Assembly: GCA_021804565.1 (NCBI GenBank)
Contig: JAJZHK010000008.1
Coordinates: forward strand, 1-64,000
Source of the DNA: Pseudomonadota bacterium
GTDB taxonomy: Bacteria; Pseudomonadota; Gammaproteobacteria; Pseudomonadales; Moraxellaceae
Direction: 5' to 3'
DNA length: 64,000 bases
Positions 1 to 64,000 of this stretch are shown here, piece after piece (the first letter of the stretch is position 1; each line of letters starts with the position of its first letter). Position numbers and translations under genes: made by a program. The notes under the pieces are model-generated. The model searched no databases, was not told the origin of the DNA, and saw only the letters and a list, made by a program, of their open reading frames with translations.

Positions 1-107
1 TTCTCGTACTTCTGGATGGCGGTGTGAGAAACACCCACCTGTTCACCCAACGCACCCAGGGTCAGACCTGCCGCCAATCGTGCTTGACGAATGCGATCTG
101 CTATCAT
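1..107 (-). CDS. Xre-family helix-turn-helix regulator (partial, N-terminus only)
   Basis: Read leftward from ATG at 107, the 35 visible residues begin MIADRIRQARLAAGLTLGAL and continue with a recognition helix of the form VSHTAIQKYE, the classic Cro/C1-type HTH. A strong AGGAGG ribosome site lies 4 bases upstream of the start. The rest of the gene is outside the window. A palindromic operator-like site sits directly upstream, so autoregulation is likely (inference). Its neighbours are gene remnants of mobile origin, so it may be a phage or toxin-antitoxin regulator. Which ligand or partner it has cannot be seen. Confidence 0.75.
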   Translation of the reverse strand, partial: MIADRIRQARLAAGLTLGALGEQVGVSHTAIQKYE

Positions 108-124
108 GACGCCTCCTCGGGCCG

Positions 125-162
125 GGTTTAAAACAACCGACATCATACAAAATTTTTAAACC
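125..162. promoter_or_regulatory. Perfect 9-bp inverted repeat, probable operator of the Xre regulator
   Basis: GGTTTAAAA at 125-133 is repeated as its exact complement TTTTAAACC at 154-162, separated by 20 bases. The site lies 18 bases upstream of the start codon of the leftward Xre gene. A TATGAT hexamer on the minus strand falls between the arms and could be the -10 element. Binding by the adjacent HTH protein is inferred from position and symmetry only. Confidence 0.55.
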
Positions 163-196
163 AAAGAGAACCCCGCCCGCCTCGGAGGCTGTGACG

Positions 197-721
197 TCAC
201 TCGTGGGCGACTGCCTCCATGTAGGGTCGCATCACAGTGGCGACGCGGCAATCTTGGGCGTAGCGCCACATCCAGACCGATCTTGTTGCGATGTTTGAAG
301 CAATCGACCACGCTCTTGGCCGGGCTGACAGGTGAACGCCACCGGCCATCTGAACCATCCGAATCGGCGGATAGTCGATCCGGGGTGAGTGGCTACCGCG
401 TGGCATGGCGATCCAGACTTGACGCGGCAGTTGGGTGCTCAGCCCATGAAACTGGAGTGCGGTGAGCAGGCAGAACACGGCTTGTGGCACCCTGGTGGCG
501 ACAAGGGCAAGACTCTCGAATTCCGTCACCTGTGTGCCTGGCAGACGGTAAAGACCACGCCCGATCCGTTCCAGCAGCCCTGCGGCAGACATGCGCTTCA
601 GGATGACCCGGGGTGAGCCGATGGCGTCCAGATCGCTGGCACGCAGCAGACCTCTCTGTCTGGCCCGATCAAGGATGCGCTGGGTGTGGGTCTCGGAGAG
701 CATGGATGGAGTGTGTTCCAT
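197..721 (-). pseudogene. AbiEi-type antitoxin (type IV toxin-antitoxin), decayed by two internal deletions
   Basis: The first 120 residues or so match the AbiEi antitoxin family: a winged-helix N-terminus (RILDRARQRGLLRASDLDAI, then RIGRGLYRLP) followed by the ALQFHGLSTQLP-type segment. The family's next conserved block, SPAKSVVDCFKHRNKIGLDV, is present at about 258-332 but in a different frame. The final block WRYAQDCRVATVMRPYMEAV is back in the original frame. So two small deletions occurred, each removing part of the family sequence, and together they restore the frame. The start is ATG at 721 after GGAG. No AbiEii nucleotidyltransferase toxin follows. The 174-residue product is probably non-functional, since it is shorter than the usual 200 or so residues and has a scrambled core. 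Confidence 0.8.
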
Positions 722-794
722 TTGTTCTCCAATTTCAAATAATCAACGAAATATCGGAACGTATGGCCATGCACATCACCAAGGACTGCATCAA

Positions 795-1268
795 CTACGG
801 GGCATCAGCATTCCCTCTCGCCGCGTATCGGCAAGGGCACAGGTGATGCATCTCCCAGAGGAGGATCTCCTCGATGCTGAAGCGGATGACGTCACCGTTT
901 GCGATCCGATAGAACGGTATGCCCAGCCGCAGGCGCTCCTGATTCTGGTGAATCCAGTAACCGGGCAAGCCAGTGATGTCGACCACATCTTTGGCGGAGT
1001 AGAAAACCCGATCACGGCGTTCAGGCCGTTTCTGCATCATCTGCTCGATGGCGTCTTCACGTGCCGTAGGAGAGGATTCTGACAACTGGCTTCCGGTAGG
1101 GGATTTCCAAGTGACCCGAGCCTTGCGCTCGAAGGCCTCGACCTCCATCAGAAGGTAACGAACAGATCTGTTGAGGTGCCAGGCGGGCGGGCCGATTCCT
1201 TCCGAGCGCCATTTTTGCAGGGAGCCGGACGCAGCGCCGTTCGATTCCGCACCGTCATCTAACCGAGG
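795..1268 (-). pseudogene. Excisionase/AlpA-like helix-turn-helix protein, 5'-truncated
   Basis: A frame with no stop runs leftward from directly after the TAG of the thioredoxin gene (1269-1271) to a stop at 795. Its first 40 codons carry a good HTH_17 (excisionase/MerR-like) signature: SLQKWRSEGIGPPAWHLNRS, then VRYLLMEVEAFE. They contain no ATG, GTG or TTG. The first possible start is ATG at 1148, which would cut the HTH in half. A second HTH-like segment with FYSAKDVVDITGLP and IRFSIEEILLWE follows. The simplest reading is that the original 5' end was lost at the island/chromosome junction. Proteins of this kind accompany integrases and plasmids. Function of the remnant is unknown. Confidence 0.6.
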
Positions 1269-1811
1269 CTAGTGCGGCGAAGCGGCGACGGATTTTTCAG
1301 GACTGGCGGCTGACTGGCCGGCGAGCCAGGGCTTGAAGTAGCTGGCCAGACGCTCAGCCGTCCAGGCCGGATGCTCGTCATTCCAGCCGTTATAGACCAG
1401 GCGCCCCTGGGGGTCGATGACAAAGCTCACCGGCAGTCGCCAGATGCGACCATAGCCTTGCGCCTGGGTGGCCTGGGCGAGTGCAGGGTCAAGGTGCAGA
1501 CCCTCGATCATGGCACGCAGGTCGCCGAGCTCGTCGGCTTCATCGAGCGCCACCACCATCAGCTTGAAGTGCTGCCGATGCGCTGCGGCAAAACGTGCCA
1601 GAACCGGCAACTCATGGCGGCAAGGCGGACACCAGGAGGCGACAAAAGCGAGCAGAACATAGCGTCCGCGCCAATCATGGCTGTCCTCATGCTGCCCTGA
1701 CAAGGTGATCGCCTGGAAGGCGGGCGCTGGCGCACCGAGCAGCAGAGACTGCGCCGGGGCGACCGGGATCCAGCCACAGAGCAGCCACAGAAGTGCTAAC
1801 CGGACGCGCAT
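1269..1811 (-). CDS. TlpA-like periplasmic thioredoxin
   Basis: The 180-residue protein starts at ATG 1811 (GGGGGACC just upstream) with a signal peptide MRVRLALLWLLCGWIPVAPA. It has a thioredoxin fold with the active-site motif WCPPC in the context LLAFVASWCPPCRHELPVLA, and a cis-proline loop LPVSFVIDPQGR. This is the TlpA/ResA/DsbE type: a membrane-side or periplasmic dithiol-disulfide reductase used in cytochrome maturation, copper delivery or disulfide repair. It diverges from an outer-membrane protein with a CxxCxC mature N-terminus, which makes that protein a candidate partner (inference). A longer frame upstream to 2132 exists but antisense coding there and the signal peptide argue for the short form. 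Confidence 0.85.
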   Translation of the reverse strand: MRVRLALLWLLCGWIPVAPAQSLLLGAPAPAFQAITLSGQHEDSHDWRGRYVLLAFVASWCPPCRHELPVLARFAAAHRQHFKLMVVALDEADELGDLRAMIEGLHLDPALAQATQAQGYGRIWRLPVSFVIDPQGRLVYNGWNDEHPAWTAERLASYFKPWLAGQSAASPEKSVAASPH

Positions 1812-1949
1812 ACCTGAGGTCCCCCATTCATCAAGCTCTGCGCATGATAAGCCCTGCCGGTGCTGCAGCGCTTGAGCTGCGACAATATGCCGCATCCTCA
1901 GCGACAGCCCTTCTGCATTACGATGCACCGATACGCGAAGATGGGGACG

Positions 1950-2996
1950 ATGATGAGGATGAGCGCTGCTTGGATGGGCGCCTGGCTGGGGGTCCATGCA
2001 GCCGGCGTGTTTGCCTGCGCCAGCTGTGGCTGTAGCCTGGATACCGAAGCGGTCACCGGCTTCAGCGCGCAGCAGGGCACCAGCATCGGTCTTGAGTATG
2101 ACTACATCCAGCAAAGTCAGTACCGCCATCAAGGCGGAACCAGTTCACCGGCGCAGGTGGTCAATGCGCCGGCCATCCCGGGGGCGAGCAATGCCGAGAT
2201 CGAGCAGGCGACGATCAACCGCTATCTGAATCTTGCCCTCAATCAACGCTTCAACAGCCGCTGGTCGCTGACCTTGCAGCTGCCCTGGATCGATCGCAGC
2301 CATGGCACCTACGGCCAGCAGTATGCGCCCTACACCAGCGCCGAGACGGCGAGCTCGCAACTCAGCCAGGCCGAGGTCTACGCGCTCGGTGACATGAAGG
2401 TTCTCGGCACTTACCAGGGCTGGATGGCCAGTCATAACCTCGGCCTGGAGTTCGGCCTCAAGCTCCCCACCGGGGCCTACGGCGGTGCCAATAGCCAGGG
2501 CCAGAGCTTCGGACATCCGCTCAACTTCAGCTCCGGGCCCAATGCCATGACCCCCCTCGATGCCAGCTTGCAAGCGGGCACCGGCAGCACCGATCTGCTG
2601 CTCGGTGGTTTCTACTTTCAGTCGCTGAGCGAGGATTTCGACGGCTTCGTCAATGGCCTGCTGCAAAGCGCACTCTGGCACCGCCTGGACCAGCCCGGTG
2701 GCAGCTATCGTCCTGGCAATCAGTTCAATCTGAGTGCCGGGGTCAAGGACGTCGGTCTCGGCGCCTGGTCGCCACAACTGCAGCTCAACTTCACCGATCG
2801 TCGTCACGACCAGGGGGATTTGGCCGACACCGCCGATACCGCTGGACGCGTGCTCTATCTGAGCCCGGGCCTGAGCTATAGCCTGGCTCGCACCTATCTA
2901 TACGCCTTTGTCCAGTTTCCCGTGTACAGCCAGCTGGCCGGCTATCAGCTGTTTCCGCGCTGGACCGCCAGCCTGGGCCTGAGCCTGCGTCTATGA
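1950..2996 (+). CDS. Outer-membrane beta-barrel protein with Cys-rich mature N-terminus
   Basis: After a hydrophobic signal (AAWMGAWLGVHAAGVFA) the mature chain begins CASCGCSLDTE. The rest is rich in alternating polar/aromatic strands (for example YDYIQQSQY, RWSLTLQLPWIDR, DMKVLGTYQG) and ends in LGLSLRL, typical of outer-membrane barrels. I recognise a proteobacterial family with this CASCGCSL start but know no assigned function; annotation as a transporter is a guess. The start is uncertain: ATG at 1950 has GGGGA 5 bases upstream, 1941 is the alternative, and the frame is open back to 1860. The three cysteines could bind metal or a lipid (the site is a weak lipobox). The gene diverges from the thioredoxin and ends 6 bases from regA. 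Confidence 0.7.
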   Translation: MMRMSAAWMGAWLGVHAAGVFACASCGCSLDTEAVTGFSAQQGTSIGLEYDYIQQSQYRHQGGTSSPAQVVNAPAIPGASNAEIEQATINRYLNLALNQRFNSRWSLTLQLPWIDRSHGTYGQQYAPYTSAETASSQLSQAEVYALGDMKVLGTYQGWMASHNLGLEFGLKLPTGAYGGANSQGQSFGHPLNFSSGPNAMTPLDASLQAGTGSTDLLLGGFYFQSLSEDFDGFVNGLLQSALWHRLDQPGGSYRPGNQFNLSAGVKDVGLGAWSPQLQLNFTDRRHDQGDLADTADTAGRVLYLSPGLSYSLARTYLYAFVQFPVYSQLAGYQLFPRWTASLGLSLRL

Positions 2997-3002
2997 GGCG
3001 GC

Positions 3003-3527
3003 TCAGCAGCGTACCGGCTTTTTGGCCAACTTTCTTTGCAAAGTACGCCTGTGCATGTTCAGGCTGCGCGCCGTGGCGGAGATATTCCCATCATGCTGGG
3101 CGAGCACCTTCTGCAGATGCTCCCACTCGAGGCGATCCACCGACATCGGCTGCTCTGCCAGCGGCAAGCTGCTATCGACAGCCGCGGGCAGCAAGGCCTG
3201 CAGGATCTCGTCGGCACCTGCCGGTTTGGCCAGATAGTTGCAGGCGCCGGCCTTGACGGCTGCGACCGCCGTTGCCAGGCTGGCATAAGCGGTCAGGATC
3301 AGCACCGGCATGGTCGGTGCCCGGATCAACAGCTCCGGCAAGAGCTTGAGCCCTGACTCTTCCTGCAGACGCAGATCGAGCACGCAGGCGCTGTAGTCCT
3401 GATGTGCCAGAAAATCCAGGGCCTGGGCGCCGGTGTGGGCGATGTCCGCGGCATAGCCGCGCCGCTGCAGAGCCCGGCGCAGCACACTGGTAAAAACCTC
3501 ATCATCATCGATCAGCAACAGGCTCAA
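3003..3527 (-). CDS. regA: RegA/PrrA/RoxR-type response regulator
   Basis: This 174-residue protein has a receiver domain (acidic cluster D7-D9, phosphoacceptor D51 in ACVLDLRLQ, T79, K101) and a C-terminal Fis-type HTH (SATARSLNMHRRTLQRKLAK) nearly identical in pattern to RegA. RegA activates or represses genes of energy metabolism according to redox state. The only start that leaves a normal receiver N-terminus is TTG at 3527, preceded by GGAGGTG. The start lies inside the last codons of regB (23-base overlap), so the two are translationally coupled. Family members are usually about 180 residues. Call is firm; targets are not visible. Confidence 0.9.
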   Translation of the reverse strand: MSLLLIDDDEVFTSVLRRALQRRGYAADIAHTGAQALDFLAHQDYSACVLDLRLQEESGLKLLPELLIRAPTMPVLILTAYASLATAVAAVKAGACNYLAKPAGADEILQALLPAAVDSSLPLAEQPMSVDRLEWEHLQKVLAQHDGNISATARSLNMHRRTLQRKLAKKPVRC

Positions 3528-4797
3528 GCAACACCTCCAGCGGCAAACTGACCTGCACACAGGCCCCGCCCCATACACCGGTCTGCAGCAGAAGCTGCCC
3601 CCCCAGGCGCTCTATGGCCGCCTGGCTGACCAGCCAGCCCACCCCCATCCCATCGGCACTGGGCAGCGGACGCCGCCCCAGCCGACCACGCAGACGCGGA
3701 TCCAGCCCCGGGCCATCGTCCTCGAGGGTCCAGAGGAAGTCCTGCGCCTCATAGGCGCAACGCAGCCTGACCTGACTGCGAGCGACGCGAGCGGCATTGT
3801 GCATCAGGTTCATCAGCACCGGCAGCACACCGACCGGCAGCTGACCGGGCAGCTCACAGGCCGAAGGAAGATCCCAGTGGAGAGCTGGATGCATGAGCAC
3901 CGCCGCCTCACAGATATCCCGCAGCGCGCGTGACAGCGGCAGCCGGCCGTGTTCACTCTGCCATTGCGCCTGGGCACGCACATCGGCAAGCAAATGCCGG
4001 CAGAGGTCGAGCTGCTGCGCAAGAATCTGCAGATCCTCACGCATCGTCACACTGAGATCGCTGGCGCAGTTCATCTCATCGACCAGCAAGGCCATCGTAT
4101 TGAGCGGCGTTCCCAGTCCGTGCGCAGCACCTGCGGCGAGGGTGCCCAGAGCAACGATATGCTCGTTGCGCAAGGACAGCTCGCGTTGCTGCGCCAGCTC
4201 CGCAGCTGTACGCTGCATGGCTGAGCGCATGCCCGCGCCCAAGCCGGCCATCAGGCTGACACTGAGAAAAAAATCCAAGGCCATGCCACGCAGATGCCAG
4301 CCGTAGGAGCTGTTCATGGCCTGCATGCCGGCGCCCATCATGTCCAGAGGTACGATAGGGCGGTAGTCGACCATCAGACGGCTGTAAGCCAGGACCGCCG
4401 CCGCCCACAAAACCACCACTTGTGGCCAGGGCAGCATCAGGGCACCGAGGCTGACAGGTACCAAAAACCAGAACACGAAAGGATTGGTCGCCCCCCCGGT
4501 CTGCCACAAGAGCAGACTCATGAGAGCGATATCGAAGAGCAGATGGGTCAGCAACTCATAACTGGAAACCGGCGATAGCCGCGCCAGGAGATGCAAGGCC
4601 GAGAGCAGGGTCAGAGCGCTCATCACGCTCAACACCAGCATCACCGAAGGACGCCGCAGCAGTCCCATGCCAAGATGAACATCCATCTGCCACAGCAGCA
4701 AGAGCGCGATGAGCACCCACAGCGTGCGCGCCAGCAGGACAAACCGCAAAGCTTGCCGACCCGGTGCGGACTCGATATTCGTCCACGCTAGCGCCAC
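3505..4797 (-). CDS. regB: RegB/PrrB/RoxS-type redox-sensing histidine kinase
   Basis: 430 residues from a GTG start with GGAGGG upstream. About six membrane segments occupy residues 18-190. Loop residues 101-107 read GGATNPF, the RegB quinone-sensing heptapeptide. The H-box is GAAHGLGTPLNT with phosphoacceptor H226, and C266 in LDLCRHLLAD matches the redox-active cysteine of RegB. ATPase boxes follow (NLMHNAARVA, EDDGPGLD, GVGWLVSQAAIERLGG). The kinase senses the ubiquinone pool and phosphorylates RegA. The H-box has Gly where RegB usually has Glu (AHELGTPL), a small deviation. First gene of the regB-regA pair. Confidence 0.92.
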   Translation of the reverse strand: MALAWTNIESAPGRQALRFVLLARTLWVLIALLLLWQMDVHLGMGLLRRPSVMLVLSVMSALTLLSALHLLARLSPVSSYELLTHLLFDIALMSLLLWQTGGATNPFVFWFLVPVSLGALMLPWPQVVVLWAAAVLAYSRLMVDYRPIVPLDMMGAGMQAMNSSYGWHLRGMALDFFLSVSLMAGLGAGMRSAMQRTAAELAQQRELSLRNEHIVALGTLAAGAAHGLGTPLNTMALLVDEMNCASDLSVTMREDLQILAQQLDLCRHLLADVRAQAQWQSEHGRLPLSRALRDICEAAVLMHPALHWDLPSACELPGQLPVGVLPVLMNLMHNAARVARSQVRLRCAYEAQDFLWTLEDDGPGLDPRLRGRLGRRPLPSADGMGVGWLVSQAAIERLGGQLLLQTGVWGGACVQVSLPLEVLLEPVADR

Positions 4798-4887
4798 CGC
4801 ACCCTCCTGAGCCGCATACGGACTGTTGAGCCCCCATCATAGCCGCATCCAGGCCGGGTGGGTATGCCCCGGCACCTGCAGTCCCTG

Positions 4888-5703
4888 TCATCGACGCAGC
4901 CAGACGACCAGGATCAGCACCAGGAGCAGGAGCTGCGGCGAACTCATCAGGAGCAGCCGTAGCAGAAAGAACAGCACCACGAGCACCACGACCCAGAACG
5001 TCACTTCCGCGCACCACAAGGCCAGGAACAGCAGGCTCAAGCTGAGCCCTGTCCAGCCCATGTGCGGCGCCATGAGCGCCATCAAGGGCAGCCAAAGCAC
5101 GAGCGCCAGATAGCGATTGCGTGGACGCAAGACCTGAGCCAGGATCTTTTCCCTGCGCAGCGAACGTACTTTGTCGACGGCGGCCTGATCCTGGCTGATC
5201 TGCTTTTGAAACTCGGCGGCCGCCGCCGTCAGCCGACGCATCCGGCGCTTGGGCAACAGCGGGTACAGGCCTATCATGTAAGGCAGGCCGATGATGATGA
5301 TCAGCACGTATCCAGGCATGCCGTCAGCACCCACCCGCCACCAGAACCAGCTCTGGATCAGCGCTAGCGCCCACCACCACAGCACCGGAATCCACGCTGG
5401 CCGATAAGGAACTGCTATCAGCTCACGCTGGTAGTCGTAGATCAACCGGCTGCGATCGTGGCGAACGCCAAGAGCGGCAAACAGCGCTGGCAGGGCTGGC
5501 CAGAAAGGCTTGCAGGCAAAAGCCGGCAGCCATCGGCAAGATATGTAAAAGATCCCGCTGATCACCAGGCCGATCAAATAATACCCGCCGAACCGCCGGC
5601 CTAGCTCCCAGGACGAGCGTGGCCGTAACCATACCGCCGGCTGGCCGTCGATTGCACAGAAGATCAGCTGCTGGGGCGAGTTCAAGCCAGGCTGCATGCT
5701 CAT
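4888..5703 (-). CDS. Hypothetical polytopic membrane protein
   Basis: 271 residues starting at ATG 5703, chosen for GGAGG 7 bases upstream. Hydrophobic stretches suggest five to seven membrane segments (around YLIGLVISGIFYI, WIPVLWWWALALIQSWFWW, YVLIIIIGLPYMIGLYPLL and three near the C-terminus). A basic, helical cytoplasmic stretch with RRMRRLTAAAAEFQKQISQD lies in the middle. I recognise no family. It lies 90 bases upstream of regB on the same strand and could share its transcript, but there is no coupling. No function is proposed. Confidence 0.6.
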   Translation of the reverse strand: MSMQPGLNSPQQLIFCAIDGQPAVWLRPRSSWELGRRFGGYYLIGLVISGIFYISCRWLPAFACKPFWPALPALFAALGVRHDRSRLIYDYQRELIAVPYRPAWIPVLWWWALALIQSWFWWRVGADGMPGYVLIIIIGLPYMIGLYPLLPKRRMRRLTAAAAEFQKQISQDQAAVDKVRSLRREKILAQVLRPRNRYLALVLWLPLMALMAPHMGWTGLSLSLLFLALWCAEVTFWVVVLVVLFFLLRLLLMSSPQLLLLVLILVVWLRR

Positions 5704-5859
5704 GCGGCCGCCTCCGATTGAGGGGTTTCTGGCCAGCATAGGCGCAGACTGATGCCCTGGACAGGCCGACATCCGCACACTGCGACCTATATTGTCGACC
5801 TTGATCCCGACACGGCCGTCATCGGGCCCCGCAGGTCTCGGGTGAAGACGGCTTTAGAT

Positions 5860-5887
5860 TTGACTTGCATCATCAAAGTGCCATGAT
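5860..5887 (+). promoter_or_regulatory. Candidate sigma-70 promoter for the maoC-pta/ackA operon
   Basis: TTGACT at 5860-5865 and CATGAT at 5882-5887 are separated by 16 bases, and a GGGGGT ribosome site precedes the ATG at 5934. The -35 matches consensus at 5 of 6, the -10 at 4 of 6. Position fits, no experimental support. Confidence 0.45.
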
Positions 5888-5933
5888 CATGCGCGCCTAA
5901 TGGAATCTGCTCATACCGACAGGGGGTCCAGTC

Positions 5934-7325
5934 ATGAGTCAGAACGCAACCTTCGACGAGATCAAGATCGGCGACACCGCCAGCCTCGTGCGCACCTTGC
6001 AGCGTGAAGACGTTGAGGCCTTTGCGGCGGTCACCGGCGACACCAATCCTGCGCATCTCGATCCGGAATATGCGCGCACCACCCAGTTTCGCACGGTCAT
6101 AGGGCATGGCATGTGGGCCGGCTCGATGATCTCCGCCCTGCTGGGCACACGCTTTCCAGGGCCGGGGACGATCTATCTGCAGCAGACCTTCAAGTTCACC
6201 AAACCGGTACGCATCGGCGACACCCTGACCGCGCACGTCACGGTTCTGCAAAAAGATGAAAAGAGCAAACGCCTGACGCTCAAAACCGAGGTCATCAACC
6301 AGAAAGGACAACTGATACTGGGCGGCGAGGCCGTCATCCTGGCACCGGAGAAAAAGTTCATCAGCGGTCAGATCGACCTCCCCCAGGTGGCTGTTTTTGA
6401 TCCCGAGGCACGCCTACGCGAGCTCGTCGCCCGTGGCGCAGGCTTGCCGGTCTTGCGTTGCGCCGTGGTCCAGCCTTGTGACGCCGACTCACTGAGCGGA
6501 GCGCTGATGGCAACCCGGGAGGGGGTGATCCAGGTGGTGCTCGTCGGCCCCGAGGCCAAAATCATGGCTGTCGCCCAAGAGCAGGGGCTGGACCTCAGCG
6601 GCATCGACATCGTCAATGTCGCGCATAGCCACGCTGCGGCCGAGAAAGCCGCCCAAATGGCCGCCGCGGGGGATGTGGCTGCCCTCATGAAGGGCAGCTT
6701 GCACACCGACGAACTCATGCATGCGGTGCTCGCCGAGCCGGCCCTGCGCACAGGACGGCGGATGTCGCACGTCTTCCACTTCGATGTACCGATGTACGGC
6801 AAACCCTTGCTGATCACCGATGCCGCCCTCAATATTCGCCCCAATCTTCTTGAAAAAGCCGACATCATCCAGAATGCCATCGACTTTGCGCACGTACTCG
6901 GCGTCGAGCAACCCAAGGTGGCCATCCTCGCGGCCGTCGAGGTGATCAACCCCACCATGCCCGCTACCCTGGACGCGGCAGCCCTGTGCAAGATGGCTGA
7001 CCGTCGACAGATTCAAGGCGGCCTGCTCGATGGTCCCCTGGCCTTTGACAATGCCATATCGCCCAAGGCGGTGGCGGTCAAACACATCGACTCCCCGGTG
7101 GCCGGGCGGGCCGACATACTGCTGGTCCCCGATCTTGAGGCCGGCAATATGCTGGCCAAGCAGCTCGAGTACCTTGCCGGTGCCAGCGCCTCAGGCCTGG
7201 TCTTGGGTGCTCGGGTGCCCATCATCCTCACCAGCCGCTCGGACGGCAGCAATGAGCGTCTGGCTTCAGCCGCCCTGGCGCGGCTTGTCGCTGCGGCGGG
7301 GCTGACCTGGGCTTCACGGGAGTAG
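5934..7325 (+). CDS. Bifunctional (R)-enoyl-CoA hydratase / phosphate acetyl(butyryl)transferase
   Basis: 463 residues. Residues 1-150 are a MaoC/PhaJ hot-dog domain with the hydratase dyad in AVTGDTNPAHLDPEY (Asp and His) and the IGHGMWAGSM segment. Residues 160-463 are a PTA_PTB domain (LKGS-like MKGSLHTDELMHAV, RRMSHVFHFDVP, ITDAALNIRP, NPTMPATLDAA). The second domain moves acyl groups between CoA and phosphate; the first hydrates enoyl-CoA to (R)-3-hydroxyacyl-CoA, a PHA precursor. This fusion is a known annotation class. Acetate kinase follows after 3 bases, completing an acetyl-CoA to acetate route, and PHA synthase lies just beyond. Confidence 0.9.
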   Translation: MSQNATFDEIKIGDTASLVRTLQREDVEAFAAVTGDTNPAHLDPEYARTTQFRTVIGHGMWAGSMISALLGTRFPGPGTIYLQQTFKFTKPVRIGDTLTAHVTVLQKDEKSKRLTLKTEVINQKGQLILGGEAVILAPEKKFISGQIDLPQVAVFDPEARLRELVARGAGLPVLRCAVVQPCDADSLSGALMATREGVIQVVLVGPEAKIMAVAQEQGLDLSGIDIVNVAHSHAAAEKAAQMAAAGDVAALMKGSLHTDELMHAVLAEPALRTGRRMSHVFHFDVPMYGKPLLITDAALNIRPNLLEKADIIQNAIDFAHVLGVEQPKVAILAAVEVINPTMPATLDAAALCKMADRRQIQGGLLDGPLAFDNAISPKAVAVKHIDSPVAGRADILLVPDLEAGNMLAKQLEYLAGASASGLVLGARVPIILTSRSDGSNERLASAALARLVAAAGLTWASRE

Positions 7326-7328
7326 ACC

Positions 7329-8507
7329 ATGACCGTTCTTGCGCTCAATGCCGGCTCCTCCAGCCTCAAATTCAGCCTTTACGAAGTCAAAGACCTCTCC
7401 CACCCCTGCCTGCACGGCGTGCTCGACGGCCTGCAACCGCAAGGGCAGCCTTGCCTGCAGCTGCGCAGTGCAGACCACGTCGAACAAAAAAACCTCAGCG
7501 GTGATGCCGAAGAGGTCTTTGCCAGCACCTTGTCCCAGCTCGCTGCATGGGCACAAGGACGTGCTACGCCGCTGCAAGCGCTGGCCCACCGGGTCGTCCA
7601 TGGCGGACAGAACTACCGCCAACCGGTGCGTGTCGATGCACAGGTGCTGCGCGATCTGGCCGAGCTGACCCCCCTGGCCCCACTCCATCAGCCGCACAAC
7701 CTGCTTGGGATAGAGCGGGCCTCGGCGGTCTTTCCAGGCCTGCCGCAAATCGCCGTCTTCGATACCGCCTTCCATGCCGGGCTGTCGGCCGTCGAGCGCA
7801 CTTACGCGCTGCCGGCGCGCTGGCGTGAAGCCGGCATCCAGCGTTATGGCTTTCACGGCTTGTCCTATACCTACCTCTGCCAGCGCTTGGCTGAGCTCGC
7901 ACCTGGCCATGGCCCCCGCGTGCTGCTTGCCCATCTGGGCAATGGTGCCAGTGCCTGTGCCGTGCATGGCGGCCGTAGTGTCGCAACCAGCATGGGATTT
8001 TCTGCCCTCGAAGGGCTGGTGATGGGCACCCGTACCGGCAATATCGATGCCGGCGCCCTCCTCTTCCTGCTCGAACAGGGTTTGCAGCATGACCAGATCC
8101 AAAGCCTGCTTTACCGTGAAAGCGGACTGCTCGGCCTATCCGGACTGAGCGCCGACATGCGCACCTTACGCGCATCAGCGAGCCCTGCAGCACGCTTGGC
8201 CATCGAGGTCTTCACCCACCGTCTGCTCAAGGAGCTGGGCGGACTGGCAGCTTTGCTCGGCGGTGTCGACGTGCTGGTCTTCAGTGGTGGCATCGGTGAG
8301 CACGATGCGCAACTGCGCACCGACATCCTGCAAGGTCTGGCTTATCTGGGGGCTCGTCTCGATGCCGAAAAGCAGCAACAGCTGCAAGGTGAAGGCTGTA
8401 TCAGCCACGCTGACAGCCGTATCGCCGTCTGGGTCATCCCCACCGACGAAGAACAGGTCATGGCCCGTGCGGCCATCGCGATCCTCGGACTGCAAGGCCG
8501 CAGCTAG
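7329..8507 (+). CDS. ackA: Acetate kinase
   Basis: 392 residues with the family's motifs in order: N-terminal LNAGSSSLKF, HRVVHGG, the substrate segment AVFDTAFHAGL, RYGFHGLSY, HLGNGASACA, MGTRTGNIDAG and the C-terminal FSGGIGEHDAQLR. It makes acetate plus ATP from acetyl phosphate, or the reverse. The start is ATG 3 bases after the phosphotransacetylase stop, so the two are co-translated. It converges on phaC with 12 bases between stops; a GGCCGC/GCGGCC hairpin spans the ackA stop but has no T tract. Normal length. Confidence 0.95.
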   Translation: MTVLALNAGSSSLKFSLYEVKDLSHPCLHGVLDGLQPQGQPCLQLRSADHVEQKNLSGDAEEVFASTLSQLAAWAQGRATPLQALAHRVVHGGQNYRQPVRVDAQVLRDLAELTPLAPLHQPHNLLGIERASAVFPGLPQIAVFDTAFHAGLSAVERTYALPARWREAGIQRYGFHGLSYTYLCQRLAELAPGHGPRVLLAHLGNGASACAVHGGRSVATSMGFSALEGLVMGTRTGNIDAGALLFLLEQGLQHDQIQSLLYRESGLLGLSGLSADMRTLRASASPAARLAIEVFTHRLLKELGGLAALLGGVDVLVFSGGIGEHDAQLRTDILQGLAYLGARLDAEKQQQLQGEGCISHADSRIAVWVIPTDEEQVMARAAIAILGLQGRS

Positions 8508-8519
8508 CGGCCTGCAGCC

Positions 8520-10298
8520 TTAAGCCGAGAGCGCCTGCGCGGCACTGACGCGCACATAGGAGCCTGGCGCGTCACCGAGATCGCGCAGCGGTGTTCTCGC
8601 CGCCACCTTCTGCCCACCATAGGCCGCCTGCCATTGTGACCAGGGCAACCACCAGCTCTCTCCAGCATGGTACTGAGCCTGGGCAAACCACTCGCTCGCC
8701 TGGGCCGGCAAAGCCTCATGCCGGTAGTGACCATAGCGTCCCCCCGGGGCATTGAGCACCCCAGCGACGTGTCCGGACTCACCCAGAACGAACTCGACAG
8801 GCCCTGCATAGAGCTGGGTGCTGGCATAACAGCCCGGCCACTTGGCGATATGATCTTGCAGGCTGGCATAGACAAAAACGGGTGTCCGCACCTGGCGCAG
8901 ATCGATCTTCTCCCCGGCGATGGTCAAAGCACCAGGCTGACGCAGCAGGTTGTCGGTGTACAGCTGGCGCAAGAAAAACTTGTGCACGGCTGCCGCAACA
9001 TTGGTGCTGTCGGTATTCCAGTACAACATATCGAAAGGCACCGGACGCTCGCCCTTGAGATAGTTCTGGATATAGTAGTTCCAGTAGAGATCGTTCTCGC
9101 GCAGGATGCTGAAGGTGACCGCCAGCATACGCCCGTCGAGTACCCCCTGCCGGTCCAGCTCCTGCTCGAGAGCGTTGAGGATGGCGTCATCGATGAACAC
9201 CCCGATATCACCGGTATCGCTGAAATCAGCCAAGGTGGCCAGCTGTGTCGCCGAAGCGATGCGCTGAGACTGACCACGGGCCGCCAGCCAGGCCAGGGTG
9301 ATGCTGAGCAGGATGCCGCCTGCACAGTAACCGAGCACATTGGCATCGGCAATCCCGGTCTGCTCCTGTAGGACGTCCAGCGCCGCCAGCAGTCCACGCT
9401 GCATATAGTCTTCGATGCCCATATCGTGCATCTCCCGGCCGGGGTTGACCCAGGAGATCATGAACACGGTATGTCCCTGCTCACAGATCCAGCGCGCCAG
9501 GGACTGCCTGGCACTCAGATCGAGCACATAAAACTTGTTGATCCAGGGCGGTACGATCAGCAGGGGCCGTTCATAGACCTGCTCGCTACGCGGCGCATAC
9601 TGGATCAGTTCGATGAGTTCATTGCGGAACACGACCTTGCCCGGCGTCGTTGCCAGATCCACACCGATCTCGAAGGCCGAGCGATCGGTCATGGTGATGT
9701 TGAGGGTATCAGCGCTGTTTTTCATATCTTCGACCAGCTGCTGCATCCCCTTCACCAGATTCTGCCCGCCCGACTCCATGGTCAGACGCAACATCTCCGG
9801 ATTGCTCCAGAGAAAGTTGCTGGGGGCCATGGCACTGACCCACTGTCGTGTCATAAAGCGCAGGCGCTGCAAGGTTTTTTCATCCATGCCCTGCACCTGA
9901 TCGAGCATCTGCATCAGCTGCTGGCTGATCAAAAGATAGGTTTGCTGCAGATAACTGAACCAGGGATGATCATGCCAGTCCTGCGCCTCGAAGCGACGGT
10001 CACCCTTGCTCGCTTGAACCAGCTCAGGAGCCGCCTTGCCGGCCATACGCAAGAGAAAATTCTGCCACAACTCCTGGTGCTGCTGCCAAAAGGACATCTG
10101 CTGACCCAGCATGTCTCCAGGCTGCTGTGTCCACTGGCGATTAAAAAGCTCACGATAAGCATCAAAGGTCTCAAAGAGCAGAGGCCAGCGCGTCGGGTGC
10201 TCCTGCATACCGAGCACCCCGCGCGCCATCATGCTCATCATCTCGCCCCACAGACTGCTATCGCCACCCTGTTCGGCTCTATCTTTTGATACGGACAT
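8520..10298 (-). CDS. phaC: Class I poly(3-hydroxyalkanoate) synthase
   Basis: 592 residues, the size of class I synthases. The alpha/beta-hydrolase core carries the lipase-like box VLGYCAGG with nucleophile C325, and D482 (SLQDHIAKW) and H510 (ESGHVAGVLNAPG) complete the triad. The family signature LLIVPPWINKFYVLDL precedes the nucleophile. It polymerises (R)-3-hydroxyacyl-CoA on the granule surface. Its ATG is 4 bases after the phasin stop with no clear ribosome site of its own, so translation is probably coupled to phaP. No phaA, phaB, phaE or phaR occurs in the window. Adjacent MaoC could feed it from beta-oxidation (inference). Confidence 0.95.
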   Translation of the reverse strand: MSVSKDRAEQGGDSSLWGEMMSMMARGVLGMQEHPTRWPLLFETFDAYRELFNRQWTQQPGDMLGQQMSFWQQHQELWQNFLLRMAGKAAPELVQASKGDRRFEAQDWHDHPWFSYLQQTYLLISQQLMQMLDQVQGMDEKTLQRLRFMTRQWVSAMAPSNFLWSNPEMLRLTMESGGQNLVKGMQQLVEDMKNSADTLNITMTDRSAFEIGVDLATTPGKVVFRNELIELIQYAPRSEQVYERPLLIVPPWINKFYVLDLSARQSLARWICEQGHTVFMISWVNPGREMHDMGIEDYMQRGLLAALDVLQEQTGIADANVLGYCAGGILLSITLAWLAARGQSQRIASATQLATLADFSDTGDIGVFIDDAILNALEQELDRQGVLDGRMLAVTFSILRENDLYWNYYIQNYLKGERPVPFDMLYWNTDSTNVAAAVHKFFLRQLYTDNLLRQPGALTIAGEKIDLRQVRTPVFVYASLQDHIAKWPGCYASTQLYAGPVEFVLGESGHVAGVLNAPGGRYGHYRHEALPAQASEWFAQAQYHAGESWWLPWSQWQAAYGGQKVAARTPLRDLGDAPGSYVRVSAAQALSA

Positions 10299-10302
10299 GA
10301 TA

Positions 10303-10692
10303 TCAGGCCTTGCTCGTTGCCTTGGTCTTGGCCTCCGCAGCCGCAGCCGGCTGTGTCGCCTGCTGGTAAGCCTGACCCATCACTGCGCTCAAGTCGGTAC
10401 GCAACTGATTGCCGATGTCGGTCAGCCGCTCTGCGTCCTTGAGCAGCATCTGGCTCAGCTCGCTCAGCAACTGCGTCTGCTGCGCCTGGAACTGGCTCAG
10501 CGATTCGACATCCTTGACCGCACTGACCGCATGCAGCTGGCGCAAGCCCAGTTCGGCATAGTTACGTGCCGTGCTCAGGGAGTACTCGGTCACCCGCTCG
10601 AGGTTGCCCACCCAGGCGCGATTGATCGCATGCAAAGGGTCGGTCAACTTCTTGGCCTGTTCTTTGAAGGTGTCGCTAAAAAGAGTGTTCAT
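10303..10692 (-). CDS. phaP: Phasin, PHA granule-associated protein
   Basis: 129 residues from ATG 10692 with GGAGATG upstream. Almost entirely amphipathic helix (FKEQAKKLTDPLHAINRAWV, then NYAELGLRQLHAVSAVKDVE) followed by an Ala/Lys-rich tail ending KTKATSKA, as in the phasin_2 family. Phasins coat PHA granules and control their number and size. It is the first gene of the phaP-phaC pair. The 230 bases upstream, to tRNA-Thr, contain no gene; TTGATG near 10800 on the minus strand is a possible -35 but I see no convincing -10. Confidence 0.85.
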   Translation of the reverse strand: MNTLFSDTFKEQAKKLTDPLHAINRAWVGNLERVTEYSLSTARNYAELGLRQLHAVSAVKDVESLSQFQAQQTQLLSELSQMLLKDAERLTDIGNQLRTDLSAVMGQAYQQATQPAAAAEAKTKATSKA

Positions 10693-10921
10693 GATCATCT
10701 CCATCTGATGTTTGAAACCCGATCCAACGCCGTGAGGCAGGCATCCGCCGCACCTCACATCACCAGTGTCTACCTCCAAAATGACAATGTATTGACATGC
10801 ATCAAGCCGGATGCCGAGCTGACCATGAATTCATAGCAGGCGAGCGAGCTCACCGCAAAAGCACCGATGCGGGCAAAAACATGCGAGATGGCCAGGGAGG
10901 CCTGCAGGGGGTGCAGCAGAT

Positions 10922-10997
10922 TGGTGCCGACAGTAGGAATCGAACCCACGACCTTCTGATTACAAATCAGCTGCTCTACCATCTGAGCTATGCCGGC
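10922..10997 (-). tRNA. tRNA-Thr (anticodon TGT), CCA encoded
   Basis: On the minus strand the acceptor stem GCCGGCA pairs with TGTCGGC (one G-T), the anticodon loop is TTTGTAA giving TGT, the T-arm contains GGTTCGATTCC, and discriminator A is followed by encoded CCA. Length 76. A tRNA-Thr(TGT) beside the SPOR-coaX-birA genes is also the order in Pseudomonas. Confidence 0.97.
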
Positions 10998-11054
10998 CAA
11001 GGCAGGAGGACGGCATTATAGGAGTCGGACTGGGCCTTGTCGAGACAGCCGGTC

Positions 11055-11714
11055 TCACGAACAGCTGATGTCCTCGGCATGCAGGTGCGCATGGTGCTGC
11101 ACCCAGCGCTGCAGCTTGACCTGATCCTCAGGGGTCACCGGTTGCACAAAGATCCAGACCTGGCTGTCAGGCACCATCTCGGCGCGCGATTCGGCCGTAT
11201 AACCCTGGGCCGACAGCTTCTGCATGAGTTGGACCGCTGCGTCATCGCTATGGTAGTGCCCCAGAGAGATCGCTCCTGCAAACCCGCCCTGATCGATGAC
11301 CTCGGCCTCATGGCCCTGGGCACGCAGACGTGCCGCCATGGCCTCGGCATCGGCGATGTATTGCACCGGCGGCATATACACCCAGACCCCGTGCCCACTG
11401 CTGTCCTGCGGACGTGACAAAGCCACCAGTCCTTGCGTCTTCAGCGAGGTGCGCGCGACCTCCCCCTCGGACGGACTGAACGGACCGACCAGGACACAGG
11501 CCGGCGCTTCGCCGGTCGAAGCTGCAGCCGCGGTGAGCGGGCTGGCGATCAAATCTTTAGCAGGCACCGCAGCTTCATTGCCGTGATAGAGCTGCAAACC
11601 TGGCAAAGCACTCTTCTGCTGCAAATCGACCGGCGCCGGCGGCGCATCGAAGTAGGTCTCATAGGCCCAATACACGCCATTGAGCACAACAAGCAGAGCA
11701 AAAATCCATGCCAT
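11055..11714 (-). CDS. SPOR-domain membrane-anchored protein
   Basis: 219 residues. One N-terminal membrane segment (WIFALLVVLNGVYWAYETYF), a Pro/Ala-rich periplasmic linker, and a C-terminal SPOR-like half (about 90-205) that includes ACVLVGPFSPSEGEVA and VWVYMPPVQYIADAEAMAAR. SPOR domains bind glycan strands stripped of stem peptides at the division site. The weaker conservation of the second repeat leaves the ligand uncertain. It lies downstream of coaX on the same strand with 26 bases between, as in Pseudomonas, and probably shares its transcript. Confidence 0.75.
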   Translation of the reverse strand: MAWIFALLVVLNGVYWAYETYFDAPPAPVDLQQKSALPGLQLYHGNEAAVPAKDLIASPLTAAAASTGEAPACVLVGPFSPSEGEVARTSLKTQGLVALSRPQDSSGHGVWVYMPPVQYIADAEAMAARLRAQGHEAEVIDQGGFAGAISLGHYHSDDAAVQLMQKLSAQGYTAESRAEMVPDSQVWIFVQPVTPEDQVKLQRWVQHHAHLHAEDISCS

Positions 11715-11740
11715 GAGTCATATCCTGCCAAAACACGTCC

Positions 11741-12496
11741 TTAGAGTGGCACAGCTGCGCCGGCTCCGCAATCTTGCCCCCAACGCAACAGCCCCCAGAG
11801 GACCAGATCCGGTTCCAGCTCCAGCTGGGCAGCGCTCCAGGGCTCCTGCAGTGCGGCGCTACCACCTCCGGTCAGCACCAGGCGCGGCGGCTTGTGGCTG
11901 CGTTGTTGCAGCTGTGCGTACGCCTGCTGGACGGCAGCCTGCTGCGCCAGCTGCAGGCCGGCCAGCACCGCATCATGGGTGTTACGCGCAAAGCCTGAGG
12001 AACGCAGTGCTGGCTCCGGGCGGATACGCACCCGCGCCGTATGCCTTTGCAGGGCATCGAGCATCAGCGCTGTACCGGGCAGAATATAACCGCCCAGGTG
12101 TTGGCCCTCGGCATCCAGGGCATCGATGGTCAAGGCAGTGCCGGCGTCGACCACCAGGGCGGCCCCCGGACGCCGGGCAGCCGCCAGCAAAGCCAGCCAG
12201 CGATCGACACCCAGGGTTGTCGGCTGCTCATAAGCGTTATGCACCCCCGCTGCATAAGCGCAGCTCCGCGCCAGGCGCACGGGTACCGGCCACAGGGCTT
12301 GCAAGCGATCCCGCAAGGCCGCTTCGCTGGCGCCGTCACGAACACAGCTCACCCACACTTCTTGCGGCGGGCGTGTCTCCCAGGCGGGTGCCGGTGCATC
12401 ACCAGCCAGCACCTCGGCACGCCGACCGGCGAGCAGATCCTCGTCAAAGATCCATTTCAGCCGACTGTTGCCGACATCAAGCAGCAGGATCGCCAC
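11741..12496 (-). CDS. coaX: Type III pantothenate kinase
   Basis: 251 residues with the CoaX phosphate-1 motif LLLDVGNSRLKW at the N-terminus, a substrate segment GVDRWLALLAAARR, and the phosphate-2 motif VVDAGTALTIDAL, then LGGYILPG. It phosphorylates pantothenate in the first step of coenzyme A synthesis and needs a monovalent cation. Start ATG 12496 lies 20 bases inside the end of birA, so the two are coupled. CoaX is the non-homologous replacement of CoaA; no coaA is visible here. Confidence 0.93.
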   Translation of the reverse strand: MAILLLDVGNSRLKWIFDEDLLAGRRAEVLAGDAPAPAWETRPPQEVWVSCVRDGASEAALRDRLQALWPVPVRLARSCAYAAGVHNAYEQPTTLGVDRWLALLAAARRPGAALVVDAGTALTIDALDAEGQHLGGYILPGTALMLDALQRHTARVRIRPEPALRSSGFARNTHDAVLAGLQLAQQAAVQQAYAQLQQRSHKPPRLVLTGGGSAALQEPWSAAQLELEPDLVLWGLLRWGQDCGAGAAVPL

Positions 12497-13445
12497 GCAG
12501 CGTCACCTCCCCACTATTGATCTCGAGCCACTGCCCCATGCTCTCGATACAGAGCGCCCCTGTAGCGCTGACACCACGCCCCCAGCCCTGGATGCGTTCC
12601 TGGCCTCGCCAGGCCTGCACGGGCTGATCCCGCAAAACGTCCAGGGCGGCATAGTCGGCTTGAAAAGCAGCGAAGCCCTGCCGGGCAAACACAAGACAGG
12701 CCGTCTGCAAGGCTAAAACCAGTCGCTCCGCCAAGAGCTGGCGCGAGATATCAACAGCACAGTCGGCGAGACTGATCGCGTTTTGATCGATGCGTTGCCG
12801 GTCGTCCTGGCTAAGATGGTGGTTGAGGCCCAGGCCGATCACCACCTGACTCGGACCCGATGCATCGCCGGCCAGCTCGACCAGCAGGCCCCCCAATTTG
12901 CAGCCATCGATCTGAATGTCATTGGGCCATTTCAGTCCTACCCGCCGGGTCGGCAAAATCGCGTTGACACAGCCGGCCACCGCCACCCCCAGCGCCAGAC
13001 TGAGGCCGGCCAGCTCACTCGCCGCCTGCTCGAAACGCCAACCCAAACTCCCCATGAAGTTACAGGCGTAGGGGGAGTACCAGCTGCGACCATGGCGCCC
13101 GCGGCCTTGCGTCTGACTCTCCGCCAAGACCACCAGAGCATGCCCCTGGCCACGGCTGAAGGCGGCGAAGACATCGGCATTGGTCGAGGCGGTCTCTTCG
13201 TGCACGCAGACCTGCAGGCCGTGTGGCGCCAGAGCCTGCGCCAGGGCCTGCTCGTCGAGCCACTCGATAGGCGGCTCCAGGCGATAGCCGTGGGCGGCGG
13301 CGGTCTGCAGGTTCCAGCCCTTGTCGCGCAGGGCCTGCACCTGCTTCCAGACCGCCGCCCGCGAGATGCCCAAGGACTGACCAAGTTCCTCACCCGAGCG
13401 CCACTCACCGCTCGCCAGCAGCCGGAGCAAGGGCGAGGCTTTCAC
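12477..13445 (-). CDS. birA: Biotin-protein ligase / biotin repressor
   Basis: 322 residues from GTG 13445. An N-terminal winged helix (EELGQSLGISRAAVWKQVQA) marks the bifunctional repressor form. The ligase domain has the biotinyl-AMP loop GRGRHGRSWYSP and KWPNDIQIDG. It attaches biotin to AccB, whose gene is at 47169 in this window, and represses biotin synthesis genes. The GTG overlaps the TGA of the upstream binding-protein gene (GTGA), which fixes both the start and coupling; the length matches the 320 or so expected. Confidence 0.93.
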   Translation of the reverse strand: MKASPLLRLLASGEWRSGEELGQSLGISRAAVWKQVQALRDKGWNLQTAAAHGYRLEPPIEWLDEQALAQALAPHGLQVCVHEETASTNADVFAAFSRGQGHALVVLAESQTQGRGRHGRSWYSPYACNFMGSLGWRFEQAASELAGLSLALGVAVAGCVNAILPTRRVGLKWPNDIQIDGCKLGGLLVELAGDASGPSQVVIGLGLNHHLSQDDRQRIDQNAISLADCAVDISRQLLAERLVLALQTACLVFARQGFAAFQADYAALDVLRDQPVQAWRGQERIQGWGRGVSATGALCIESMGQWLEINSGEVTLRGDPAA

Positions 13446-14590
13446 CGACGCCCCCCCACCGTCAGCTGCGGCTGCCAATGCCCGGCCACCACCTTGTAAA
13501 GGGTGACCGGACCATCCGCCAGATCGCCGTGCGCATCAAACGAGATGTCACCGGTCACCCCGGCATAATGACGCGTCGCCGCCACCGCCGGCAAAACCTT
13601 GGCGGCATCCGTCGACTGGACTTTTTGCATGGCCGCAACGAGCACGCCGACCGCATCATAGGCATAAGGCGCATAGTTTTGTATGGGGCCAAAGCGCTGC
13701 TCGAAGCGGGCCTTGAAAGCGGCTCCCTGGGGCATACGATCGAGCGGCAGGCCGGGCTTGGAAGCTATCGTGCCTTCGGCATCGGCGCCCGCCAGATGGA
13801 TGAACTCCGGGGTGCGCACGCCATCACCGCCGAGCAGCGGAATGTTCAGGCCCAGGCGATGCATCTGCTGCACCATCGGCGCGCCCTGCCCGTACATGCC
13901 GCCAAAAAACACCACATCCGGGTGCTGTCCGCCTATCCGTGTCAGGATCGCGGCAAAGTCATTGGACTTGTCGTCGGTGTACTCTCGATCGATGATCTGC
14001 GCACCCGCCGCTTGCGCCGCCTGGACAAATTCGTCCGCCAGGCCCTGGCCGTATGCGGTGCGGTCATCGATCACGGCGATACGGTGTGCGTGCAGGTCGT
14101 GCACGGCGTAGCTGCCCAAGGCATGACCCTGCTGGGCGTCATTGGCCATCAGGCGAAAGGTCGTCGCGTAACCCTGCTGGGTGTAACGTACAGCGGTCGC
14201 CGAAGGAGAAATCTGCGCAATACCCGCCGCCGCATAGATACGTGAGGCGGGGATGGAGGTGCCGGAGTTGAGATGACCGACCACCGCCAGCACCCCTTCA
14301 TCGACAAACTTCTGAGCCACCTGCGTCGCCACACGCGGATCGGCCTGATCGTCTTCACTGTCCAGGGCCAGCCGCAAGGGATGTCCGGCAATCAGGATAT
14401 GGCGCGCATTGACCTCATCGATCGCCAGCCGCACACCGTTTTCATTGTCTTTACCGATCGCCGCCTGCTGGCCGGTCAGTGGCGAAGCCTGACCGATCAG
14501 GACCGCACCGTGACGACCACCATCGTGATGGCAAGCGCTCAAGGCCAGCATCAAGACCATCCCGGCACAACCCCGCATATAGCGCACCAT
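13442..14590 (-). CDS. Branched-chain amino acid-type ABC substrate-binding lipoprotein
   Basis: 382 residues from ATG 14590 (GGATGTGA upstream). A lipoprotein signal ends LMLALSAC, with Cys about 20. The mature part is a Peripla_BP_6/LivK-type receptor: GQASPLTGQQAAIGKDNENG, DDQADPRVATQVAQKFVDEG, VVGHLNSGTS and AYDAVGVLVAAM. Such proteins capture branched-chain amino acids, amides or urea. No permease or ATPase gene is adjacent, so it is an orphan receptor. It is the first gene of an operon with birA and coaX, which is unusual. An 8-base inverted repeat (CTTCATGC/GCATGAAG, 14654-14679) lies in its leader. Confidence 0.85.
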   Translation of the reverse strand: MVRYMRGCAGMVLMLALSACHHDGGRHGAVLIGQASPLTGQQAAIGKDNENGVRLAIDEVNARHILIAGHPLRLALDSEDDQADPRVATQVAQKFVDEGVLAVVGHLNSGTSIPASRIYAAAGIAQISPSATAVRYTQQGYATTFRLMANDAQQGHALGSYAVHDLHAHRIAVIDDRTAYGQGLADEFVQAAQAAGAQIIDREYTDDKSNDFAAILTRIGGQHPDVVFFGGMYGQGAPMVQQMHRLGLNIPLLGGDGVRTPEFIHLAGADAEGTIASKPGLPLDRMPQGAAFKARFEQRFGPIQNYAPYAYDAVGVLVAAMQKVQSTDAAKVLPAVAATRHYAGVTGDISFDAHGDLADGPVTLYKVVAGHWQPQLTVGGRR

Positions 14591-14761
14591 GCTCACATCC
14601 TCTGTCGGCAAAGAAAGACAGCATTATGACGGAGCGACGGGACGGTGCAAGACCTTCATGCAGCAGCCGTGGCATGAAGCAGAAGCAGGAGGGGGGGATC
14701 AGCGACACAGACCACAGGCTGGACGGGGTGGGGCACGGCGTCCGCTCGAAAAAGGCGCAAT

Positions 14762-14791
14762 AAAAAATAAAAAAGGGCGGTTGCCCGCCCC
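14762..14791 (-). terminator. Rho-independent terminator of the Rsm-type small RNA
   Basis: On the minus strand GGGCGG-GCAA-CCGCCC (14775-14790) is followed at once by TTTTTTATTTTTT (14774-14762). A GC-rich stem with a long U tract is a textbook intrinsic terminator for leftward transcription. Nothing protein-coding ends here on this strand, which points to a non-coding transcript. Confidence 0.85.
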
Positions 14792-15034
14792 GTTTCGCTC
14801 TTGCCAGCATCCTGCCGACAAAGACGTAGCTTCCTTTCTTCTTCTTCCCTGAACTATCGCCATCCCGGCGAAGCATCCATGAACCTTCCTGGCATCTGTC
14901 CCTGGGTCTTGATCCTGAAGACCTTGGCCATCCTGGCCATCAGCATCCTGCCGACACAGCAAGACTATCAGGACGGCGCCAGAGGACAAGTGGGGGGTAG
15001 GCGAGGGCAAGCCCTGTCCCCCGTTTGCCCTCGC
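14768..15034 (-). ncRNA. CsrB/RsmZ-family CsrA-sequestering small RNA
   Basis: The minus strand between 14985 and 14800 holds ten GGA motifs in 185 bases, mostly of the form CAGGATG, CAGGGA or CAGGAAG, and several sit in hairpin loops: GGCC-AGGAT-GGCC (14926-14938), GTCTT-CAGGATC-AAGAC (14906-14922) and CGCC-GGGAT-GGCG (14858-14870). One more GGA lies in the loop of a 10-bp hairpin at 15001-15034. The transcript ends at a strong terminator. This is the architecture of CsrB/RsmY/RsmZ RNAs, which bind many CsrA/RsmA dimers. A perfect GacA box is upstream at 15127-15144. The 5' end is uncertain: TTGCGC-N17-TTTATT would start near 15034; TTGTCC-N16-TAGTCT would start near 14960. There is no credible reading frame. 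Confidence 0.85.
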
Positions 15035-15040
15035 TTTTTT
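15001..15040 (+). terminator. 10-bp hairpin followed by T6: plus-strand terminator or 5' hairpin of the small RNA
   Basis: GCGAGGGCAA (15001-15010) pairs perfectly with TTGCCCTCGC (15025-15034), then T6. Read rightward it is a perfect intrinsic terminator, yet no rightward gene ends here. Read leftward it would be a first stem with a GGGGGACAGGG loop containing GGA, and the T tract would instead be part of an AT-rich promoter. I cannot decide between the two. Confidence 0.45.
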
Positions 15041-15126
15041 AATAAAAAAATACAATGGCTTACGCGCAAAGACCCTGATCGGCCGACGACCATGGCTACA
15101 GCATTTTCAGCCATGACTGACGTCAT

Positions 15127-15144
15127 TGTAAGCATAGGCTTACA
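15127..15144. promoter_or_regulatory. GacA-binding upstream activating sequence
   Basis: TGTAAGCATAGGCTTACA is an exact match to the GacA consensus TGTAAG-N6-CTTACA, known from upstream of rsmX, rsmY and rsmZ. It lies about 100 to 175 bases upstream of the two possible starts of the small RNA, in the gap between it and the LysR gene. Control of the RNA by GacS/GacA (not in this window) follows from family knowledge. Confidence 0.85.
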
Positions 15145-15176
15145 CGGCCTCCGGTGATCCTTGGCCGGACACCGGC

Positions 15177-16094
15177 TCAACGCAACGCACCATCTGAAAT
15201 CAGCCATCCCTGGCCACCGAGACGGGTCGCCAGAAAGTCGATGAACATCCGTGTCAAGGTGGGCAGGTGTTGCCGGGACGGGTACATGGCGTAGAGTCCG
15301 CCATCGTGAACACGGTAGTTTTCGAGGATGGTCAGGAGCTGGCCCTGCTCGAGTTCTCGCTGACACAGATAAGGAGAAACCAGCGCGATGCCCAGGCCCG
15401 CGACGGCCGCCTGTACCGACAAGGTCAGATTGCTGACGGTGAGGCGACCTTTGACCAGCAGCTGGGTCTGGTGACCATCACGACAGTCGACCACCCGCAA
15501 ACGATTCTCCGTACCCCGCGGAAAAAGAATGATCTCATGATCGGCCAGTTCCGCCAGATGCTGGGGATGACCATGTTGGGCGAGGTACTCCGGGCTGGCC
15601 ACCCAGCGTCGGGTGACCAGGCCAAGCTTGCGCGCCACCAGGGAGGAGTCGGCGAACTCGCCGATACGCAAGGCCAGATCCATGCCTTCCTCCACCAGAT
15701 TGACCAGCCGGCCGCTGAGATCCGCCTCGATGCTGACCTTGGGATGCATCATCATGAACTCGGCGATCAAGGGGCCGACAAACCACAGGCCGAGCTCGAC
15801 CGGCATGGTGATACGCAGGCGTCCTTGCGGCATCTCCTGACGTTCACGCACCTCATCTTCAGCTTCCTGCAGTTCCTGAAACACACTGAGCAGATGCCGG
15901 TGCAGTGCACGTCCGGCGTCGCTCAAATGGATTCTGCGGGTGGTGCGCATCAGCAGACGTACGCCCAGCTCATCCTCCAGACGCGCCAGCGAACGGCTGA
16001 TCGAGGACTTGGGTCGGCCCAGTCGCTGCGCCGCTGCGGTCAGGCTGCCGTCCTCGATCACACGAAAAAAAACCTCAGCATCTTTAAGATCCAT
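15177..16094 (-). CDS. LysR-family transcriptional regulator
   Basis: 305 residues from ATG 16094. N-terminal winged HTH (LTAAAQRLGRPKSSISRSLA) and a LysR substrate-binding domain (GRLRITMPVELGLWFVGPLI, LVARKLGLVTRRWVASPEYL). It belongs to the subgroup seen beside pirin and quinone or nitroreductase genes. It diverges from the pirin-nitroreductase-DoxX cluster, the normal arrangement for a LysR regulator and its targets. The 97-base gap between them holds CTAGTT/AACTAG half-sites around 16133-16164, a possible binding region. Inducer unknown. Confidence 0.88.
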   Translation of the reverse strand: MDLKDAEVFFRVIEDGSLTAAAQRLGRPKSSISRSLARLEDELGVRLLMRTTRRIHLSDAGRALHRHLLSVFQELQEAEDEVRERQEMPQGRLRITMPVELGLWFVGPLIAEFMMMHPKVSIEADLSGRLVNLVEEGMDLALRIGEFADSSLVARKLGLVTRRWVASPEYLAQHGHPQHLAELADHEIILFPRGTENRLRVVDCRDGHQTQLLVKGRLTVSNLTLSVQAAVAGLGIALVSPYLCQRELEQGQLLTILENYRVHDGGLYAMYPSRQHLPTLTRMFIDFLATRLGGQGWLISDGALR

Positions 16095-16191
16095 TGTAAG
16101 CACCATGACAACAGTTATTAGCATCAAGAGAGACTAGTTCAAAAATAACAACAAAACTAGACTCATCGCCATCACCCAGAGGGTTTTCATC

Positions 16192-16878
16192 ATGCTCCGC
16201 CTGCGAAAACATGAGGAACGTGGCCACACCGTGCTCAGCTGGCTGGACAGCCGCCACAGCTTTTCTTTTGGCAGCTATCAGGACCCACGTCATGTCCACC
16301 ACTCGGCCCTGCTCGTCATCAACGACGACCGGGTGCGTGCCCACAGCGGCTTTGGTGCCCATGCGCACCGCCATATGGAAATTCTGACCTGGGTCATCGC
16401 CGGCCAACTCAGCCACCGTGACAGCACCGGCGTCCACGGGGTATTGCGCGCAGGCGACGCCCAGCTGATGAGTGCCGGTGCCGGCATCACCCACAGCGAG
16501 ATGAACGAAGGTGATCAGGAGGTCCACTTCCTGCAGATATGGATCCTGCCTCGTGAGCAGCGCAGGGCTTCGTCCTACCAGCAAAAGCACTATCCGGCAC
16601 AGCCTGGACTGACCCTGATCGCCAGCGGCCAGGAGCACCCCGATGCCCTGCTCCTGCACCAGGATGCCGACCTCTGGCGTGTCGATCTGGCGGCCCAGGC
16701 CAGCCAGGTTTTAGCGCAAAAAATCGAGCGTCAGGGCTGGATACAGGTTATATCCGGCCATGTCGAAGTCGCCGGCCTGAGCCTCGAACCTGGCGATGGC
16801 CTGGCCATCAGCGCGTCCTCCGAGCTCACCCTGTACAGCCCGGATGGCGCACAGATGCTCTACTTCGATCTGCCCTAA
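16192..16878 (+). CDS. Pirin-family cupin
   Basis: 228 residues of bicupin fold. The N-terminal metal site is complete: H57 and H59 in GFGAHAHRHMEI, H101 and E103 in AGITHSEMN. The segment GSYQDPRHVHHSALLVINDD is typical of pirins. Related enzymes such as E. coli YhhW oxidise quercetin; others act as redox-sensing regulators. The role here is unknown. It is the first gene of a rightward cluster with a nitroreductase and DoxX, divergent from LysR. Confidence 0.9.
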   Translation: MLRLRKHEERGHTVLSWLDSRHSFSFGSYQDPRHVHHSALLVINDDRVRAHSGFGAHAHRHMEILTWVIAGQLSHRDSTGVHGVLRAGDAQLMSAGAGITHSEMNEGDQEVHFLQIWILPREQRRASSYQQKHYPAQPGLTLIASGQEHPDALLLHQDADLWRVDLAAQASQVLAQKIERQGWIQVISGHVEVAGLSLEPGDGLAISASSELTLYSPDGAQMLYFDLP

Positions 16879-16908
16879 GCAAACCCCAACCCCACTGGAG
16901 ATACGACC

Positions 16909-17496
16909 ATGCCCGCTTTAAGCACCACCGCTCAAGAACAACTGTTCCGTGCAGCCCGCACCCACCATCATTTCCTCACCACCCCCTTGCCCGCAGGCAC
17001 CGCCGAGGCACTTTATGATTTGACGCGCTGGGCACCGACCGCTTTCAACGCCGCACCGGCCCGCTTCGTCTTTATCGAAAGCGCAGCGGCCAAGGAAAAG
17101 CTCTGCCTGGCCCTGTCCGCAGGCAATGTCGCGCAGACCATGGCCGCCCCATTGACGGTCATCGTCGCCATCGACCGGCAGTTTTTTGATCAGCTGCCCA
17201 CCCTGTTCCCAGCTTTTGATGCGCGCCCCCTCTACGCCAACAACCCGGAACTGGCGGCACGCGCTGCCTTGCAAAACGCCTCGATGCAAGCGGCTTATCT
17301 GATCATGGCCGCCCGCAGCCTGGGCCTCGACTGCGGCCCGATGACCGGCTTCGACGTACAAAAGCTCGACCAGCTGTTCTTTCCTGAAGGCCACTGGAGC
17401 GCCAACATTCTCATCAACATTGGCCATGGTGACAGCGCCGCTCTCTATCCACGTGGCCCACGCCTGCCCTTTGCACAAGCCTGCCGCATACTTTGA
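16909..17496 (+). CDS. Nitroreductase-family protein of the RutE / malonic semialdehyde reductase type
   Basis: 195 residues. The FMN-binding fold is recognised by LYDLTRWAPTAFNAAPARFVFI and the C-terminal GLDCGPMTGFDVQKLDQLFF, both characteristic of RutE/YdfG-type malonic semialdehyde reductases. No rut pyrimidine-degradation genes are nearby, so I do not assign rutE. In this LysR/pirin/DoxX setting it more likely reduces reactive aldehydes or quinones (inference). Starts 30 bases after pirin. Confidence 0.82.
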   Translation: MPALSTTAQEQLFRAARTHHHFLTTPLPAGTAEALYDLTRWAPTAFNAAPARFVFIESAAAKEKLCLALSAGNVAQTMAAPLTVIVAIDRQFFDQLPTLFPAFDARPLYANNPELAARAALQNASMQAAYLIMAARSLGLDCGPMTGFDVQKLDQLFFPEGHWSANILINIGHGDSAALYPRGPRLPFAQACRIL

Positions 17497-17507
17497 GGAG
17501 TCCTGCC

Positions 17508-17921
17508 ATGATCACCGACCGCTGGATCTTTACACTGTTGCAAAACCCCGCACTCGCCGGGCTGGCGTCCCTCGCCAGCCGCGCCGGCATGGCTTTGATC
17601 TTTCTCATGGCCGGCTGGGGCAAGCTCACCGGCTATGCGCAAACGGCCCACTATATGCAGGCCATGGGCGTCTCCCCCAGCCTGTTGCCCCTGACCCTGG
17701 TCATTGAACTGGGCGGCGGACTGGCGCTGCTGCTCGGCTTGTGGACGCGCAGCATCGCCGCCCTGCTGGCCGGCTTTTGTCTGATCACGGCGCTGATCTT
17801 TCACCATCAGCTGAGCGACCCGACGACCTTCATCATGTTCATGAAGAACCTGGCGATGGCCGGCGGTCTCCTGCAACTGGTCATCCATGGAGCCGGCGCC
17901 CTGGCGCTGGATCGCCGTTAA
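17508..17921 (+). CDS. DoxX-family membrane protein
   Basis: 137 residues from ATG 17508, chosen over the upstream ATG because GAGGAG lies 7 bases before it. Four membrane segments, with the DoxX signatures RAGMALIFLMAGWGKLTGY and ALIFHHQLSDPTTFIMFMKNLAMAGGLL. DoxX-like proteins occur in membrane redox and oxidative-stress units. Last gene of the pirin cluster. Confidence 0.87.
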   Translation: MITDRWIFTLLQNPALAGLASLASRAGMALIFLMAGWGKLTGYAQTAHYMQAMGVSPSLLPLTLVIELGGGLALLLGLWTRSIAALLAGFCLITALIFHHQLSDPTTFIMFMKNLAMAGGLLQLVIHGAGALALDRR

Positions 17922-18008
17922 GCCAGGGCAGGCGCCCCCTTGGTCCGGGGAGCATTGCCTTCTTGCCCAGGCGCGCTATTCTGCACTGAGCTTCAGGAGG
18001 AAGAGCGT

Positions 18009-19346
18009 ATGAGCAAGGCTCACGACAAACGTTTTGATGCCACCCGTCCCGGTCAGCGCTTCCTGCGTCTGGCCGGGATGTCGGCGCAGCTGGCCGGCCA
18101 GATCGCCAAGGACAGGGTCAAGCGCGCTCTCGGCCAGCAAGACCCCGAGGCCGATCCGCGGGCACTGTACCGGGACATCGGTCTGAAGCTGGCAACCACC
18201 CTGGGCGAGATGAAAGGCGCTGTCATGAAGGTTGGACAGATCGCCTCACAGTTTAAGGACATCCTGCCTGACGAGGTGGTCAGTGCCCTGGAAAGCCTGC
18301 AGCGCTCATCACCGGCGATGCCTTATCCACGCATCGCCGAACAGATCCGCCAAGAGCTAGGTCAGCCCCCGGAACGGCTTTTTGCCCACTTTGACAAGCA
18401 CCCCTACGCCGCCGCCTCGATCGGCCAGGTGCATCGTGCGCGTACCCATGACGGCCAGGAGGTGGTCGTCAAGGTGCAATACCCCGGGGTCGACGCTTGC
18501 ATCGACTCCGACCTCAAGCATCTGCGCATGGCGCTCAAGCTCAGCGGTCTGCTGCGCATCGACAAAGCGGTGATCGATCGTATTTTTGCCGAGATCAAGC
18601 GCAGCCTGGAAGATGAATTGGATTATCGTAAAGAGGCCGATAACGCGCGTCTTTTTGCTGAATTTCATCGCGCTGACGACAAGATACTGATTCCCGCGGT
18701 GATCACGGAACTCTCCTCGCAACGTGTCCTCACCCTTGAGCACCTGGCCGGTGACGCCATGAGCGAGGTCTGCGCTCCGCGCTATCCGCAAGCCACCATA
18801 GACGCCATCGGTCATCGCCTCTTCGCCGCCCTGGGTGCACAGATCTACGCTCTCGGCGCCGTGCACTGCGATCCCCATGCAGGCAACTTTGCCTTTCGTG
18901 CGGACGGCAGTGTCATCATCTACGACTACGGCTGTGTCAAAAAAATATCGCCGGCCGTCATCGACGTGATGCGGCAAACGGCACGCGCAGCCCTCGACCA
19001 GCGCTATGAACACTTCGATCGCATCATGATCGCCATGGGGGTACGCAACACCCGCCATACCGAGCGCATCGACAGCGACTTCTATGCCGACTGGAGCCGT
19101 ACCATCATGCTCGGCTTCAGCGCGACACCGCATGACTTCGGGCAAAGCAATCTGCACGAACGCATCATCGCGCAGGCCAAGCGCCACTGGAAGTACTGGC
19201 CGGCTTTCCAGCCGAGCGCGGACACCCTGCTGGTGCAAAGGACGATCAGCGGGCACTACTGGAATATGCGCAGGATGGGGGTCATCGCCGCCTTTCGTCC
19301 GGATCTCGAGGCGAGTTTGCAGCTGACTGCCGAAAAACCGGTCTAG
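18009..19346 (+). CDS. ABC1/UbiB-family atypical kinase
   Basis: 445 residues from ATG 18009 with GGAGGAAG upstream. The ABC1 hallmark KxGQ appears in GAVMKVGQIASQFKDILP; PYAAASIGQVHRA is the Ala-rich nucleotide loop, and the catalytic and metal-binding parts are HCDPHAGNF and IYDYG. UbiB/COQ8 proteins support ubiquinone synthesis or lipid handling. The usual C-terminal membrane segments of UbiB are not evident, so this is a shorter AarF relative rather than the ubi-operon UbiB. Confidence 0.88.
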   Translation: MSKAHDKRFDATRPGQRFLRLAGMSAQLAGQIAKDRVKRALGQQDPEADPRALYRDIGLKLATTLGEMKGAVMKVGQIASQFKDILPDEVVSALESLQRSSPAMPYPRIAEQIRQELGQPPERLFAHFDKHPYAAASIGQVHRARTHDGQEVVVKVQYPGVDACIDSDLKHLRMALKLSGLLRIDKAVIDRIFAEIKRSLEDELDYRKEADNARLFAEFHRADDKILIPAVITELSSQRVLTLEHLAGDAMSEVCAPRYPQATIDAIGHRLFAALGAQIYALGAVHCDPHAGNFAFRADGSVIIYDYGCVKKISPAVIDVMRQTARAALDQRYEHFDRIMIAMGVRNTRHTERIDSDFYADWSRTIMLGFSATPHDFGQSNLHERIIAQAKRHWKYWPAFQPSADTLLVQRTISGHYWNMRRMGVIAAFRPDLEASLQLTAEKPV

Positions 19347-19381
19347 ACTGAAGGCAAGGCAGTCATGCGAGGGCAGCCACC

Positions 19382-20482
19382 ATGCCACGGTTGCGCGCCT
19401 ACGATCCTGATATCGATTACCTGTGCTACATGGATGCCCAAGGACAGTTGCAAGGATGCCCGCCGCCAGAACTCCTGCAGCGTGACTGGCTGCTGGCCGC
19501 TTACCGTCATATGTTGCTGACCCGCCACTTCGATCAACGTGCCGTGGAGCTGCAGCGTACTGGACGCCTGGGCACCTACGCCTCCTGCCTGGGACAGGAG
19601 GCCATCGCCACCGGCGCCGGTCTGGCTCTGCAGGAGGCCGATCTTTTCGCGCCCTACTACCGTGACCAGGCGACACAACTGCTGCGCGGGGTCTCGATGG
19701 AGGAAATCCTGCGCTATTGGGGCGGTGACGAATCCGGCAATGACTTTGCCGGACCACGACAGGACCTGCCCAACTGCGTGCCCATCGCCACCCAGCTCCT
19801 GCACGCCGCCGGCATGGCGGTAGCCCTCAAATACCGTCAGCAAAAACAGGCCGTCCTCAGCACCTGTGGCGATGGCGCCAGCAGCCGTGGTGACTTCTAT
19901 GAAGCGCTCAATATTGCCGGGGTATGGCAGCTGCCGCTGGTCATTCTGATCAACAACAATCAATGGGCCATCTCGGTGCCACGGCGGGCACAGACGCAGG
20001 CGCGGACGCTGGCGCAAAAAGCCGTCGCCGCCGGCCTCCCCTGCCTGCAGGTCGATGGCAATGACGTTCTTGCTGTCTACGCCAGCGTCAAGCAGGCCCT
20101 GGAGCGCGCACGTGCCGGCAAGGGTCCGGCCCTGATCGAAGCGCTCAGCTATCGCCTGTGCGACCACACCACGGCCGACGATATGCGCCGCTACAGCTCG
20201 GCCGATGAGCGGGCGCAGGCCGCCACGCAGGAACCCTTGTTGCGCCTGCACCGCCACCTGCAGGAACAGCACCAGTTCAGCGCTGCAGAACAAGAGCAAC
20301 TGCTCGCCTCGATAGCCCAGCGTATCGACACGGCCGTGGAGGCCTACCTGAACACCCCGGCGGCACCGATCAGCCGTATGTTTGATCATCTCTACGCCCA
20401 GCTCCCGGAAGAGCTCTATGTGCAGAAAGAGCAGGCCCGCGGCGGACGCTGCAGCCGGCGCGAGGAAGGCGATCATGGCTGA
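19382..20482 (+). CDS. 2-Oxoacid dehydrogenase E1 component, alpha subunit
   Basis: 366 residues. The thiamine diphosphate motif is GDGASSRGDFYEALNIAGVW ending in NNNQWAISVP, and SCLGQEAIATGAGLALQEAD is the E1alpha signature. The two-subunit E1 is typical of branched-chain 2-oxoacid or acetoin/pyruvate dehydrogenases in this lineage. Substrate cannot be fixed; the sequence style is nearest to PdhA/BkdA1 of gammaproteobacteria with a second complex. First of a three-gene operon; the E1beta start overlaps its end by 8 bases. Confidence 0.9.
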   Translation: MPRLRAYDPDIDYLCYMDAQGQLQGCPPPELLQRDWLLAAYRHMLLTRHFDQRAVELQRTGRLGTYASCLGQEAIATGAGLALQEADLFAPYYRDQATQLLRGVSMEEILRYWGGDESGNDFAGPRQDLPNCVPIATQLLHAAGMAVALKYRQQKQAVLSTCGDGASSRGDFYEALNIAGVWQLPLVILINNNQWAISVPRRAQTQARTLAQKAVAAGLPCLQVDGNDVLAVYASVKQALERARAGKGPALIEALSYRLCDHTTADDMRRYSSADERAQAATQEPLLRLHRHLQEQHQFSAAEQEQLLASIAQRIDTAVEAYLNTPAAPISRMFDHLYAQLPEELYVQKEQARGGRCSRREEGDHG

Positions 20483-21455
20483 GCTGGCCCTGGTACAAAG
20501 CATCAACCTGGCCCTGCATCGCGGCATGGCCGAATATCCGGAGATGGTCGTTCTCGGCGAGGATGTCGCCGGCAATGGCGGCGTCTTCCGTGCCACGCTG
20601 GGACTGCTCGATCACTATGGTCCGCGCCGTGTTCTCGACACCCCTTTGGCCGAAAGCATGATCGCCGGGCTGTGTGTTGGCATGGCCAGCCAGGGGCTCA
20701 AACCGGTGGCCGAGATACAGTTCATGGGCTTTATGTACGCCGCGCTCGAGCATGTGTGCTCGCACGCAGCCCGCCTGCGCCATCGCACCCAGGGCCGACT
20801 CAGTTGCCCACTCACCCTGCGCATCCCCTGCGGCGGCGGCATCCATGCCCCTGAACACCACTCGGAGTCGCTCGAAGCCTTGCTGACCCACATCCCGGGT
20901 CTGAAAGTGGTCTGCCCGTCATCGCCACGCCTGGGCTACCAGCTGCTGCTGGCAGCCATCGCCGACCCCGACCCGGTGATCTTTCTGGAGCCGGAAAGAC
21001 TCTACCGGGCACCCCTGCAAAGCTGTCCCGATGATGGTCTGAGCCTGCCCCTGGAACGCTGCCTGATCCATAGACGCGGAGAGGACCTCAGCATCATCAG
21101 CTGGGGCGCCTGTGTGCAGGATGTCCGTCAGGCGGCCGACATCCTCCACCAAGCCGGCATTGAGGCAGAAATCGTCGATGTCGCCACGCTCAAACCGCTC
21201 GATCGGGCCAGCCTCAAAGCTTCGGTCGCCCATACCGGGCGCTGCCTCATCGTCCATGAAGCGCCGGGTAGTGGCGGCCTCGGTGCCGAGATTGCCGCCT
21301 GGCTGGGTGAAAATCTGTGGTCAGAACTGCACGCCGCCCCACGGCGCCTGACCGGCTTCGATTGCATCATGCCCTATGCGCGCCTGGAGGATCGTTACCT
21401 GCCCTCGGTGCAGGACATCGTCGATGCCGCACGAGCTCTCGTCGAAGGAGTGTGA
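20475..21455 (+). CDS. 2-Oxoacid dehydrogenase E1 component, beta subunit
   Basis: 326 residues from ATG 20475. Recognised by LGEDVAGNGGVFRATLGLLD, TPLAESMIAGLCVGMASQGL, the RIPCGGGIHAPEHHSESLEA segment and the C-terminal transketolase part (SIISWGACVQDVRQAADILH, VHEAPGSGGLGAEIAAWLGE). It forms the alpha2beta2 E1 heterotetramer that decarboxylates the 2-oxoacid and reductively acylates the E2 lipoyl group. Overlaps E1alpha and is one base from E2. Confidence 0.92.
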   Translation: MAELALVQSINLALHRGMAEYPEMVVLGEDVAGNGGVFRATLGLLDHYGPRRVLDTPLAESMIAGLCVGMASQGLKPVAEIQFMGFMYAALEHVCSHAARLRHRTQGRLSCPLTLRIPCGGGIHAPEHHSESLEALLTHIPGLKVVCPSSPRLGYQLLLAAIADPDPVIFLEPERLYRAPLQSCPDDGLSLPLERCLIHRRGEDLSIISWGACVQDVRQAADILHQAGIEAEIVDVATLKPLDRASLKASVAHTGRCLIVHEAPGSGGLGAEIAAWLGENLWSELHAAPRRLTGFDCIMPYARLEDRYLPSVQDIVDAARALVEGV

Positions 21456-21456
21456 T

Positions 21457-22407
21457 ATGCACCAGTTTTCTCTACCCGACCTGGGGGAAGGACTGCACGA
21501 GGCCGAGATCGTCGCCTGGGCGCTGCCGGCCGGCAGCGCCATGCAGCGCGGGGAAACCGTGCTCAGTGTTGAGACCGCCAAAGCCATCGTCGACATCCCG
21601 GCACCGCTATCCGGGCGCCTGATCGCCCAGCTGGCTGCACAGGGAGCCGTCGTGGCGGTGGGTACGCCGCTGTTTAGCTATCAGGAGCAGGAGGCCATCG
21701 GACCTACCGCACCGCAAGATGGCGGCAGTGTCGTCGGCGAATTGCCGCAGGGGCCACAAAAACTCGGCGACAGCCCCCCGGAGATCGGCCTCAGTGAGGC
21801 CCTGCCAGAAGGCTACAGCCTTTTACGCGGCATGGCGCGTCATATGGCGCAGCAGATGAGCCGAGCCCAGCAGCAGGTGGCGCAGGTCACCCTCTTCGAT
21901 CATGTCCACCTGCGCCGGCGCAAGCACCTGCTGGCGCGCACCTTGCTGGCGCTGCGCCAGGCCTGCCAGGAACAGGGCCATCTCAACGCCTGGTACCACG
22001 CGCACCCGGCAGCCTTGCGTCTGCACAGCGAGGTCCGCGTGGGCCTGGCCATAGCCACCTCGGCAGGCCTGCTGGTGCCGGTCCTGGATGTTCACGACGA
22101 TGACGACCGGGAGATCCTGGAGACGCGTATCCATGCACTGCGCGAACGTGCCGAACAGCGTCAGCTCAGCCCTGCCGAACTGACAGGCGCCACCATCAGC
22201 CTGAGCAATTTTGGCAGTTTGGGCGGGCGCTACGGCACCCCCATGGTCATGCCACCGCAAGTCGCCATCCTCGGTATCGGACGTCTCGAGAAGATCGCCA
22301 GGCACGACTACGAGTTGCCCTTGTCGCTCAGCTTTGACCACCGTGCCTGCACCGGCGCACAGGCTGCCGCTTTTCTCGGCAGCCTGATCGAAGCCCTCAC
22401 GCACTAA
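21457..22407 (+). CDS. 2-Oxoacid dehydrogenase E2 acyltransferase, short form
   Basis: 316 residues. Residues 1-80 are a lipoyl domain with the lipoylated Lys in VETAKAIVDIPAP. The catalytic domain follows, with SLSNFGSLGGRYGTPMVMPP and the active-site region SFDHRACTGAQAAAFL. E2 proteins normally exceed 380 residues and carry a peripheral-subunit binding domain of about 35 residues; here the linker after the lipoyl domain runs straight into the catalytic domain. The HRxxxG motif has Thr where most E2 have Asp, a variant found in some relatives. No lpd (E3) gene follows. Confidence 0.88.
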   Translation: MHQFSLPDLGEGLHEAEIVAWALPAGSAMQRGETVLSVETAKAIVDIPAPLSGRLIAQLAAQGAVVAVGTPLFSYQEQEAIGPTAPQDGGSVVGELPQGPQKLGDSPPEIGLSEALPEGYSLLRGMARHMAQQMSRAQQQVAQVTLFDHVHLRRRKHLLARTLLALRQACQEQGHLNAWYHAHPAALRLHSEVRVGLAIATSAGLLVPVLDVHDDDDREILETRIHALRERAEQRQLSPAELTGATISLSNFGSLGGRYGTPMVMPPQVAILGIGRLEKIARHDYELPLSLSFDHRACTGAQAAAFLGSLIEALTH

Positions 22408-24434
22408 GGTGCTGCTGGGCTGGCAGCCGGCGTGGGCTCGTTTTGCTCCTGGCCTTTATAGACGTCTTCCATGTGCTCAGGCAGCACGCCGATGTGATCC
22501 GGCCACAGCCCCAGCTGGAAGGTTTTGACCTGGTGGTAAGCCTTCTGCGTCATGCTGTCGACCCCGGCGTCATCGGTGATGATGGTCGGCGTCAGAAAGA
22601 TCAAGAGATTGCGTTTGGTGACATTGTCACCGCTGGCCCGGAACAGCCAGCCCAGACCAGGAATATCACCCAGCCAGGGAATATGGCTCTGCGAGCGCGT
22701 ATCGTCGTTTTCCATCAGGCCGCCGAGCACGATGGTCTGCTTATTGTGCGCCAGGATGGTGGTCTTGACATTACGGGTGCTGGTGATCAGGTCAGCGGCA
22801 TGAACCCCGGTGACCGCCGGCAGCACCGCCGACACTTCCTGATCGACTTCCAGGCGCAGTTCTTGATCTTCCGAGATGTGCGGAATGACTTTGAGGGTGA
22901 TACCGACATCCTTGCGTTCTATGGTCTGAAAAGGATTGTTGGTACCGGAAACGACGCTGGTACTGGCACCGGTCACAAAGGGAACGTTTTCACCGACGAC
23001 GATCTTCGCCTCCTGATTGTCGAGGGTCAGCAATGAAGGCGCCGACAGCAGGTTGGCATTGCTCGCCGTCGCCAGTGCCTGCACCAGAAAACCCCACAGC
23101 GAACTGCTGCCATTGGCACCTTTGATATAACGACCGAATCCCGCCGTCATGCCATCGCTGATCGAGGTCGGAGGGGAGTTGTTGAGGCCATCGGCGATCA
23201 CCGAGTTGATGCTGGTGCCAGCATCGCTGAAGGAGATGGTGCCTATGCCGCCTTTCGGATTACCGCCCGCCCACTGCACCCCAAACTCGTTGCCATTGGA
23301 ACCGGTGATTTCGACGATGGCCGCCTGGATGAGGACCTCGGGTCGGCGCACATCAAGCTGTCTGACGACGCCTTCGATCTCCCGCATGACATCAGCGCTG
23401 GCGCGCACCACCACTGCATTCTGGTCCTTGTCAGCCATGACCGTCGCCGGTCCGGAGAGCTTGTCGGCGCTTTGCGCCGTTCCCACCGCCCCACTGGCCG
23501 GCGCTGAGCCCGAGGAACCCGATCCACCCGAACCGCCACCGATCATGCCCTTGAGCACATTGGAGACTTCCTTGGCCGAGGCATGGCGCAAGCGAAAGAC
23601 CTCGACATTGCCGACCGACTGCGAAGGCACATCGAGACTGCTGATCAAGGCGTGTATGCGCATGAGCGATTTGGGATCACCACGCACGATCAGGCGATTG
23701 GTACGCTCATCAGCCACCACGTGCACCCGTGAGAAGGCATGGGCATCTTTGCTGCTGCTGATCGGCGTCAGCGCCTGCAGCATGCTGAGCACATCGCCGA
23801 CCTGGGCATTGTGCAGGGGGATGGCCTCCAAGCGCTCATCTTCGGTGCTGTCGAGCGCGTGGACGATGTCCATGAGGGAAGCGATATTACCCGCCCTGTC
23901 GCTCATGATGAGTGCATTGACCGCCGGCACAGCCGCCAAATGGGCGAACTGCGGCATCATCGGCCGCAACACCGGCACCAGGTCGGTCGCACTGCTGTTG
24001 TCGAGAAAAACGATACGCGTCGCCATGGTCTCGGCACTATGGCCGGTCAGGTCAACGGCCACACCACTGCTCTTGGCATTGATATCAGGCACGATCTTGA
24101 TCGAGTTGCCGGCCGGCACCGCAGCAAAGCCGTTGACGTCGAGCACCCCTTGAAACAGGTCGTAGACCTGATCGCGCGACAGACCATGGCTGGAGATCAC
24201 CGTCACCGTGCCGTGCACACGTGGGTCGACGATAAAGTTCTTGCCGGTGATCTGCGCCACTTCCGAGACCAGGGCAGCGATATCGGCATCCTTGAGGTTG
24301 ACCTTCCAGGTCGGGCCGGCGCCCTGGCCGGTCGCCTGTGCGTACAGGGCCAGCACACCCAGCAGCAGCCCCGCAGCGGCACGCCGGAGACGGGCGTGAA
24401 GCATGGGCCTTTTCTTTGGCTTGTATCTGCTCAT
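22404..24434 (-). CDS. gspD: Type II secretion system secretin GspD
   Basis: 676 residues with a signal peptide (RRAAAGLLLGVLALYAQATG). N0 domain begins WKVNLKDADIAALVSEVAQI; N1-N3 repeats follow (IPLHNAQVGDVLSMLQAL, VEVFRLRHASAKEVSNVLKG), with a Gly/Ser-rich insert near 295-315. The secretin core has VQALATASNANLLSAPSLLT, IVVGENVPFVTG and IVLGGLMEND. It forms the outer-membrane pore of type II secretion. No lipobox is seen. The gene converges on the E2 gene with a 4-base overlap, and its ATG overlaps the gspC stop. Confidence 0.95.
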   Translation of the reverse strand: MSRYKPKKRPMLHARLRRAAAGLLLGVLALYAQATGQGAGPTWKVNLKDADIAALVSEVAQITGKNFIVDPRVHGTVTVISSHGLSRDQVYDLFQGVLDVNGFAAVPAGNSIKIVPDINAKSSGVAVDLTGHSAETMATRIVFLDNSSATDLVPVLRPMMPQFAHLAAVPAVNALIMSDRAGNIASLMDIVHALDSTEDERLEAIPLHNAQVGDVLSMLQALTPISSSKDAHAFSRVHVVADERTNRLIVRGDPKSLMRIHALISSLDVPSQSVGNVEVFRLRHASAKEVSNVLKGMIGGGSGGSGSSGSAPASGAVGTAQSADKLSGPATVMADKDQNAVVVRASADVMREIEGVVRQLDVRRPEVLIQAAIVEITGSNGNEFGVQWAGGNPKGGIGTISFSDAGTSINSVIADGLNNSPPTSISDGMTAGFGRYIKGANGSSSLWGFLVQALATASNANLLSAPSLLTLDNQEAKIVVGENVPFVTGASTSVVSGTNNPFQTIERKDVGITLKVIPHISEDQELRLEVDQEVSAVLPAVTGVHAADLITSTRNVKTTILAHNKQTIVLGGLMENDDTRSQSHIPWLGDIPGLGWLFRASGDNVTKRNLLIFLTPTIITDDAGVDSMTQKAYHQVKTFQLGLWPDHIGVLPEHMEDVYKGQEQNEPTPAASPAAP

Positions 24435-24955
24435 CAGGGTATCGATTCCGCTTGCGAGTTATTGGGGGGGCCCTGCTCTGGGCGCAACATAGGCTGTCCT
24501 TGGTGCAGATGCAAGGTCTCGATTTGCCCATCACTGCGCCGCAGCACGAGGTACTGCTCATGTACAGCGACGATCGAGGCGCCTCCCCCGAGAGCGTCGC
24601 CGACATGCAGGAGCTGGGCTTTGCTTTGCCCTGGCAGCAGCAGCAATGCCCCTGAGGACTGCGTGTCTTTGCCCATGAACAAGCCTTGCAGATGCAGGGG
24701 CAGATGTGTTTCTCCGCCTTGCGGCGCCTTCGGCTGCACCTGACTGAGCCCCATCAGATGCCAGTTTTCCAAGGGCTCATCAGCCGTACTGGGGCGCTGC
24801 CGGGCGTGCACGCTTTGCAGGTCCTGACGTGGCGGCTGGGCACTCAAACGCAAACCTATGTCGACCAGCGCGTCAGCGATCGCAGCGACCGCCAGCATCG
24901 CCAGGAGAAGACTGCCATGACGTCGCAACCACCGCTCAAGGGCCCGGGAAGGCAT
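24434..24955 (-). CDS. gspC: Type II secretion system inner-membrane protein GspC
   Basis: 173 residues: one membrane segment (LLLAMLAVAAIADALVDIGL) and a homology region (NWHLMGLSQVQPK, LQGLFMGKDTQSSGALLLLP, VGDALGGGASIVAVHEQYLV) that normally contacts GspD. The C-terminal PDZ or coiled-coil domain found in many GspC proteins is absent, as in XpsN-like short forms. Sits between gspN and gspD with single-base TGATG overlaps on both sides, so the three are tightly coupled. Confidence 0.85.
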   Translation of the reverse strand: MPSRALERWLRRHGSLLLAMLAVAAIADALVDIGLRLSAQPPRQDLQSVHARQRPSTADEPLENWHLMGLSQVQPKAPQGGETHLPLHLQGLFMGKDTQSSGALLLLPGQSKAQLLHVGDALGGGASIVAVHEQYLVLRRSDGQIETLHLHQGQPMLRPEQGPPNNSQAESIP

Positions 24956-25716
24956 CAGTCATGATCCTGAATTTTTACATCGATACGATCGGGCGTCCAG
25001 GCTCGACCCTGGTACAGGGGAGAGAGCGCCAGCAGTCTTTGCGCCAGCTCGATCTGATAGCGATCACCCGGCAAAAGACTCAAGCGAGCCAGCAAAGCAC
25101 CCGGCATCGTCGTCAAGGTCCACACCAGGGTCCCGGCCTGGGGCTGGGCCTGCATACGCACCGGTGGCAAAACCACATGGTAGGACTGCGCCTGCAACTG
25201 CACCGATGTAGGGCCCCCGGCATAGTCGAGACGGCCCTGCAGCTGCCAGCTGGCAGAATGCTGATAATCGCCGCGGCCGGACAGGCTGCGCACCTGCACC
25301 GGCGCGGCCAGCTGCAAACCGGCCACCTCCTGCATGATCAGTTCCGCCGGCACCCAGGCCTGCAGCGCGTACAGCTGCCAAGTGTGCCAGCCCAGCGCCA
25401 GCTGCAGCCGGGAGTCCTGCTCCGCCAGACGAAAACGCATATCACAGGCCAGACGCAAGCGCAGATCCGGATGACAGTCCCACTGCGCCGGCACCGACAC
25501 ATCGGCCAGCTGCCAGCGCAGGCTGCCTGACCAGATCGTGCCACCGGTAATCTGTACCGGGACCTGAAAGTGCCGTAGCAGGGGGGTCAGCACCCAGCTT
25601 GCCGGGCAACGCACGATGAGCAGCACAACAGCGACCCACAGGCCCCACAAGAGCAGGCCCAGGCGTGGTAAAGTCGAATTTGTGGGGGGCGTCACAGGCA
25701 TAGAACCACCCGGCAT
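24955..25716 (-). CDS. gspN: Type II secretion system protein GspN
   Basis: About 253 residues with one N-terminal membrane segment (LGLLLWGLWVAVVLLIVRCP) and the GspN pattern VPVQITGGTIWSGSLRWQLA followed by beta-rich periplasmic repeats. I use ATG 25716 because GGA lies 8 bases upstream; the frame is open to ATG 25734, which abuts a TATAAG element and would be leaderless. First gene of gspN-gspC-gspD. gspE-gspM are not here, so the secretion system is split. Confidence 0.82.
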   Translation of the reverse strand: MPGGSMPVTPPTNSTLPRLGLLLWGLWVAVVLLIVRCPASWVLTPLLRHFQVPVQITGGTIWSGSLRWQLADVSVPAQWDCHPDLRLRLACDMRFRLAEQDSRLQLALGWHTWQLYALQAWVPAELIMQEVAGLQLAAPVQVRSLSGRGDYQHSASWQLQGRLDYAGGPTSVQLQAQSYHVVLPPVRMQAQPQAGTLVWTLTTMPGALLARLSLLPGDRYQIELAQRLLALSPLYQGRAWTPDRIDVKIQDHD

Positions 25717-25779
25717 TGCAGATTCCAAGTTCATCTATCTTATAATCGCGCTCGGCCCCTAAACACATGGAGTACTTTC

Positions 25780-26523
25780 GTGCGCCGCATCATAACCCTA
25801 ATATCACTGTGTATGCCACTGTCCGCCCTGGCTCTCGAAACCATCGAGAACGACAGCTTCAGCCTGCCTCCGGAAGGCAGCAGCGGCCACCTCGAAGCGG
25901 CCTATGGCGGCAGCAGTGGCAACACCAATTACAATGACTTCACCGCCGGCGGGCGCCTCGATTACCGCGCTGATCGCACCGAGATGTTCATCACCGGTGA
26001 TGGCGAAAAGCTCAAGGCTGACGGCAGTCAGGTCGCCTATAACTCATGGCTGCATGCCGGCTTCATCGACGAGTACCAGCGCGGCTTGGCCGCCGAGGCC
26101 TATCTCGATCACCTGCAGGACGACCAGCGTCTGCTGGCCAACCGCACCCAGCTGGGCGGCGGTGTACGTCTGACACTGGACCATGTACAAAATCTCCGCA
26201 ACATCGATTTTGGCCTCGGTGTTGTGCATGAATGGCAAGCCCAGGCCGGTGTCGACAATGACTACTGGCGCGGCAACACCTACCTGTCCTATCTACGCCA
26301 GCTGACACCACAGGCCTCCTTGCTGCTGAGCGTGCAATACCAGCCACGCACCAACGATTTCGGCAACTACTTGATCGAAGACGACGCCGAGCTTGGCGTC
26401 AAGCTGAGCCCGCAACTGTCCTTGCAGGTCGGTCTGCATCACGAGTACGACAGCTGGGTACCGCTGTCTATCATCAAACACAACGACACCCGCTACGAAA
26501 CGGCCTTGCGCCTGCAGTTCTAA
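25780..26523 (+). CDS. DUF481 (YdiY-like) outer-membrane protein
   Basis: 247 residues from a GTG start preceded by GGAG. Signal peptide (IITLISLCMPLSALA), then repeated strand motifs such as HLEAAYGGSSGNTNYNDFTA, LDYRADRTEMFITGDGE and GNTYLSYLRQLTPQASLLLS. It ends in LRLQF, with the terminal Phe that outer-membrane barrels use for assembly. DUF481 proteins respond to salt or acid in E. coli; function unclear. A TATAAT at 25740-25745 lies upstream in the gap shared with gspN. Confidence 0.82.
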   Translation: MRRIITLISLCMPLSALALETIENDSFSLPPEGSSGHLEAAYGGSSGNTNYNDFTAGGRLDYRADRTEMFITGDGEKLKADGSQVAYNSWLHAGFIDEYQRGLAAEAYLDHLQDDQRLLANRTQLGGGVRLTLDHVQNLRNIDFGLGVVHEWQAQAGVDNDYWRGNTYLSYLRQLTPQASLLLSVQYQPRTNDFGNYLIEDDAELGVKLSPQLSLQVGLHHEYDSWVPLSIIKHNDTRYETALRLQF

Positions 26524-26864
26524 GGCTGCAGGCGTTCACGCCGCCAGCAAATGAAGCGACCCTCTGCACTGCCGCAGAGGGCGTCAGCGACAGCGAGAAC
26601 GTCGAAACCCGCCAACTGCTGCAGATACTGCAGCAGCTCGGGCTCACCTTCACAGCCAAAGGGGATGAGGCAACGGCGCACACCCAGACCCTGCAGGCGC
26701 CAGGCCAAACGGCGCTGCAGGTCCTGACCCTGGGCTTCTATGCTCACCGATTGCAGCTGCGCCCAGGACAGCTTCTCGACCCCCTGCCCCAAGCTCACCG
26801 AGACGCTATGCGCATCACAGCGAACCCAGGCGCCATATCCTTCTTGCAGCGCTTGCGAGAACAT
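26520..26864 (-). CDS. Hypothetical protein
   Basis: 114 residues from ATG 26864 (GGGAGA upstream; a longer frame opens at 26894). Mixed alpha/beta character with no signal or membrane segment. Readable pieces are GYGAWVRCDAHSVSVSLGQG and RCLIPFGCEGEPELLQYLQQ. I recognise no family. It converges on the DUF481 gene with a 4-base overlap and lies downstream of the H-NS-like gene on the same strand, 68 bases apart. Confidence 0.55.
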   Translation of the reverse strand: MFSQALQEGYGAWVRCDAHSVSVSLGQGVEKLSWAQLQSVSIEAQGQDLQRRLAWRLQGLGVRRCLIPFGCEGEPELLQYLQQLAGFDVLAVADALCGSAEGRFICWRRERLQP

Positions 26865-26932
26865 CCCTTGTCTCCCCACGACAGCGCTCATCACCGCCAG
26901 ACGATCAGCGCCATGCCAGGCGCCGTCGCGTC

Positions 26933-27253
26933 TCAGCCGACGAGCAGGTCTTCCAGCTTATGACCCTGTGCGATCAGCGCGGTCAACCAGTGCGGGCGCT
27001 TGCCACGACCCGCCCAGGTCTGCGAGGGCTGCGCCGGATTGCGGTAGCTGTGCGTTGCCGGACTGCTTTTGCGCACTTTACGCGCACTGGGCTCATCGAA
27101 ATAGACCCTGACACCTATGCTTTTGGCGAGGCGCTGGATCTCTTCTTTGACCTGACGGATTTCATCTTCACGACGCTCAGCCAGTTCGTTTTGCGCCTGC
27201 TGCAACAAGTTCTGCAACTCTTCTTTTGTCATTTGTGCGAGATTGGACATCAT
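26933..27253 (-). CDS. H-NS-like nucleoid protein
   Basis: 106 residues. N-terminal coiled-coil (TKEELQNLLQQAQNELAERR) and C-terminal DNA-binding domain YRNPAQPSQTWAGRGKRPHW, where the AGRGKRP loop enters the minor groove of AT-rich DNA. This is the H-NS/BpH3 family rather than MvaT. Start ATG 27253 or the adjacent ATG 27250, both after GAGGAG. The 133-base AT-rich gap upstream holds TGATTTC-CCAT-GAAATCA (27288-27305), and could be an autoregulatory target. Confidence 0.92.
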   Translation of the reverse strand: MMSNLAQMTKEELQNLLQQAQNELAERREDEIRQVKEEIQRLAKSIGVRVYFDEPSARKVRKSSPATHSYRNPAQPSQTWAGRGKRPHWLTALIAQGHKLEDLLVG

Positions 27254-27386
27254 TCATCTCCTCATCATTTACAATGGTAAAATACCAGTGATTTCCCATG
27301 AAATCACAGATGCCGCCATATTAGAATAAAAACCTTTCTGCGACAATAATAAGCTCATCTCATTATATTTATTGTGGAGATTCTGT

Positions 27387-28142
27387 ATGTCCTGGAGCAT
27401 GATCGCTCTTTCTTTCATCGCCCTGTTTGCAGGCATGCTCAACTCGATCGCTGGCGGCGGCAGTTTTTTTACATTTCCCGCCCTGCTGTGGAGTGGCATG
27501 GCACCGATCAGCGCCAATGCCACCAACACCCTGGCACTCCTGCCCGGATCATTTTCCAGTGCCTATGCCTACCGTGACGACCTGGCCCTGGCGCACCAGC
27601 GCATGCGCCTGCACAGCATCGTCATCATCAGCATCCTTGGCGGCTCTTTAGGCTCATGGCTGCTGCTGGTGACCCCTGCGCCCTTATTTATGCGTCTGGT
27701 GCCCTGGCTACTGTTGTTTGCCACCGTCATTTTTCTTGGCGGCCGCCCTTTATCGCTGCAATGGCGCCGCATCGGTCCTATCGGCCCCCGCGCCCTCGGC
27801 GTTCTGCAGTTTTGCATCGGCGTTTATGGTGGTTATTTCGGCGGCGGCATCGGCATACTCATGCTCGCCCTGCTCGGCCTGTTTGGCCTGGAAGACTTGC
27901 ACGTCATGAACGGAGTCAAGACCTTGCTGGCGGGAGCCATGAACCTGACGGCAGCCTTGATCTTCATCGCTGCCGGTCAGATCGACTGGCGACTAGGCTT
28001 GCCCATGGCGGTGAGCGCCACCTTGGGCGGCTGGCTGGGCGTTCATGCCGCCAAGCGTATCGCACAGCAGCATCTACGCTGGGGCATAGGCGCCGTGGCC
28101 ATCGCGACCACGGCGTACTTCTTCTGGCAGCAAGGCGCTTAG
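27387..28142 (+). CDS. TauE/SafE-family anion exporter
   Basis: 251 residues from ATG 27387 with GGAG 7 bases upstream. About eight membrane segments; the first repeat has GMLNSIAGGGSFFTFPALLW and NATNTLALLPGS, the second CIGVYGGYFGGGIGILMLAL, matching the internally duplicated TauE/SafE fold. Members export sulfite, sulfoacetate or other organosulfur anions; substrate here is open. Converges on the RND pump gene with 4 bases of overlap. Confidence 0.88.
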   Translation: MSWSMIALSFIALFAGMLNSIAGGGSFFTFPALLWSGMAPISANATNTLALLPGSFSSAYAYRDDLALAHQRMRLHSIVIISILGGSLGSWLLLVTPAPLFMRLVPWLLLFATVIFLGGRPLSLQWRRIGPIGPRALGVLQFCIGVYGGYFGGGIGILMLALLGLFGLEDLHVMNGVKTLLAGAMNLTAALIFIAAGQIDWRLGLPMAVSATLGGWLGVHAAKRIAQQHLRWGIGAVAIATTAYFFWQQGA

Positions 28143-31100
28143 AGCGCCTCGAGCTCACGCTCCCGCTCAGCATCAGCCTCAGGGCGATGCTCAGCGGCCA
28201 GCATGAGATAGACCGCCGGCACGACGAAGAGGGTGAAGAAGGTACCGATGGCGATACCGCTGGCGATGACCAGACCCATATTGTAACGGCCCACCGCACC
28301 GGCGCCAGTGGCCAGAATCAAGGGCATGACACCGACCACCATAGCGGCCGAGGTCATCAGGATGGGGCGCAAGCGTATGCCTGCCGCCAGGGCCACCGCC
28401 GAGCGCTTGTCATGCCCCGACTTCTGCAGCTGATTGGCAAACTCTACGATCAGGATGCCGTGCTTGCTGATCAATCCGATCAAGGTCACCAGACCGACTT
28501 CGGAATAGATATTCAAACTGGCACCATGCCAACCGAGAAAAATAAAGATCATCGCCCCACAGATCGACAAAGGCACGCTCACCATAACAATCAGCGGATC
28601 GCGAAAACTTTCAAACTGCGCCGACAAGGCGAGAAAGATGATGATCAGCGCGAAGATAAAGGTCATCACCAGCGCACTGCTTTCCTGCATGAATTGTCGT
28701 GATTGACCACCATAATCGATGGTGTAACCGGAGGGCAACGCAGCGGCCAGGCTTTGCAGCTCTTGCAAGGCATCACCCATGCTCACCCCGGGAAAAGCCA
28801 CCCCGGAAATCGTCGCCGAATTCATCTGCTGGAAATGATTCAGGCTTTCCGGAATAACCTCCTCGCGCAAATGCACAAAGCTCGATAAAGGAACCATCAC
28901 CCCATCTTTACTGCGCACCGCGTAATCGAGCACCTGTTGCGGGTTCTGACGCAGCTGGCGATCCATCTGTGCAATCACCTTGTATGAGCGACCGGCCAGA
29001 CTGAAGTAATTGACATAGCCGCCGCTCAGCGCCGACTGCAGGGCGTTGCCGACATCCAGCATGCTCAGTCCCAGCTGGGCCACCCGGTCCCTGTCGATAT
29101 CGACGCTCATCGAAGGACGGTCAACTTTCAAATCATTATCCAGAAACATGAATTTGTGACTGGCCATGGCTTTCAGCATCAGCGCTGAAGACAGTTCATT
29201 GAGATGGCCATAATTATCGGTCGTCTGAATCACAAACTGGATCGGCAAGCCGCCGCCACCACCTGGCAGGGGGGGCCGCTGAAAAGCCACCGCCTTGACG
29301 CCGACCAGCTGCGCCAGCTGCTTTTGCACCAGCGGCTGCAGGTCATTGGTGGTACGTGAGCGCTCATCCCAGGGCTTGAGCACCATGCCGGCGATGCCGG
29401 TATTGAGCCCGGAGACCCCGGTCAACTGAAAGCGGTGATCGGTCTCCGGGAAGGAGGCAAAGATCTGGTTGACCTGGGCTGCCACACCGGTGGACTGCTT
29501 GAGCGAGGCATTGGGAGCGCCGGTCGCCATGGTGATGATCACCCCCATGTCTTCCTGCGGCGCCAGTTCCTTTTTCGACATCATGAACAAAGCCGACAGC
29601 AGCACCAGGACCAAAGCCCCGAAGACCGCCACCACCGGCAAGCTGTCGAGGCTGCCAGCAAGCAGACGCTCATAGGCGCCACGCAAACGCTCAAAACGCG
29701 TATCCAGCCAGGCAACGAAGCCGTCCTTGCCAGTATGGGGGCGCAGAAACAGCGAACACATGGCCGGTGACAGCGTCAGGGCAACAATCGCAGAAATACC
29801 GACCGCACCGGCCAGGGTAAAAGCAAACTCGGTAAACAGGGCGCCGGTCAGTCCGCCCATGAAGCCTATGGGCACATAGACGGCGATCAGCACCACCGAG
29901 ATGGCGACGATAGGACCGGCCAGCTCGCGGGCACTTTTGATCGCTGACTGAAAAGGCGACAGGCCTTCCGTCAGGTGACGGTCGACGTTCTCGACGATGA
30001 TGATGGCGTCGTCGACCACCAGGCCGATCGCCAGCACCAGGGCCAGCAAAGTCAACAGGTTGATGGTGTAGCCGAGCATCAGCATGATGAAAAAGCCACC
30101 GATCAGGGACAGCGGGATGGCGATCACCGGGATCAGCACCGAACGCAAGGAACCCAGAAACAAGAAGATCACCAGGGTGACGATCATCAGCGCTTCGATC
30201 AGGGTGGTGATCACCTCATGGATGGCGCTATTGACGTATTTGGTCGAGTCGTAGACGAGACGACCATGCAGGCCCGAGGGGAGCTGCTGAACGATATCCG
30301 GCAAGGCCTTGCGCACATCCCGCACGACATCGAGCAGATTGGCCGTCGGCGCCACCTTGATACCGATGTACACCGCCGTCTGCCCGTCAAAACCCACCTG
30401 GGTGTTGTAGTCCTCGGCACCCAGAGTGATCTTGGCCACATCCGCCAGATGCACGATGCTGTCACCCGACTGCTTGACGATCAGCCGGCCAAACTCGTCG
30501 ACCGAGGTCAGCCCGGTGTGCGCGGTCAGATTCACCGTCACCATATTGCCGTCGGTCCGCCCAGCCGCCGCGATGAAGTTGTTGGCAGCCAGCGCATTGT
30601 AGACATCGGTCGAACTCAGGCCCAAGGCACGCATGCGCAAAGGATCCATCCATACGCGCATGGCAAACTGACGCTTGCCGAGGATTTCCGCCTGCTGCAC
30701 GCCATCGACGGCTTGCAGTTTGGGCTGCACGACACGGATGAGATAGTCGGTGATCTGATTGGTGGCGAGACGATCGCTATAAAAGCCGAGGTACATGGCG
30801 TCCAAGGTATCACCGACGGTGACCGTGATGACCGGCTGCAAGGTCCCCGCCGGCAATTGGTTGAGCACGGCGTTGACCTTGGTGGTGACGTCGGTCAGCG
30901 CCTTGTTGGGGTCATAGTTGAGACGCAGATTGGCGGCGATGACGCTGCTGCCCTGTGTGCTCGACGAGGTCATGTAATCGATGCCCTCGGCCTGCGCGAT
31001 CGAGTTCTCCAGGGGCGTCGTGATGAAGCCGGCCACCAGCGAGGGGTCAGCCCCGGTGTAATAGGTGGTGACGTTGATCACGGCATTTTCAGTCTTGGGG

Positions 31101-31210
31101 AACTCGCGCACCGGCAAAGAAGCGATAGCACGCAAGCCAAGCACCAGAATGAGCAGGCTCAGGGCTGTCGCCAGCACCGGGCGGCGGATGAACAGATCGG
31201 TCATACGCAT
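28139..31210 (-). CDS. RND-family multidrug efflux pump, inner-membrane transporter (HAE-1)
   Basis: 1023 residues from ATG 31210, favoured over GTG 31216 because GAGG lies 7 bases before it. Twelve membrane segments in two halves. The proton-relay aspartates are in LAIGLVVDDAIIIVENVDRH, and the N-terminus MTDLFIRRPVLATALSLLI is typical. It captures substrates from the periplasm and expels them with MFP and outer-membrane partners, both encoded directly upstream. Closest in style to MexF/MuxC/TriC-like pumps; substrates cannot be inferred. Confidence 0.93.
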   Translation of the reverse strand: MRMTDLFIRRPVLATALSLLILVLGLRAIASLPVREFPKTENAVINVTTYYTGADPSLVAGFITTPLENSIAQAEGIDYMTSSSTQGSSVIAANLRLNYDPNKALTDVTTKVNAVLNQLPAGTLQPVITVTVGDTLDAMYLGFYSDRLATNQITDYLIRVVQPKLQAVDGVQQAEILGKRQFAMRVWMDPLRMRALGLSSTDVYNALAANNFIAAAGRTDGNMVTVNLTAHTGLTSVDEFGRLIVKQSGDSIVHLADVAKITLGAEDYNTQVGFDGQTAVYIGIKVAPTANLLDVVRDVRKALPDIVQQLPSGLHGRLVYDSTKYVNSAIHEVITTLIEALMIVTLVIFLFLGSLRSVLIPVIAIPLSLIGGFFIMLMLGYTINLLTLLALVLAIGLVVDDAIIIVENVDRHLTEGLSPFQSAIKSARELAGPIVAISVVLIAVYVPIGFMGGLTGALFTEFAFTLAGAVGISAIVALTLSPAMCSLFLRPHTGKDGFVAWLDTRFERLRGAYERLLAGSLDSLPVVAVFGALVLVLLSALFMMSKKELAPQEDMGVIITMATGAPNASLKQSTGVAAQVNQIFASFPETDHRFQLTGVSGLNTGIAGMVLKPWDERSRTTNDLQPLVQKQLAQLVGVKAVAFQRPPLPGGGGGLPIQFVIQTTDNYGHLNELSSALMLKAMASHKFMFLDNDLKVDRPSMSVDIDRDRVAQLGLSMLDVGNALQSALSGGYVNYFSLAGRSYKVIAQMDRQLRQNPQQVLDYAVRSKDGVMVPLSSFVHLREEVIPESLNHFQQMNSATISGVAFPGVSMGDALQELQSLAAALPSGYTIDYGGQSRQFMQESSALVMTFIFALIIIFLALSAQFESFRDPLIVMVSVPLSICGAMIFIFLGWHGASLNIYSEVGLVTLIGLISKHGILIVEFANQLQKSGHDKRSAVALAAGIRLRPILMTSAAMVVGVMPLILATGAGAVGRYNMGLVIASGIAIGTFFTLFVVPAVYLMLAAEHRPEADAERERELEAL

Positions 31211-31219
31211 CGACACACC

Positions 31220-32347
31220 TCACTCATCGTTGGGGACATCGGGATGAGCCGACATCGAAGGTTCATGCCTGTTGTCGACGACCACGGTACTGCCATTTTT
31301 GAGCAGCTGGCCACCGGAGGTGACGACCATCTGTCCTGGCTTGAGGCCATCGACCACCTCGACCTGGTCACCACGACGCTCACCCAGCTTGACGAAAACC
31401 TGCTGCACCTGCGCCTGATGACCTGGCTGGCCGTCGCCACCTTGTAGCAAAAAGACGACGTCGCCATAGGGGTTGTAGCTCACCGCTGTCTGCGGCAGGG
31501 TCATCAGCTGGCGTGGGGCACCGGCATTGACCTTGAGCTTCACGAAAGCTCCGGGCACCAGCGCCGGCGACACGCCCTCGACCTGGGCCTCCACCTGCAC
31601 GCTGCGGGTGACCTTGTCGATGCTGGCATCGATGGCGCTGATACGGGCGCCAAAGACCTGACCCGGCGCACTGTCACAGGTCAGTTGCAAAGTTCCACCC
31701 ACATGCAGGCTGGACAGCAAGTCCTGGGGCACCGGGAAATCCACCAGCATGTCATGCTCGGTCTGCAGGGAAGCCAGCACATCGCCAGGATTGACGTATT
31801 GACCGGGATTGGCGGTGACGATACCGATACGGCCACTGAAGGGTGCCCGCAGCTCCTTCTTGGCGATCAAAGCCTGCTCGGCCTGCACCTGCGCCTTCTT
31901 GATGTCCAGATCGGCGGCATCGGCGTCGACCTGGGCCTGGGCGACGGCATGGCTGGGCAACTGCGCCAGATCACGGCGACGGGTGACCTCGGCCAGATTG
32001 ACAGCCGCTTGCAGCTGCGCCAGGGTCGCGCGCTCGCTACTCGTCTCCAGCGCAAAAAGCAGCTCGCCCTGGCGTACACGCTGTCCGGAGCGCACCTTGA
32101 CCGTCGTCAGCAAGCCGCTGACTTCCGTGCTCAGCTGCACGCCATGGCGGGCACGCAGACTTCCGACCGCAAGAATATGCGGCTGCCAGCTCATCGCCTT
32201 GAGGGTTTGCACCGAGACCGCCGTGGGTGGCGGTTTCATCGCCGCAAACATCTTCATCATGCCGTGGATCTGCCAGGCCTTGTAGCCGCCGATCACCGCC
32301 ACCACGACGATAAAACTCAACAACATTTTGATCATGCGCCGCGTCAT
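31220..32347 (-). CDS. RND efflux periplasmic adaptor (membrane fusion protein)
   Basis: 375 residues. N-terminal membrane anchor (LLSFIVVVAVIGGYKAW), biotinyl-lipoyl half-motifs (VQLSTEVSGLLTTVKVRSGQ and LRAPFSGRIGIVTANPGQYV), a short helical hairpin and a beta-barrel (VKLKVNAGAPRQLMTLPQTA). It bridges pump and outer-membrane channel. Lies between the channel and pump genes with gaps of 3 and 9 bases, so clearly one operon. Confidence 0.93.
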   Translation of the reverse strand: MTRRMIKMLLSFIVVVAVIGGYKAWQIHGMMKMFAAMKPPPTAVSVQTLKAMSWQPHILAVGSLRARHGVQLSTEVSGLLTTVKVRSGQRVRQGELLFALETSSERATLAQLQAAVNLAEVTRRRDLAQLPSHAVAQAQVDADAADLDIKKAQVQAEQALIAKKELRAPFSGRIGIVTANPGQYVNPGDVLASLQTEHDMLVDFPVPQDLLSSLHVGGTLQLTCDSAPGQVFGARISAIDASIDKVTRSVQVEAQVEGVSPALVPGAFVKLKVNAGAPRQLMTLPQTAVSYNPYGDVVFLLQGGDGQPGHQAQVQQVFVKLGERRGDQVEVVDGLKPGQMVVTSGGQLLKNGSTVVVDNRHEPSMSAHPDVPNDE

Positions 32348-32350
32348 TGT

Positions 32351-33796
32351 TTATTTCCCCTGCTCGTAGCTGATGTCATGCTGTCCGTCCCAAGAACCAC
32401 CCAGCGACTGATAAAGAGCGGCCACATCGGCCAGGCTGGCAGCCCGCCCGGCCTGCCATTGCAAATGCGCGTTGACGACCTGTTCCTCGGCTTGCAACTG
32501 TTCACGCAAGCCCCCGGCACCGCTGCTGTAGCGGGTCTTAGCCAGGGCCAGTTGCTGCGCTTGCGTCTGGTCGACGGCCTGCTGCAGGCTCTGTGCGTGC
32601 TGATCCTCGCTGAGGACCACCAGGACATCCGCCACCTGGCTGAAGGCCTGGGTGACCACCTGGCGATAGCTGGCACCGGCCGCATCGAAAGCCGCCTGGG
32701 CGGCACGCTCCTGCGCACGCAAGGCGCCGCCATGGAAGATGGGTTGGGTCAAGCCTGCACCCAGACCCCAGACCAGGGAATTCGACTTGAACAGCTGGGC
32801 CGGGGTCAGACCATAGGCATTGAGCGAGGCATTGAGCTGAATCTGCGGCAACAGATCGGCCCGCGCCACCCCAAGCTGCGCAGCGCTTTCATCCCAGACG
32901 GCCGCCGCCATGCTGATATCAGGGCGCTGCGCCAAGAGGCGCGAAGGCAGGCTCACCGGCACATGTCCGGGCAGACGCAGATCGGCCAGGCTGGGCAGCG
33001 CGGTGTCGTGGTCCGGATCGCGGCCCAGCAGGACATTGAGCTGATGACGGGCCTGCGCCTGATTCTTGCGCGCCGTGCTCAGGGCCAGATCGGCAGCCTG
33101 CAGACTGGCCTGAGCACTCAAGACATTGCTTTGCGCGACTGCCCCGGCACGCGCCTGCACCTGCAGCAGCTGCAACTCCTGCGTCAGCAGGTCCTTGAGC
33201 TGTTGCTGGGCGTTCAGCGCCGCTTGCGTGTAGGCGGCATGGATGACCGCCGTGACGACATTGCTGATCAGGGTCTGCCGGCTGACGATGGTCTGGTAGC
33301 GCTGTTCATCAACCCGGGCCAGGGCAGCGTGCAGTGTCTCTCTTTGCGCTCCGAACAGATCCAGGTTGTAGCTGGCCACCACCCCGGCGTTGTAGAGGTT
33401 GAGGGGCCCAAAAACCAGGCCTGGGCCGAGGAAGAGTTTCTCCCGATTGACCCCCAGCTTGGCGTCCAGCGCAGGCCACATCGTGTCGCCGCGGCTGACC
33501 TCGTACAAAGACTGCTGCTGGCGCAAGGTTGCCAGCTGCACCTGCAGACCCGGGTTGTTCTTGAGCGCCTGGGCCACCGCTGCATTGAGCTGCGCAGAGC
33601 CATAGTCATACCACCAAGCCTGCTTGGGATCCTGGCCCCAGTCCAGGGACAGATCCGGCAGCGGGTCGACCGGTCGTCGATAGCCTTCGCCGAGATGCTG
33701 TACCGCCTGTTCCGGCGTCGTATGCGGCGCCAGGGAACAGGCGGTCAACCATGCGCTAGCCAGCACGATGGCTTGCAGCCGTCTATGCCTGAGCAT
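32351..33796 (-). CDS. RND efflux outer-membrane lipoprotein (NodT/OprM family)
   Basis: 481 residues. Lipoprotein signal ending SAWLTACSLAP, so Cys about 20 is lipidated. Two OEP repeats (LNAAVAQALKNNPGLQVQLA; WDESAAQLGVARADLLPQIQ, with LVWGLGAGLTQPIFHGGALR). It forms the trimeric exit channel. First structural gene after the TetR regulator, 27 bases downstream of it on the same strand. Confidence 0.93.
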   Translation of the reverse strand: MLRHRRLQAIVLASAWLTACSLAPHTTPEQAVQHLGEGYRRPVDPLPDLSLDWGQDPKQAWWYDYGSAQLNAAVAQALKNNPGLQVQLATLRQQQSLYEVSRGDTMWPALDAKLGVNREKLFLGPGLVFGPLNLYNAGVVASYNLDLFGAQRETLHAALARVDEQRYQTIVSRQTLISNVVTAVIHAAYTQAALNAQQQLKDLLTQELQLLQVQARAGAVAQSNVLSAQASLQAADLALSTARKNQAQARHQLNVLLGRDPDHDTALPSLADLRLPGHVPVSLPSRLLAQRPDISMAAAVWDESAAQLGVARADLLPQIQLNASLNAYGLTPAQLFKSNSLVWGLGAGLTQPIFHGGALRAQERAAQAAFDAAGASYRQVVTQAFSQVADVLVVLSEDQHAQSLQQAVDQTQAQQLALAKTRYSSGAGGLREQLQAEEQVVNAHLQWQAGRAASLADVAALYQSLGGSWDGQHDISYEQGK

Positions 33797-33823
33797 CGTC
33801 CACCCTCCTCATATTGCATAGAT

Positions 33824-34414
33824 TCAAGATTCCGGCCTCGCCGCCATAAGCTCGAAAGCCATCAGCACTTCGTCGATCGCCTCGACGTCGTCACCCAGAC
33901 AAAACAGGCCGACCAGCTGCGCATGCAGCATGATGGCCAGCAATTTGACATCGACGTCCAGACGCAGCTCTCCGGCCATCTGCGCCTCCACCAGCTCCTG
34001 CGCCAGCTCGGCCCGCCAGGACGCCTGCAGACCCTGCAAAACCTGCTGGACATCCGCATCACGACGGGCTCGCAGCAAAAATTCCTGCATGACGATCTTC
34101 AGCTCGGGACAGTGTTGCCGCCGGTAACGGGCGTCAGCGCGTATCTGTTGCAACATATCATGCAGGCGACTGGGGCTTTGCGGCACGGGGTCGGCCTTGA
34201 TGCGGCGAAACTGTGCATCAAGATGACGGGCGACACCGGCGACCAGGCTGGCCTTGCTCGGAAAATAGTAGTGCAGCGTCGCCACATTGATGCCGGCCGC
34301 CTGAGCCACGGCCCGCGTACGCAAGCCTTCGAAGCCCTCGCGGGCGATCAGCCCGCAGGCCACTTGCAACAATTCGTCGCTACGACATGAACAAGATGTG
34401 CCGCTGTCATTCAT
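33824..34414 (-). CDS. TetR-family repressor of the efflux operon
   Basis: 196 residues from ATG 34414 (GAGGTG upstream). The N-terminal HTH is GLRTRAVAQAAGINVATLHY followed by YFPSKASLVAG, the standard TetR recognition region. A short N-terminal extension SGTSCSCRS has two cysteines, which is uncommon. The regulator is the first gene of the pump operon rather than divergent from it, so it probably represses its own transcript. Ligand unknown. Confidence 0.9.
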   Translation of the reverse strand: MNDSGTSCSCRSDELLQVACGLIAREGFEGLRTRAVAQAAGINVATLHYYFPSKASLVAGVARHLDAQFRRIKADPVPQSPSRLHDMLQQIRADARYRRQHCPELKIVMQEFLLRARRDADVQQVLQGLQASWRAELAQELVEAQMAGELRLDVDVKLLAIMLHAQLVGLFCLGDDVEAIDEVLMAFELMAARPES

Positions 34415-34438
34415 GATGCACCTCACAAGATGTGCATC
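34415..34438. repeat. Inverted repeat across the TetR ribosome-binding region
   Basis: GATGCAC (34415-34421) and its complement GTGCATC (34432-34438) flank the TetR Shine-Dalgarno. The leader RNA could fold the ribosome site into a hairpin, or the repeat could be a protein site. ACAAGATGTG occurs at 34425-34434 and again at 34391-34400. Confidence 0.35.
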
Positions 34439-34456
34439 TTAGTCCGCTATTCACCC

Positions 34457-34472
34457 TCAATCAACTGATTGA
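34457..34472. promoter_or_regulatory. Palindromic operator candidate for the TetR repressor
   Basis: TCAATCAACTGATTGA is two perfect 7-base arms around AC, located 43 bases upstream of the tetR start in the gap to the divergent nitroreductase gene. Position, symmetry and size fit a TetR operator. It may control both directions. Confidence 0.5.
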
Positions 34473-34572
34473 TTGATTTATTTCGGGACTATATAGTCGG
34501 CAACACTACGTCAGTTTGACATCTATCGAATTTTGCGCAAAGCTGCTAGGCCAGCTCCTCAGGAAGATCCAC

Positions 34573-35322
34573 ATGAATGCCCCTAAAATCCGCTACCACG
34601 AACCTGCTCCCACGGAAAACGACGCCCAGGCCCTGCGCCGGGTGATCGCTGGACGTCGATCGGTACGTAAATTCACCTCACGCCCCATCCCGCCGGAAGT
34701 GCTCGATGACTGCATCGATCTGGCCTTGCTCGCACCGAACAGCTCCAACCTGCAGCCCTGGGCCTTCTACAAGGTGCAGTCTCCCGCCAAAAAGCGCGAG
34801 CTCGTCGACATCTGCCTGGGCCAGAATGCTGCTGCCAGTGCCGCCGAACTGATCGTGGTGGTCGCACGCACCGACACTTGGCGCGAACACGCCCGCCTCA
34901 ACCTCGAGCGCTTTCCCACCCAGCCTTTACCCAAGCTGGTGCAGCAGTACTACCAGCTGGTCGTGCCGCTGGCCTATACACAAGGCCCCCTGAGCAGCTT
35001 AGGTCTGCTGCGCAAACGCATCAGCCGGCTGTCCAGCCGCCTGCGCCCGGTGCCGCAGGGACCGTGCTCGCACGAAGAGATGCGACTTTGGGCCTGCAAG
35101 AGCACCGCCCTTGCCGCCGAGAACCTGATGCTCGCCCTGCGCGCGCACGGCTTTGACTCCTGCCCGATGGAAGGCTATGACGAGCGCCGGCTCGCTCGCC
35201 TGCTCGACCTCGACGCCGACGCCATGTCCATCATGGTCATAGGGGCCGGTGAGCGTGCACCTGATGGCGTTTACTACCCGCAACTGCGCTTTGAGCGTGA
35301 GCGTTTTGTCTTCAGTGTCTGA
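34573..35322 (+). CDS. Nitroreductase-family FMN oxidoreductase
   Basis: 249 residues from ATG 34573 (AGGAAG upstream). RRVIAGRRSVRKFTSRPIPP and LALLAPNSSNLQPWAFYKVQ are the FMN-binding signature; CPMEGYDERRLARLLDLD closes the domain. Longer than RutE-like members by an insertion around residues 105-165. Reduces nitroaromatics or quinones. It diverges from the efflux operon across the palindrome at 34457, so co-regulation with the pump is plausible. Confidence 0.85.
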   Translation: MNAPKIRYHEPAPTENDAQALRRVIAGRRSVRKFTSRPIPPEVLDDCIDLALLAPNSSNLQPWAFYKVQSPAKKRELVDICLGQNAAASAAELIVVVARTDTWREHARLNLERFPTQPLPKLVQQYYQLVVPLAYTQGPLSSLGLLRKRISRLSSRLRPVPQGPCSHEEMRLWACKSTALAAENLMLALRAHGFDSCPMEGYDERRLARLLDLDADAMSIMVIGAGERAPDGVYYPQLRFERERFVFSV

Positions 35323-35348
35323 ACAGGTTCAGGCCCCCCTGCTGCAGC

Positions 35349-37758
<2,410 letters not shown>

Positions 37759-38019
37759 TCAGCCAGCGTTGACCACCGTGACGTAACGGCGGCCCTGCGG
37801 CCCCTTGATCACAAACTCGACACGGCCATCGGCCGTAGCGAACAAGGTGTGATCGCGGCCCATGCCGACATTGACGCCGGCACGGAACTGGGTGCCACGC
37901 TGGCGCACGATGATATTACCCGCACGCACAACCTGACCGCCATAGATCTTGACACCAAGTCGCTTCGACTCGGAGTCACGACCATTGCGTGTAGAACCGC
38001 CTGCTTTTTTATGTGCCAT
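37759..38019 (-). CDS. rpmA: 50S ribosomal protein L27
   Basis: 86 residues: [20 protein letters not shown], then [20 protein letters not shown] and [16 protein letters not shown]. Full length. The flexible N-terminus reaches the peptidyl-transferase centre. Lies 20 bases after rplU. Confidence 0.98.
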
Positions 38020-38039
38020 GACTTAACACTCCCACGCCA

Positions 38040-38351
38040 TCAGGCGTTGATGCCGGTGATTTTGAGCTCGGTGAACCACTGGCGGTGACCGGCCTGCTTG
38101 CGATAATGCTTGCGACGACGCATCTTGACGATACGCACCTTCTCATGACGGCCATGGCGCAGCACTTCTGCCACAACACTGGCGCCATCGACCACCGGGG
38201 TGCCGATGCGGATGTCCTGACCGTCGACGACCATGAGCACGTCTTTGAGGGTCAGCGACTGGCCGGGTTCGGCATCGATCAATTCAACCTTCAGGGTCTC
38301 GCCCTGGACCACACGGTGTTGCTTGCCACCGCTTTTGATAACCGCGTACAT
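38040..38351 (-). CDS. rplU: 50S ribosomal protein L21
   Basis: 103 residues from ATG 38351: [20 protein letters not shown] at the start and [20 protein letters not shown] near the end, where it binds 23S rRNA. Full length. First gene of rplU-rpmA, divergent in position from nothing but downstream of a candidate promoter at 38416-38444. Confidence 0.98.
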
Positions 38352-38415
38352 GTTTCTAAGTCTCCAAGCGAGATTGAAGGCAAGCCTAGCGGCCAGCGCA
38401 ATCGTAAGGGGCGTA

Positions 38416-38444
38416 ATTCTACGGGAATCCTCCCGGCAAAGCAA
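38416..38444 (-). promoter_or_regulatory. Candidate promoter of rplU-rpmA
   Basis: On the minus strand TTGCTT (38444-38439), 17 bases, TAGAAT (38421-38416). It lies 65 bases upstream of the L21 start. The leader between may hold a ribosomal-protein control structure, but none is obvious. Confidence 0.5.
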
Positions 38445-38464
38445 GAGCCGCTCAGACCATCAGA

Positions 38465-39439
38465 TCAATGCTCGCGCCGCAAGGCCAGGTCAGCGAGATC
38501 GATCATGGCCTGACGATACGGCGTATCCGGCACCTGCGCCAAGGCATCTATCGCCAAACGGGACTCATTCTCGGCGATCTGCTGCGAGTATTCGACAGCA
38601 CCGCACTCGCGCACGATGTTGATGATACGCTGCAGATGCTCGAGACCACCATGCCGTATCGCCGAACGGATCAGCTCTGCATCCGCCGCAGAGGCGACTT
38701 TCATGGCCTGTATCAGCGGCAGGGTCGGCTTGCCCTCCGCCAGATCGTCCCCGACATTCTTGCCCAGCTCGGCACTCGACGAGGTGTAATCGAGAACGTC
38801 ATCGATGATCTGGAAGGCCGCCCCCAGATGACGCGCGTAGAGCACCATGGCCTGCCGGTAACGCTGGTCCCCGAGGACACAGCCACCTTCGGCGGCCGCT
38901 TCAAACATCTTCGCCGTCTTGCCGTGTATGACCTGCATATAGCGCTCTTGCGTGGTGTGCGGATCTCGCTGTGTCACCAGCTGCAGGACCTCACCTTCAG
39001 AGATGACACAGGTGCTGCCCGACATCACCTCCAGCACATCGGCATGCCCCAGTTGCACGATCATCTGGAAGGCCCGCGAGATCAGATAATCGCCGATCAG
39101 CACCGCTGCCGGATTGCCCCAGTGGGCATTGACCGTGGCACGACCACGGCGCAAGGAAGAGGCATCGACGACATCGTCATGCAAAAGCGTCGCCGTATGC
39201 AAAATCTCCACCGTGGCAGCCACCTCGACATGCAGCTCACCTTCATAGCCGCAGGCTCGCGCCGCCAGCAGGCAGACCAGCGGGCGCAGGCGCTTGCCAC
39301 CGCCACCGACGATATAGTCAACCACGTCATTGATCAAAGGCAGCTCGGCCTGCAGCCGCTGCCGAATGACCGCATCGACCGCAGAAAAAGAGGGGGCGAC
39401 GACGGCAAAGATGCGCTCAAATTCATTGAAGGACGACAT
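38465..39439 (-). CDS. ispB: Octaprenyl (polyprenyl) diphosphate synthase
   Basis: 324 residues from ATG 39439. The two Asp-rich prenyltransferase motifs are LLHDDVVDASSLRRGRATVN and FQIIDDVLDYTSSSAELGKN; GGGGKRLRPLVCLLAA precedes them. Makes the side chain of ubiquinone, the molecule RegB senses. Encoded next to rplU-rpmA in many gammaproteobacteria but normally divergent; here it reads in the same direction, toward rplU, with 20 bases from its stop to the promoter. Confidence 0.95.
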   Translation of the reverse strand: MSSFNEFERIFAVVAPSFSAVDAVIRQRLQAELPLINDVVDYIVGGGGKRLRPLVCLLAARACGYEGELHVEVAATVEILHTATLLHDDVVDASSLRRGRATVNAHWGNPAAVLIGDYLISRAFQMIVQLGHADVLEVMSGSTCVISEGEVLQLVTQRDPHTTQERYMQVIHGKTAKMFEAAAEGGCVLGDQRYRQAMVLYARHLGAAFQIIDDVLDYTSSSAELGKNVGDDLAEGKPTLPLIQAMKVASAADAELIRSAIRHGGLEHLQRIINIVRECGAVEYSQQIAENESRLAIDALAQVPDTPYRQAMIDLADLALRREH

Positions 39440-39650
39440 AGACAAGATGCACCAGAACAAATTGCAGCAATGCTAGCCGATGCAACACGGACATGCACCA
39501 TCTTCAGCAAATATTCACATCGACCGGGCGCCAGGCCGGCGCCACCGGTCCGCCCGGCCAGGCGCGCTCTGGCCGGCGTCCACAATTGCGTAAAAGATCT
39601 ATGCAAAGCCCGGACAAATCAGTAGAATGCCGGCCTCACGACGTTTGTCG

Positions 39651-39727
<77 letters not shown>

Positions 39728-39890
39728 GTCCATATGCAGCATTGCATCGGCACCTGCGGGTGCTTGGTGCGTGACCATCGACCGCAGCAGCCTGCTGCAC
39801 TGCACTTAAACCACTTTTTGATTGATCGGCCGCCCTCGGCACGGCGCTCATCGCAGCGGCGCGGTGGCGCCCGATGACCTGGCGGCTGCC

Positions 39891-41150
39891 TTAGTGTGAA
39901 CGGCCAGACTGGCGTGCCGGGATGGGCGTCAACAGCTCTTCCGGCGGATACTCACACTCCAACTTGCGGCCTATGGCCTTCTCGATCTCGGGCAGGACGA
40001 AAGCATCGTCTTCGCTGGCGAAGCTGATGCTGATGCCGTTGGCACCAGCACGGCCGGTACGGCCGATGCGATGCACGTAGTCGTCAGGCTGCTCCGGCAG
40101 GGTGTAGTTGACGACGTGGCTGACACCATCGATGTGAATGCCTCGCCCGGCGACGTCGGTCGCCACCAGCACCTTGATGCGCCCCTCACGAAAGCTTTCC
40201 AGGGTTTTGATACGCCGGTCCTGCGCCACCTCACCCGACAACAAAGCACAGCTGATGTGGTGCGCCTTCAGCGTCTCGGTCAGCTTGCGCACCTGATCGC
40301 GACGGTTGGCAAAGACGATCACACGATCGAGATTCTCACGTTCGATCAGGTTGTAGAGCAAGGTCACCTTCTGATCGTGGGTCAAGATATAGACTTTCTG
40401 TTCGACCCTGGCGGTGGTCACCTGCTCCGGCTCGATCTCGATGCGGACCGCATCGACCGTCCACTGCCGGGCCAGATTGAGCACATCCTGGGTGAAGGTC
40501 GCAGAAAAGAGCATGGTCTGACGGTGCGTCTTCGCCGGCAACTGACGAACGATGCGTTTGACGTCAGGGATAAAACCCATGTCGAGCATGCGATCGGCTT
40601 CATCGATCACCAGGATTTCAACCTGGTCAAGATAGATGTCCTGCTTGCCGGCAAAATCGAGCAGACGTCCGGGCGTCGCCACGACGATATCGACCAGGTG
40701 ATTGTGCAGAGCTTGCCGCTGCTTGTCGTAGTCCATGCCACCGAGCAGGGTCAGAACGCGACAGGAGGTGAACTCTGCCAAGGCCTTGGCGTCTTTGGAA
40801 ATCTGCAGGGCCAACTCGCGGGTCGGCGCGAGAATCAGGGCACGCGGCTCGCCGGCATAGCGCTGTTCAGCGGGCAGCGGATTGTTGATCAAATCATTGA
40901 GGACCGTCAGCAAAAAAGCTGCCGTCTTGCCGGTTCCAGTCTGCGCCCGCCCTATCGCGTCATGACCACCCAGGGAATAGCGCAGAACCGCTGCCTGTAT
41001 CGGTGTACAGTAAGGAAAACCGAGTCCGCGCAAGGCTTGCAACAACGGCAAACTCAGATTCAGCTCTTCAAAACTGGTCTTGCCGGCAGGCACCGGCGGG
41101 GACACCTGATCACCCATCTCTGACACTTCAACCTCATTATCCGACATCAT
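39891..41150 (-). CDS. rhlB: DEAD-box RNA helicase RhlB
   Basis: 419 residues with all helicase motifs: Q-motif region [31 protein letters not shown], Ia [41 protein letters not shown]. RhlB unwinds RNA for the RNase E degradosome. Its basic tail is short ([11 protein letters not shown]). Its ATG overlaps the stop of the upstream membrane cold-shock gene (ATGA), so the helicase is translated in step with another RNA-structure protein. Confidence 0.9.
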
Positions 41151-41737
41151 GCGATAGCCTGCACATCATCCGCCTGCAAGCCTTTCTCGCCGGCAACCAC
41201 GATGAAACTGACACGCTGACCTTCGCGCAAGCTTCTATGCCCCTCACCACGTATATTGCGGTAGTGCACGAAGACATCCTCACCTCCGGCACGGGTGATG
41301 AACCCGAAACCCTTGGTGGCATTGAACCACTTGACCACACCCTGCTCACGGGGTCCGCGGCGGCGAAAAGGCAGCGGGGGCAAGGCCAAAATCAGCCACA
41401 AGACCAGCGGCACTGCAAGCTGCAGGGCAGCAAGCCAGGTGACACGGGCAGCGGACGCCGACGTCAGGGCAATGAGCAGCTGGCCGCCGGCGAAAAACAT
41501 CAAGGAGGCATGCACCGGCATACGCTGGCGCAGATGGCGGGCACACCACAAAGCCAGGGGCGCCATCGTCAGCAGGGAGAGGCCCCACAGGCGCACCAGC
41601 GCGGCATCCGCTGTCGCCCAAGGCAGCCAGGCATGCAGGGCCCACTGCGGCGCCCACAGAGCCGACAGGCCCACGCTCAAAGCGTCGACAGCGAGGAAAA
41701 TATAGATGAGGGTCATCACGAGGCGTTTTTTCAACAT
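41147..41737 (-). CDS. Membrane-anchored cold-shock-domain protein
   Basis: 196 residues from ATG 41737. Residues 1-125 contain about four membrane segments ([20 protein letters not shown] to [20 protein letters not shown]). Residues 130-196 are a complete cold-shock domain with RNP1 KGFGFI and RNP2 VFVHY, in [20 protein letters not shown]. The domain would hang in the cytosol at the membrane. The free cold-shock protein at 41893 is very similar, so this is a fusion of that module to a membrane anchor. Overlaps rhlB by 4 bases. Confidence 0.85.
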
Positions 41738-41854
41738 GGCACTAACCTGTCCGTAGGCCACGGGATACGCCTGAATCACCAGGTGCAGCTGCCCATGAGT
41801 CTACATGGAGAAATGATCTCAGAAGCCCCACAAGGTGGCGGGGCGAAAACGACA

Positions 41855-41877
41855 CGACCGGCCACAAAGGCCGGTCG
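41855..41877 (-). terminator. Terminator of the cold-shock protein gene
   Basis: On the minus strand CGACCGGCC-TTTGT-GGCCGGTCG, a perfect 9-bp stem, followed by TGTCGTTTT. It lies 16 bases past the csp stop. Confidence 0.7.
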
Positions 41878-41892
41878 CGACAACACATCAGC

Positions 41893-42105
41893 TCAGTCGA
41901 GAGCAAGAACGTCTTCGGCCTGGAAGCCCTTGTCGCCCTTGACCACGGTGAACTCAACACGCTGACCGTCACGCAGGGAACGATGTCCCTGGCCACGGAT
42001 GGCGCGGAAATGAACAAAAACGTCTTCTCCGGCTTCACGGCGGATAAAGCCGAAACCCTTAGAATCGTTGAACCACTTGACCGTGCCTTTTTCACGGTTT
42101 GACAT
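41893..42105 (-). CDS. Cold-shock protein, CspA family
   Basis: 70 residues, complete: [20 protein letters not shown] with RNP1 KGFGFI and RNP2 VFVHF, ending [10 protein letters not shown]. It is an RNA chaperone that melts structure in cold or stationary cells. AGAGGAAG lies 5 bases before the ATG. A long structured leader precedes it. Paralogue of the domain in the neighbouring membrane protein. Confidence 0.96.
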
Positions 42106-42488
42106 GACGAACTTCCTCTAGCAACTAAGCAACAACATGGTACAGCCCCATCGCCGGAAGTAGCATGTTGCAGCCGCACACCGGAGCGTTTCTGTACACC
42201 ACCTGGCTTCCATGGACTCCGGTGACCCCTTACGGTCACGTCCTCCACATCCACCTACATCGCTCACCCCGTCTTGCGGCTTTACTCGAACCACAATCCT
42301 TCGTTGACGATGCCGCCAAGACTGTCTGAGAAGAAGAAAAAATGCAAGAGAAAAGCGTCTGGCGTACGATAAAATTCATTTCCCAGGGCCGATCTGCCGT
42401 CCATCGCCCGGGTTTTTATGATTTTGCTCCCACTTTGTGACGAAAAAGCCTTGATCTGAAGCGCCGGATCCCCATATCCAAACTATCG
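42106..42488 (-). promoter_or_regulatory. Structured leader and promoter region of the cold-shock gene
   Basis: No gene lies in these bases. Read leftward, the part near csp can form GTGACC-GTAAG-GGGTCAC (about 42222-42239) and CAACATG...CATGTTG (about 42134-42171), plus several GGAGG-like purine tracts. Long folded leaders are the rule for cold-inducible csp mRNAs. The upstream part (42330-42480) is AT-richer and should hold promoters for csp and for the divergent DUF1820 gene; TAAAAT at 42370 is a plus-strand -10 candidate. Confidence 0.45.
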
Positions 42489-42530
42489 ATGATTCATCCC
42501 CAAAACACAGCCAAAGATGTCAATGACGCC

Positions 42531-42851
42531 ATGTACAAGGTGATATTCCACAATCATCAACGCATCTATGAACTTTTCGCCGAAAAGGTCAGCAGCAGCG
42601 AACTTTTCGGCTTCATAGAGATTTCTGGACTGCAGTTCGGCCCAGAGAAGCATCTGCTCGTCAATCTTGACGAAGAAAAGTTACGCGCCGAGTTCGCTGA
42701 CAGTGAAAGCTGCCTGATACCGCAGCACGCTATTTTACGCATCGACCGGGTCAAAGACCGCGGCGAGGCCAAGGTGCGCGACTTCAAGAACAGCGACCGG
42801 GTGGTGACCCCCTTCCCGCTCCACCGGCAGGATCTGCCGGTCAAGGATTGA
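42531..42851 (+). CDS. DUF1820 family protein
   Basis: 106 residues from ATG 42531, the usual family start (MYKVIFHNHQRIYELFAEKV). Then ELFGFIEISGLQFGPEKHLL and a basic second half (HAILRIDRVKDRGEAKVRDF). Small soluble protein conserved in gammaproteobacteria with no known function. The frame is open to an ATG at 42489, which has no better ribosome site. Its end overlaps the convergent DUF2333 gene by 11 bases. Confidence 0.8.
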   Translation: MYKVIFHNHQRIYELFAEKVSSSELFGFIEISGLQFGPEKHLLVNLDEEKLRAEFADSESCLIPQHAILRIDRVKDRGEAKVRDFKNSDRVVTPFPLHRQDLPVKD

Positions 42852-43821
42852 GCTGAGCCACCACATCCTGAAGATCGAGATGGGCGCGGCTGATGTAGTT
42901 GGCCAGGGTCAAGGAGTGATTGGCAAAAATACCAAAGCCACTGCCGTTGAGCACCATAGGGCTCCACAAGGCCTGCTGGGTCGCTTCCAGTTCATGAATC
43001 GCCGCGCGCATGCTGAGGTCGGCATGGCGCTGCTGCAAGGTCGCCGCGTACTCGAGATCGAGAGCCTGCAGCATGGGCACCAGGGCCCAGCAGCGGCCGC
43101 GGGCGTCGTAAAAGTTGTCGTCGATATGCCACCAGGACACCGCCGGCACAGCGACCGCACCATCCACCCCCGGCCCAACCTGCGACACCGCGCCATTGAG
43201 TCGCGCCGACATGCGCCCGAGATCGTCATCGACCGTTTCCAGGTACTGCCGCAGGGCCTGCTCGCGGGCCAGAAACAGAGCCTGCGGCGGGTGCGCCTGC
43301 AGGCGGCGCTGGTAGGACTGCAAATCGGCCACACCACGGCTGAACTCAGCCTCAGGACGCGGCCACCACAGACTGTAGGCATCGACAGCAAACGCCGTAT
43401 CGGCGCTGGCAAGGTCAGCATCCTCGACGTACTGCGCGCGCGACATGCCCCACTGCTCGTGCAGGGCATGCACCATCACCCGCACCTCGGCGAGAACCCC
43501 CTGCTCCCAATGGGGCATGTCGTCGAGCCATAGACCCGGAGGCAACAGATCGTTGCTCAGATAGCCGCCCGACTTGTCATAAAGCTTTTGTGCCACCGCC
43601 GCGGTGGCCTGCGCAAGGAGCTGTCCGGGCACCGCAGCCGTGGCCGGCTCAACCGCCACCGGCAAAGGCGGGATACTGTCATAAACACCGAGAACGATGG
43701 CGACACCCAGCGACACTGCGGCGACGACACCTGCCCAGGGGGCGAGCCGCCAGCCCCAGGCATCACGCGACAGCGCCCAGCGTGAACGCAATTCTTGCAG
43801 ACGATCTTCCCAATCCGACAC
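42841..43821 (-). CDS. DUF2333 family membrane protein
   Basis: About 326 residues from a GTG at 43821, chosen for AAGGTGA upstream. One membrane segment (PWAGVVAAVSLGVAIVLGVY) and a large periplasmic part with SGGYLSNDLLPPGLWLDDMP, DAYSLWWPRPEAEFSRGVAD and a C-terminal FANHSLTLANYISRAHLDL. The family is widespread in gammaproteobacteria and uncharacterised. It follows lapD by 17 bases, so a role in the same surface-adhesion pathway is possible. Confidence 0.8.
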   Translation of the reverse strand: MSDWEDRLQELRSRWALSRDAWGWRLAPWAGVVAAVSLGVAIVLGVYDSIPPLPVAVEPATAAVPGQLLAQATAAVAQKLYDKSGGYLSNDLLPPGLWLDDMPHWEQGVLAEVRVMVHALHEQWGMSRAQYVEDADLASADTAFAVDAYSLWWPRPEAEFSRGVADLQSYQRRLQAHPPQALFLAREQALRQYLETVDDDLGRMSARLNGAVSQVGPGVDGAVAVPAVSWWHIDDNFYDARGRCWALVPMLQALDLEYAATLQQRHADLSMRAAIHELEATQQALWSPMVLNGSGFGIFANHSLTLANYISRAHLDLQDVVAQLNP

Positions 43822-43838
43822 GAAATTCACCTTCAACT

Positions 43839-45824
43839 TCAGATGGCATGCGGCAACACTTCCAGTGGCATAGGTCGAGCCAGGAGGAACCCCTGTCCGC
43901 CATCGATCTTCAGGTCTTTGAGGATTTGCCACTGATCGGTCGATTCTACACTGTCGGCCAGCAACAACATATCCCGACTATGCGCCGCATGGCGCATCGT
44001 GCTGAGCAGGAAGCGGTGATCGGGGTTTTCGGCAACATCGCGGACCAAAGACATGTCCAGCTTGAGTGCGCGCAGGGACAGCGAACCGAGCACCGCCAGA
44101 CTCTGTTGATGCATGGCGTAACGATCGATGACCAGACCGGAGCCGGCCGCCTCCAGCCAGCTAGCAAAGTCACGCACCGCCTGCGGCGCCAGCAGCAAAG
44201 CCGACTCCGCCACCTCGATCTGGATCTTCGCCAGCAAAGCCCGATCCTGCTGCAAACGCCGCATCAAGGCCTGCAGCAAGGCCGGCGAACGCAGCGAATA
44301 AGGCGACAGATTGACACTCAAAAGATCGAGCGGCAAACCCATGCTGGCGGCATCCTGCTGATAGCTCAGCACCTGATCGAGCACCAGAAGATCCAGACGC
44401 CCCTCCCAGCCCAAGCGCTCCACCAGGGGCAGAAGATGCGCCGCCATCAACAGCTGACCATCGACATCGAGGCGTAGCAAAATCTCCTTGTGCAGCAAGG
44501 CACCGGAAAAATCGAAGCAGGGCTGATAAAAAAGCCGCAGATGATCGCCCGACAGGAGCGCATCCAGACGGCTGCGCCAGCTGTCCAAGCCATGGCCGAG
44601 CAGGGCCAGGGCGTGCGACTGCAAGGAACTGGCCTGCAGAATATGACGACCACGCACCCCACTTTCTCGCGCCAGACGCAGGGCCACGCTGGCGCGTGGC
44701 AAGAGTTCACCCGGTTCGCTATCGAGATCGCCATAAGCCATACCGGCGTAATAGACCACGTCCTGATGTTCATTGATCAGGGGCAGACTCGCCACTGCTC
44801 GCAGCAAAGCATCGAGCTCATGCTCGGCCGCAGCCTTGTCCAGACCGGGCAAAAAAGCGACAAAGTCTGCACCATGGCGACGCGCCACCAAAGCCGAGGG
44901 GTGCTCCTGCAGGAGATGCGAGAAACGGCCAGCGATCTGCACCAGAAGCTGGTCGGCCATATCGGTCCCCATACGCGCATTCAAGCGCGCGAACTCATCC
45001 ACCTGCAAAATGATCATCGCCCCGCTATGGCGCCCCTCCGGATCCGCCAGACGCGCCGACAGGGCGTTGTCAAAGGCGCGCTGGTTGGCCAGGCCGGTGA
45101 CCGGATCCACATACGCCTGCTGCCGCAAAGACTCCACCTGGCTGATCAGGTCGGCGACGAGCAGGCGCATCTGCCGGGACAGGTGGTTCATCGCCTGCAC
45201 CACCTGTCGCAGTTCGCGCGTGTGCGGCATGCTCTTGATTTCAACAAAGTCACGACGCACGATGGCCTGCGCCTGCCCCTCGATGGCATATAAAGGGTGG
45301 GTGATCCAGCGCAGCGCGCCATACGCAGCCATGATCAGCATCAGCGTGACCAGGATGTCCATCTGCGCCTCGCGCACCGCCATCGTCCACATTTGCCGGT
45401 AGGCCTCACCAGCGCTACTTTCGACGACGAGACGACCCTGCGCCACCCAGCCGCCGTCAATTTCGGTCAGGGCCGAACTGGGATGCAGGGGCAGAAGGTG
45501 ACGAAACCAGGCCGGCACATCCTCGCCATTCCAGCTTGACTGATACTGGCGGACAATCTGTCCACGAGGATTGAGCAGCACGATACGGCGGTAGTAACCG
45601 CGATCAAAAATTGCCCTGATCATGGTGTCGGCCAGCGCCACATCGTGGCCCTGCATGGCCGGCACCAGAGACAAACCCAGGGAGTGCGCGGTATCCTCGG
45701 CCGCACTCGACAACTGCATCTGCAGCGAAGACTGCGCCTGCAGCAAGGACACAGCAAAACCCGTACCCGCCACCAGGCCACAGGTGGCCAGCAACACCAG
45801 CAACACTTGCCGAAACAAACTCAT
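43839..45824 (-). CDS. lapD: LapD-type c-di-GMP receptor
   Basis: 661 residues. Periplasmic LapD/MoxY N-terminal domain between two membrane segments (residues 1-20 and about 150-172), HAMP, then degenerate GGDEF (RRHGADF for GGDEF) and degenerate EAL (HKEILLRLD for the EAL motif). Both enzymatic sites are lost, as in LapD, which binds c-di-GMP through the EAL domain and then holds the protease LapG away from its adhesin. lapG is 30 bases upstream on the same strand. Confidence 0.92.
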   Translation of the reverse strand: MSLFRQVLLVLLATCGLVAGTGFAVSLLQAQSSLQMQLSSAAEDTAHSLGLSLVPAMQGHDVALADTMIRAIFDRGYYRRIVLLNPRGQIVRQYQSSWNGEDVPAWFRHLLPLHPSSALTEIDGGWVAQGRLVVESSAGEAYRQMWTMAVREAQMDILVTLMLIMAAYGALRWITHPLYAIEGQAQAIVRRDFVEIKSMPHTRELRQVVQAMNHLSRQMRLLVADLISQVESLRQQAYVDPVTGLANQRAFDNALSARLADPEGRHSGAMIILQVDEFARLNARMGTDMADQLLVQIAGRFSHLLQEHPSALVARRHGADFVAFLPGLDKAAAEHELDALLRAVASLPLINEHQDVVYYAGMAYGDLDSEPGELLPRASVALRLARESGVRGRHILQASSLQSHALALLGHGLDSWRSRLDALLSGDHLRLFYQPCFDFSGALLHKEILLRLDVDGQLLMAAHLLPLVERLGWEGRLDLLVLDQVLSYQQDAASMGLPLDLLSVNLSPYSLRSPALLQALMRRLQQDRALLAKIQIEVAESALLLAPQAVRDFASWLEAAGSGLVIDRYAMHQQSLAVLGSLSLRALKLDMSLVRDVAENPDHRFLLSTMRHAAHSRDMLLLADSVESTDQWQILKDLKIDGGQGFLLARPMPLEVLPHAI

Positions 45825-45854
45825 CGATCAGCCCCTCCTTGAACTCTCGGTATC

Positions 45855-46559
45855 TTACCTCATCGGCAAGACCTGCTGAGACTGCAGACGTTGCATCACA
45901 TCGCGCCACTGGCGAACCTCAGCGCCCTGACCGATGCGCTCGCCACGCCCCTGCAAACGCGCCAGCCACAGGCCTTCGACATTGAAGCTGTAGACCGGCA
46001 CCAGATCGGGGCGTTGCGAGGCCGGCAAAATGCGCTTGACCAGACTATCCAAAATCAGCGGTTCCTGTCCCGGCTGAGGATAGTACGCCAGGATCATGTG
46101 TGCCTGATGCAAATCGACCGCCTCGACATAGGTGATGCGCAATTTGTCAGCCGGAACGCCGAGAGCCCGCAGGGTAAAATACTTGGCAATGGCGAAATCC
46201 TCGCAATCCCCGCCGTTGGAGCCGACAAACTCAAGCGGCGTCGCCCAGTAGTCTTCCTGATGCCAATGCTCCTGGTCACTGATATAAGGCAGCCCGTCAA
46301 GCCAGCGATTGACCGTCTCGATCTGCTCGGCCTCAGCGGCGTGCACCAGGCTGTCGGCCATCGCCTGCCAGTCGCGCAGACGCTGCACACCGGCCGCCCC
46401 CCAGCGCTGCGCCACCTGCTGCACAGCCGCCGGGGTCAGTTGCAGGACATCGGCCAGCACCGGTCCTCCCGCGAGCAGGATGAGCAGGACTCCCCGAAAA
46501 ATGAACGACACATAAGGGCTGGTCATGCGCAAAAGCATAGCCTGCTCTTGCGACAACAT
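45855..46559 (-). CDS. lapG: LapG periplasmic cysteine protease
   Basis: 234 residues from ATG 46559 (GTG 46565 is possible). Signal region [20 protein letters not shown]. The papain-like triad of the BTLCP family is intact: C119 in [16 protein letters not shown]154 in [11 protein letters not shown]171 in LILDSLVKR. LapG cleaves large adhesins near their N-terminus unless LapD sequesters it. No LapA adhesin or LapBCE exporter is in the window. Confidence 0.93.
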
Positions 46560-46684
46560 GGACACCAGCCTTTAAAACAGGCATGATGCCGACATGTGCC
46601 AGGAATATAAGTCGCGTATGTCATCGAATTGTCTTTATTTGTGGACATTATGCACAACATGGAGTCGCGCAAGCACTAAACCTC

Positions 46685-47128
46685 ATGGCTGAGTTTCTAC
46701 TGATCAATGGTGTCAACCTCAACCTTCTAGGTCGCCGTGAGCCCGGATTGTACGGTGCCAGCAGCCTGCACGACATCGAAACGTCCTTGCAGCAGCGTGC
46801 CGTCGACATGGGGCATCGTCTGCAGTGCTTTCAAAGCAACCATGAAGGCGCCCTGGTGGACCGTATCCACCAGGCAGCCAGCGAAGGCTGCGCCTGCATC
46901 ATCATCAATCCCGGAGCCTACACCCATACCAGCGTCGCCTTGCGTGATGCTCTTTTGGGCGTAGCGCTGCCCTTCATCGAAGTGCACCTCTCCAACATCC
47001 ATGCTCGCGAAAGCTTTCGCCACCACTCGTATCTGTCGGATATTGCCCGTGGCGTCATCGTTGGGCTCGGACCTGTGGGCTATGAACTGGCCCTGAGCGC
47101 TGCTGATCAACTCTTGGGCCAGCACTGA
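46685..47128 (+). CDS. aroQ: Type II 3-dehydroquinate dehydratase
   Basis: 147 residues from ATG 46685. [19 protein letters not shown] carries the catalytic Tyr loop; [36 protein letters not shown] and [17 protein letters not shown] contain the active-site His and substrate-binding residues. Third step of the shikimate pathway. No strong ribosome site is seen. It heads the aroQ-accB-accC-prmA order found in Pseudomonas. Confidence 0.96.
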
Positions 47129-47168
47129 ATACCTTACTTTTCCTTTGACACTGGAGTGACACTGACCC

Positions 47169-47630
47169 ATGGATATACGCAAGGTCAAAAAGCTGATCGA
47201 ACTGCTCGAAGAGTCGGGCATCGACGAAATCGAAATCAAAGAAGGCGAAGAGTCGGTGCGCATTTCCCGTCATCGTCCGCAACCTGCGCTCACCAGCGTC
47301 GTCGCCGCGCCGAGCATGGCCATGCCTGCAGCTGCGGCGCCCGCCCCGGCAGCAGCCCTTGCCAGCAATGAGCCGGCGCCTGCCGCAGCCTCTGTCGGCT
47401 ACACCCAGCGCTCGCCCATGGTCGGGACGTTTTATACGGCCTCATCGCCGAATGCGCCGGCTTTTGTCAGTGTCGGCCAGACGGTCAAGACCGGTGATGT
47501 CCTGTGCATCATCGAAGCCATGAAGATGATGAATCAGATCACCGCTGAACGTGGCGGTGTCATCGACAGCATCCTGGTCGAGAATGGCCAGGCCGTTGAA
47601 TTCGATCAAGCCCTCTTCGTCATCGTCTAA
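47169..47630 (+). CDS. accB: Biotin carboxyl carrier protein of acetyl-CoA carboxylase
   Basis: 153 residues. N-terminal [20 protein letters not shown], an Ala/Pro linker (about 48-76), and a biotinyl domain with the biotinylated K119 in [13 protein letters not shown]. BirA at 12477 is the modifying enzyme. First committed step of fatty-acid synthesis. Confidence 0.97.
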
Positions 47631-47646
47631 GCCCGGGGAAGTGCAT

Positions 47647-48984
47647 ATGCTAGACAAGGTGCTCATCGCCAATCGTGGCGAAATCGCCCTGCGCATCCTG
47701 CGTGCCTGCAAAGAAATGGGCATCAAGACGGTGGCCGTCTACTCCAAGGCTGATCGCGAGCTGATGCATGTGCGCCTGGCCGACGAGTCCGTCTGCATAG
47801 GGCCGGCGCCGAGCAAGGACAGCTATCTGAATATTCCGGCGCTCATTTCAGCCGCTGAAGTCACCGACGCCCAGGCCATCCATCCCGGCTACGGTTTTCT
47901 CGCCGAGAACGCTGACTTCGCCGAGGCGGTGGAACGCTCCGGCTTCACCTTCATCGGGCCGCGCGCTGAAACCATACGCCTGATGGGCAACAAGGTATCG
48001 GCCATCGAAGCCATGAAAGCCGCCGGCGTCCCAACCGTCCCCGGCTCGGATGGCCCGGTCACCGAAGACAATGCCCTGGCTGTCGCCAAACGCATAGGTT
48101 ATCCGGTGATCATCAAGGCGGCGGCCGGCGGCGGTGGCCGCGGCATGCGCGTGGTGCACACCGAATCGGCGTTGCTCAACTCGCTGTTTGTGACGCGCTC
48201 CGAAGCCAAGTCGGCTTTTGCCGACGACACCGTCTACATCGAGAAGTTTCTGCAACACCCGCGTCATATCGAGATTCAGGTGATCGGCGACGGTGAAGGC
48301 GGCGCCATCCACCTGGGTGACCGTGACTGCTCCCTGCAAAGACGCCACCAAAAGGTGGTCGAGGAAGCGCCTGCCCCGGGCATTCCCGAGGACTTGCGGC
48401 AAGCGACGGCGCTGGCCTGTGTGCGTGCCTGCCAGCAAATGCGTTACCGCGGCGCTGGAACGTTCGAATTTCTCTATGAAAAAGGCCGTTTCTATTTCAT
48501 CGAAATGAACACGCGCGTGCAGGTGGAGCATCCGGTCACCGAACTGGTGACCGGCGTCGACATCATCAAAGAACAGCTGCGCATCGCGGCAGGACAGGGT
48601 TTGTCCCGCCGCCAGGAAGACATCATCGTGCGCGGGCATGCCATGGAATGCCGTATCAATGCGGAAGATCCGCGCACCTTCGTCCCTTCACCGGGGCTGA
48701 TCAAGCACTTCCATGCCCCCGGTGGACCTGGCGTACGCATGGACTCTCACGTCTACTCGGGCTATACCGTGCCGCCGCACTACGATTCGCTGATCGGCAA
48801 GCTGATCACCTTCGCCGATGACCGGGCGTCCTGTTTGCTGCGCATGCGCCGGGCGATGGATGAACTGGTCATTGAGGGGATACGCAGCAATATCGCCCTG
48901 CACCGTGAACTCATCCTGCGTGATGACGCCTTCGCCCACGGCGGGGTCGACATCCACCACCTGGAAAGCAAACTCAAACCTTGA
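47647..48984 (+). CDS. accC: Biotin carboxylase subunit of acetyl-CoA carboxylase
   Basis: 445 residues from ATG 47647 (GGGGAAG upstream). ATP-grasp enzyme: [34 protein letters not shown], the Gly-rich loop [31 protein letters not shown]. Carboxylates AccB-biotin with ATP and bicarbonate. 16 bases after accB, same operon. Confidence 0.98.
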
Positions 48985-48991
48985 GACCCCT

Positions 48992-49879
48992 ATGCCCTGG
49001 CAGCAACTGAAGATACAGACGAACAAGGAGCAGGTTGAAGCTCTGCAGGAGTGGCTGGAGTCAGCGGGTGCGGCGGCGGTGATGCTGCTCGACGCCGGTG
49101 ATCAGGCGCTACTCGAACCACCACCCGGTGCCACCCCGCTCTGGGACCAGATCGAGCTGGTCGGTATCTTCACCGCCGACTCGGATATGGAAGCTCTGGT
49201 CGAGTTTCTCGAAAAAATGCTCGCCGCACCGTTGCCCGCCTGGCGCTGTGAACTGCTTGAGGACAAGGACTGGGAGCGTGCCTGGATGGATCATTACCAC
49301 CCCATGCGCTTCGGTCAGCGTTTATGGGTGGTCCCCAGCTGGACGCCGCCACCGCAGCCCGAGGCGGTCAATCTGCTGCTGGACCCCGGCCTGGCTTTCG
49401 GCACCGGCACCCATCCGACCACGGCACTCTGCCTGGAGTGGCTGGACAGCCTTGATCTGCAGGGCAAAACCGTTATCGACTACGGCTGTGGCTCGGGAAT
49501 ACTGGCCATCGCCGCACTCCTGCTCGGCGCGCAGCGGGCCATCGCTGTCGACAATGATCCGCAAGCGCTGACCGCGACCATCGCCAACGCCGAGCGCAAT
49601 GGCGTCGCTGAGCGTCTGCAGGTCCTGGCGGCCGAAGACGCCGACACGCTCACGCCGGCCATGGCCGATGTCGTCGTCGCCAATATACTGGCAGCACCCC
49701 TGATGGCGCTGGCGCCGCGCCTGAGCGCCCTGACCCGGGCGGGGGGACAGATAGCCCTGTCGGGCCTGATCCGCAGCCAGGAAGAGGAGGTGGCGGGCGT
49801 CTATGCGAGCAGTTTTAGGCTCGATCCTGTCGCCATTCGCGAAGAGGACTGGTGCCGTATCAGCGGCCGCAAACCTTGA
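48992..49879 (+). CDS. prmA: Ribosomal protein L11 methyltransferase
   Basis: 295 residues from ATG 48992, seven bases after accC. N-terminal L11-recognition domain, then a Rossmann methyltransferase with motif I VIDYGCGSGILAIAALLLGA, GLAFGTGTHPTTALCLEWLD and post-I AVDNDPQALTATIANAERNG. Trimethylates L11 using S-adenosylmethionine. Confidence 0.96.
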   Translation: MPWQQLKIQTNKEQVEALQEWLESAGAAAVMLLDAGDQALLEPPPGATPLWDQIELVGIFTADSDMEALVEFLEKMLAAPLPAWRCELLEDKDWERAWMDHYHPMRFGQRLWVVPSWTPPPQPEAVNLLLDPGLAFGTGTHPTTALCLEWLDSLDLQGKTVIDYGCGSGILAIAALLLGAQRAIAVDNDPQALTATIANAERNGVAERLQVLAAEDADTLTPAMADVVVANILAAPLMALAPRLSALTRAGGQIALSGLIRSQEEEVAGVYASSFRLDPVAIREEDWCRISGRKP

Positions 49880-49952
49880 GTGATACCCAAATGCGCCGAT
49901 AAGGGCTACAGTGATGTTTAAGGATGCATTGTCAGGGAGTGTGGCCGGGGCC

Positions 49953-51230
49953 ATGTCAGATCAGCGCCAAACCCGCTGTCCGCATTGCGGCAGCTTATTC
50001 AGAGTCCGTGAGGCACAACTGCAGGCAAAAAATGGCATCGTGCGTTGTGGCTCATGCCTGGAGATGTTTCGTGCCGACCTCAATCTGGTAGGCGCTCCCG
50101 CCGGGGAGCGCAGCGCTCCTCTGCAAGCACCTGGCAAAAAGGCCAGTCGTGACGAAAGCTGGGCAGAGAACCTGCTGGCCGATCATGCCGCAACGACCGA
50201 GTCCGAAGGTCTGCGCGTCAGCGCCAAGCTCAAACCCATCGACGACCACCAGACCTATGGTGAAATGAAGGCGGAAGACTGGTCGCGCGGCCCGGCCAGC
50301 AACAACACCCGCATCAGCCTGGGACTCAGTGAGCTGAGTGACTTCATGCTCGACGAGAGCGCCGCAAACCTGCCGACCGAGCCCTTTCACGACAGCATGG
50401 CGCACGCGGTCGACAGCACCAACAGCAACGCGGACGAAGCCTGGGCACAGGCGATGCTGCAGCAGATCGCCGAGGCCGAGAAAAAGAGTGCGCAGGACCA
50501 GACCATGCGCATCGTCGAACACAGCCCGACGCCCGGCGCGCCCCAGCCCCTCGTGGCCAGCAGCGAAAAACCGGCGCCCAGCTTCACCTTTGGCGATGAA
50601 AAAGCCCTGGATTTTCTCAACGATGAAGATCTTGAGATCCATGAAGGCGGCCTGCCGGACCACAATGACCTGCCCATCGACACCCCGCCCCTGCCCAGCC
50701 TGCACGATCCGGTCACCCTGGCCTCGCCTCAGCATCGTTGGGCCTGGGAGCGTTACCTGTTCTGGGGCGGTCTGCAGTTGCTCGCTCTGCTGGCGCTGGC
50801 GGTGCAACTGCTCTATTTTCATCACGACGCGCTCGACGCCTACCCGGAACTGCAAAACCAGTTCCAGGGCTTGTGCTCGCGCCTGCACTGCCGCCATGTC
50901 GCCAGCGATCTGCGCGGCCTGCGCATCGACCACCTGGTGGTACGTCCGGACACGACCCGCGGGGTGCTCTTGATCGACACCCTGCTGCACAATGATCAGG
51001 AGCACGATCGTCCCTTTCCTTACCTGCGCCTGACCCTGCGCGACAATGACGGCAACATCCTCGGCACCCGTCGACTGGCGCCCCAGGACTATATCGCGGG
51101 CAGCGAAACGCCGGCTTTGGCCGCCCAGACCCCGGTCCATGTCTCGCTCGAGGTGGGCTTGCCGGCAGGTCATATCCCCGCCTCGACCAGCCTGACCCTG
51201 CAAGCCGAAGACCAGCCTGAGCACCACTGA
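49953..51230 (+). CDS. Zinc-ribbon and DUF3426 membrane protein
   Basis: 425 residues from ATG 49953 (MSDQRQTRCPHCGSLFRVRE), the usual family start; GTG 49911 and ATG 49914 are in frame upstream with AAGGG. An N-terminal zinc ribbon CPHC-x19-CGSC, a long acidic, low-complexity cytoplasmic part (about 45-265), one membrane segment (YLFWGGLQLLALLALAVQLL), and a C-terminal DUF3426 beta domain (RPDTTRGVLLIDTLLHNDQE). Conserved in this position in Pseudomonas. Function unknown; the ribbon resembles those of MJ0042-type proteins. Confidence 0.85.
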   Translation: MSDQRQTRCPHCGSLFRVREAQLQAKNGIVRCGSCLEMFRADLNLVGAPAGERSAPLQAPGKKASRDESWAENLLADHAATTESEGLRVSAKLKPIDDHQTYGEMKAEDWSRGPASNNTRISLGLSELSDFMLDESAANLPTEPFHDSMAHAVDSTNSNADEAWAQAMLQQIAEAEKKSAQDQTMRIVEHSPTPGAPQPLVASSEKPAPSFTFGDEKALDFLNDEDLEIHEGGLPDHNDLPIDTPPLPSLHDPVTLASPQHRWAWERYLFWGGLQLLALLALAVQLLYFHHDALDAYPELQNQFQGLCSRLHCRHVASDLRGLRIDHLVVRPDTTRGVLLIDTLLHNDQEHDRPFPYLRLTLRDNDGNILGTRRLAPQDYIAGSETPALAAQTPVHVSLEVGLPAGHIPASTSLTLQAEDQPEHH

Positions 51231-51250
51231 AACCCGAGCCAGGTTTCTGC

Positions 51251-51256
51251 TAGAAT
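51251..51256 (+). promoter_or_regulatory. -10 element of the dusB-fis operon with GC-rich discriminator
   Basis: TAGAAT is followed immediately by GGCGGCCCCC. GC-rich discriminators make promoters sensitive to ppGpp, as is known for the dusB-fis promoter of E. coli. No good -35 is visible, which also suits a promoter needing activation. Confidence 0.5.
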
Positions 51257-51298
51257 GGCGGCCCCCTGATTGCATCCCCGGAGACCGCCCTGGCCCGC

Positions 51299-52285
51299 TT
51301 GCGTTTGCCGCCCATCACGCTGGGCCCTCACCGTTTGCAGCAAGGCCTGCTCCTGGCGCCGATGGCCGGGGCCACCGACCTGCCCTTTCGTGAGCTCTGT
51401 CGCGCCCTGGGGGCGAGCTACGCCGTCGGTGAGATGCTCAGCTCTGAACAGCGTTTGTGGGCTTCTGCCAAATCCTCGACGCGACAGGTGCAGGCGCAAG
51501 AGTCCGGCCTGCGCGTCGTGCAAATCGTCGGCTATGACGCCGCCATGATGGCGGCGGCGGCCCGTGCTCAGGCCGAGCAAGGCGCCGACATCATCGACAT
51601 CAACATGGGCTGTCCGGCCAAGAAAGTCTGCAATCGCCTGGCCGGCTCAGCCCTCATGCAGGATCTCGACCTGGCCGCCCGCATCCTCGCTGCGGTGGTC
51701 GCTGCCGTTGACATTCCGGTCACCCTGAAAATGCGCACCGGACCTACGCCGGAGCGCCGCAATGCCGCGCAACTGGCGCACATCGCCGAAGACTGCGGGA
51801 TCGCCATGCTCACCATCCATGGCCGCACCCGCGCTGACCGTTTCCTGGGTGCCGCCGAGTACGACACGATCGCACAAATCAAACAAACATGTTCGCTACC
51901 GCTTATCGCCAATGGCGATATCGATAGCGTCGACAAGGCCGCCAGAGTGTTGGCCCATACCGGTGTCGATGGTATCATGCTCGGCAGAGCTGCCTTGGGG
52001 CGACCCTGGATCTTTGCAGAGTTTCAAGCTGCTTTGCAGGAGACTCCGCCTCTGCAACTCGATGAAAAAAAGCGTGGCCAGCTGATGCTTGAACATCTGC
52101 AGGCCATGCACAGGCACTACGGCGAGGAGGCTGCAGTGCAGCGCGCACGCAAACATATCGCCTGGTATGCCCAACAGCGGCCAGACGGTGACGAACTCTG
52201 CAAGGGATTTCATAGACAGACTCGGGCGAGCGAACAAACTGCTTATTTGACTCGGTTTCTTGAACACGGTACGGGTGCTCCCTAG
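51299..52285 (+). CDS. dusB: tRNA-dihydrouridine synthase B
   Basis: About 328 residues. FMN-dependent Dus family: LLAPMAGATDLPFRELCRAL, DIIDINMGCPAKKVCNRLAG with the catalytic Cys, VTLKMRTGPTPERRN, ANGDIDSVDKAARVL, GIMLGRAALGRPWIF. Reduces uridine in the tRNA D-loop. The start is unclear because no ATG fits: TTG 51299 gives the normal N-terminus, while CTG 51290 has GGAG 7 bases upstream. Followed by fis, as in enterics and pseudomonads. Confidence 0.93.
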   Translation: MRLPPITLGPHRLQQGLLLAPMAGATDLPFRELCRALGASYAVGEMLSSEQRLWASAKSSTRQVQAQESGLRVVQIVGYDAAMMAAAARAQAEQGADIIDINMGCPAKKVCNRLAGSALMQDLDLAARILAAVVAAVDIPVTLKMRTGPTPERRNAAQLAHIAEDCGIAMLTIHGRTRADRFLGAAEYDTIAQIKQTCSLPLIANGDIDSVDKAARVLAHTGVDGIMLGRAALGRPWIFAEFQAALQETPPLQLDEKKRGQLMLEHLQAMHRHYGEEAAVQRARKHIAWYAQQRPDGDELCKGFHRQTRASEQTAYLTRFLEHGTGAP

Positions 52286-52292
52286 AGCACCC
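52273..52292 (+). terminator. Hairpin at the dusB stop, before fis
   Basis: GGGTGCTC-CCTA-GAGCACCC is a perfect 8-bp stem that includes the dusB TAG. A T-rich run (ATTATTTTT) begins 9 bases later, too far for a classic terminator, so it may be an RNA-processing or attenuation site in the dusB-fis transcript. Confidence 0.4.
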
Positions 52293-52327
52293 GGATAGCT
52301 ATTATTTTTGCATACGGCCCAACCCGC

Positions 52328-52603
52328 ATGGATACTGAAATCGTCAAACCCGTCCTGACCAGTCAGGACAGTCGTGCCCACACTTTGAGCGATCATGTCG
52401 AAGTCGCTCTGCGCAATTATTTCTCCAATCTGCACGGAGAACAGGTCAGCGGTGTCTACGACATGGTGCTCTCGGAAATTGAAATTCCCCTGCTCGAAGT
52501 CGTCCTTGAATACACGCGCGGCAACCAGACCCAGGCGGCCGAGATTCTCGGTCTCAACCGGGGAACCCTGCGCAAAAAGCTGAAAACCTACCACATGATG
52601 TAA
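52328..52603 (+). CDS. fis: Nucleoid and regulatory protein Fis
   Basis: 91 residues. C-terminal [23 protein letters not shown] is diagnostic; the N-terminal half has the dimer helix and the beta-hairpin region. Fis bends DNA, activates rRNA and tRNA promoters in fast growth and shapes the nucleoid. E. coli Fis has 98 residues. Lies 42 bases after dusB. Confidence 0.97.
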
Positions 52604-52646
52604 GCTCGGCCGCCGTGGGCGTACGACCAGCCAGGAGTTTCCACTG

Positions 52647-54212
52647 ATGAACAAGACGAGCGTACGCCGAGCCCTGATCTCGGTGTCAGACAAGAGCGGC
52701 ATCCTTGAGTTTGCCCAGGCACTGGCCGCGCGCGGGGTCGAACTGCTGTCCACCGGCGGCACCTTTCAGCTGCTCAGCAAAGCCGGCCTGCCGGTGACCG
52801 AAGTGGCCCAGCACACCGGCTTCCCGGAAATGATGGACGGTCGCGTCAAGACCCTGCACCCACGCATCCATGGCGGCATCCTCGGTCGACGCGGCCAGGA
52901 CGATGCGGTCATGCAAGAACATGACATCGCGCCTATCGACCTCGTCGTGGTCAACCTCTACCCCTTCGCCGCCACCGTCGCCCGTGCCGACTGCAGCCTC
53001 GCCGAAGCGATCGAGAACATCGATATCGGTGGACCGGCCATGGTCCGCTCAGCCGCCAAGAATCATGCCCATGTCGGCATCGTCGTGCGCAGCAGCGACT
53101 ACGCCCGCGTCCTCAGCAGCATCGATGCCGGCGGGCTCGATGAGGACTTGCGTTTCGATCTGGCCACGGCCGCTTTTGAGCATACCGCCGCCTACGACGG
53201 CATGATCGCCAACTATCTTGGACAGCGCACACGGGGCCCCGTCGAGAACTTCGGTCGCACGCTCAACCTGCAGTTCCAGCGCGCACAAAATCTGCGTTAT
53301 GGGGAAAATCCGCATCAACGCGCAGCGTTTTATGTCGAGGCCGGCTTTAGCGAAGCCTCGGTCGCCCAGGCTCAGCAGGTTCAGGGCAAGGAGCTGTCCT
53401 ACAACAACATCGCCGACACCGACGCCGCCCTCGAGTGCGTGAAGACTTTTGTCAAACCCGCCTGCGTCATCGTCAAACACGCCAACCCCTGCGGTGTGGC
53501 GGTCAGCCTTGCCGGTATCAGCGAGGCTTATGAGCTGGCCTATGCGACCGATCCGGAGTCGGCCTTTGGCGGCATCATCGCCTTCAATCGTGAGCTCGAC
53601 GCCGCCACCGCCCAGGCCATCATCGATCGCCAGTTCGTCGAAGTCATCATCGCCCCCGGCGCCAGCCCTGCAGCTTTGGCGATCACCGCCGGCAAGGCCA
53701 ATGTTCGCGTCCTGCTCTGCCCACCCCTGCCCGCCTCGCGTCCACCTCGACTCGACTACAAGCGGGTGAATGGTGGCTTGCTGGTGCAAGACATGGACTT
53801 GACCATGATCAGCCGTGACGAGCTCAAGGTGGTCACCCGGCGGGCGCCCGACGAAGATGAAATCGATGATCTCATCTTTGCCTGGAAGGTCGCCAAGTAC
53901 GTCAAGTCCAATGCCATCGTCTATGCTCGCCAACGGCGCACCCTGGGCATCGGCGCCGGCCAGATGAGCCGGGTCAACTCGGCGCGCATCGCCGCGATCA
54001 AGGCCGAACACGCCGGCCTTGACGTGCACGGAGCGGTGATGGCCTCCGACGCCTTCTTTCCCTTCCGCGACGGCATCGACAATGCCGCCCGCGCCGGCAT
54101 ACGCGCCATCATCCAGCCGGGGGGTTCGATGCGTGATGCCGAGGTGATCGCAGCCGCTGACGAAGCGGACATCGCCATGGTTTTTACCGGCGTACGCCAC
54201 TTCCGTCACTGA
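52647..54212 (+). CDS. purH: Bifunctional AICAR formyltransferase / IMP cyclohydrolase
   Basis: 521 residues. The N-terminal IMPCH domain ([53 protein letters not shown]) and C-terminal AICARFT domain ([30 protein letters not shown] with the catalytic Lys-His, [16 protein letters not shown]). Last two steps of IMP synthesis. 43 bases after fis and 10 before purD. Confidence 0.98.
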
Positions 54213-54222
54213 GGAGATCGCC

Positions 54223-55524
54223 ATGCGCATCCTGATTTTAGGCAGTGGTGGCCGTGAACATGCCCTGGCCTGGAAATGTGCCCAGGACCACCAGGTCAGC
54301 GAGGTTATGGTGGCTCCGGGGAATGCCGGTACGGCACGCGAGCCGCGTTGCCGCAATGTCGCCCTGGACATCCTCGATCAGGAGGCCGTGGTCGCTTTTG
54401 CCCGCCGCCATGCCGACCTCACCCTGGTCGGCCCCGAGGCGCCGCTGGTGCATGGGGTCATCGATGCCCTGCGCGCCGCCGGCCTCGCCGCTTTTGGACC
54501 GACGGCCGCCTGTGCTCGCCTGGAAGGATCGAAGTCCTTTGCCAAGGACTTCATGCAAAAGCACGGCATACCGACAGCGGCTTATGCAAGTTTTACGCAA
54601 CGGGACGAAGCGCTGGCTTACCTCGACAGCCACCCTGCGCCTATCGTCATCAAGGCCGATGGCCTGGCTGCCGGCAAAGGCGTGATCGTCGCCATGAGCG
54701 ACAGCGAGGCACGTGCCGCCGTCGAGGACATCCTCGGTCACCAGGTCTTTGGCGCCGCCGGCGCTCGCGTGGTGATCGAAGACTTCCTGCAGGGCGAAGA
54801 AGCCAGTTTCATCTGCATGGTCGACGGCGAGCATGTCCTCGCCATGGCCAGCAGCCAGGATCACAAGCGTGTCGGCGAGGGTGATCTCGGCGCCAACACC
54901 GGTGGCATGGGCGCCTACTCTCCAGCACCGGTGGTGACTCCGGCGGTGCACGAGCGCATCATGGATCGCATCATCAACCCTACCGTCAGCGCCATGCGCG
55001 CTGCCGGCACCCCCTACACCGGCTTTCTCTATGCCGGGGTGATGATCGATGCACAGGGCGACCCCTACGTCATCGAGTTCAACTGCCGCTTCGGCGACCC
55101 GGAGACGCAGCCGGTGATGATGCGCCTGGAAAGCTCCCTGCCTGAGCTGCTGCAGCTGGCCATCGACGGTCGACTCGACCAGGCGCAAGCCCTCTGGTCG
55201 GAACAGGCGGCGCTGGGGATCGTCCTGGCAGCACCCGGCTACCCAGGCCCGATCAGCGAAGGCGGACTCATCGAGGGCCTCGACCTGGCGGATCCCGCCG
55301 GCTGCAAGACTTTTCTGGCGGGTGTCAAGGACGAGCACGGTCGCCTGCTCATCGGTGGCGGCCGCGTCCTCTGCGTCACCGCTTTAGGTCACGACGTCAG
55401 GGCTGCCCGCGCTGCCGCCCTGGCGCGTATGAGCCAGCTGCACGCCGCAGGAAGTCACTTCCGCCGTGACATCGGGGCACGCGCCCTGGCCCGCGAGGCG
55501 GCCGGCAGCGGGCCGACCGACTAG
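54223..55524 (+). CDS. purD: Phosphoribosylamine-glycine ligase
   Basis: 433 residues, ATP-grasp. MRILILGSGGREHALAWKCA, LVGPEAPLVHGVIDALRAAG, GLAAGKGVIVAMSD, GGMGAYSPAPVV and YVIEFNCRFGDPETQPVMMR are the GARS motifs. Second step of purine synthesis. Co-transcribed with purH. Confidence 0.97.
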   Translation: MRILILGSGGREHALAWKCAQDHQVSEVMVAPGNAGTAREPRCRNVALDILDQEAVVAFARRHADLTLVGPEAPLVHGVIDALRAAGLAAFGPTAACARLEGSKSFAKDFMQKHGIPTAAYASFTQRDEALAYLDSHPAPIVIKADGLAAGKGVIVAMSDSEARAAVEDILGHQVFGAAGARVVIEDFLQGEEASFICMVDGEHVLAMASSQDHKRVGEGDLGANTGGMGAYSPAPVVTPAVHERIMDRIINPTVSAMRAAGTPYTGFLYAGVMIDAQGDPYVIEFNCRFGDPETQPVMMRLESSLPELLQLAIDGRLDQAQALWSEQAALGIVLAAPGYPGPISEGGLIEGLDLADPAGCKTFLAGVKDEHGRLLIGGGRVLCVTALGHDVRAARAAALARMSQLHAAGSHFRRDIGARALAREAAGSGPTD

Positions 55525-55570
55525 CGCATATTTTGCCGGGAAAATGGCATCAAGCCCGAAATCCTGATGC

Positions 55571-55576
55571 TATAAT
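55571..55576 (+). promoter_or_regulatory. Consensus -10 element for maeB
   Basis: TATAAT lies 38 bases before the maeB ATG. The -35 at the expected distance is poor (CATCAA), so activation or an extended element may be needed. It separates maeB from purD. Confidence 0.45.
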
Positions 55577-55613
55577 CCCGATTTGCTCAAATCACCTTGC
55601 TCTGGGGATCACA

Positions 55614-57875
55614 ATGGACGATACGATACGCAAAGCCGCTCTCGACTATCATGAATTTCCCGTCCCCGGCAAGATTTCCGTCACCCCAAGCAAGCAGCTC
55701 AGCAACCAGCGCGACCTGGCCCTGGCCTATTCGCCTGGCGTCGCTGCACCCTGTCTGGAAATCGAACGCGATCCTTCCACCGTCAGCCGCTACACCGCCC
55801 GGGGTAACCTGGTGGCGGTGATCAGCAACGGTACCGCGGTGCTCGGTCTCGGCGACATCGGCCCGCTGGCAGCCAAGCCGGTGATGGAAGGCAAAGGGGT
55901 GCTGTTCAAGAAATTTGCCGGCGTCAACGTCTTCGATATCGAAATCGATGAAAAAGACCCCGACAAGCTGGTCGATATCATCGCTGCGCTGGAGCCGACC
56001 TTCGGCGGCATCAACCTTGAAGACATCAAGGCGCCGGAATGCTTCTACATCGAACGCAAGCTGCGCGAGCGCATGAAAATCCCGGTTTTTCATGATGACC
56101 AGCACGGCACCTCGATCATCGTCGGCGCCGCCCTGCTCAACGGTCTCAAGCTGGTCGACAAACGCATCGAGGACATACGTGTCGTCTGTTCCGGTGCTGG
56201 AGCGGCGGCCCTCACCTGTCTTGACCTGATCTGTGCCCTCGGCGTGCGCGCCGAGAACATCTTTGTCACCGACTCGCGCGGGGTTTTGCATAGCGGGCGT
56301 AAAGATCAGCTCGATGCCAGCAAACAGCGCTACGCACGGGACACCCAGGCGCGCACCCTGGAAGACCTGCTTGATGGCGCCGACATGTTCCTCGGCCTGT
56401 CCACCGCCGGCGTACTCAAGCCCGAGATGATACGCAAGATGGCGCGCTCGCCCTTGATCTTTGCGCTCGCCAACCCCACCCCCGAGATCATGCCTGAGGA
56501 AGCCAAGGAGGTCCGCCCGGACGCCATCATCGCCACCGGGCGCTCGGACTATCCCAACCAGGTCAACAACGCCCTCTGCTTCCCCTACATGTTCCGTGGC
56601 GCTCTCGATGTCGGCGCCACCACCATCAACGAGGCCATGAAAATTGCCGCGGTGCGCGCCATCGCCCACCTTGCCCACGCCGAGCAGGCCGAAGGCAATG
56701 GTCTCAATGACGAAACGCACGGTTTTGGCCCCGAGTACATTATTCCCGGGGCGCTGGACAGCCGCCTCATTCTTGAAATTGCGCCTGCGGTGGCCCTGGC
56801 GGCGATGGAATCGGGCGTCGCCTCACGGCCGCTGAACGATATCGCCGGCTACCGCCAGCAGCTCAACGAGTTTGTCTACAACTCCGCGTTCATCATGCGA
56901 CCTTTGTTCCACAAGGCCAAAGCGGATCCCAAGCGCATCGTCTTCTGTGAAGGTGAAGACGAGCGGGTCTTGCGTGCGGTGCAGATCGTCGTCGATGAAA
57001 AGCTGGCCCTGCCCATCCTCGTCGGACGCCCTGCGGTCATCCAGTCGCGTATCGACAAGCTTGGCCTGCGCCTGGTCGCCGGTGAAAATGTCACCCTGAT
57101 CGATCAAGACAGCGATCCACGCTACAAGGAATATTGGACCCACTACCACCGCCTGATGGAGCGCCGTGGTACGCCGCCTGAGCTGGCCAAACGAGAAGTG
57201 CGCCGTCGTACGACCTTGATCGGCGCCCTGCTGGTGCACTTCGGTGACGCTGATGGCATGATCTGTGGCACCTTTGCCAACTACAACCTGCACCTGCGCT
57301 ACGTCGACCGCGCCATAGGCCTGGCCGCCGGGGTGCGCAAGTACGCCGCCATGAATCTGATCATGCTGCCCGGACGAACCTTGTTCATCTGTGACACTTA
57401 CGTCAACCCTGATCCCAGCGCCGAGCAGATCGCCGACATGACCTTGCTGGCTGCGGAACAGGTGCGCGCCTTTGGCATCACCCCCAAGGTGGCCCTGCTC
57501 TCGCACTCCAGCTTTGGCTCCGAGCTCACCCCCAGTTCCGAGAAGATGCGGCAGGCCCTGCAGCTGATCATCGAGCGCGCCCCCGATCTCGAAGTCGAAG
57601 GCGAGATGCACGGTGATGCCGCCCTCAAGGAAGACATCCGTCTGGAGGCTTTCCCCAACAGCCGCTTCCGTGGTGCGGCCAATCTGCTGATCATGCCCAA
57701 CGTCGACGCGGCCAACATCGCTTTCAACCTGCTGAAGACGGCTGCCGGCGATGGCGTGACCATCGGGCCCATCCTGCTCGGTGCAGCGCGCCCGGTGCAC
57801 ATCCTGACCTCCTCGGCCACGGTTCGCCGCATCGTCAATATGACGGCGCTGACCGTTGCTCAGGCGCAGCGCTGA
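55614..57875 (+). CDS. maeB: NADP-dependent malic enzyme with C-terminal phosphotransacetylase-like domain
   Basis: 753 residues from ATG 55614. Malic domain (about 1-420): [78 protein letters not shown]-like domain (about 430-753): [40 protein letters not shown]. Converts malate to pyruvate with NADPH; the second domain lacks transferase activity in known MaeB proteins and serves in acetyl-CoA regulation. NADPH from it could support PHA synthesis (inference). Confidence 0.95.
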
Positions 57876-57919
57876 GACAGCAACAGGGCCAGGTGCGGCC
57901 GCCCAGGCCCACCTTGTTC

Positions 57920-58396
57920 TCAGTCCAGCCGCAGATCGGCCGCCTGCAGCCAGCCGGCACGTGCGAAGCCGCCTATGAAACGGGCTTCGATCACTGCCAG
58001 CTCGAAAAAGACGAAGTTCAGGCGCAGATGATAGTCCTGCATGGCCGGGTGGCGCTCATAGAAGGACGCCGCCACCGACTCGAGCTCCTCGAGGGGCAGC
58101 CGCCGGGCCTGGGCAAACAGGCTCAGGCGCGCGACACTGAGCGGCTCACCCTCACCGGCGACATGATGCTCCAGGTCGTCGACCAGCATCAGCGCGACCC
58201 GCTCATTGGTCAGGAGATTGAGGGTGTGCTCGGCAATGTCCGCCACCAGCGTCAACAGCCGGCCCTCGCCATGGGCGACGAAAGGGACCCAGGACAAATA
58301 GGGGAAGCCCGGATGACGACGCGACTGACTGGCCAGGGCCACATGGGTCTGTTGCCGCAGCAGTTCCCTCGCCTTGCTCTTATCGCTAGACTTCAC
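57920..58396 (-). CDS. HugZ-like pyridoxamine 5'-phosphate oxidase family protein
   Basis: 158 residues from GTG 58396, with GGGAGGG 7 bases upstream; upstream TTG codons have no ribosome site. Split-barrel flavin-binding fold: RRHPGFPYLSWVPFVAHGEG, LTLVADIAEHTLNLLTNERV, ALMLVDDLEHHVAGEGEPLS. Related proteins degrade or store heme, or bind flavin. No heme-uptake genes lie nearby. Length is that of the short, single-domain form. Confidence 0.78.
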   Translation of the reverse strand: MKSSDKSKARELLRQQTHVALASQSRRHPGFPYLSWVPFVAHGEGRLLTLVADIAEHTLNLLTNERVALMLVDDLEHHVAGEGEPLSVARLSLFAQARRLPLEELESVAASFYERHPAMQDYHLRLNFVFFELAVIEARFIGGFARAGWLQAADLRLD

Positions 58397-58428
58397 TCCA
58401 CCACCCTCCCCTGCTGGATCGAGCCGGC

Positions 58429-58731
58429 ATGATAACAACAAGTCCTGTCCAGGTGCAGTCCCAGCAAGCCCTCGCCTGGTTACGACTGGCCCTCAGCCGC
58501 GTCGGCCCCGGTGAGCAGCTCAGCTACGGCGAGCTGGCCCGTCGTGCCGGCCTGCCGGGTCAGGCCCGGCGGGTAGCCCGCTGGCTGGCGCAAGGTGCCC
58601 TGAACGATCTCCCCTGGTGGCGTGTGCTGCGCGCCGATGGCCGTATCGCCACCGCTCATCCTGCCGCCGCAGAGCAGCGTCAACGCCTGCTCGCCGAAGG
58701 CTGGCAGGAAGCTCCGAGGCGTCACCGATGA
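58429..58731 (+). CDS. Alkyltransferase-like protein (ATL)
   Basis: 100 residues. The MGMT DNA-binding fold is recognised by LSRVGPGEQLSYGELARRAG and QARRVARWL. The methyl-acceptor Cys motif PCHRV is replaced by PWWRV, with Trp in place of Cys, so it cannot repair. ATL proteins bind O6-alkylguanine and flag it for nucleotide excision repair. Its stop overlaps the ampG start (ATGA). Confidence 0.88.
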   Translation: MITTSPVQVQSQQALAWLRLALSRVGPGEQLSYGELARRAGLPGQARRVARWLAQGALNDLPWWRVLRADGRIATAHPAAAEQRQRLLAEGWQEAPRRHR

Positions 58732-59957
58732 AGGCATCGCATCTTTACAACGGGCGCATGGCCACCTGCATCGTGCTCGGCTTCAGCTCCGGCCTGCCGC
58801 TGTTCATCTTCATCTATCTGCTGCCGGCGTGGATGCAAAGTGCCGGTCTGAGCCTGTCCAGCATCGGCGCCGCCAGCCTGTTCATGCTGCCGTACAGCCT
58901 GAAGTTTTTCTGGGCCCCCTTCATCGACCGCTACCGGCTCAGCCGGCTGGGGCGCCGACGCAGCTGGATCCTGGTCTGCCTGCTGCTCCTCATCGCTGGC
59001 TTCAGTGCCCTGGGGCTGCGCTCGCCGGAGCACCTCCCCTGGCTGCTGTTTTGGGGCACCGTCTGTGCTTTTGGCAGCGCCAGCATGGACACCGCCATAG
59101 ACGCCCTGCGCCGGGAGATCCTCAGTGATGAAGAACTCGGCCTCGGCACCGCCTTGCATGTCAACGCCTACAAGCTCGCTGGCATCGTCCCCGGCTCGTT
59201 GGCGCTGATCCTCGCCGATCACCGGCCATGGAGCGAGGTCTATATTTTCTGCAGCCTTTTTTTGCTGCCTGGCCTGCTCCTCATTCTGCTCATCCCCGAG
59301 CCGCAGGCCGTGCATGGCCGGCCACAGACCCTGCGCGAAGCCGTCTACGCCCCACTGGCTGAGTTTTTCAGTCGGCACGGCTACCGACAGGCCCTATGGA
59401 TCCTCGCTTTTATCACATTTTACAAATTCGGTGACAGCATGGCGGCCAGCCTGGCGACGCCGTTTTATCTCGATCTCGGTTATAGTCGCACCGCCATCGG
59501 CCTCATCGCCAAGCAAGCCGGCCTGGCCGCCAGCATCGCCGGCGGGCTGCTCGGCGGCCTGTGGATGCTGCGCCTGGGCATCAGCCGCGCGCTCTGGCTG
59601 TTTGGTATCGCGCAAGCCCTGAGTCTGAGCGGCTTCATCCTGCTCAGCCTGCACCCTGGGGGCCTGCTGACCCTGGCCGCGGTCATCGCCGCTGAAGCCT
59701 TTGGTGTCGGCCTCGGCACCACCGCCCTGGTGGCCTTTCTCGCCCAGCAGACCGATACCCGGCATACCGCCACCCAGTTTGCACTGCTCAGCTCGCTGGC
59801 GGCCTTACCCAGATCGCTGTTCAATGCCGCCAGCGGCTGGTGTGCCGAACACTGGGGCTGGACCCTCTACTTCAGTGTCTGCCTGATCCTGACCCTGCCA
59901 GGATTTCTTCTATTGCAGCGGGTGACGCCTTGGCCTAAAGTTGCAGCTAGCGAATAA
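58728..59957 (+). CDS. ampG: AmpG-like major facilitator, muropeptide permease
   Basis: 409 residues from ATG 58728. Twelve membrane segments with VLGFSSGLPLFIFIYLLPAW at the N-terminus and PYSLKFFWAPFIDRYRLSRL, the AmpG/SLC33 signature, then GRRRSWILVCLLLLIAGFSA and SMDTAIDALRREIL. AmpG imports anhydro-muropeptides for wall recycling and thereby affects beta-lactamase induction. No ampD or ampC is nearby. Confidence 0.88.
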   Translation: MKASHLYNGRMATCIVLGFSSGLPLFIFIYLLPAWMQSAGLSLSSIGAASLFMLPYSLKFFWAPFIDRYRLSRLGRRRSWILVCLLLLIAGFSALGLRSPEHLPWLLFWGTVCAFGSASMDTAIDALRREILSDEELGLGTALHVNAYKLAGIVPGSLALILADHRPWSEVYIFCSLFLLPGLLLILLIPEPQAVHGRPQTLREAVYAPLAEFFSRHGYRQALWILAFITFYKFGDSMAASLATPFYLDLGYSRTAIGLIAKQAGLAASIAGGLLGGLWMLRLGISRALWLFGIAQALSLSGFILLSLHPGGLLTLAAVIAAEAFGVGLGTTALVAFLAQQTDTRHTATQFALLSSLAALPRSLFNAASGWCAEHWGWTLYFSVCLILTLPGFLLLQRVTPWPKVAASE

Positions 59958-60013
59958 GCATGGCCGTCGATCCCCACCCTACCTCGATACGGCCGCTCCC
60001 ATAGGAACCTTAC

Positions 60014-60976
60014 ATGGCTCATACCGACACCGCTCTTCTTGTGGTCGATGATGCAAGATTCTCCAGCGTCATGATCCATCGCGTCATCAAAAATGCCGGC
60101 TACACCGACGTCCGTCAGGCCAGTTCGGCCAGCGAGGCCTTACGCATGCTGGAAGAACGGCCGGCGAGCATCCTCATCGCCGACTGGCTGATGCCGGAAA
60201 TGGACGGCCTCGGCCTGACCCAGGCGGTGCGCCAGCTCGACGAGGCCAGCAACCACTTCACCTACATCCTCCTGCTGACCGCGCGTGAAGGTGGCGAAGC
60301 CCTGCAGCATGCTTTCGAGCAGGGCGTCGATGACTTCCTCAACAAGTCCCTGATGAATGAGCAGCTGCTGCCACGACTGTGGGCCGGTGAGCGCCTCAGC
60401 GCCCTGCAAAATCGTCTCTTGCGGGACAATCAGAACCTGATCGAGGCCAACGCCAAGCTTAAAAAACTGAGCTCGCTGGATGCCCTGACCGGCTTGGGCA
60501 ACCGCTCCTATGCGCTCGCCCGGCTGGGGGACACCATCAAGCACTGCGCGTCACGTGGCGGCGCCTGCTGCTACCTGCTCATCACCATGACCCACCTGGA
60601 GAGCCTGCGCAAGCAGCACAGCACCCAGGTCATCAGCCAGCTCATCGTCGCGGCCGGGCGCCGGCTGCGTCAGCTGGTGCGTCCGCTGGACATCGTCGCC
60701 CGTATTGCGCCGCATCAATTTGTCGTGATCACCCACCAGCCGAGCATCGAGCAGTGCAATGTGCAAAGTTACCGCCGCCTGCATGAAAGTCTCAATCTCA
60801 AGGCCTACAAGACCACCGGGGGCTTCCTGTCGCTGAAGACCACCCTCAATATCGTTGCCAGCGACGCCGCCCTCGAGCCGCCCAAAGCCGAGGACCTGAT
60901 GCAGCTGGCCGAGTCCCGGCTGCAAGCTGCGCGGGAGACCGGACTGATCACCTGCGACCACTGGCAAGCCAGCTGA
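60014..60976 (+). CDS. Response regulator with degenerate GGDEF domain
   Basis: 320 residues. Receiver domain 1-125 with phosphoacceptor Asp in ILIADWLMPEMDGLGLTQ, LLLTAREGG and Lys in DFLNKSLMNEQ. A helical linker (about 130-155), then a GGDEF-type fold starting DALTGLGNRSYALARL. The catalytic GGDEF motif is replaced by APHQF in VARIAPHQFVVIT, so diguanylate cyclase activity is not expected. It may bind a partner or c-di-GMP. Stands alone, 56 bases after ampG; no kinase adjacent. Confidence 0.85.
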   Translation: MAHTDTALLVVDDARFSSVMIHRVIKNAGYTDVRQASSASEALRMLEERPASILIADWLMPEMDGLGLTQAVRQLDEASNHFTYILLLTAREGGEALQHAFEQGVDDFLNKSLMNEQLLPRLWAGERLSALQNRLLRDNQNLIEANAKLKKLSSLDALTGLGNRSYALARLGDTIKHCASRGGACCYLLITMTHLESLRKQHSTQVISQLIVAAGRRLRQLVRPLDIVARIAPHQFVVITHQPSIEQCNVQSYRRLHESLNLKAYKTTGGFLSLKTTLNIVASDAALEPPKAEDLMQLAESRLQAARETGLITCDHWQAS

Positions 60977-61020
60977 GCCCCGTCATCCTCATGTCATAAA
61001 CATGGGGCAGGCTCAAAGCC

Positions 61021-62430
61021 ATGCCCAGCCTCCTACGGATCGGTGTGTTCGCCGCCGTGTTGCCCTGGCTGCTCTGGCACGGTGATCTGCGCCTGACCAT
61101 CCTGGGGCTGCTCGGTGTGCTCTTCCTCAGCCGAACGCTGCGCCTGAGTGAGCCCCCCTGGCTGCAAGCGCGCGATGTTCGTCAGGATCTGGCGCGCCCG
61201 CCACCGGCTCCTTACGATCCTGCGCCCCTGCTCAATCGCGAAGCCGGCTGGCTGCTCGGCCTCGCTGAAGGCCGGCCCTGTTACCTGCCCGGCCCCCTGC
61301 CGCATCTGCAGGTCGTCGGGGGCAGTGGCTGTGGCAAGTCGGCAGCGCTGGGGGTGTGGGCGGCGCAGGCCCTGGCCATGGGCGAAGGGGTGCTGTACTT
61401 CGACCCCAAGGATGATCTCTGGGCGGCGTCTGCCCTGGCCGATGCCGCGGCACGGATGGGCTGCCGTTTTCAGATGCTTGACCTGCGCCCCCAAGCACCC
61501 GCCCAGTTCAACCTTATCGCCGACTGTGATCGCCACAGCCTCTATGACCTGCTCATCCATGGGCTCGACCTGCTCGAGTCGGGCAGCGACGCCGACTTCT
61601 ATCGCCTCGCCGACCGTCAGGGTGCGCGCCTGCTGGCAGATGCCTGGCGTCCTGGTGACACCCTCGCCACGCTGGCGGCGCGTTCACTGGCCAGCTTGCG
61701 TCGCAAAGCCCCTGCCCTCTGCCTGCGCCTGCAGGAGATCGCCGAGATCGCCGCGGCACAGGGCCGACAAGGTCCCAGGATCGCCGAGCTGCTGCAGCCT
61801 GGTTCAGCCTGCTACGTCCTCGGTTCAACCCGTCTCGATACGGTACGCCGGCTGCAGCGCATGCTGCTGTTGCGGCTCATCCAGTGCGCCGAGACCCGGG
61901 CACGGCCTGTCGCTCAGCCTTGCTGCGTGATCCTCGACGAGTTTCGTTACCATCTCTGCCGTGGCAGCCTCGACGCCTTGAGCACCATACGCGACCGCGG
62001 CATCCATCTCATTTTGGCGCACCAGTCGCTCGGTGATCTCGCGGCCGGCCCCGCCGACCTGGATGCACGAGCGGTCGCCGCTGCCGTCCATGAGAACTGC
62101 GCCCTCAAGCTGGTCTTTCGCCTGCAGGACCCGGACACCGCCGAGTGGATGGCGCGCAAGAGCGGCCAGGTCACCCAGGTCCGTCGCCATGGCCAGGCTT
62201 GGCCGGGCTCGATGCCCTACCTCGACAAGGTCAGCGAAGCCACGGGGCCCTGGATCAACGCCAGCACCCTGCTCCACCTGGCGCCGCGGATGGCCGTCCT
62301 TTATGGTCATGGACAAGCCCGCGAACTGGCACAAAGCGCCTGGCGCTGTGTGCGACGCCCGCTGAGCGCCGAGGCCGTCGATGACTCCCGCCTGCAGCCT
62401 GATTTCGCTCATCTGGAGCTGCGCCCATGA
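61021..62430 (+). CDS. Orphan VirD4/TraG-type coupling-protein ATPase
   Basis: 469 residues. One or two N-terminal membrane segments (LLRIGVFAAVLPWLLWH, RLTILGLLGVLFLSRTL). Walker A GGSGCGKS at 100-107, LYFDPKDDLWA at 125-135, Walker B CCVILDEF at 301-308, and sensor motif LILAHQS at 330-336, the layout of type IV coupling proteins. The all-alpha domain between Walker A and B is short. Coupling proteins pump DNA or relaxase to a conjugation pore. No pore genes or plasmid features are near. ATGA overlap with the next gene indicates a two-gene unit. Confidence 0.82.
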   Translation: MPSLLRIGVFAAVLPWLLWHGDLRLTILGLLGVLFLSRTLRLSEPPWLQARDVRQDLARPPPAPYDPAPLLNREAGWLLGLAEGRPCYLPGPLPHLQVVGGSGCGKSAALGVWAAQALAMGEGVLYFDPKDDLWAASALADAAARMGCRFQMLDLRPQAPAQFNLIADCDRHSLYDLLIHGLDLLESGSDADFYRLADRQGARLLADAWRPGDTLATLAARSLASLRRKAPALCLRLQEIAEIAAAQGRQGPRIAELLQPGSACYVLGSTRLDTVRRLQRMLLLRLIQCAETRARPVAQPCCVILDEFRYHLCRGSLDALSTIRDRGIHLILAHQSLGDLAAGPADLDARAVAAAVHENCALKLVFRLQDPDTAEWMARKSGQVTQVRRHGQAWPGSMPYLDKVSEATGPWINASTLLHLAPRMAVLYGHGQARELAQSAWRCVRRPLSAEAVDDSRLQPDFAHLELRP

Positions 62431-63098
62431 ACCTTACCGAGCAGATCCTGAACTATCTGCAAGCCTACGGCCCGAGCTCCGCGGCCTTGCTGGCTGGCCA
62501 TTTGCAATGCCCGGAATCGGCGCTCGAGCACGACTTGCAGACCCTGCTCGAACAAGGCCTGCTGCGCCAGCAAACCCTGCTTTACCACCCCTGCCCCTGG
62601 CCGCTCTGGGATCTCAGTGCTGCCGCTGCACGCACGCGGCGAGCGGGGCGCCGTGTGCGTGGCTCGAGCTTGCAGCTGGACCACCATCTCGGCCTGCAAT
62701 ACCTGCACCTGCAAGCCCGGCGACAAGGGGCCCGACAGTGGTGCAGCGGTCGCTTGTGCCGGCTGTGGATCGATGCTCAGACGCCACCCTGGCGCAAGAT
62801 CCCCGATGCACTGTACACCAGCGCCGAAGGTCAACGCTGGGCCGTCGAATTGGAACTGGTCGGCAAGGCCCGCTGGCGCTACCAGGAGGCCTGGAACGCC
62901 TACGCCGAGCTCCTGCATGGCCAGCAGATCGATGGCGTGCTCTATATTACTCCGCAGGCTCTCTACGCACGTCTGCAGCGCATCTTTGCCGGCATCGAAC
63001 ACATCGACCTGTACGGGCGTTGCCTGGCGCTGCCTACCTTCCTGCGCCAGCGTTTCTGCGTGCAGACCCTGGAAAGCTGGTCGCAAAACAGCGCTTGA
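62427..63098 (+). CDS. MOB_C / replication-relaxation-like nuclease
   Basis: 223 residues. N-terminal winged-helix region (LNYLQAYGPSSAALLAGHLQ, then EHDLQTLLEQGLLRQQTLLY). Residues 126-147 read PD127...E141-x-E143...K147, the pattern of PD-(D/E)xK nucleases and of MOB_C relaxases such as CloDF13 MobC and pAD1 TraX. H86-H87 precede it, as in the replication-relaxation family. Those relaxases nick plasmid DNA and work with a coupling protein, which is exactly the upstream gene. A chromosomal function cannot be ruled out. Confidence 0.65.
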   Translation: MNLTEQILNYLQAYGPSSAALLAGHLQCPESALEHDLQTLLEQGLLRQQTLLYHPCPWPLWDLSAAAARTRRAGRRVRGSSLQLDHHLGLQYLHLQARRQGARQWCSGRLCRLWIDAQTPPWRKIPDALYTSAEGQRWAVELELVGKARWRYQEAWNAYAELLHGQQIDGVLYITPQALYARLQRIFAGIEHIDLYGRCLALPTFLRQRFCVQTLESWSQNSA

Positions 63099-63152
63099 CC
63101 CGGGTCCAGGCTGGGCTCACCATGCTCTGCCGAGCGACCGAGGAGCGAACGC

Positions 63153-63401
63153 GTGGACGCCTTGCAAAATCTTCAAGCCATGGGCATCAGCCTGCCGACG
63201 CCAGCGGCAATTTTTGCCAATCTGCTGTTCAGCATCCTCGGTTTTGTGCTCTGGCGCTATGCCCGCCGCCAAGAACGCCAGGACCTCTCGGCGCTGGCCT
63301 GGGCCCTGATGCTCTACCCGCTGCTGGTCAGCGACACCCTCTGGCTTTATCTGGTCGGCATCGCCTTGTGCCTCGCCGCGTATCTACGCTGGCGGGCTTG
63401 A
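63153..63401 (+). CDS. Small two-segment membrane protein
   Basis: 82 residues from GTG 63153, with GAGGAGCG 7 bases upstream. Two membrane segments (AIFANLLFSILGFVLWRYA; LLVSDTLWLYLVGIALCLAA) joined by RRQERQDLSALAWAL. Unknown family. It sits between the coupling-protein pair and the MATE gene. Confidence 0.6.
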   Translation: MDALQNLQAMGISLPTPAAIFANLLFSILGFVLWRYARRQERQDLSALAWALMLYPLLVSDTLWLYLVGIALCLAAYLRWRA

Positions 63402-63405
63402 GTGC

Positions 63406-64000
63406 ATGCGCCGAGCACTGCTGCGCCTGAGCCTGCCCCTCTACATCGGCCAGATGGCCATCGTCGCCAGCGGCCTGATCGACACCCTCATGGCCGGGCG
63501 GCTGTCAACCCTGGACCTGGCGGCCGTCGGGGTGGCGGCGTCGATACAGACCACCATCACCATGCTCGCGGCCAGCCTGCTCATGGCCCTGCCCCCGCTG
63601 CTCGCCCACCATGCCGGTGCCGCTGACCAGGCGGCCATGCGCCGTGATATGGAGCAGTCCTTGTGGTGGGTTTTCGGGCTGTCGCTGCTGGCCATGCTCA
63701 CCCTGCTCCACCCTGCCCCCTGGCTGGCCCTGGCACAACTGCGACCGGCGCTCGCCGCCAAAGTGGCGGCTTATCTGCAAGCTTCGGCCATCGGGGTGCC
63801 GGCCATGCTCCTGCTGCGCGTCTTCATGGGTTTGTACGCCGGTCTGGCACGCACGCGTCCGGTCATGCTCGTCAACCTGCTCTACCTGGCGGCCAAACCG
63901 GCGCTCAACAGCTTGTGCATGAAAGGCCTGTCGATGGGCGCTGCGGGCTGCGCCCTGGCCTCCTCCATCGACGCCAGCCTGCTCTGCCTGGGCCTGATCG
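63406..64000 (+). CDS. MATE-family efflux protein (partial, C-terminus outside window)
   Basis: The open frame from ATG 63406 runs 198 codons to the window edge without a stop. The first segments LSLPLYIGQMAIVASGLIDT and LMAGRLSTLDLAAVGVAAS are typical of NorM/MATE proteins, which export cationic compounds with Na+ or H+. Six membrane segments are visible. The start lies 4 bases after the previous stop. Confidence 0.88.
   Translation, partial: MRRALLRLSLPLYIGQMAIVASGLIDTLMAGRLSTLDLAAVGVAASIQTTITMLAASLLMALPPLLAHHAGAADQAAMRRDMEQSLWWVFGLSLLAMLTLLHPAPWLALAQLRPALAAKVAAYLQASAIGVPAMLLLRVFMGLYAGLARTRPVMLVNLLYLAAKPALNSLCMKGLSMGAAGCALASSIDASLLCLGLI

Follow-up and report, generated by a model that had tools for sequence, protein, structure and literature searches.

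In Escherichia coli, the UvrY palindrome upstream of csrB is centred at −183/−182, and a passage of the same paper (PMC4682653) proposes that BarA-UvrY orthologues transcribe RNAs of this kind across the gammaproteobacteria. This kind of RNA and its presence in the Moraxellaceae have already been predicted, according to passages and tables of several papers. Two RsmA-regulating RNAs are predicted in Acinetobacter ADP1 (PMC5568370, Table 2), and the accompanying passage states that such RNAs had earlier been predicted or discovered in the species it names, ADP1 included. RsmX, RsmY and RsmZ are bracketed for A. baumannii in Table 1 of PMC7366521, citing Kulkarni 2006 and Cerqueira 2014, where we take square brackets to mean predicted, and a CsrB-like RNA is drawn in an inferred A. 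baylyi network in PMC12442408, citing Kulkarni 2006. The passages on the predicted Acinetobacter RNAs contain no functional test. Among the titles and abstract openings listed in our literature search, none reports a CsrB-type RNA from the Moraxellaceae, and PMC8567240 contains none of six small-RNA or Gac terms. As for the regulators, passages in the literature report that GacSA of Acinetobacter controls hundreds of genes (PMC5295007), that A. baumannii requires csrA to grow on rich media (PMC12802169), that csrA is truncated in one line of ADP1 (PMC12442408), and that the BarA sensor domains of Moraxellaceae form a separate branch (PMC8639471); PMC11472050, PMC10746170 and PMC10878099 are cited here beside PMC8639471 and PMC5295007.

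In this study, we analysed a locus within a 64-kb stretch of DNA, referred to below as the window, from an uncultured genus of this family. We put the probability that the locus encodes a CsrA-antagonist RNA of the CsrB/RsmZ class under a GacA-type box at roughly nine in ten. Since the proposal in PMC4682653 covers the gammaproteobacteria, a specialist would expect such an RNA rather than be surprised by it; the window RNA itself and its genus were not found in print in our literature search.

The locus and its features

The putative RNA gene lies in a 580-nt intergenic region flanked by a LysR-type gene (15177–16127) and a periplasmic binding-protein gene (13442–14596), all on the minus strand (Table 1). 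In the order of transcription, the box (15144–15127) is followed by promoter-like hexamers, the ten-GGA stretch and an intrinsic terminator. A sequence-only reading of the window had described these elements except the hexamers, and they were located as it had placed them: ten GGA motifs within about 185 bases of the minus strand, with first Gs from 14948 to 14812; perfect GGA hairpins at 14858–14870 (CGCC-GGGAT-GGCG), 14906–14922 (GTCTT-CAGGATC-AAGAC) and 14926–14938 (GGCC-AGGAT-GGCC); and a strong terminator at 14762–14791, consisting of a stem (14791–14774) and then a T-run. The box had been called exact, as it is, and it is the sole site with at most two mismatches in the 64-kb window, where 0.54 would be expected at that level. 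If transcription starts at about 14955, which is an estimate, the box centre is at −180.5. A scan with the sigma-70 consensus did not pick up the −10 and −35 hexamers of the window RNA.

Table 1. Features of the predicted RNA gene, listed by window position
Feature	Position	Strand	Remark
CsrB/RsmZ-class small RNA gene (predicted)	14764..14955	−	about 190 nt; transcript start estimated from −10-like hexamer
GGA hairpin 1, UCGGC-AGGAU-GCUGA	14940..14954	−	helix present in 6/6 aligned family RNAs
GGA hairpin 2, UGGCC-AGGAU-GGCCA	14925..14939	−	within the genus, 1 pair with two-sided change
GGA hairpin 3, GGUCUU-CAGGAUC-AAGACC	14905..14923	−	within the genus, 2 pairs with two-sided change
GGA hairpin 4, UCGCC-GGGAU-GGCGA	14857..14871	−	pairing kept in 3/3 genus members
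Short GGA hairpin 5, UUC-AGGGAA-GAA	14842..14853	−	1 pair with two-sided change
3' GGA hairpin 6	14801..14821	−	weaker, because only 79% of cells are paired in the genus alignment
Intrinsic terminator, GGGGCGGGCAACCGCCCT plus T-run	14764..14791	−	helix in 6/6 aligned family RNAs
Promoter-like TTGTCC (14989–14984) and TAGTCT (14967–14962)	14962..14989	−	spacer 16; picked by eye with the relatives' alignment
GacA/UvrY-type box, TGTAAGCCTATGCTTACA (TGTAAG-N6-CTTACA, exact)	15127..15144	−	centre about −180

Between the box and the promoter, a terminator-like hairpin (GCGAGGGCAA...TTGCCCTCGC) with a T-run reads rightward on the plus strand (15001–15052). No obvious rightward gene precedes it, by eye it is missing in the two other members of the genus (G001 and G002), and a terminator scan with loops of up to 8 did not report it. 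Relatives of the binding protein among the matches listed are mostly from Gallionella, Thiobacillus and similar bacteria.

GGA motifs, hairpin loops and folding

The minus strand of the window has two places where 185 nt hold ten GGA motifs; the plus strand has none. The other cluster (11662–11907, minus strand) overlaps two minus-strand ORFs. Dinucleotide shuffles reached ten motifs in 9 of 2000 cases for the 580-nt intergenic region, and shuffles of only the RNA did so in 205 of 2000, so the number of GGA motifs is not extreme for the composition of the RNA and is by itself not decisive. Their placement in loops depends on the stems considered: five lie in loops closed by stems of at least five pairs, which 27 of 1000 GGA-keeping shuffles reached, and six in loops closed by stems of at least four pairs, which is not beyond chance (159 of 1000). 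When the five-pair test was applied to 12 RNAs, fewer than 50 of 1000 shuffles reached the observed value in four (the window RNA and those of G001, G005 and G043); such enrichment was absent in the other eight, including one of two RNA copies in G004 (G004b) and a second RNA of the same genome, described below. The fold of 14764–14965 is more stable than its shuffles (z −2.87; 2 of 200).

Matches to RNA families

At gathering thresholds, Rfam reported two tRNAs only in the whole window and no RNA of the CsrB kind. In a permissive search of a 651-base stretch (E up to 10, with three lower-scoring overlapping matches from the same clan omitted), the best match was CsrB (RF00018; 33.2 bits, E 1.8e-7), which runs end to end over 14958–14765 and misses the curated cut-off of 71. 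PrrB_RsmZ (RF00166) and RsmY (RF00195) were not listed for the window RNA at E ≤ 10, a statement that excludes the three omitted clan matches. In the covariance check proposed in the sequence-only reading, CsrB is recognised at a low E value, below its cut-off, and RsmY and RsmZ are not among the matches listed. Relatives of the window RNA in G005 and G043, two other genomes of the family, matched RF00166 with 26.8 and 33.6 bits, respectively (cut-off 44). G043 has another, sub-threshold PrrB/RsmZ match (29.1 bits; L115:1048–1160) beside the first; this double match and the tandem RNAs of G004 (L085) are a local duplication. The window RNA had no match in the plasmids or phages searched.

Conservation in relatives

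Conservation is the strongest evidence for the predicted window RNA. BLAST of the RNA against 38 genomes, our own included, gave matches in seven at E ≤ 0.01, the convincing ones being our own genome, G001 (85%) and G002 (82%) of the same genus, and G004 and G005 of the same family. Those in G031 and G032 (E 0.0076–0.0096) were attributed to chance. A covariance model, R1, built from six sequences without the box, was run on 61 genomes of the family. It matched 19 of them at E ≤ 1; 13 still matched at E ≤ 1e-3, and five of these 13 genomes are represented in the model. The RNA, terminator and box are kept in G001 and G002 and, in two other genera, in G004 (where there are two RNA copies in tandem), G005 and G043. 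G043, which is outside the model, has 11 GGA motifs and a one-mismatch box at −185 from the match start.

The position of the box was surveyed at 26 R1 loci (L110–L135) minus three with too short a flank (L117, L119 and L134). Six genomes (L110–L115) have a box with no or one mismatch at −175 to −185 from the match start, and L129 has one with two mismatches at −163. The box has one mismatch in G001, G002, G005 and G043, and two in G004b. At the weaker matches it is degenerate or absent: the best sites have two mismatches at L116 and L123 (at −155 and −214), L118, L120 and L121 have only three-mismatch sites, and no box was found upstream at L122. When start sites were estimated from −10 hexamers picked by eye, the box centre was 180.5–190.5 bp away in six RNAs of the window type and 167.5 bp away in G004b. 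The sequence between box and promoter drifts strongly among relatives. L118, L120, L121 and L122, all from one genus (g13), show by eye candidate RNAs that are GGA-rich, have terminators and are accompanied by palindromes in altered form, such as TGTGCGATATATCTCACA, which suggests that the GacA site may have shifted there.

Low R1 scores are unspecific. The matches at L130 (28.7 bits) and L124 (23.2 bits) appear by eye to be coding sequence, so R1 matches were trusted only above about 33 bits; a weak match in G001 (C7, L091) also looks like coding sequence. Across the order (145 genomes), R1 gave matches at E ≤ 0.01 in 10, two of them our own and one of the same genus. Among the other eight loci, four have at least five GGA motifs on one strand, and one of these four (L209) has a one-mismatch box at −173. 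A second model, R2 (five RNAs), was set aside for its poor alignment.

Base pairing was compared among the three genus members. Four of 39 pairs show changes in both partners, a number reached by 11 of 500 shuffles, and slid controls gave 0, 0, 0, 0, 0 and 2. The comparison used only three sequences and a structure derived from the window sequence itself, which gives that structure an advantage over the slid versions. RNAalifold on six sequences found 29 pairs, ten with two-sided change and some broken. These data bear on the notion that the region is functionless and either coding or GGA-rich by chance, a notion that could draw on the 118-aa ORFs overlapping the RNA on both strands and on the frequency with which shuffles of the RNA reach its GGA count. 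Single-base insertions and deletions between genus members, the two-sided pair changes and the conservation across genera argue against it, and we consider it extremely unlikely. Another explanation is that the LysR-type gene gives rise to the region as a processed 3' untranslated part, or that the region serves the binding-protein gene as a leader. Both neighbours do share the strand of the RNA, as this would require. However, the strong terminator stands between the RNA and the downstream gene; two of the related loci (L002 and L003) have, by eye, different sequence upstream of the box but retain RNA, promoter region and box; and in G004 the RNAs are, also by eye, in a different gene neighbourhood. 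This explanation is very unlikely, and an independent gene for a CsrA-antagonist RNA remains the preferred reading.

GacS, GacA and CsrA in the genome

The assembly, which is 92% complete, yielded a single CsrA (65 aa); the protein retains L4 and R44, which are named CsrA residues in a passage of PMC7652899. GacA is 53% identical to E. coli UvrY and scores 292.3 bits against an NCBIfam cut-off of 280, and its gene is followed by what is by inspection a uvrC-like ORF, in the same order as in E. coli. A hybrid kinase of the GacS/BarA type (933 aa) with HAMP, HisKA, HATPase, receiver and Hpt domains adjoins an ORF that is cysM-like by inspection; BarA is its best match, at 685.7 bits, which is under the BarA equivalog cut-off of 890.

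GacA-like matches of at least 200 bits were present in 57 of the 61 family genomes. None of the four genomes in which no such match was found (G003, G019, G061 and G064) has an RNA match above 20 bits. This co-occurrence proves little, because most GacA-positive genomes of the family are without a convincing R1 match. G019 (genus g3, 94% complete) has neither a GacA-like match nor a strong RNA match, and G004 and G043 of the same genus have both; the absences in G019 may reflect joint loss or missing contigs.

A second predicted RNA beside csrA

A second GGA-rich RNA is predicted at C24:34147–34422 of our genome (L094:1490–1765), with a one-mismatch box at C24:34158 and a terminator seen by eye. 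It sits between a tRNA and csrA and is convergent with csrA. The arrangement is kept in G001 and G002, whose boxes are TGTCAGCAAAAGCTGACA and TGTCGGTAAAAGCTGACA, and in all three genus members the box centre is 87.5–88.5 bp upstream of the estimated start. Rfam listed no match for this RNA in L094 at E ≤ 0.01, and its GGA motifs are not clearly enriched in hairpin loops.

A predicted Acinetobacter RNA and the specificity of the box

In six genomes of genus g15, that of Acinetobacter, 17 box sites were inspected in both orientations. Two perfect ones (G016 and G041) precede GGA-rich stretches, with 8 and 7 GGA motifs in 150 nt, respectively, and a terminator by eye; the other 15 do not. The G016 stretch, queried together with its box, matched 35 of 41 genomes of this genus, its own included. 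Loci were checked in 20 of the 35, and all 20 have 6–9 GGA motifs and a box whose offset agrees to within one base; at 14 of the 19 non-query loci the BLAST match did not extend over the box. The boxes have no mismatch in five cases, one in 11 and two in four, and the 20 loci hold only one further site with at most two mismatches. At L172 and L215 the distance from box centre to estimated start is about 65 bp. Ahead of the terminator, AAGCACAACCTCAT is strongly conserved (L187–L206 and L215).

Four A. baumannii records matched the Acinetobacter RNA at 67.8% over 77% of the query; in two other Acinetobacter records the match was restricted to the query edge. In one of the four A. baumannii records, which is chromosome-sized but filed as a plasmid (L215:1500–1740, minus strand), a one-mismatch box is followed by 8 GGA motifs. 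No annotated gene was found at this site, in an annotation (PLSDB) that is incomplete, and Rfam gave no match there at E ≤ 1. The G041 RNA had no match in the plasmids searched. The Acinetobacter RNA may be related to the window RNA by function only.

How specific is the palindrome? The window RNA might be a CsrA antagonist and its palindrome nevertheless be read by another LuxR-type or an unrelated regulator rather than by GacA. Sites with at most one mismatch occur in 55 of the 61 family genomes, and in several of these a reversed control pattern is found at least as often (in G072, 18 control sites against 11 box sites); moreover, as described above, only 2 of the 17 sites in the six g15 genomes precede a stretch with at least seven GGA motifs. 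Against this, GacA is present and scores above its curated cut-off, and the box keeps its place near −180 before RNAs of the window type while the flanks drift. Furthermore, our own 2.5-Mb genome has three sites with at most one mismatch and none for the reversed control, and two of the three precede GGA-rich RNAs. The third (C18:4594, one mismatch) was rejected as an RNA site, there being by eye no GGA cluster nearby. A regulator other than GacA therefore seems unlikely, and we retain GacA as the probable reader of the box.

The placement of our genome in the Moraxellaceae is deduced from G072, a member of the same family (f1), whose 16S rRNA is Acinetobacter-like: it is 96.6% identical to that of A. 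baumannii, with the next other genus listed at 87.4%, and contains the exact target of the Acinetobacter probe ACA652; the family name follows the taxonomy line of an A. baumannii record. A betaproteobacterial affiliation, considered in view of the binding-protein relatives, was rejected on this 16S similarity and on 23S rRNA: when the 61 family genomes were searched for the 23S site of two probes, 20 gave a match (our own did not), and 19 of these carry the GAM42a-type base.

Proposed mechanism and candidate targets

Features of the CsrB/RsmZ class (Rfam clan CL00106) found at the locus are several GGA motifs, five of the ten in loops of stems of at least five pairs, and a conserved Rho-independent terminator. 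Features of a GacA/UvrY-controlled RNA gene found here are an 18-bp palindrome upstream at about −180, as counted from the estimated start, and orthologues of GacS, albeit below the BarA equivalog cut-off, and GacA. Together with CsrA, the second RNA, the conservation and a box at the csrB distance, they support the RsmY/RsmZ-type design ascribed to the locus in the sequence-only reading.

From this design we infer transcription, GacA binding, CsrA binding, sequestration and targets of the window RNA as follows. A signal would be sensed by the hybrid kinase GacS, leading to phosphorylation of GacA; phosphorylated GacA would bind the palindrome near −180 and activate leftward transcription; the resulting RNA of about 190 nt would offer GGA motifs, unpaired or in hairpin loops, to several CsrA dimers; and CsrA would thereby be sequestered, freeing the mRNAs it represses. 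The second RNA beside csrA, having its own box, would act in parallel, like CsrC beside CsrB or RsmY beside RsmZ.

The sequence-only reading suggested that genes of the window for storage polymer, secretion and adhesion may be under the control of this cascade. Within the window, a phasin-like gene is a plausible candidate target of CsrA. Its leader (10692–10777, minus strand; start taken as 10692) has GGA motifs at −10, −33, −54 and −85; the one at −10 overlies the ribosome-binding site, and one lies, by eye, in a GGC-GGAT-GCC hairpin. The leader had no match in L002–L004. A single GGA lies 10 bases ahead of the ATG of the binding-protein gene, and single motifs also precede the polyhydroxyalkanoate-synthase-like gene (−38) and the LysR-type gene (−71). 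Of the four starts examined, two (phasin-like and binding-protein) thus carry a GGA roughly 10 bases ahead of the start codon, as an ordinary ribosome-binding site would also yield; only the phasin-like gene has additional GGA motifs within 80 bases upstream.

Taking these RNAs together, we lean towards the view that in the Moraxellaceae, A. baumannii included, GacA acts via CsrA-antagonist RNAs that Rfam does not cover, with at least three promoter plans: a box near −180 (the window type), near −88 (beside csrA) and near −65 (the Acinetobacter type). If this is true, what is new is the window type, the csrA-adjacent type, the fixed spacing and the genus-wide conservation. With the window RNA, an uncultured genus of the Moraxellaceae would gain the RNA arm of its Gac/Csr cascade, which the promoter spacing and the conservation make directly testable.

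Comparison with known systems

The predicted RNAs of Acinetobacter (passages of PMC5568370 and PMC7366521) belong to the same family and have the same proposed role; one of them may be the counterpart of the window RNA or of the Acinetobacter RNA found here. The Acinetobacter RNA found here resembles the window RNA in its GacA-type box, its 6–9 GGA motifs and, by eye, its terminator. However, its box lies about 65 rather than about 180 bp upstream, it is by eye shorter, and it has no Rfam match at the loci tested. Pseudomonas PrrB/RsmZ (RF00166) has the terminator, GGA hairpins and GacA box in common with the window RNA, which in turn has no listed RF00166 match (lower-scoring clan matches omitted). 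E. coli CsrB (RF00018), under BarA-UvrY, likewise has CAGGAUG-type hairpins, a terminator, a UvrY palindrome at about −182 and a second RNA; the window RNA differs in its length of about 190 nt, against 356 positions in the model, and in its score of 33.2 bits against the cut-off of 71.
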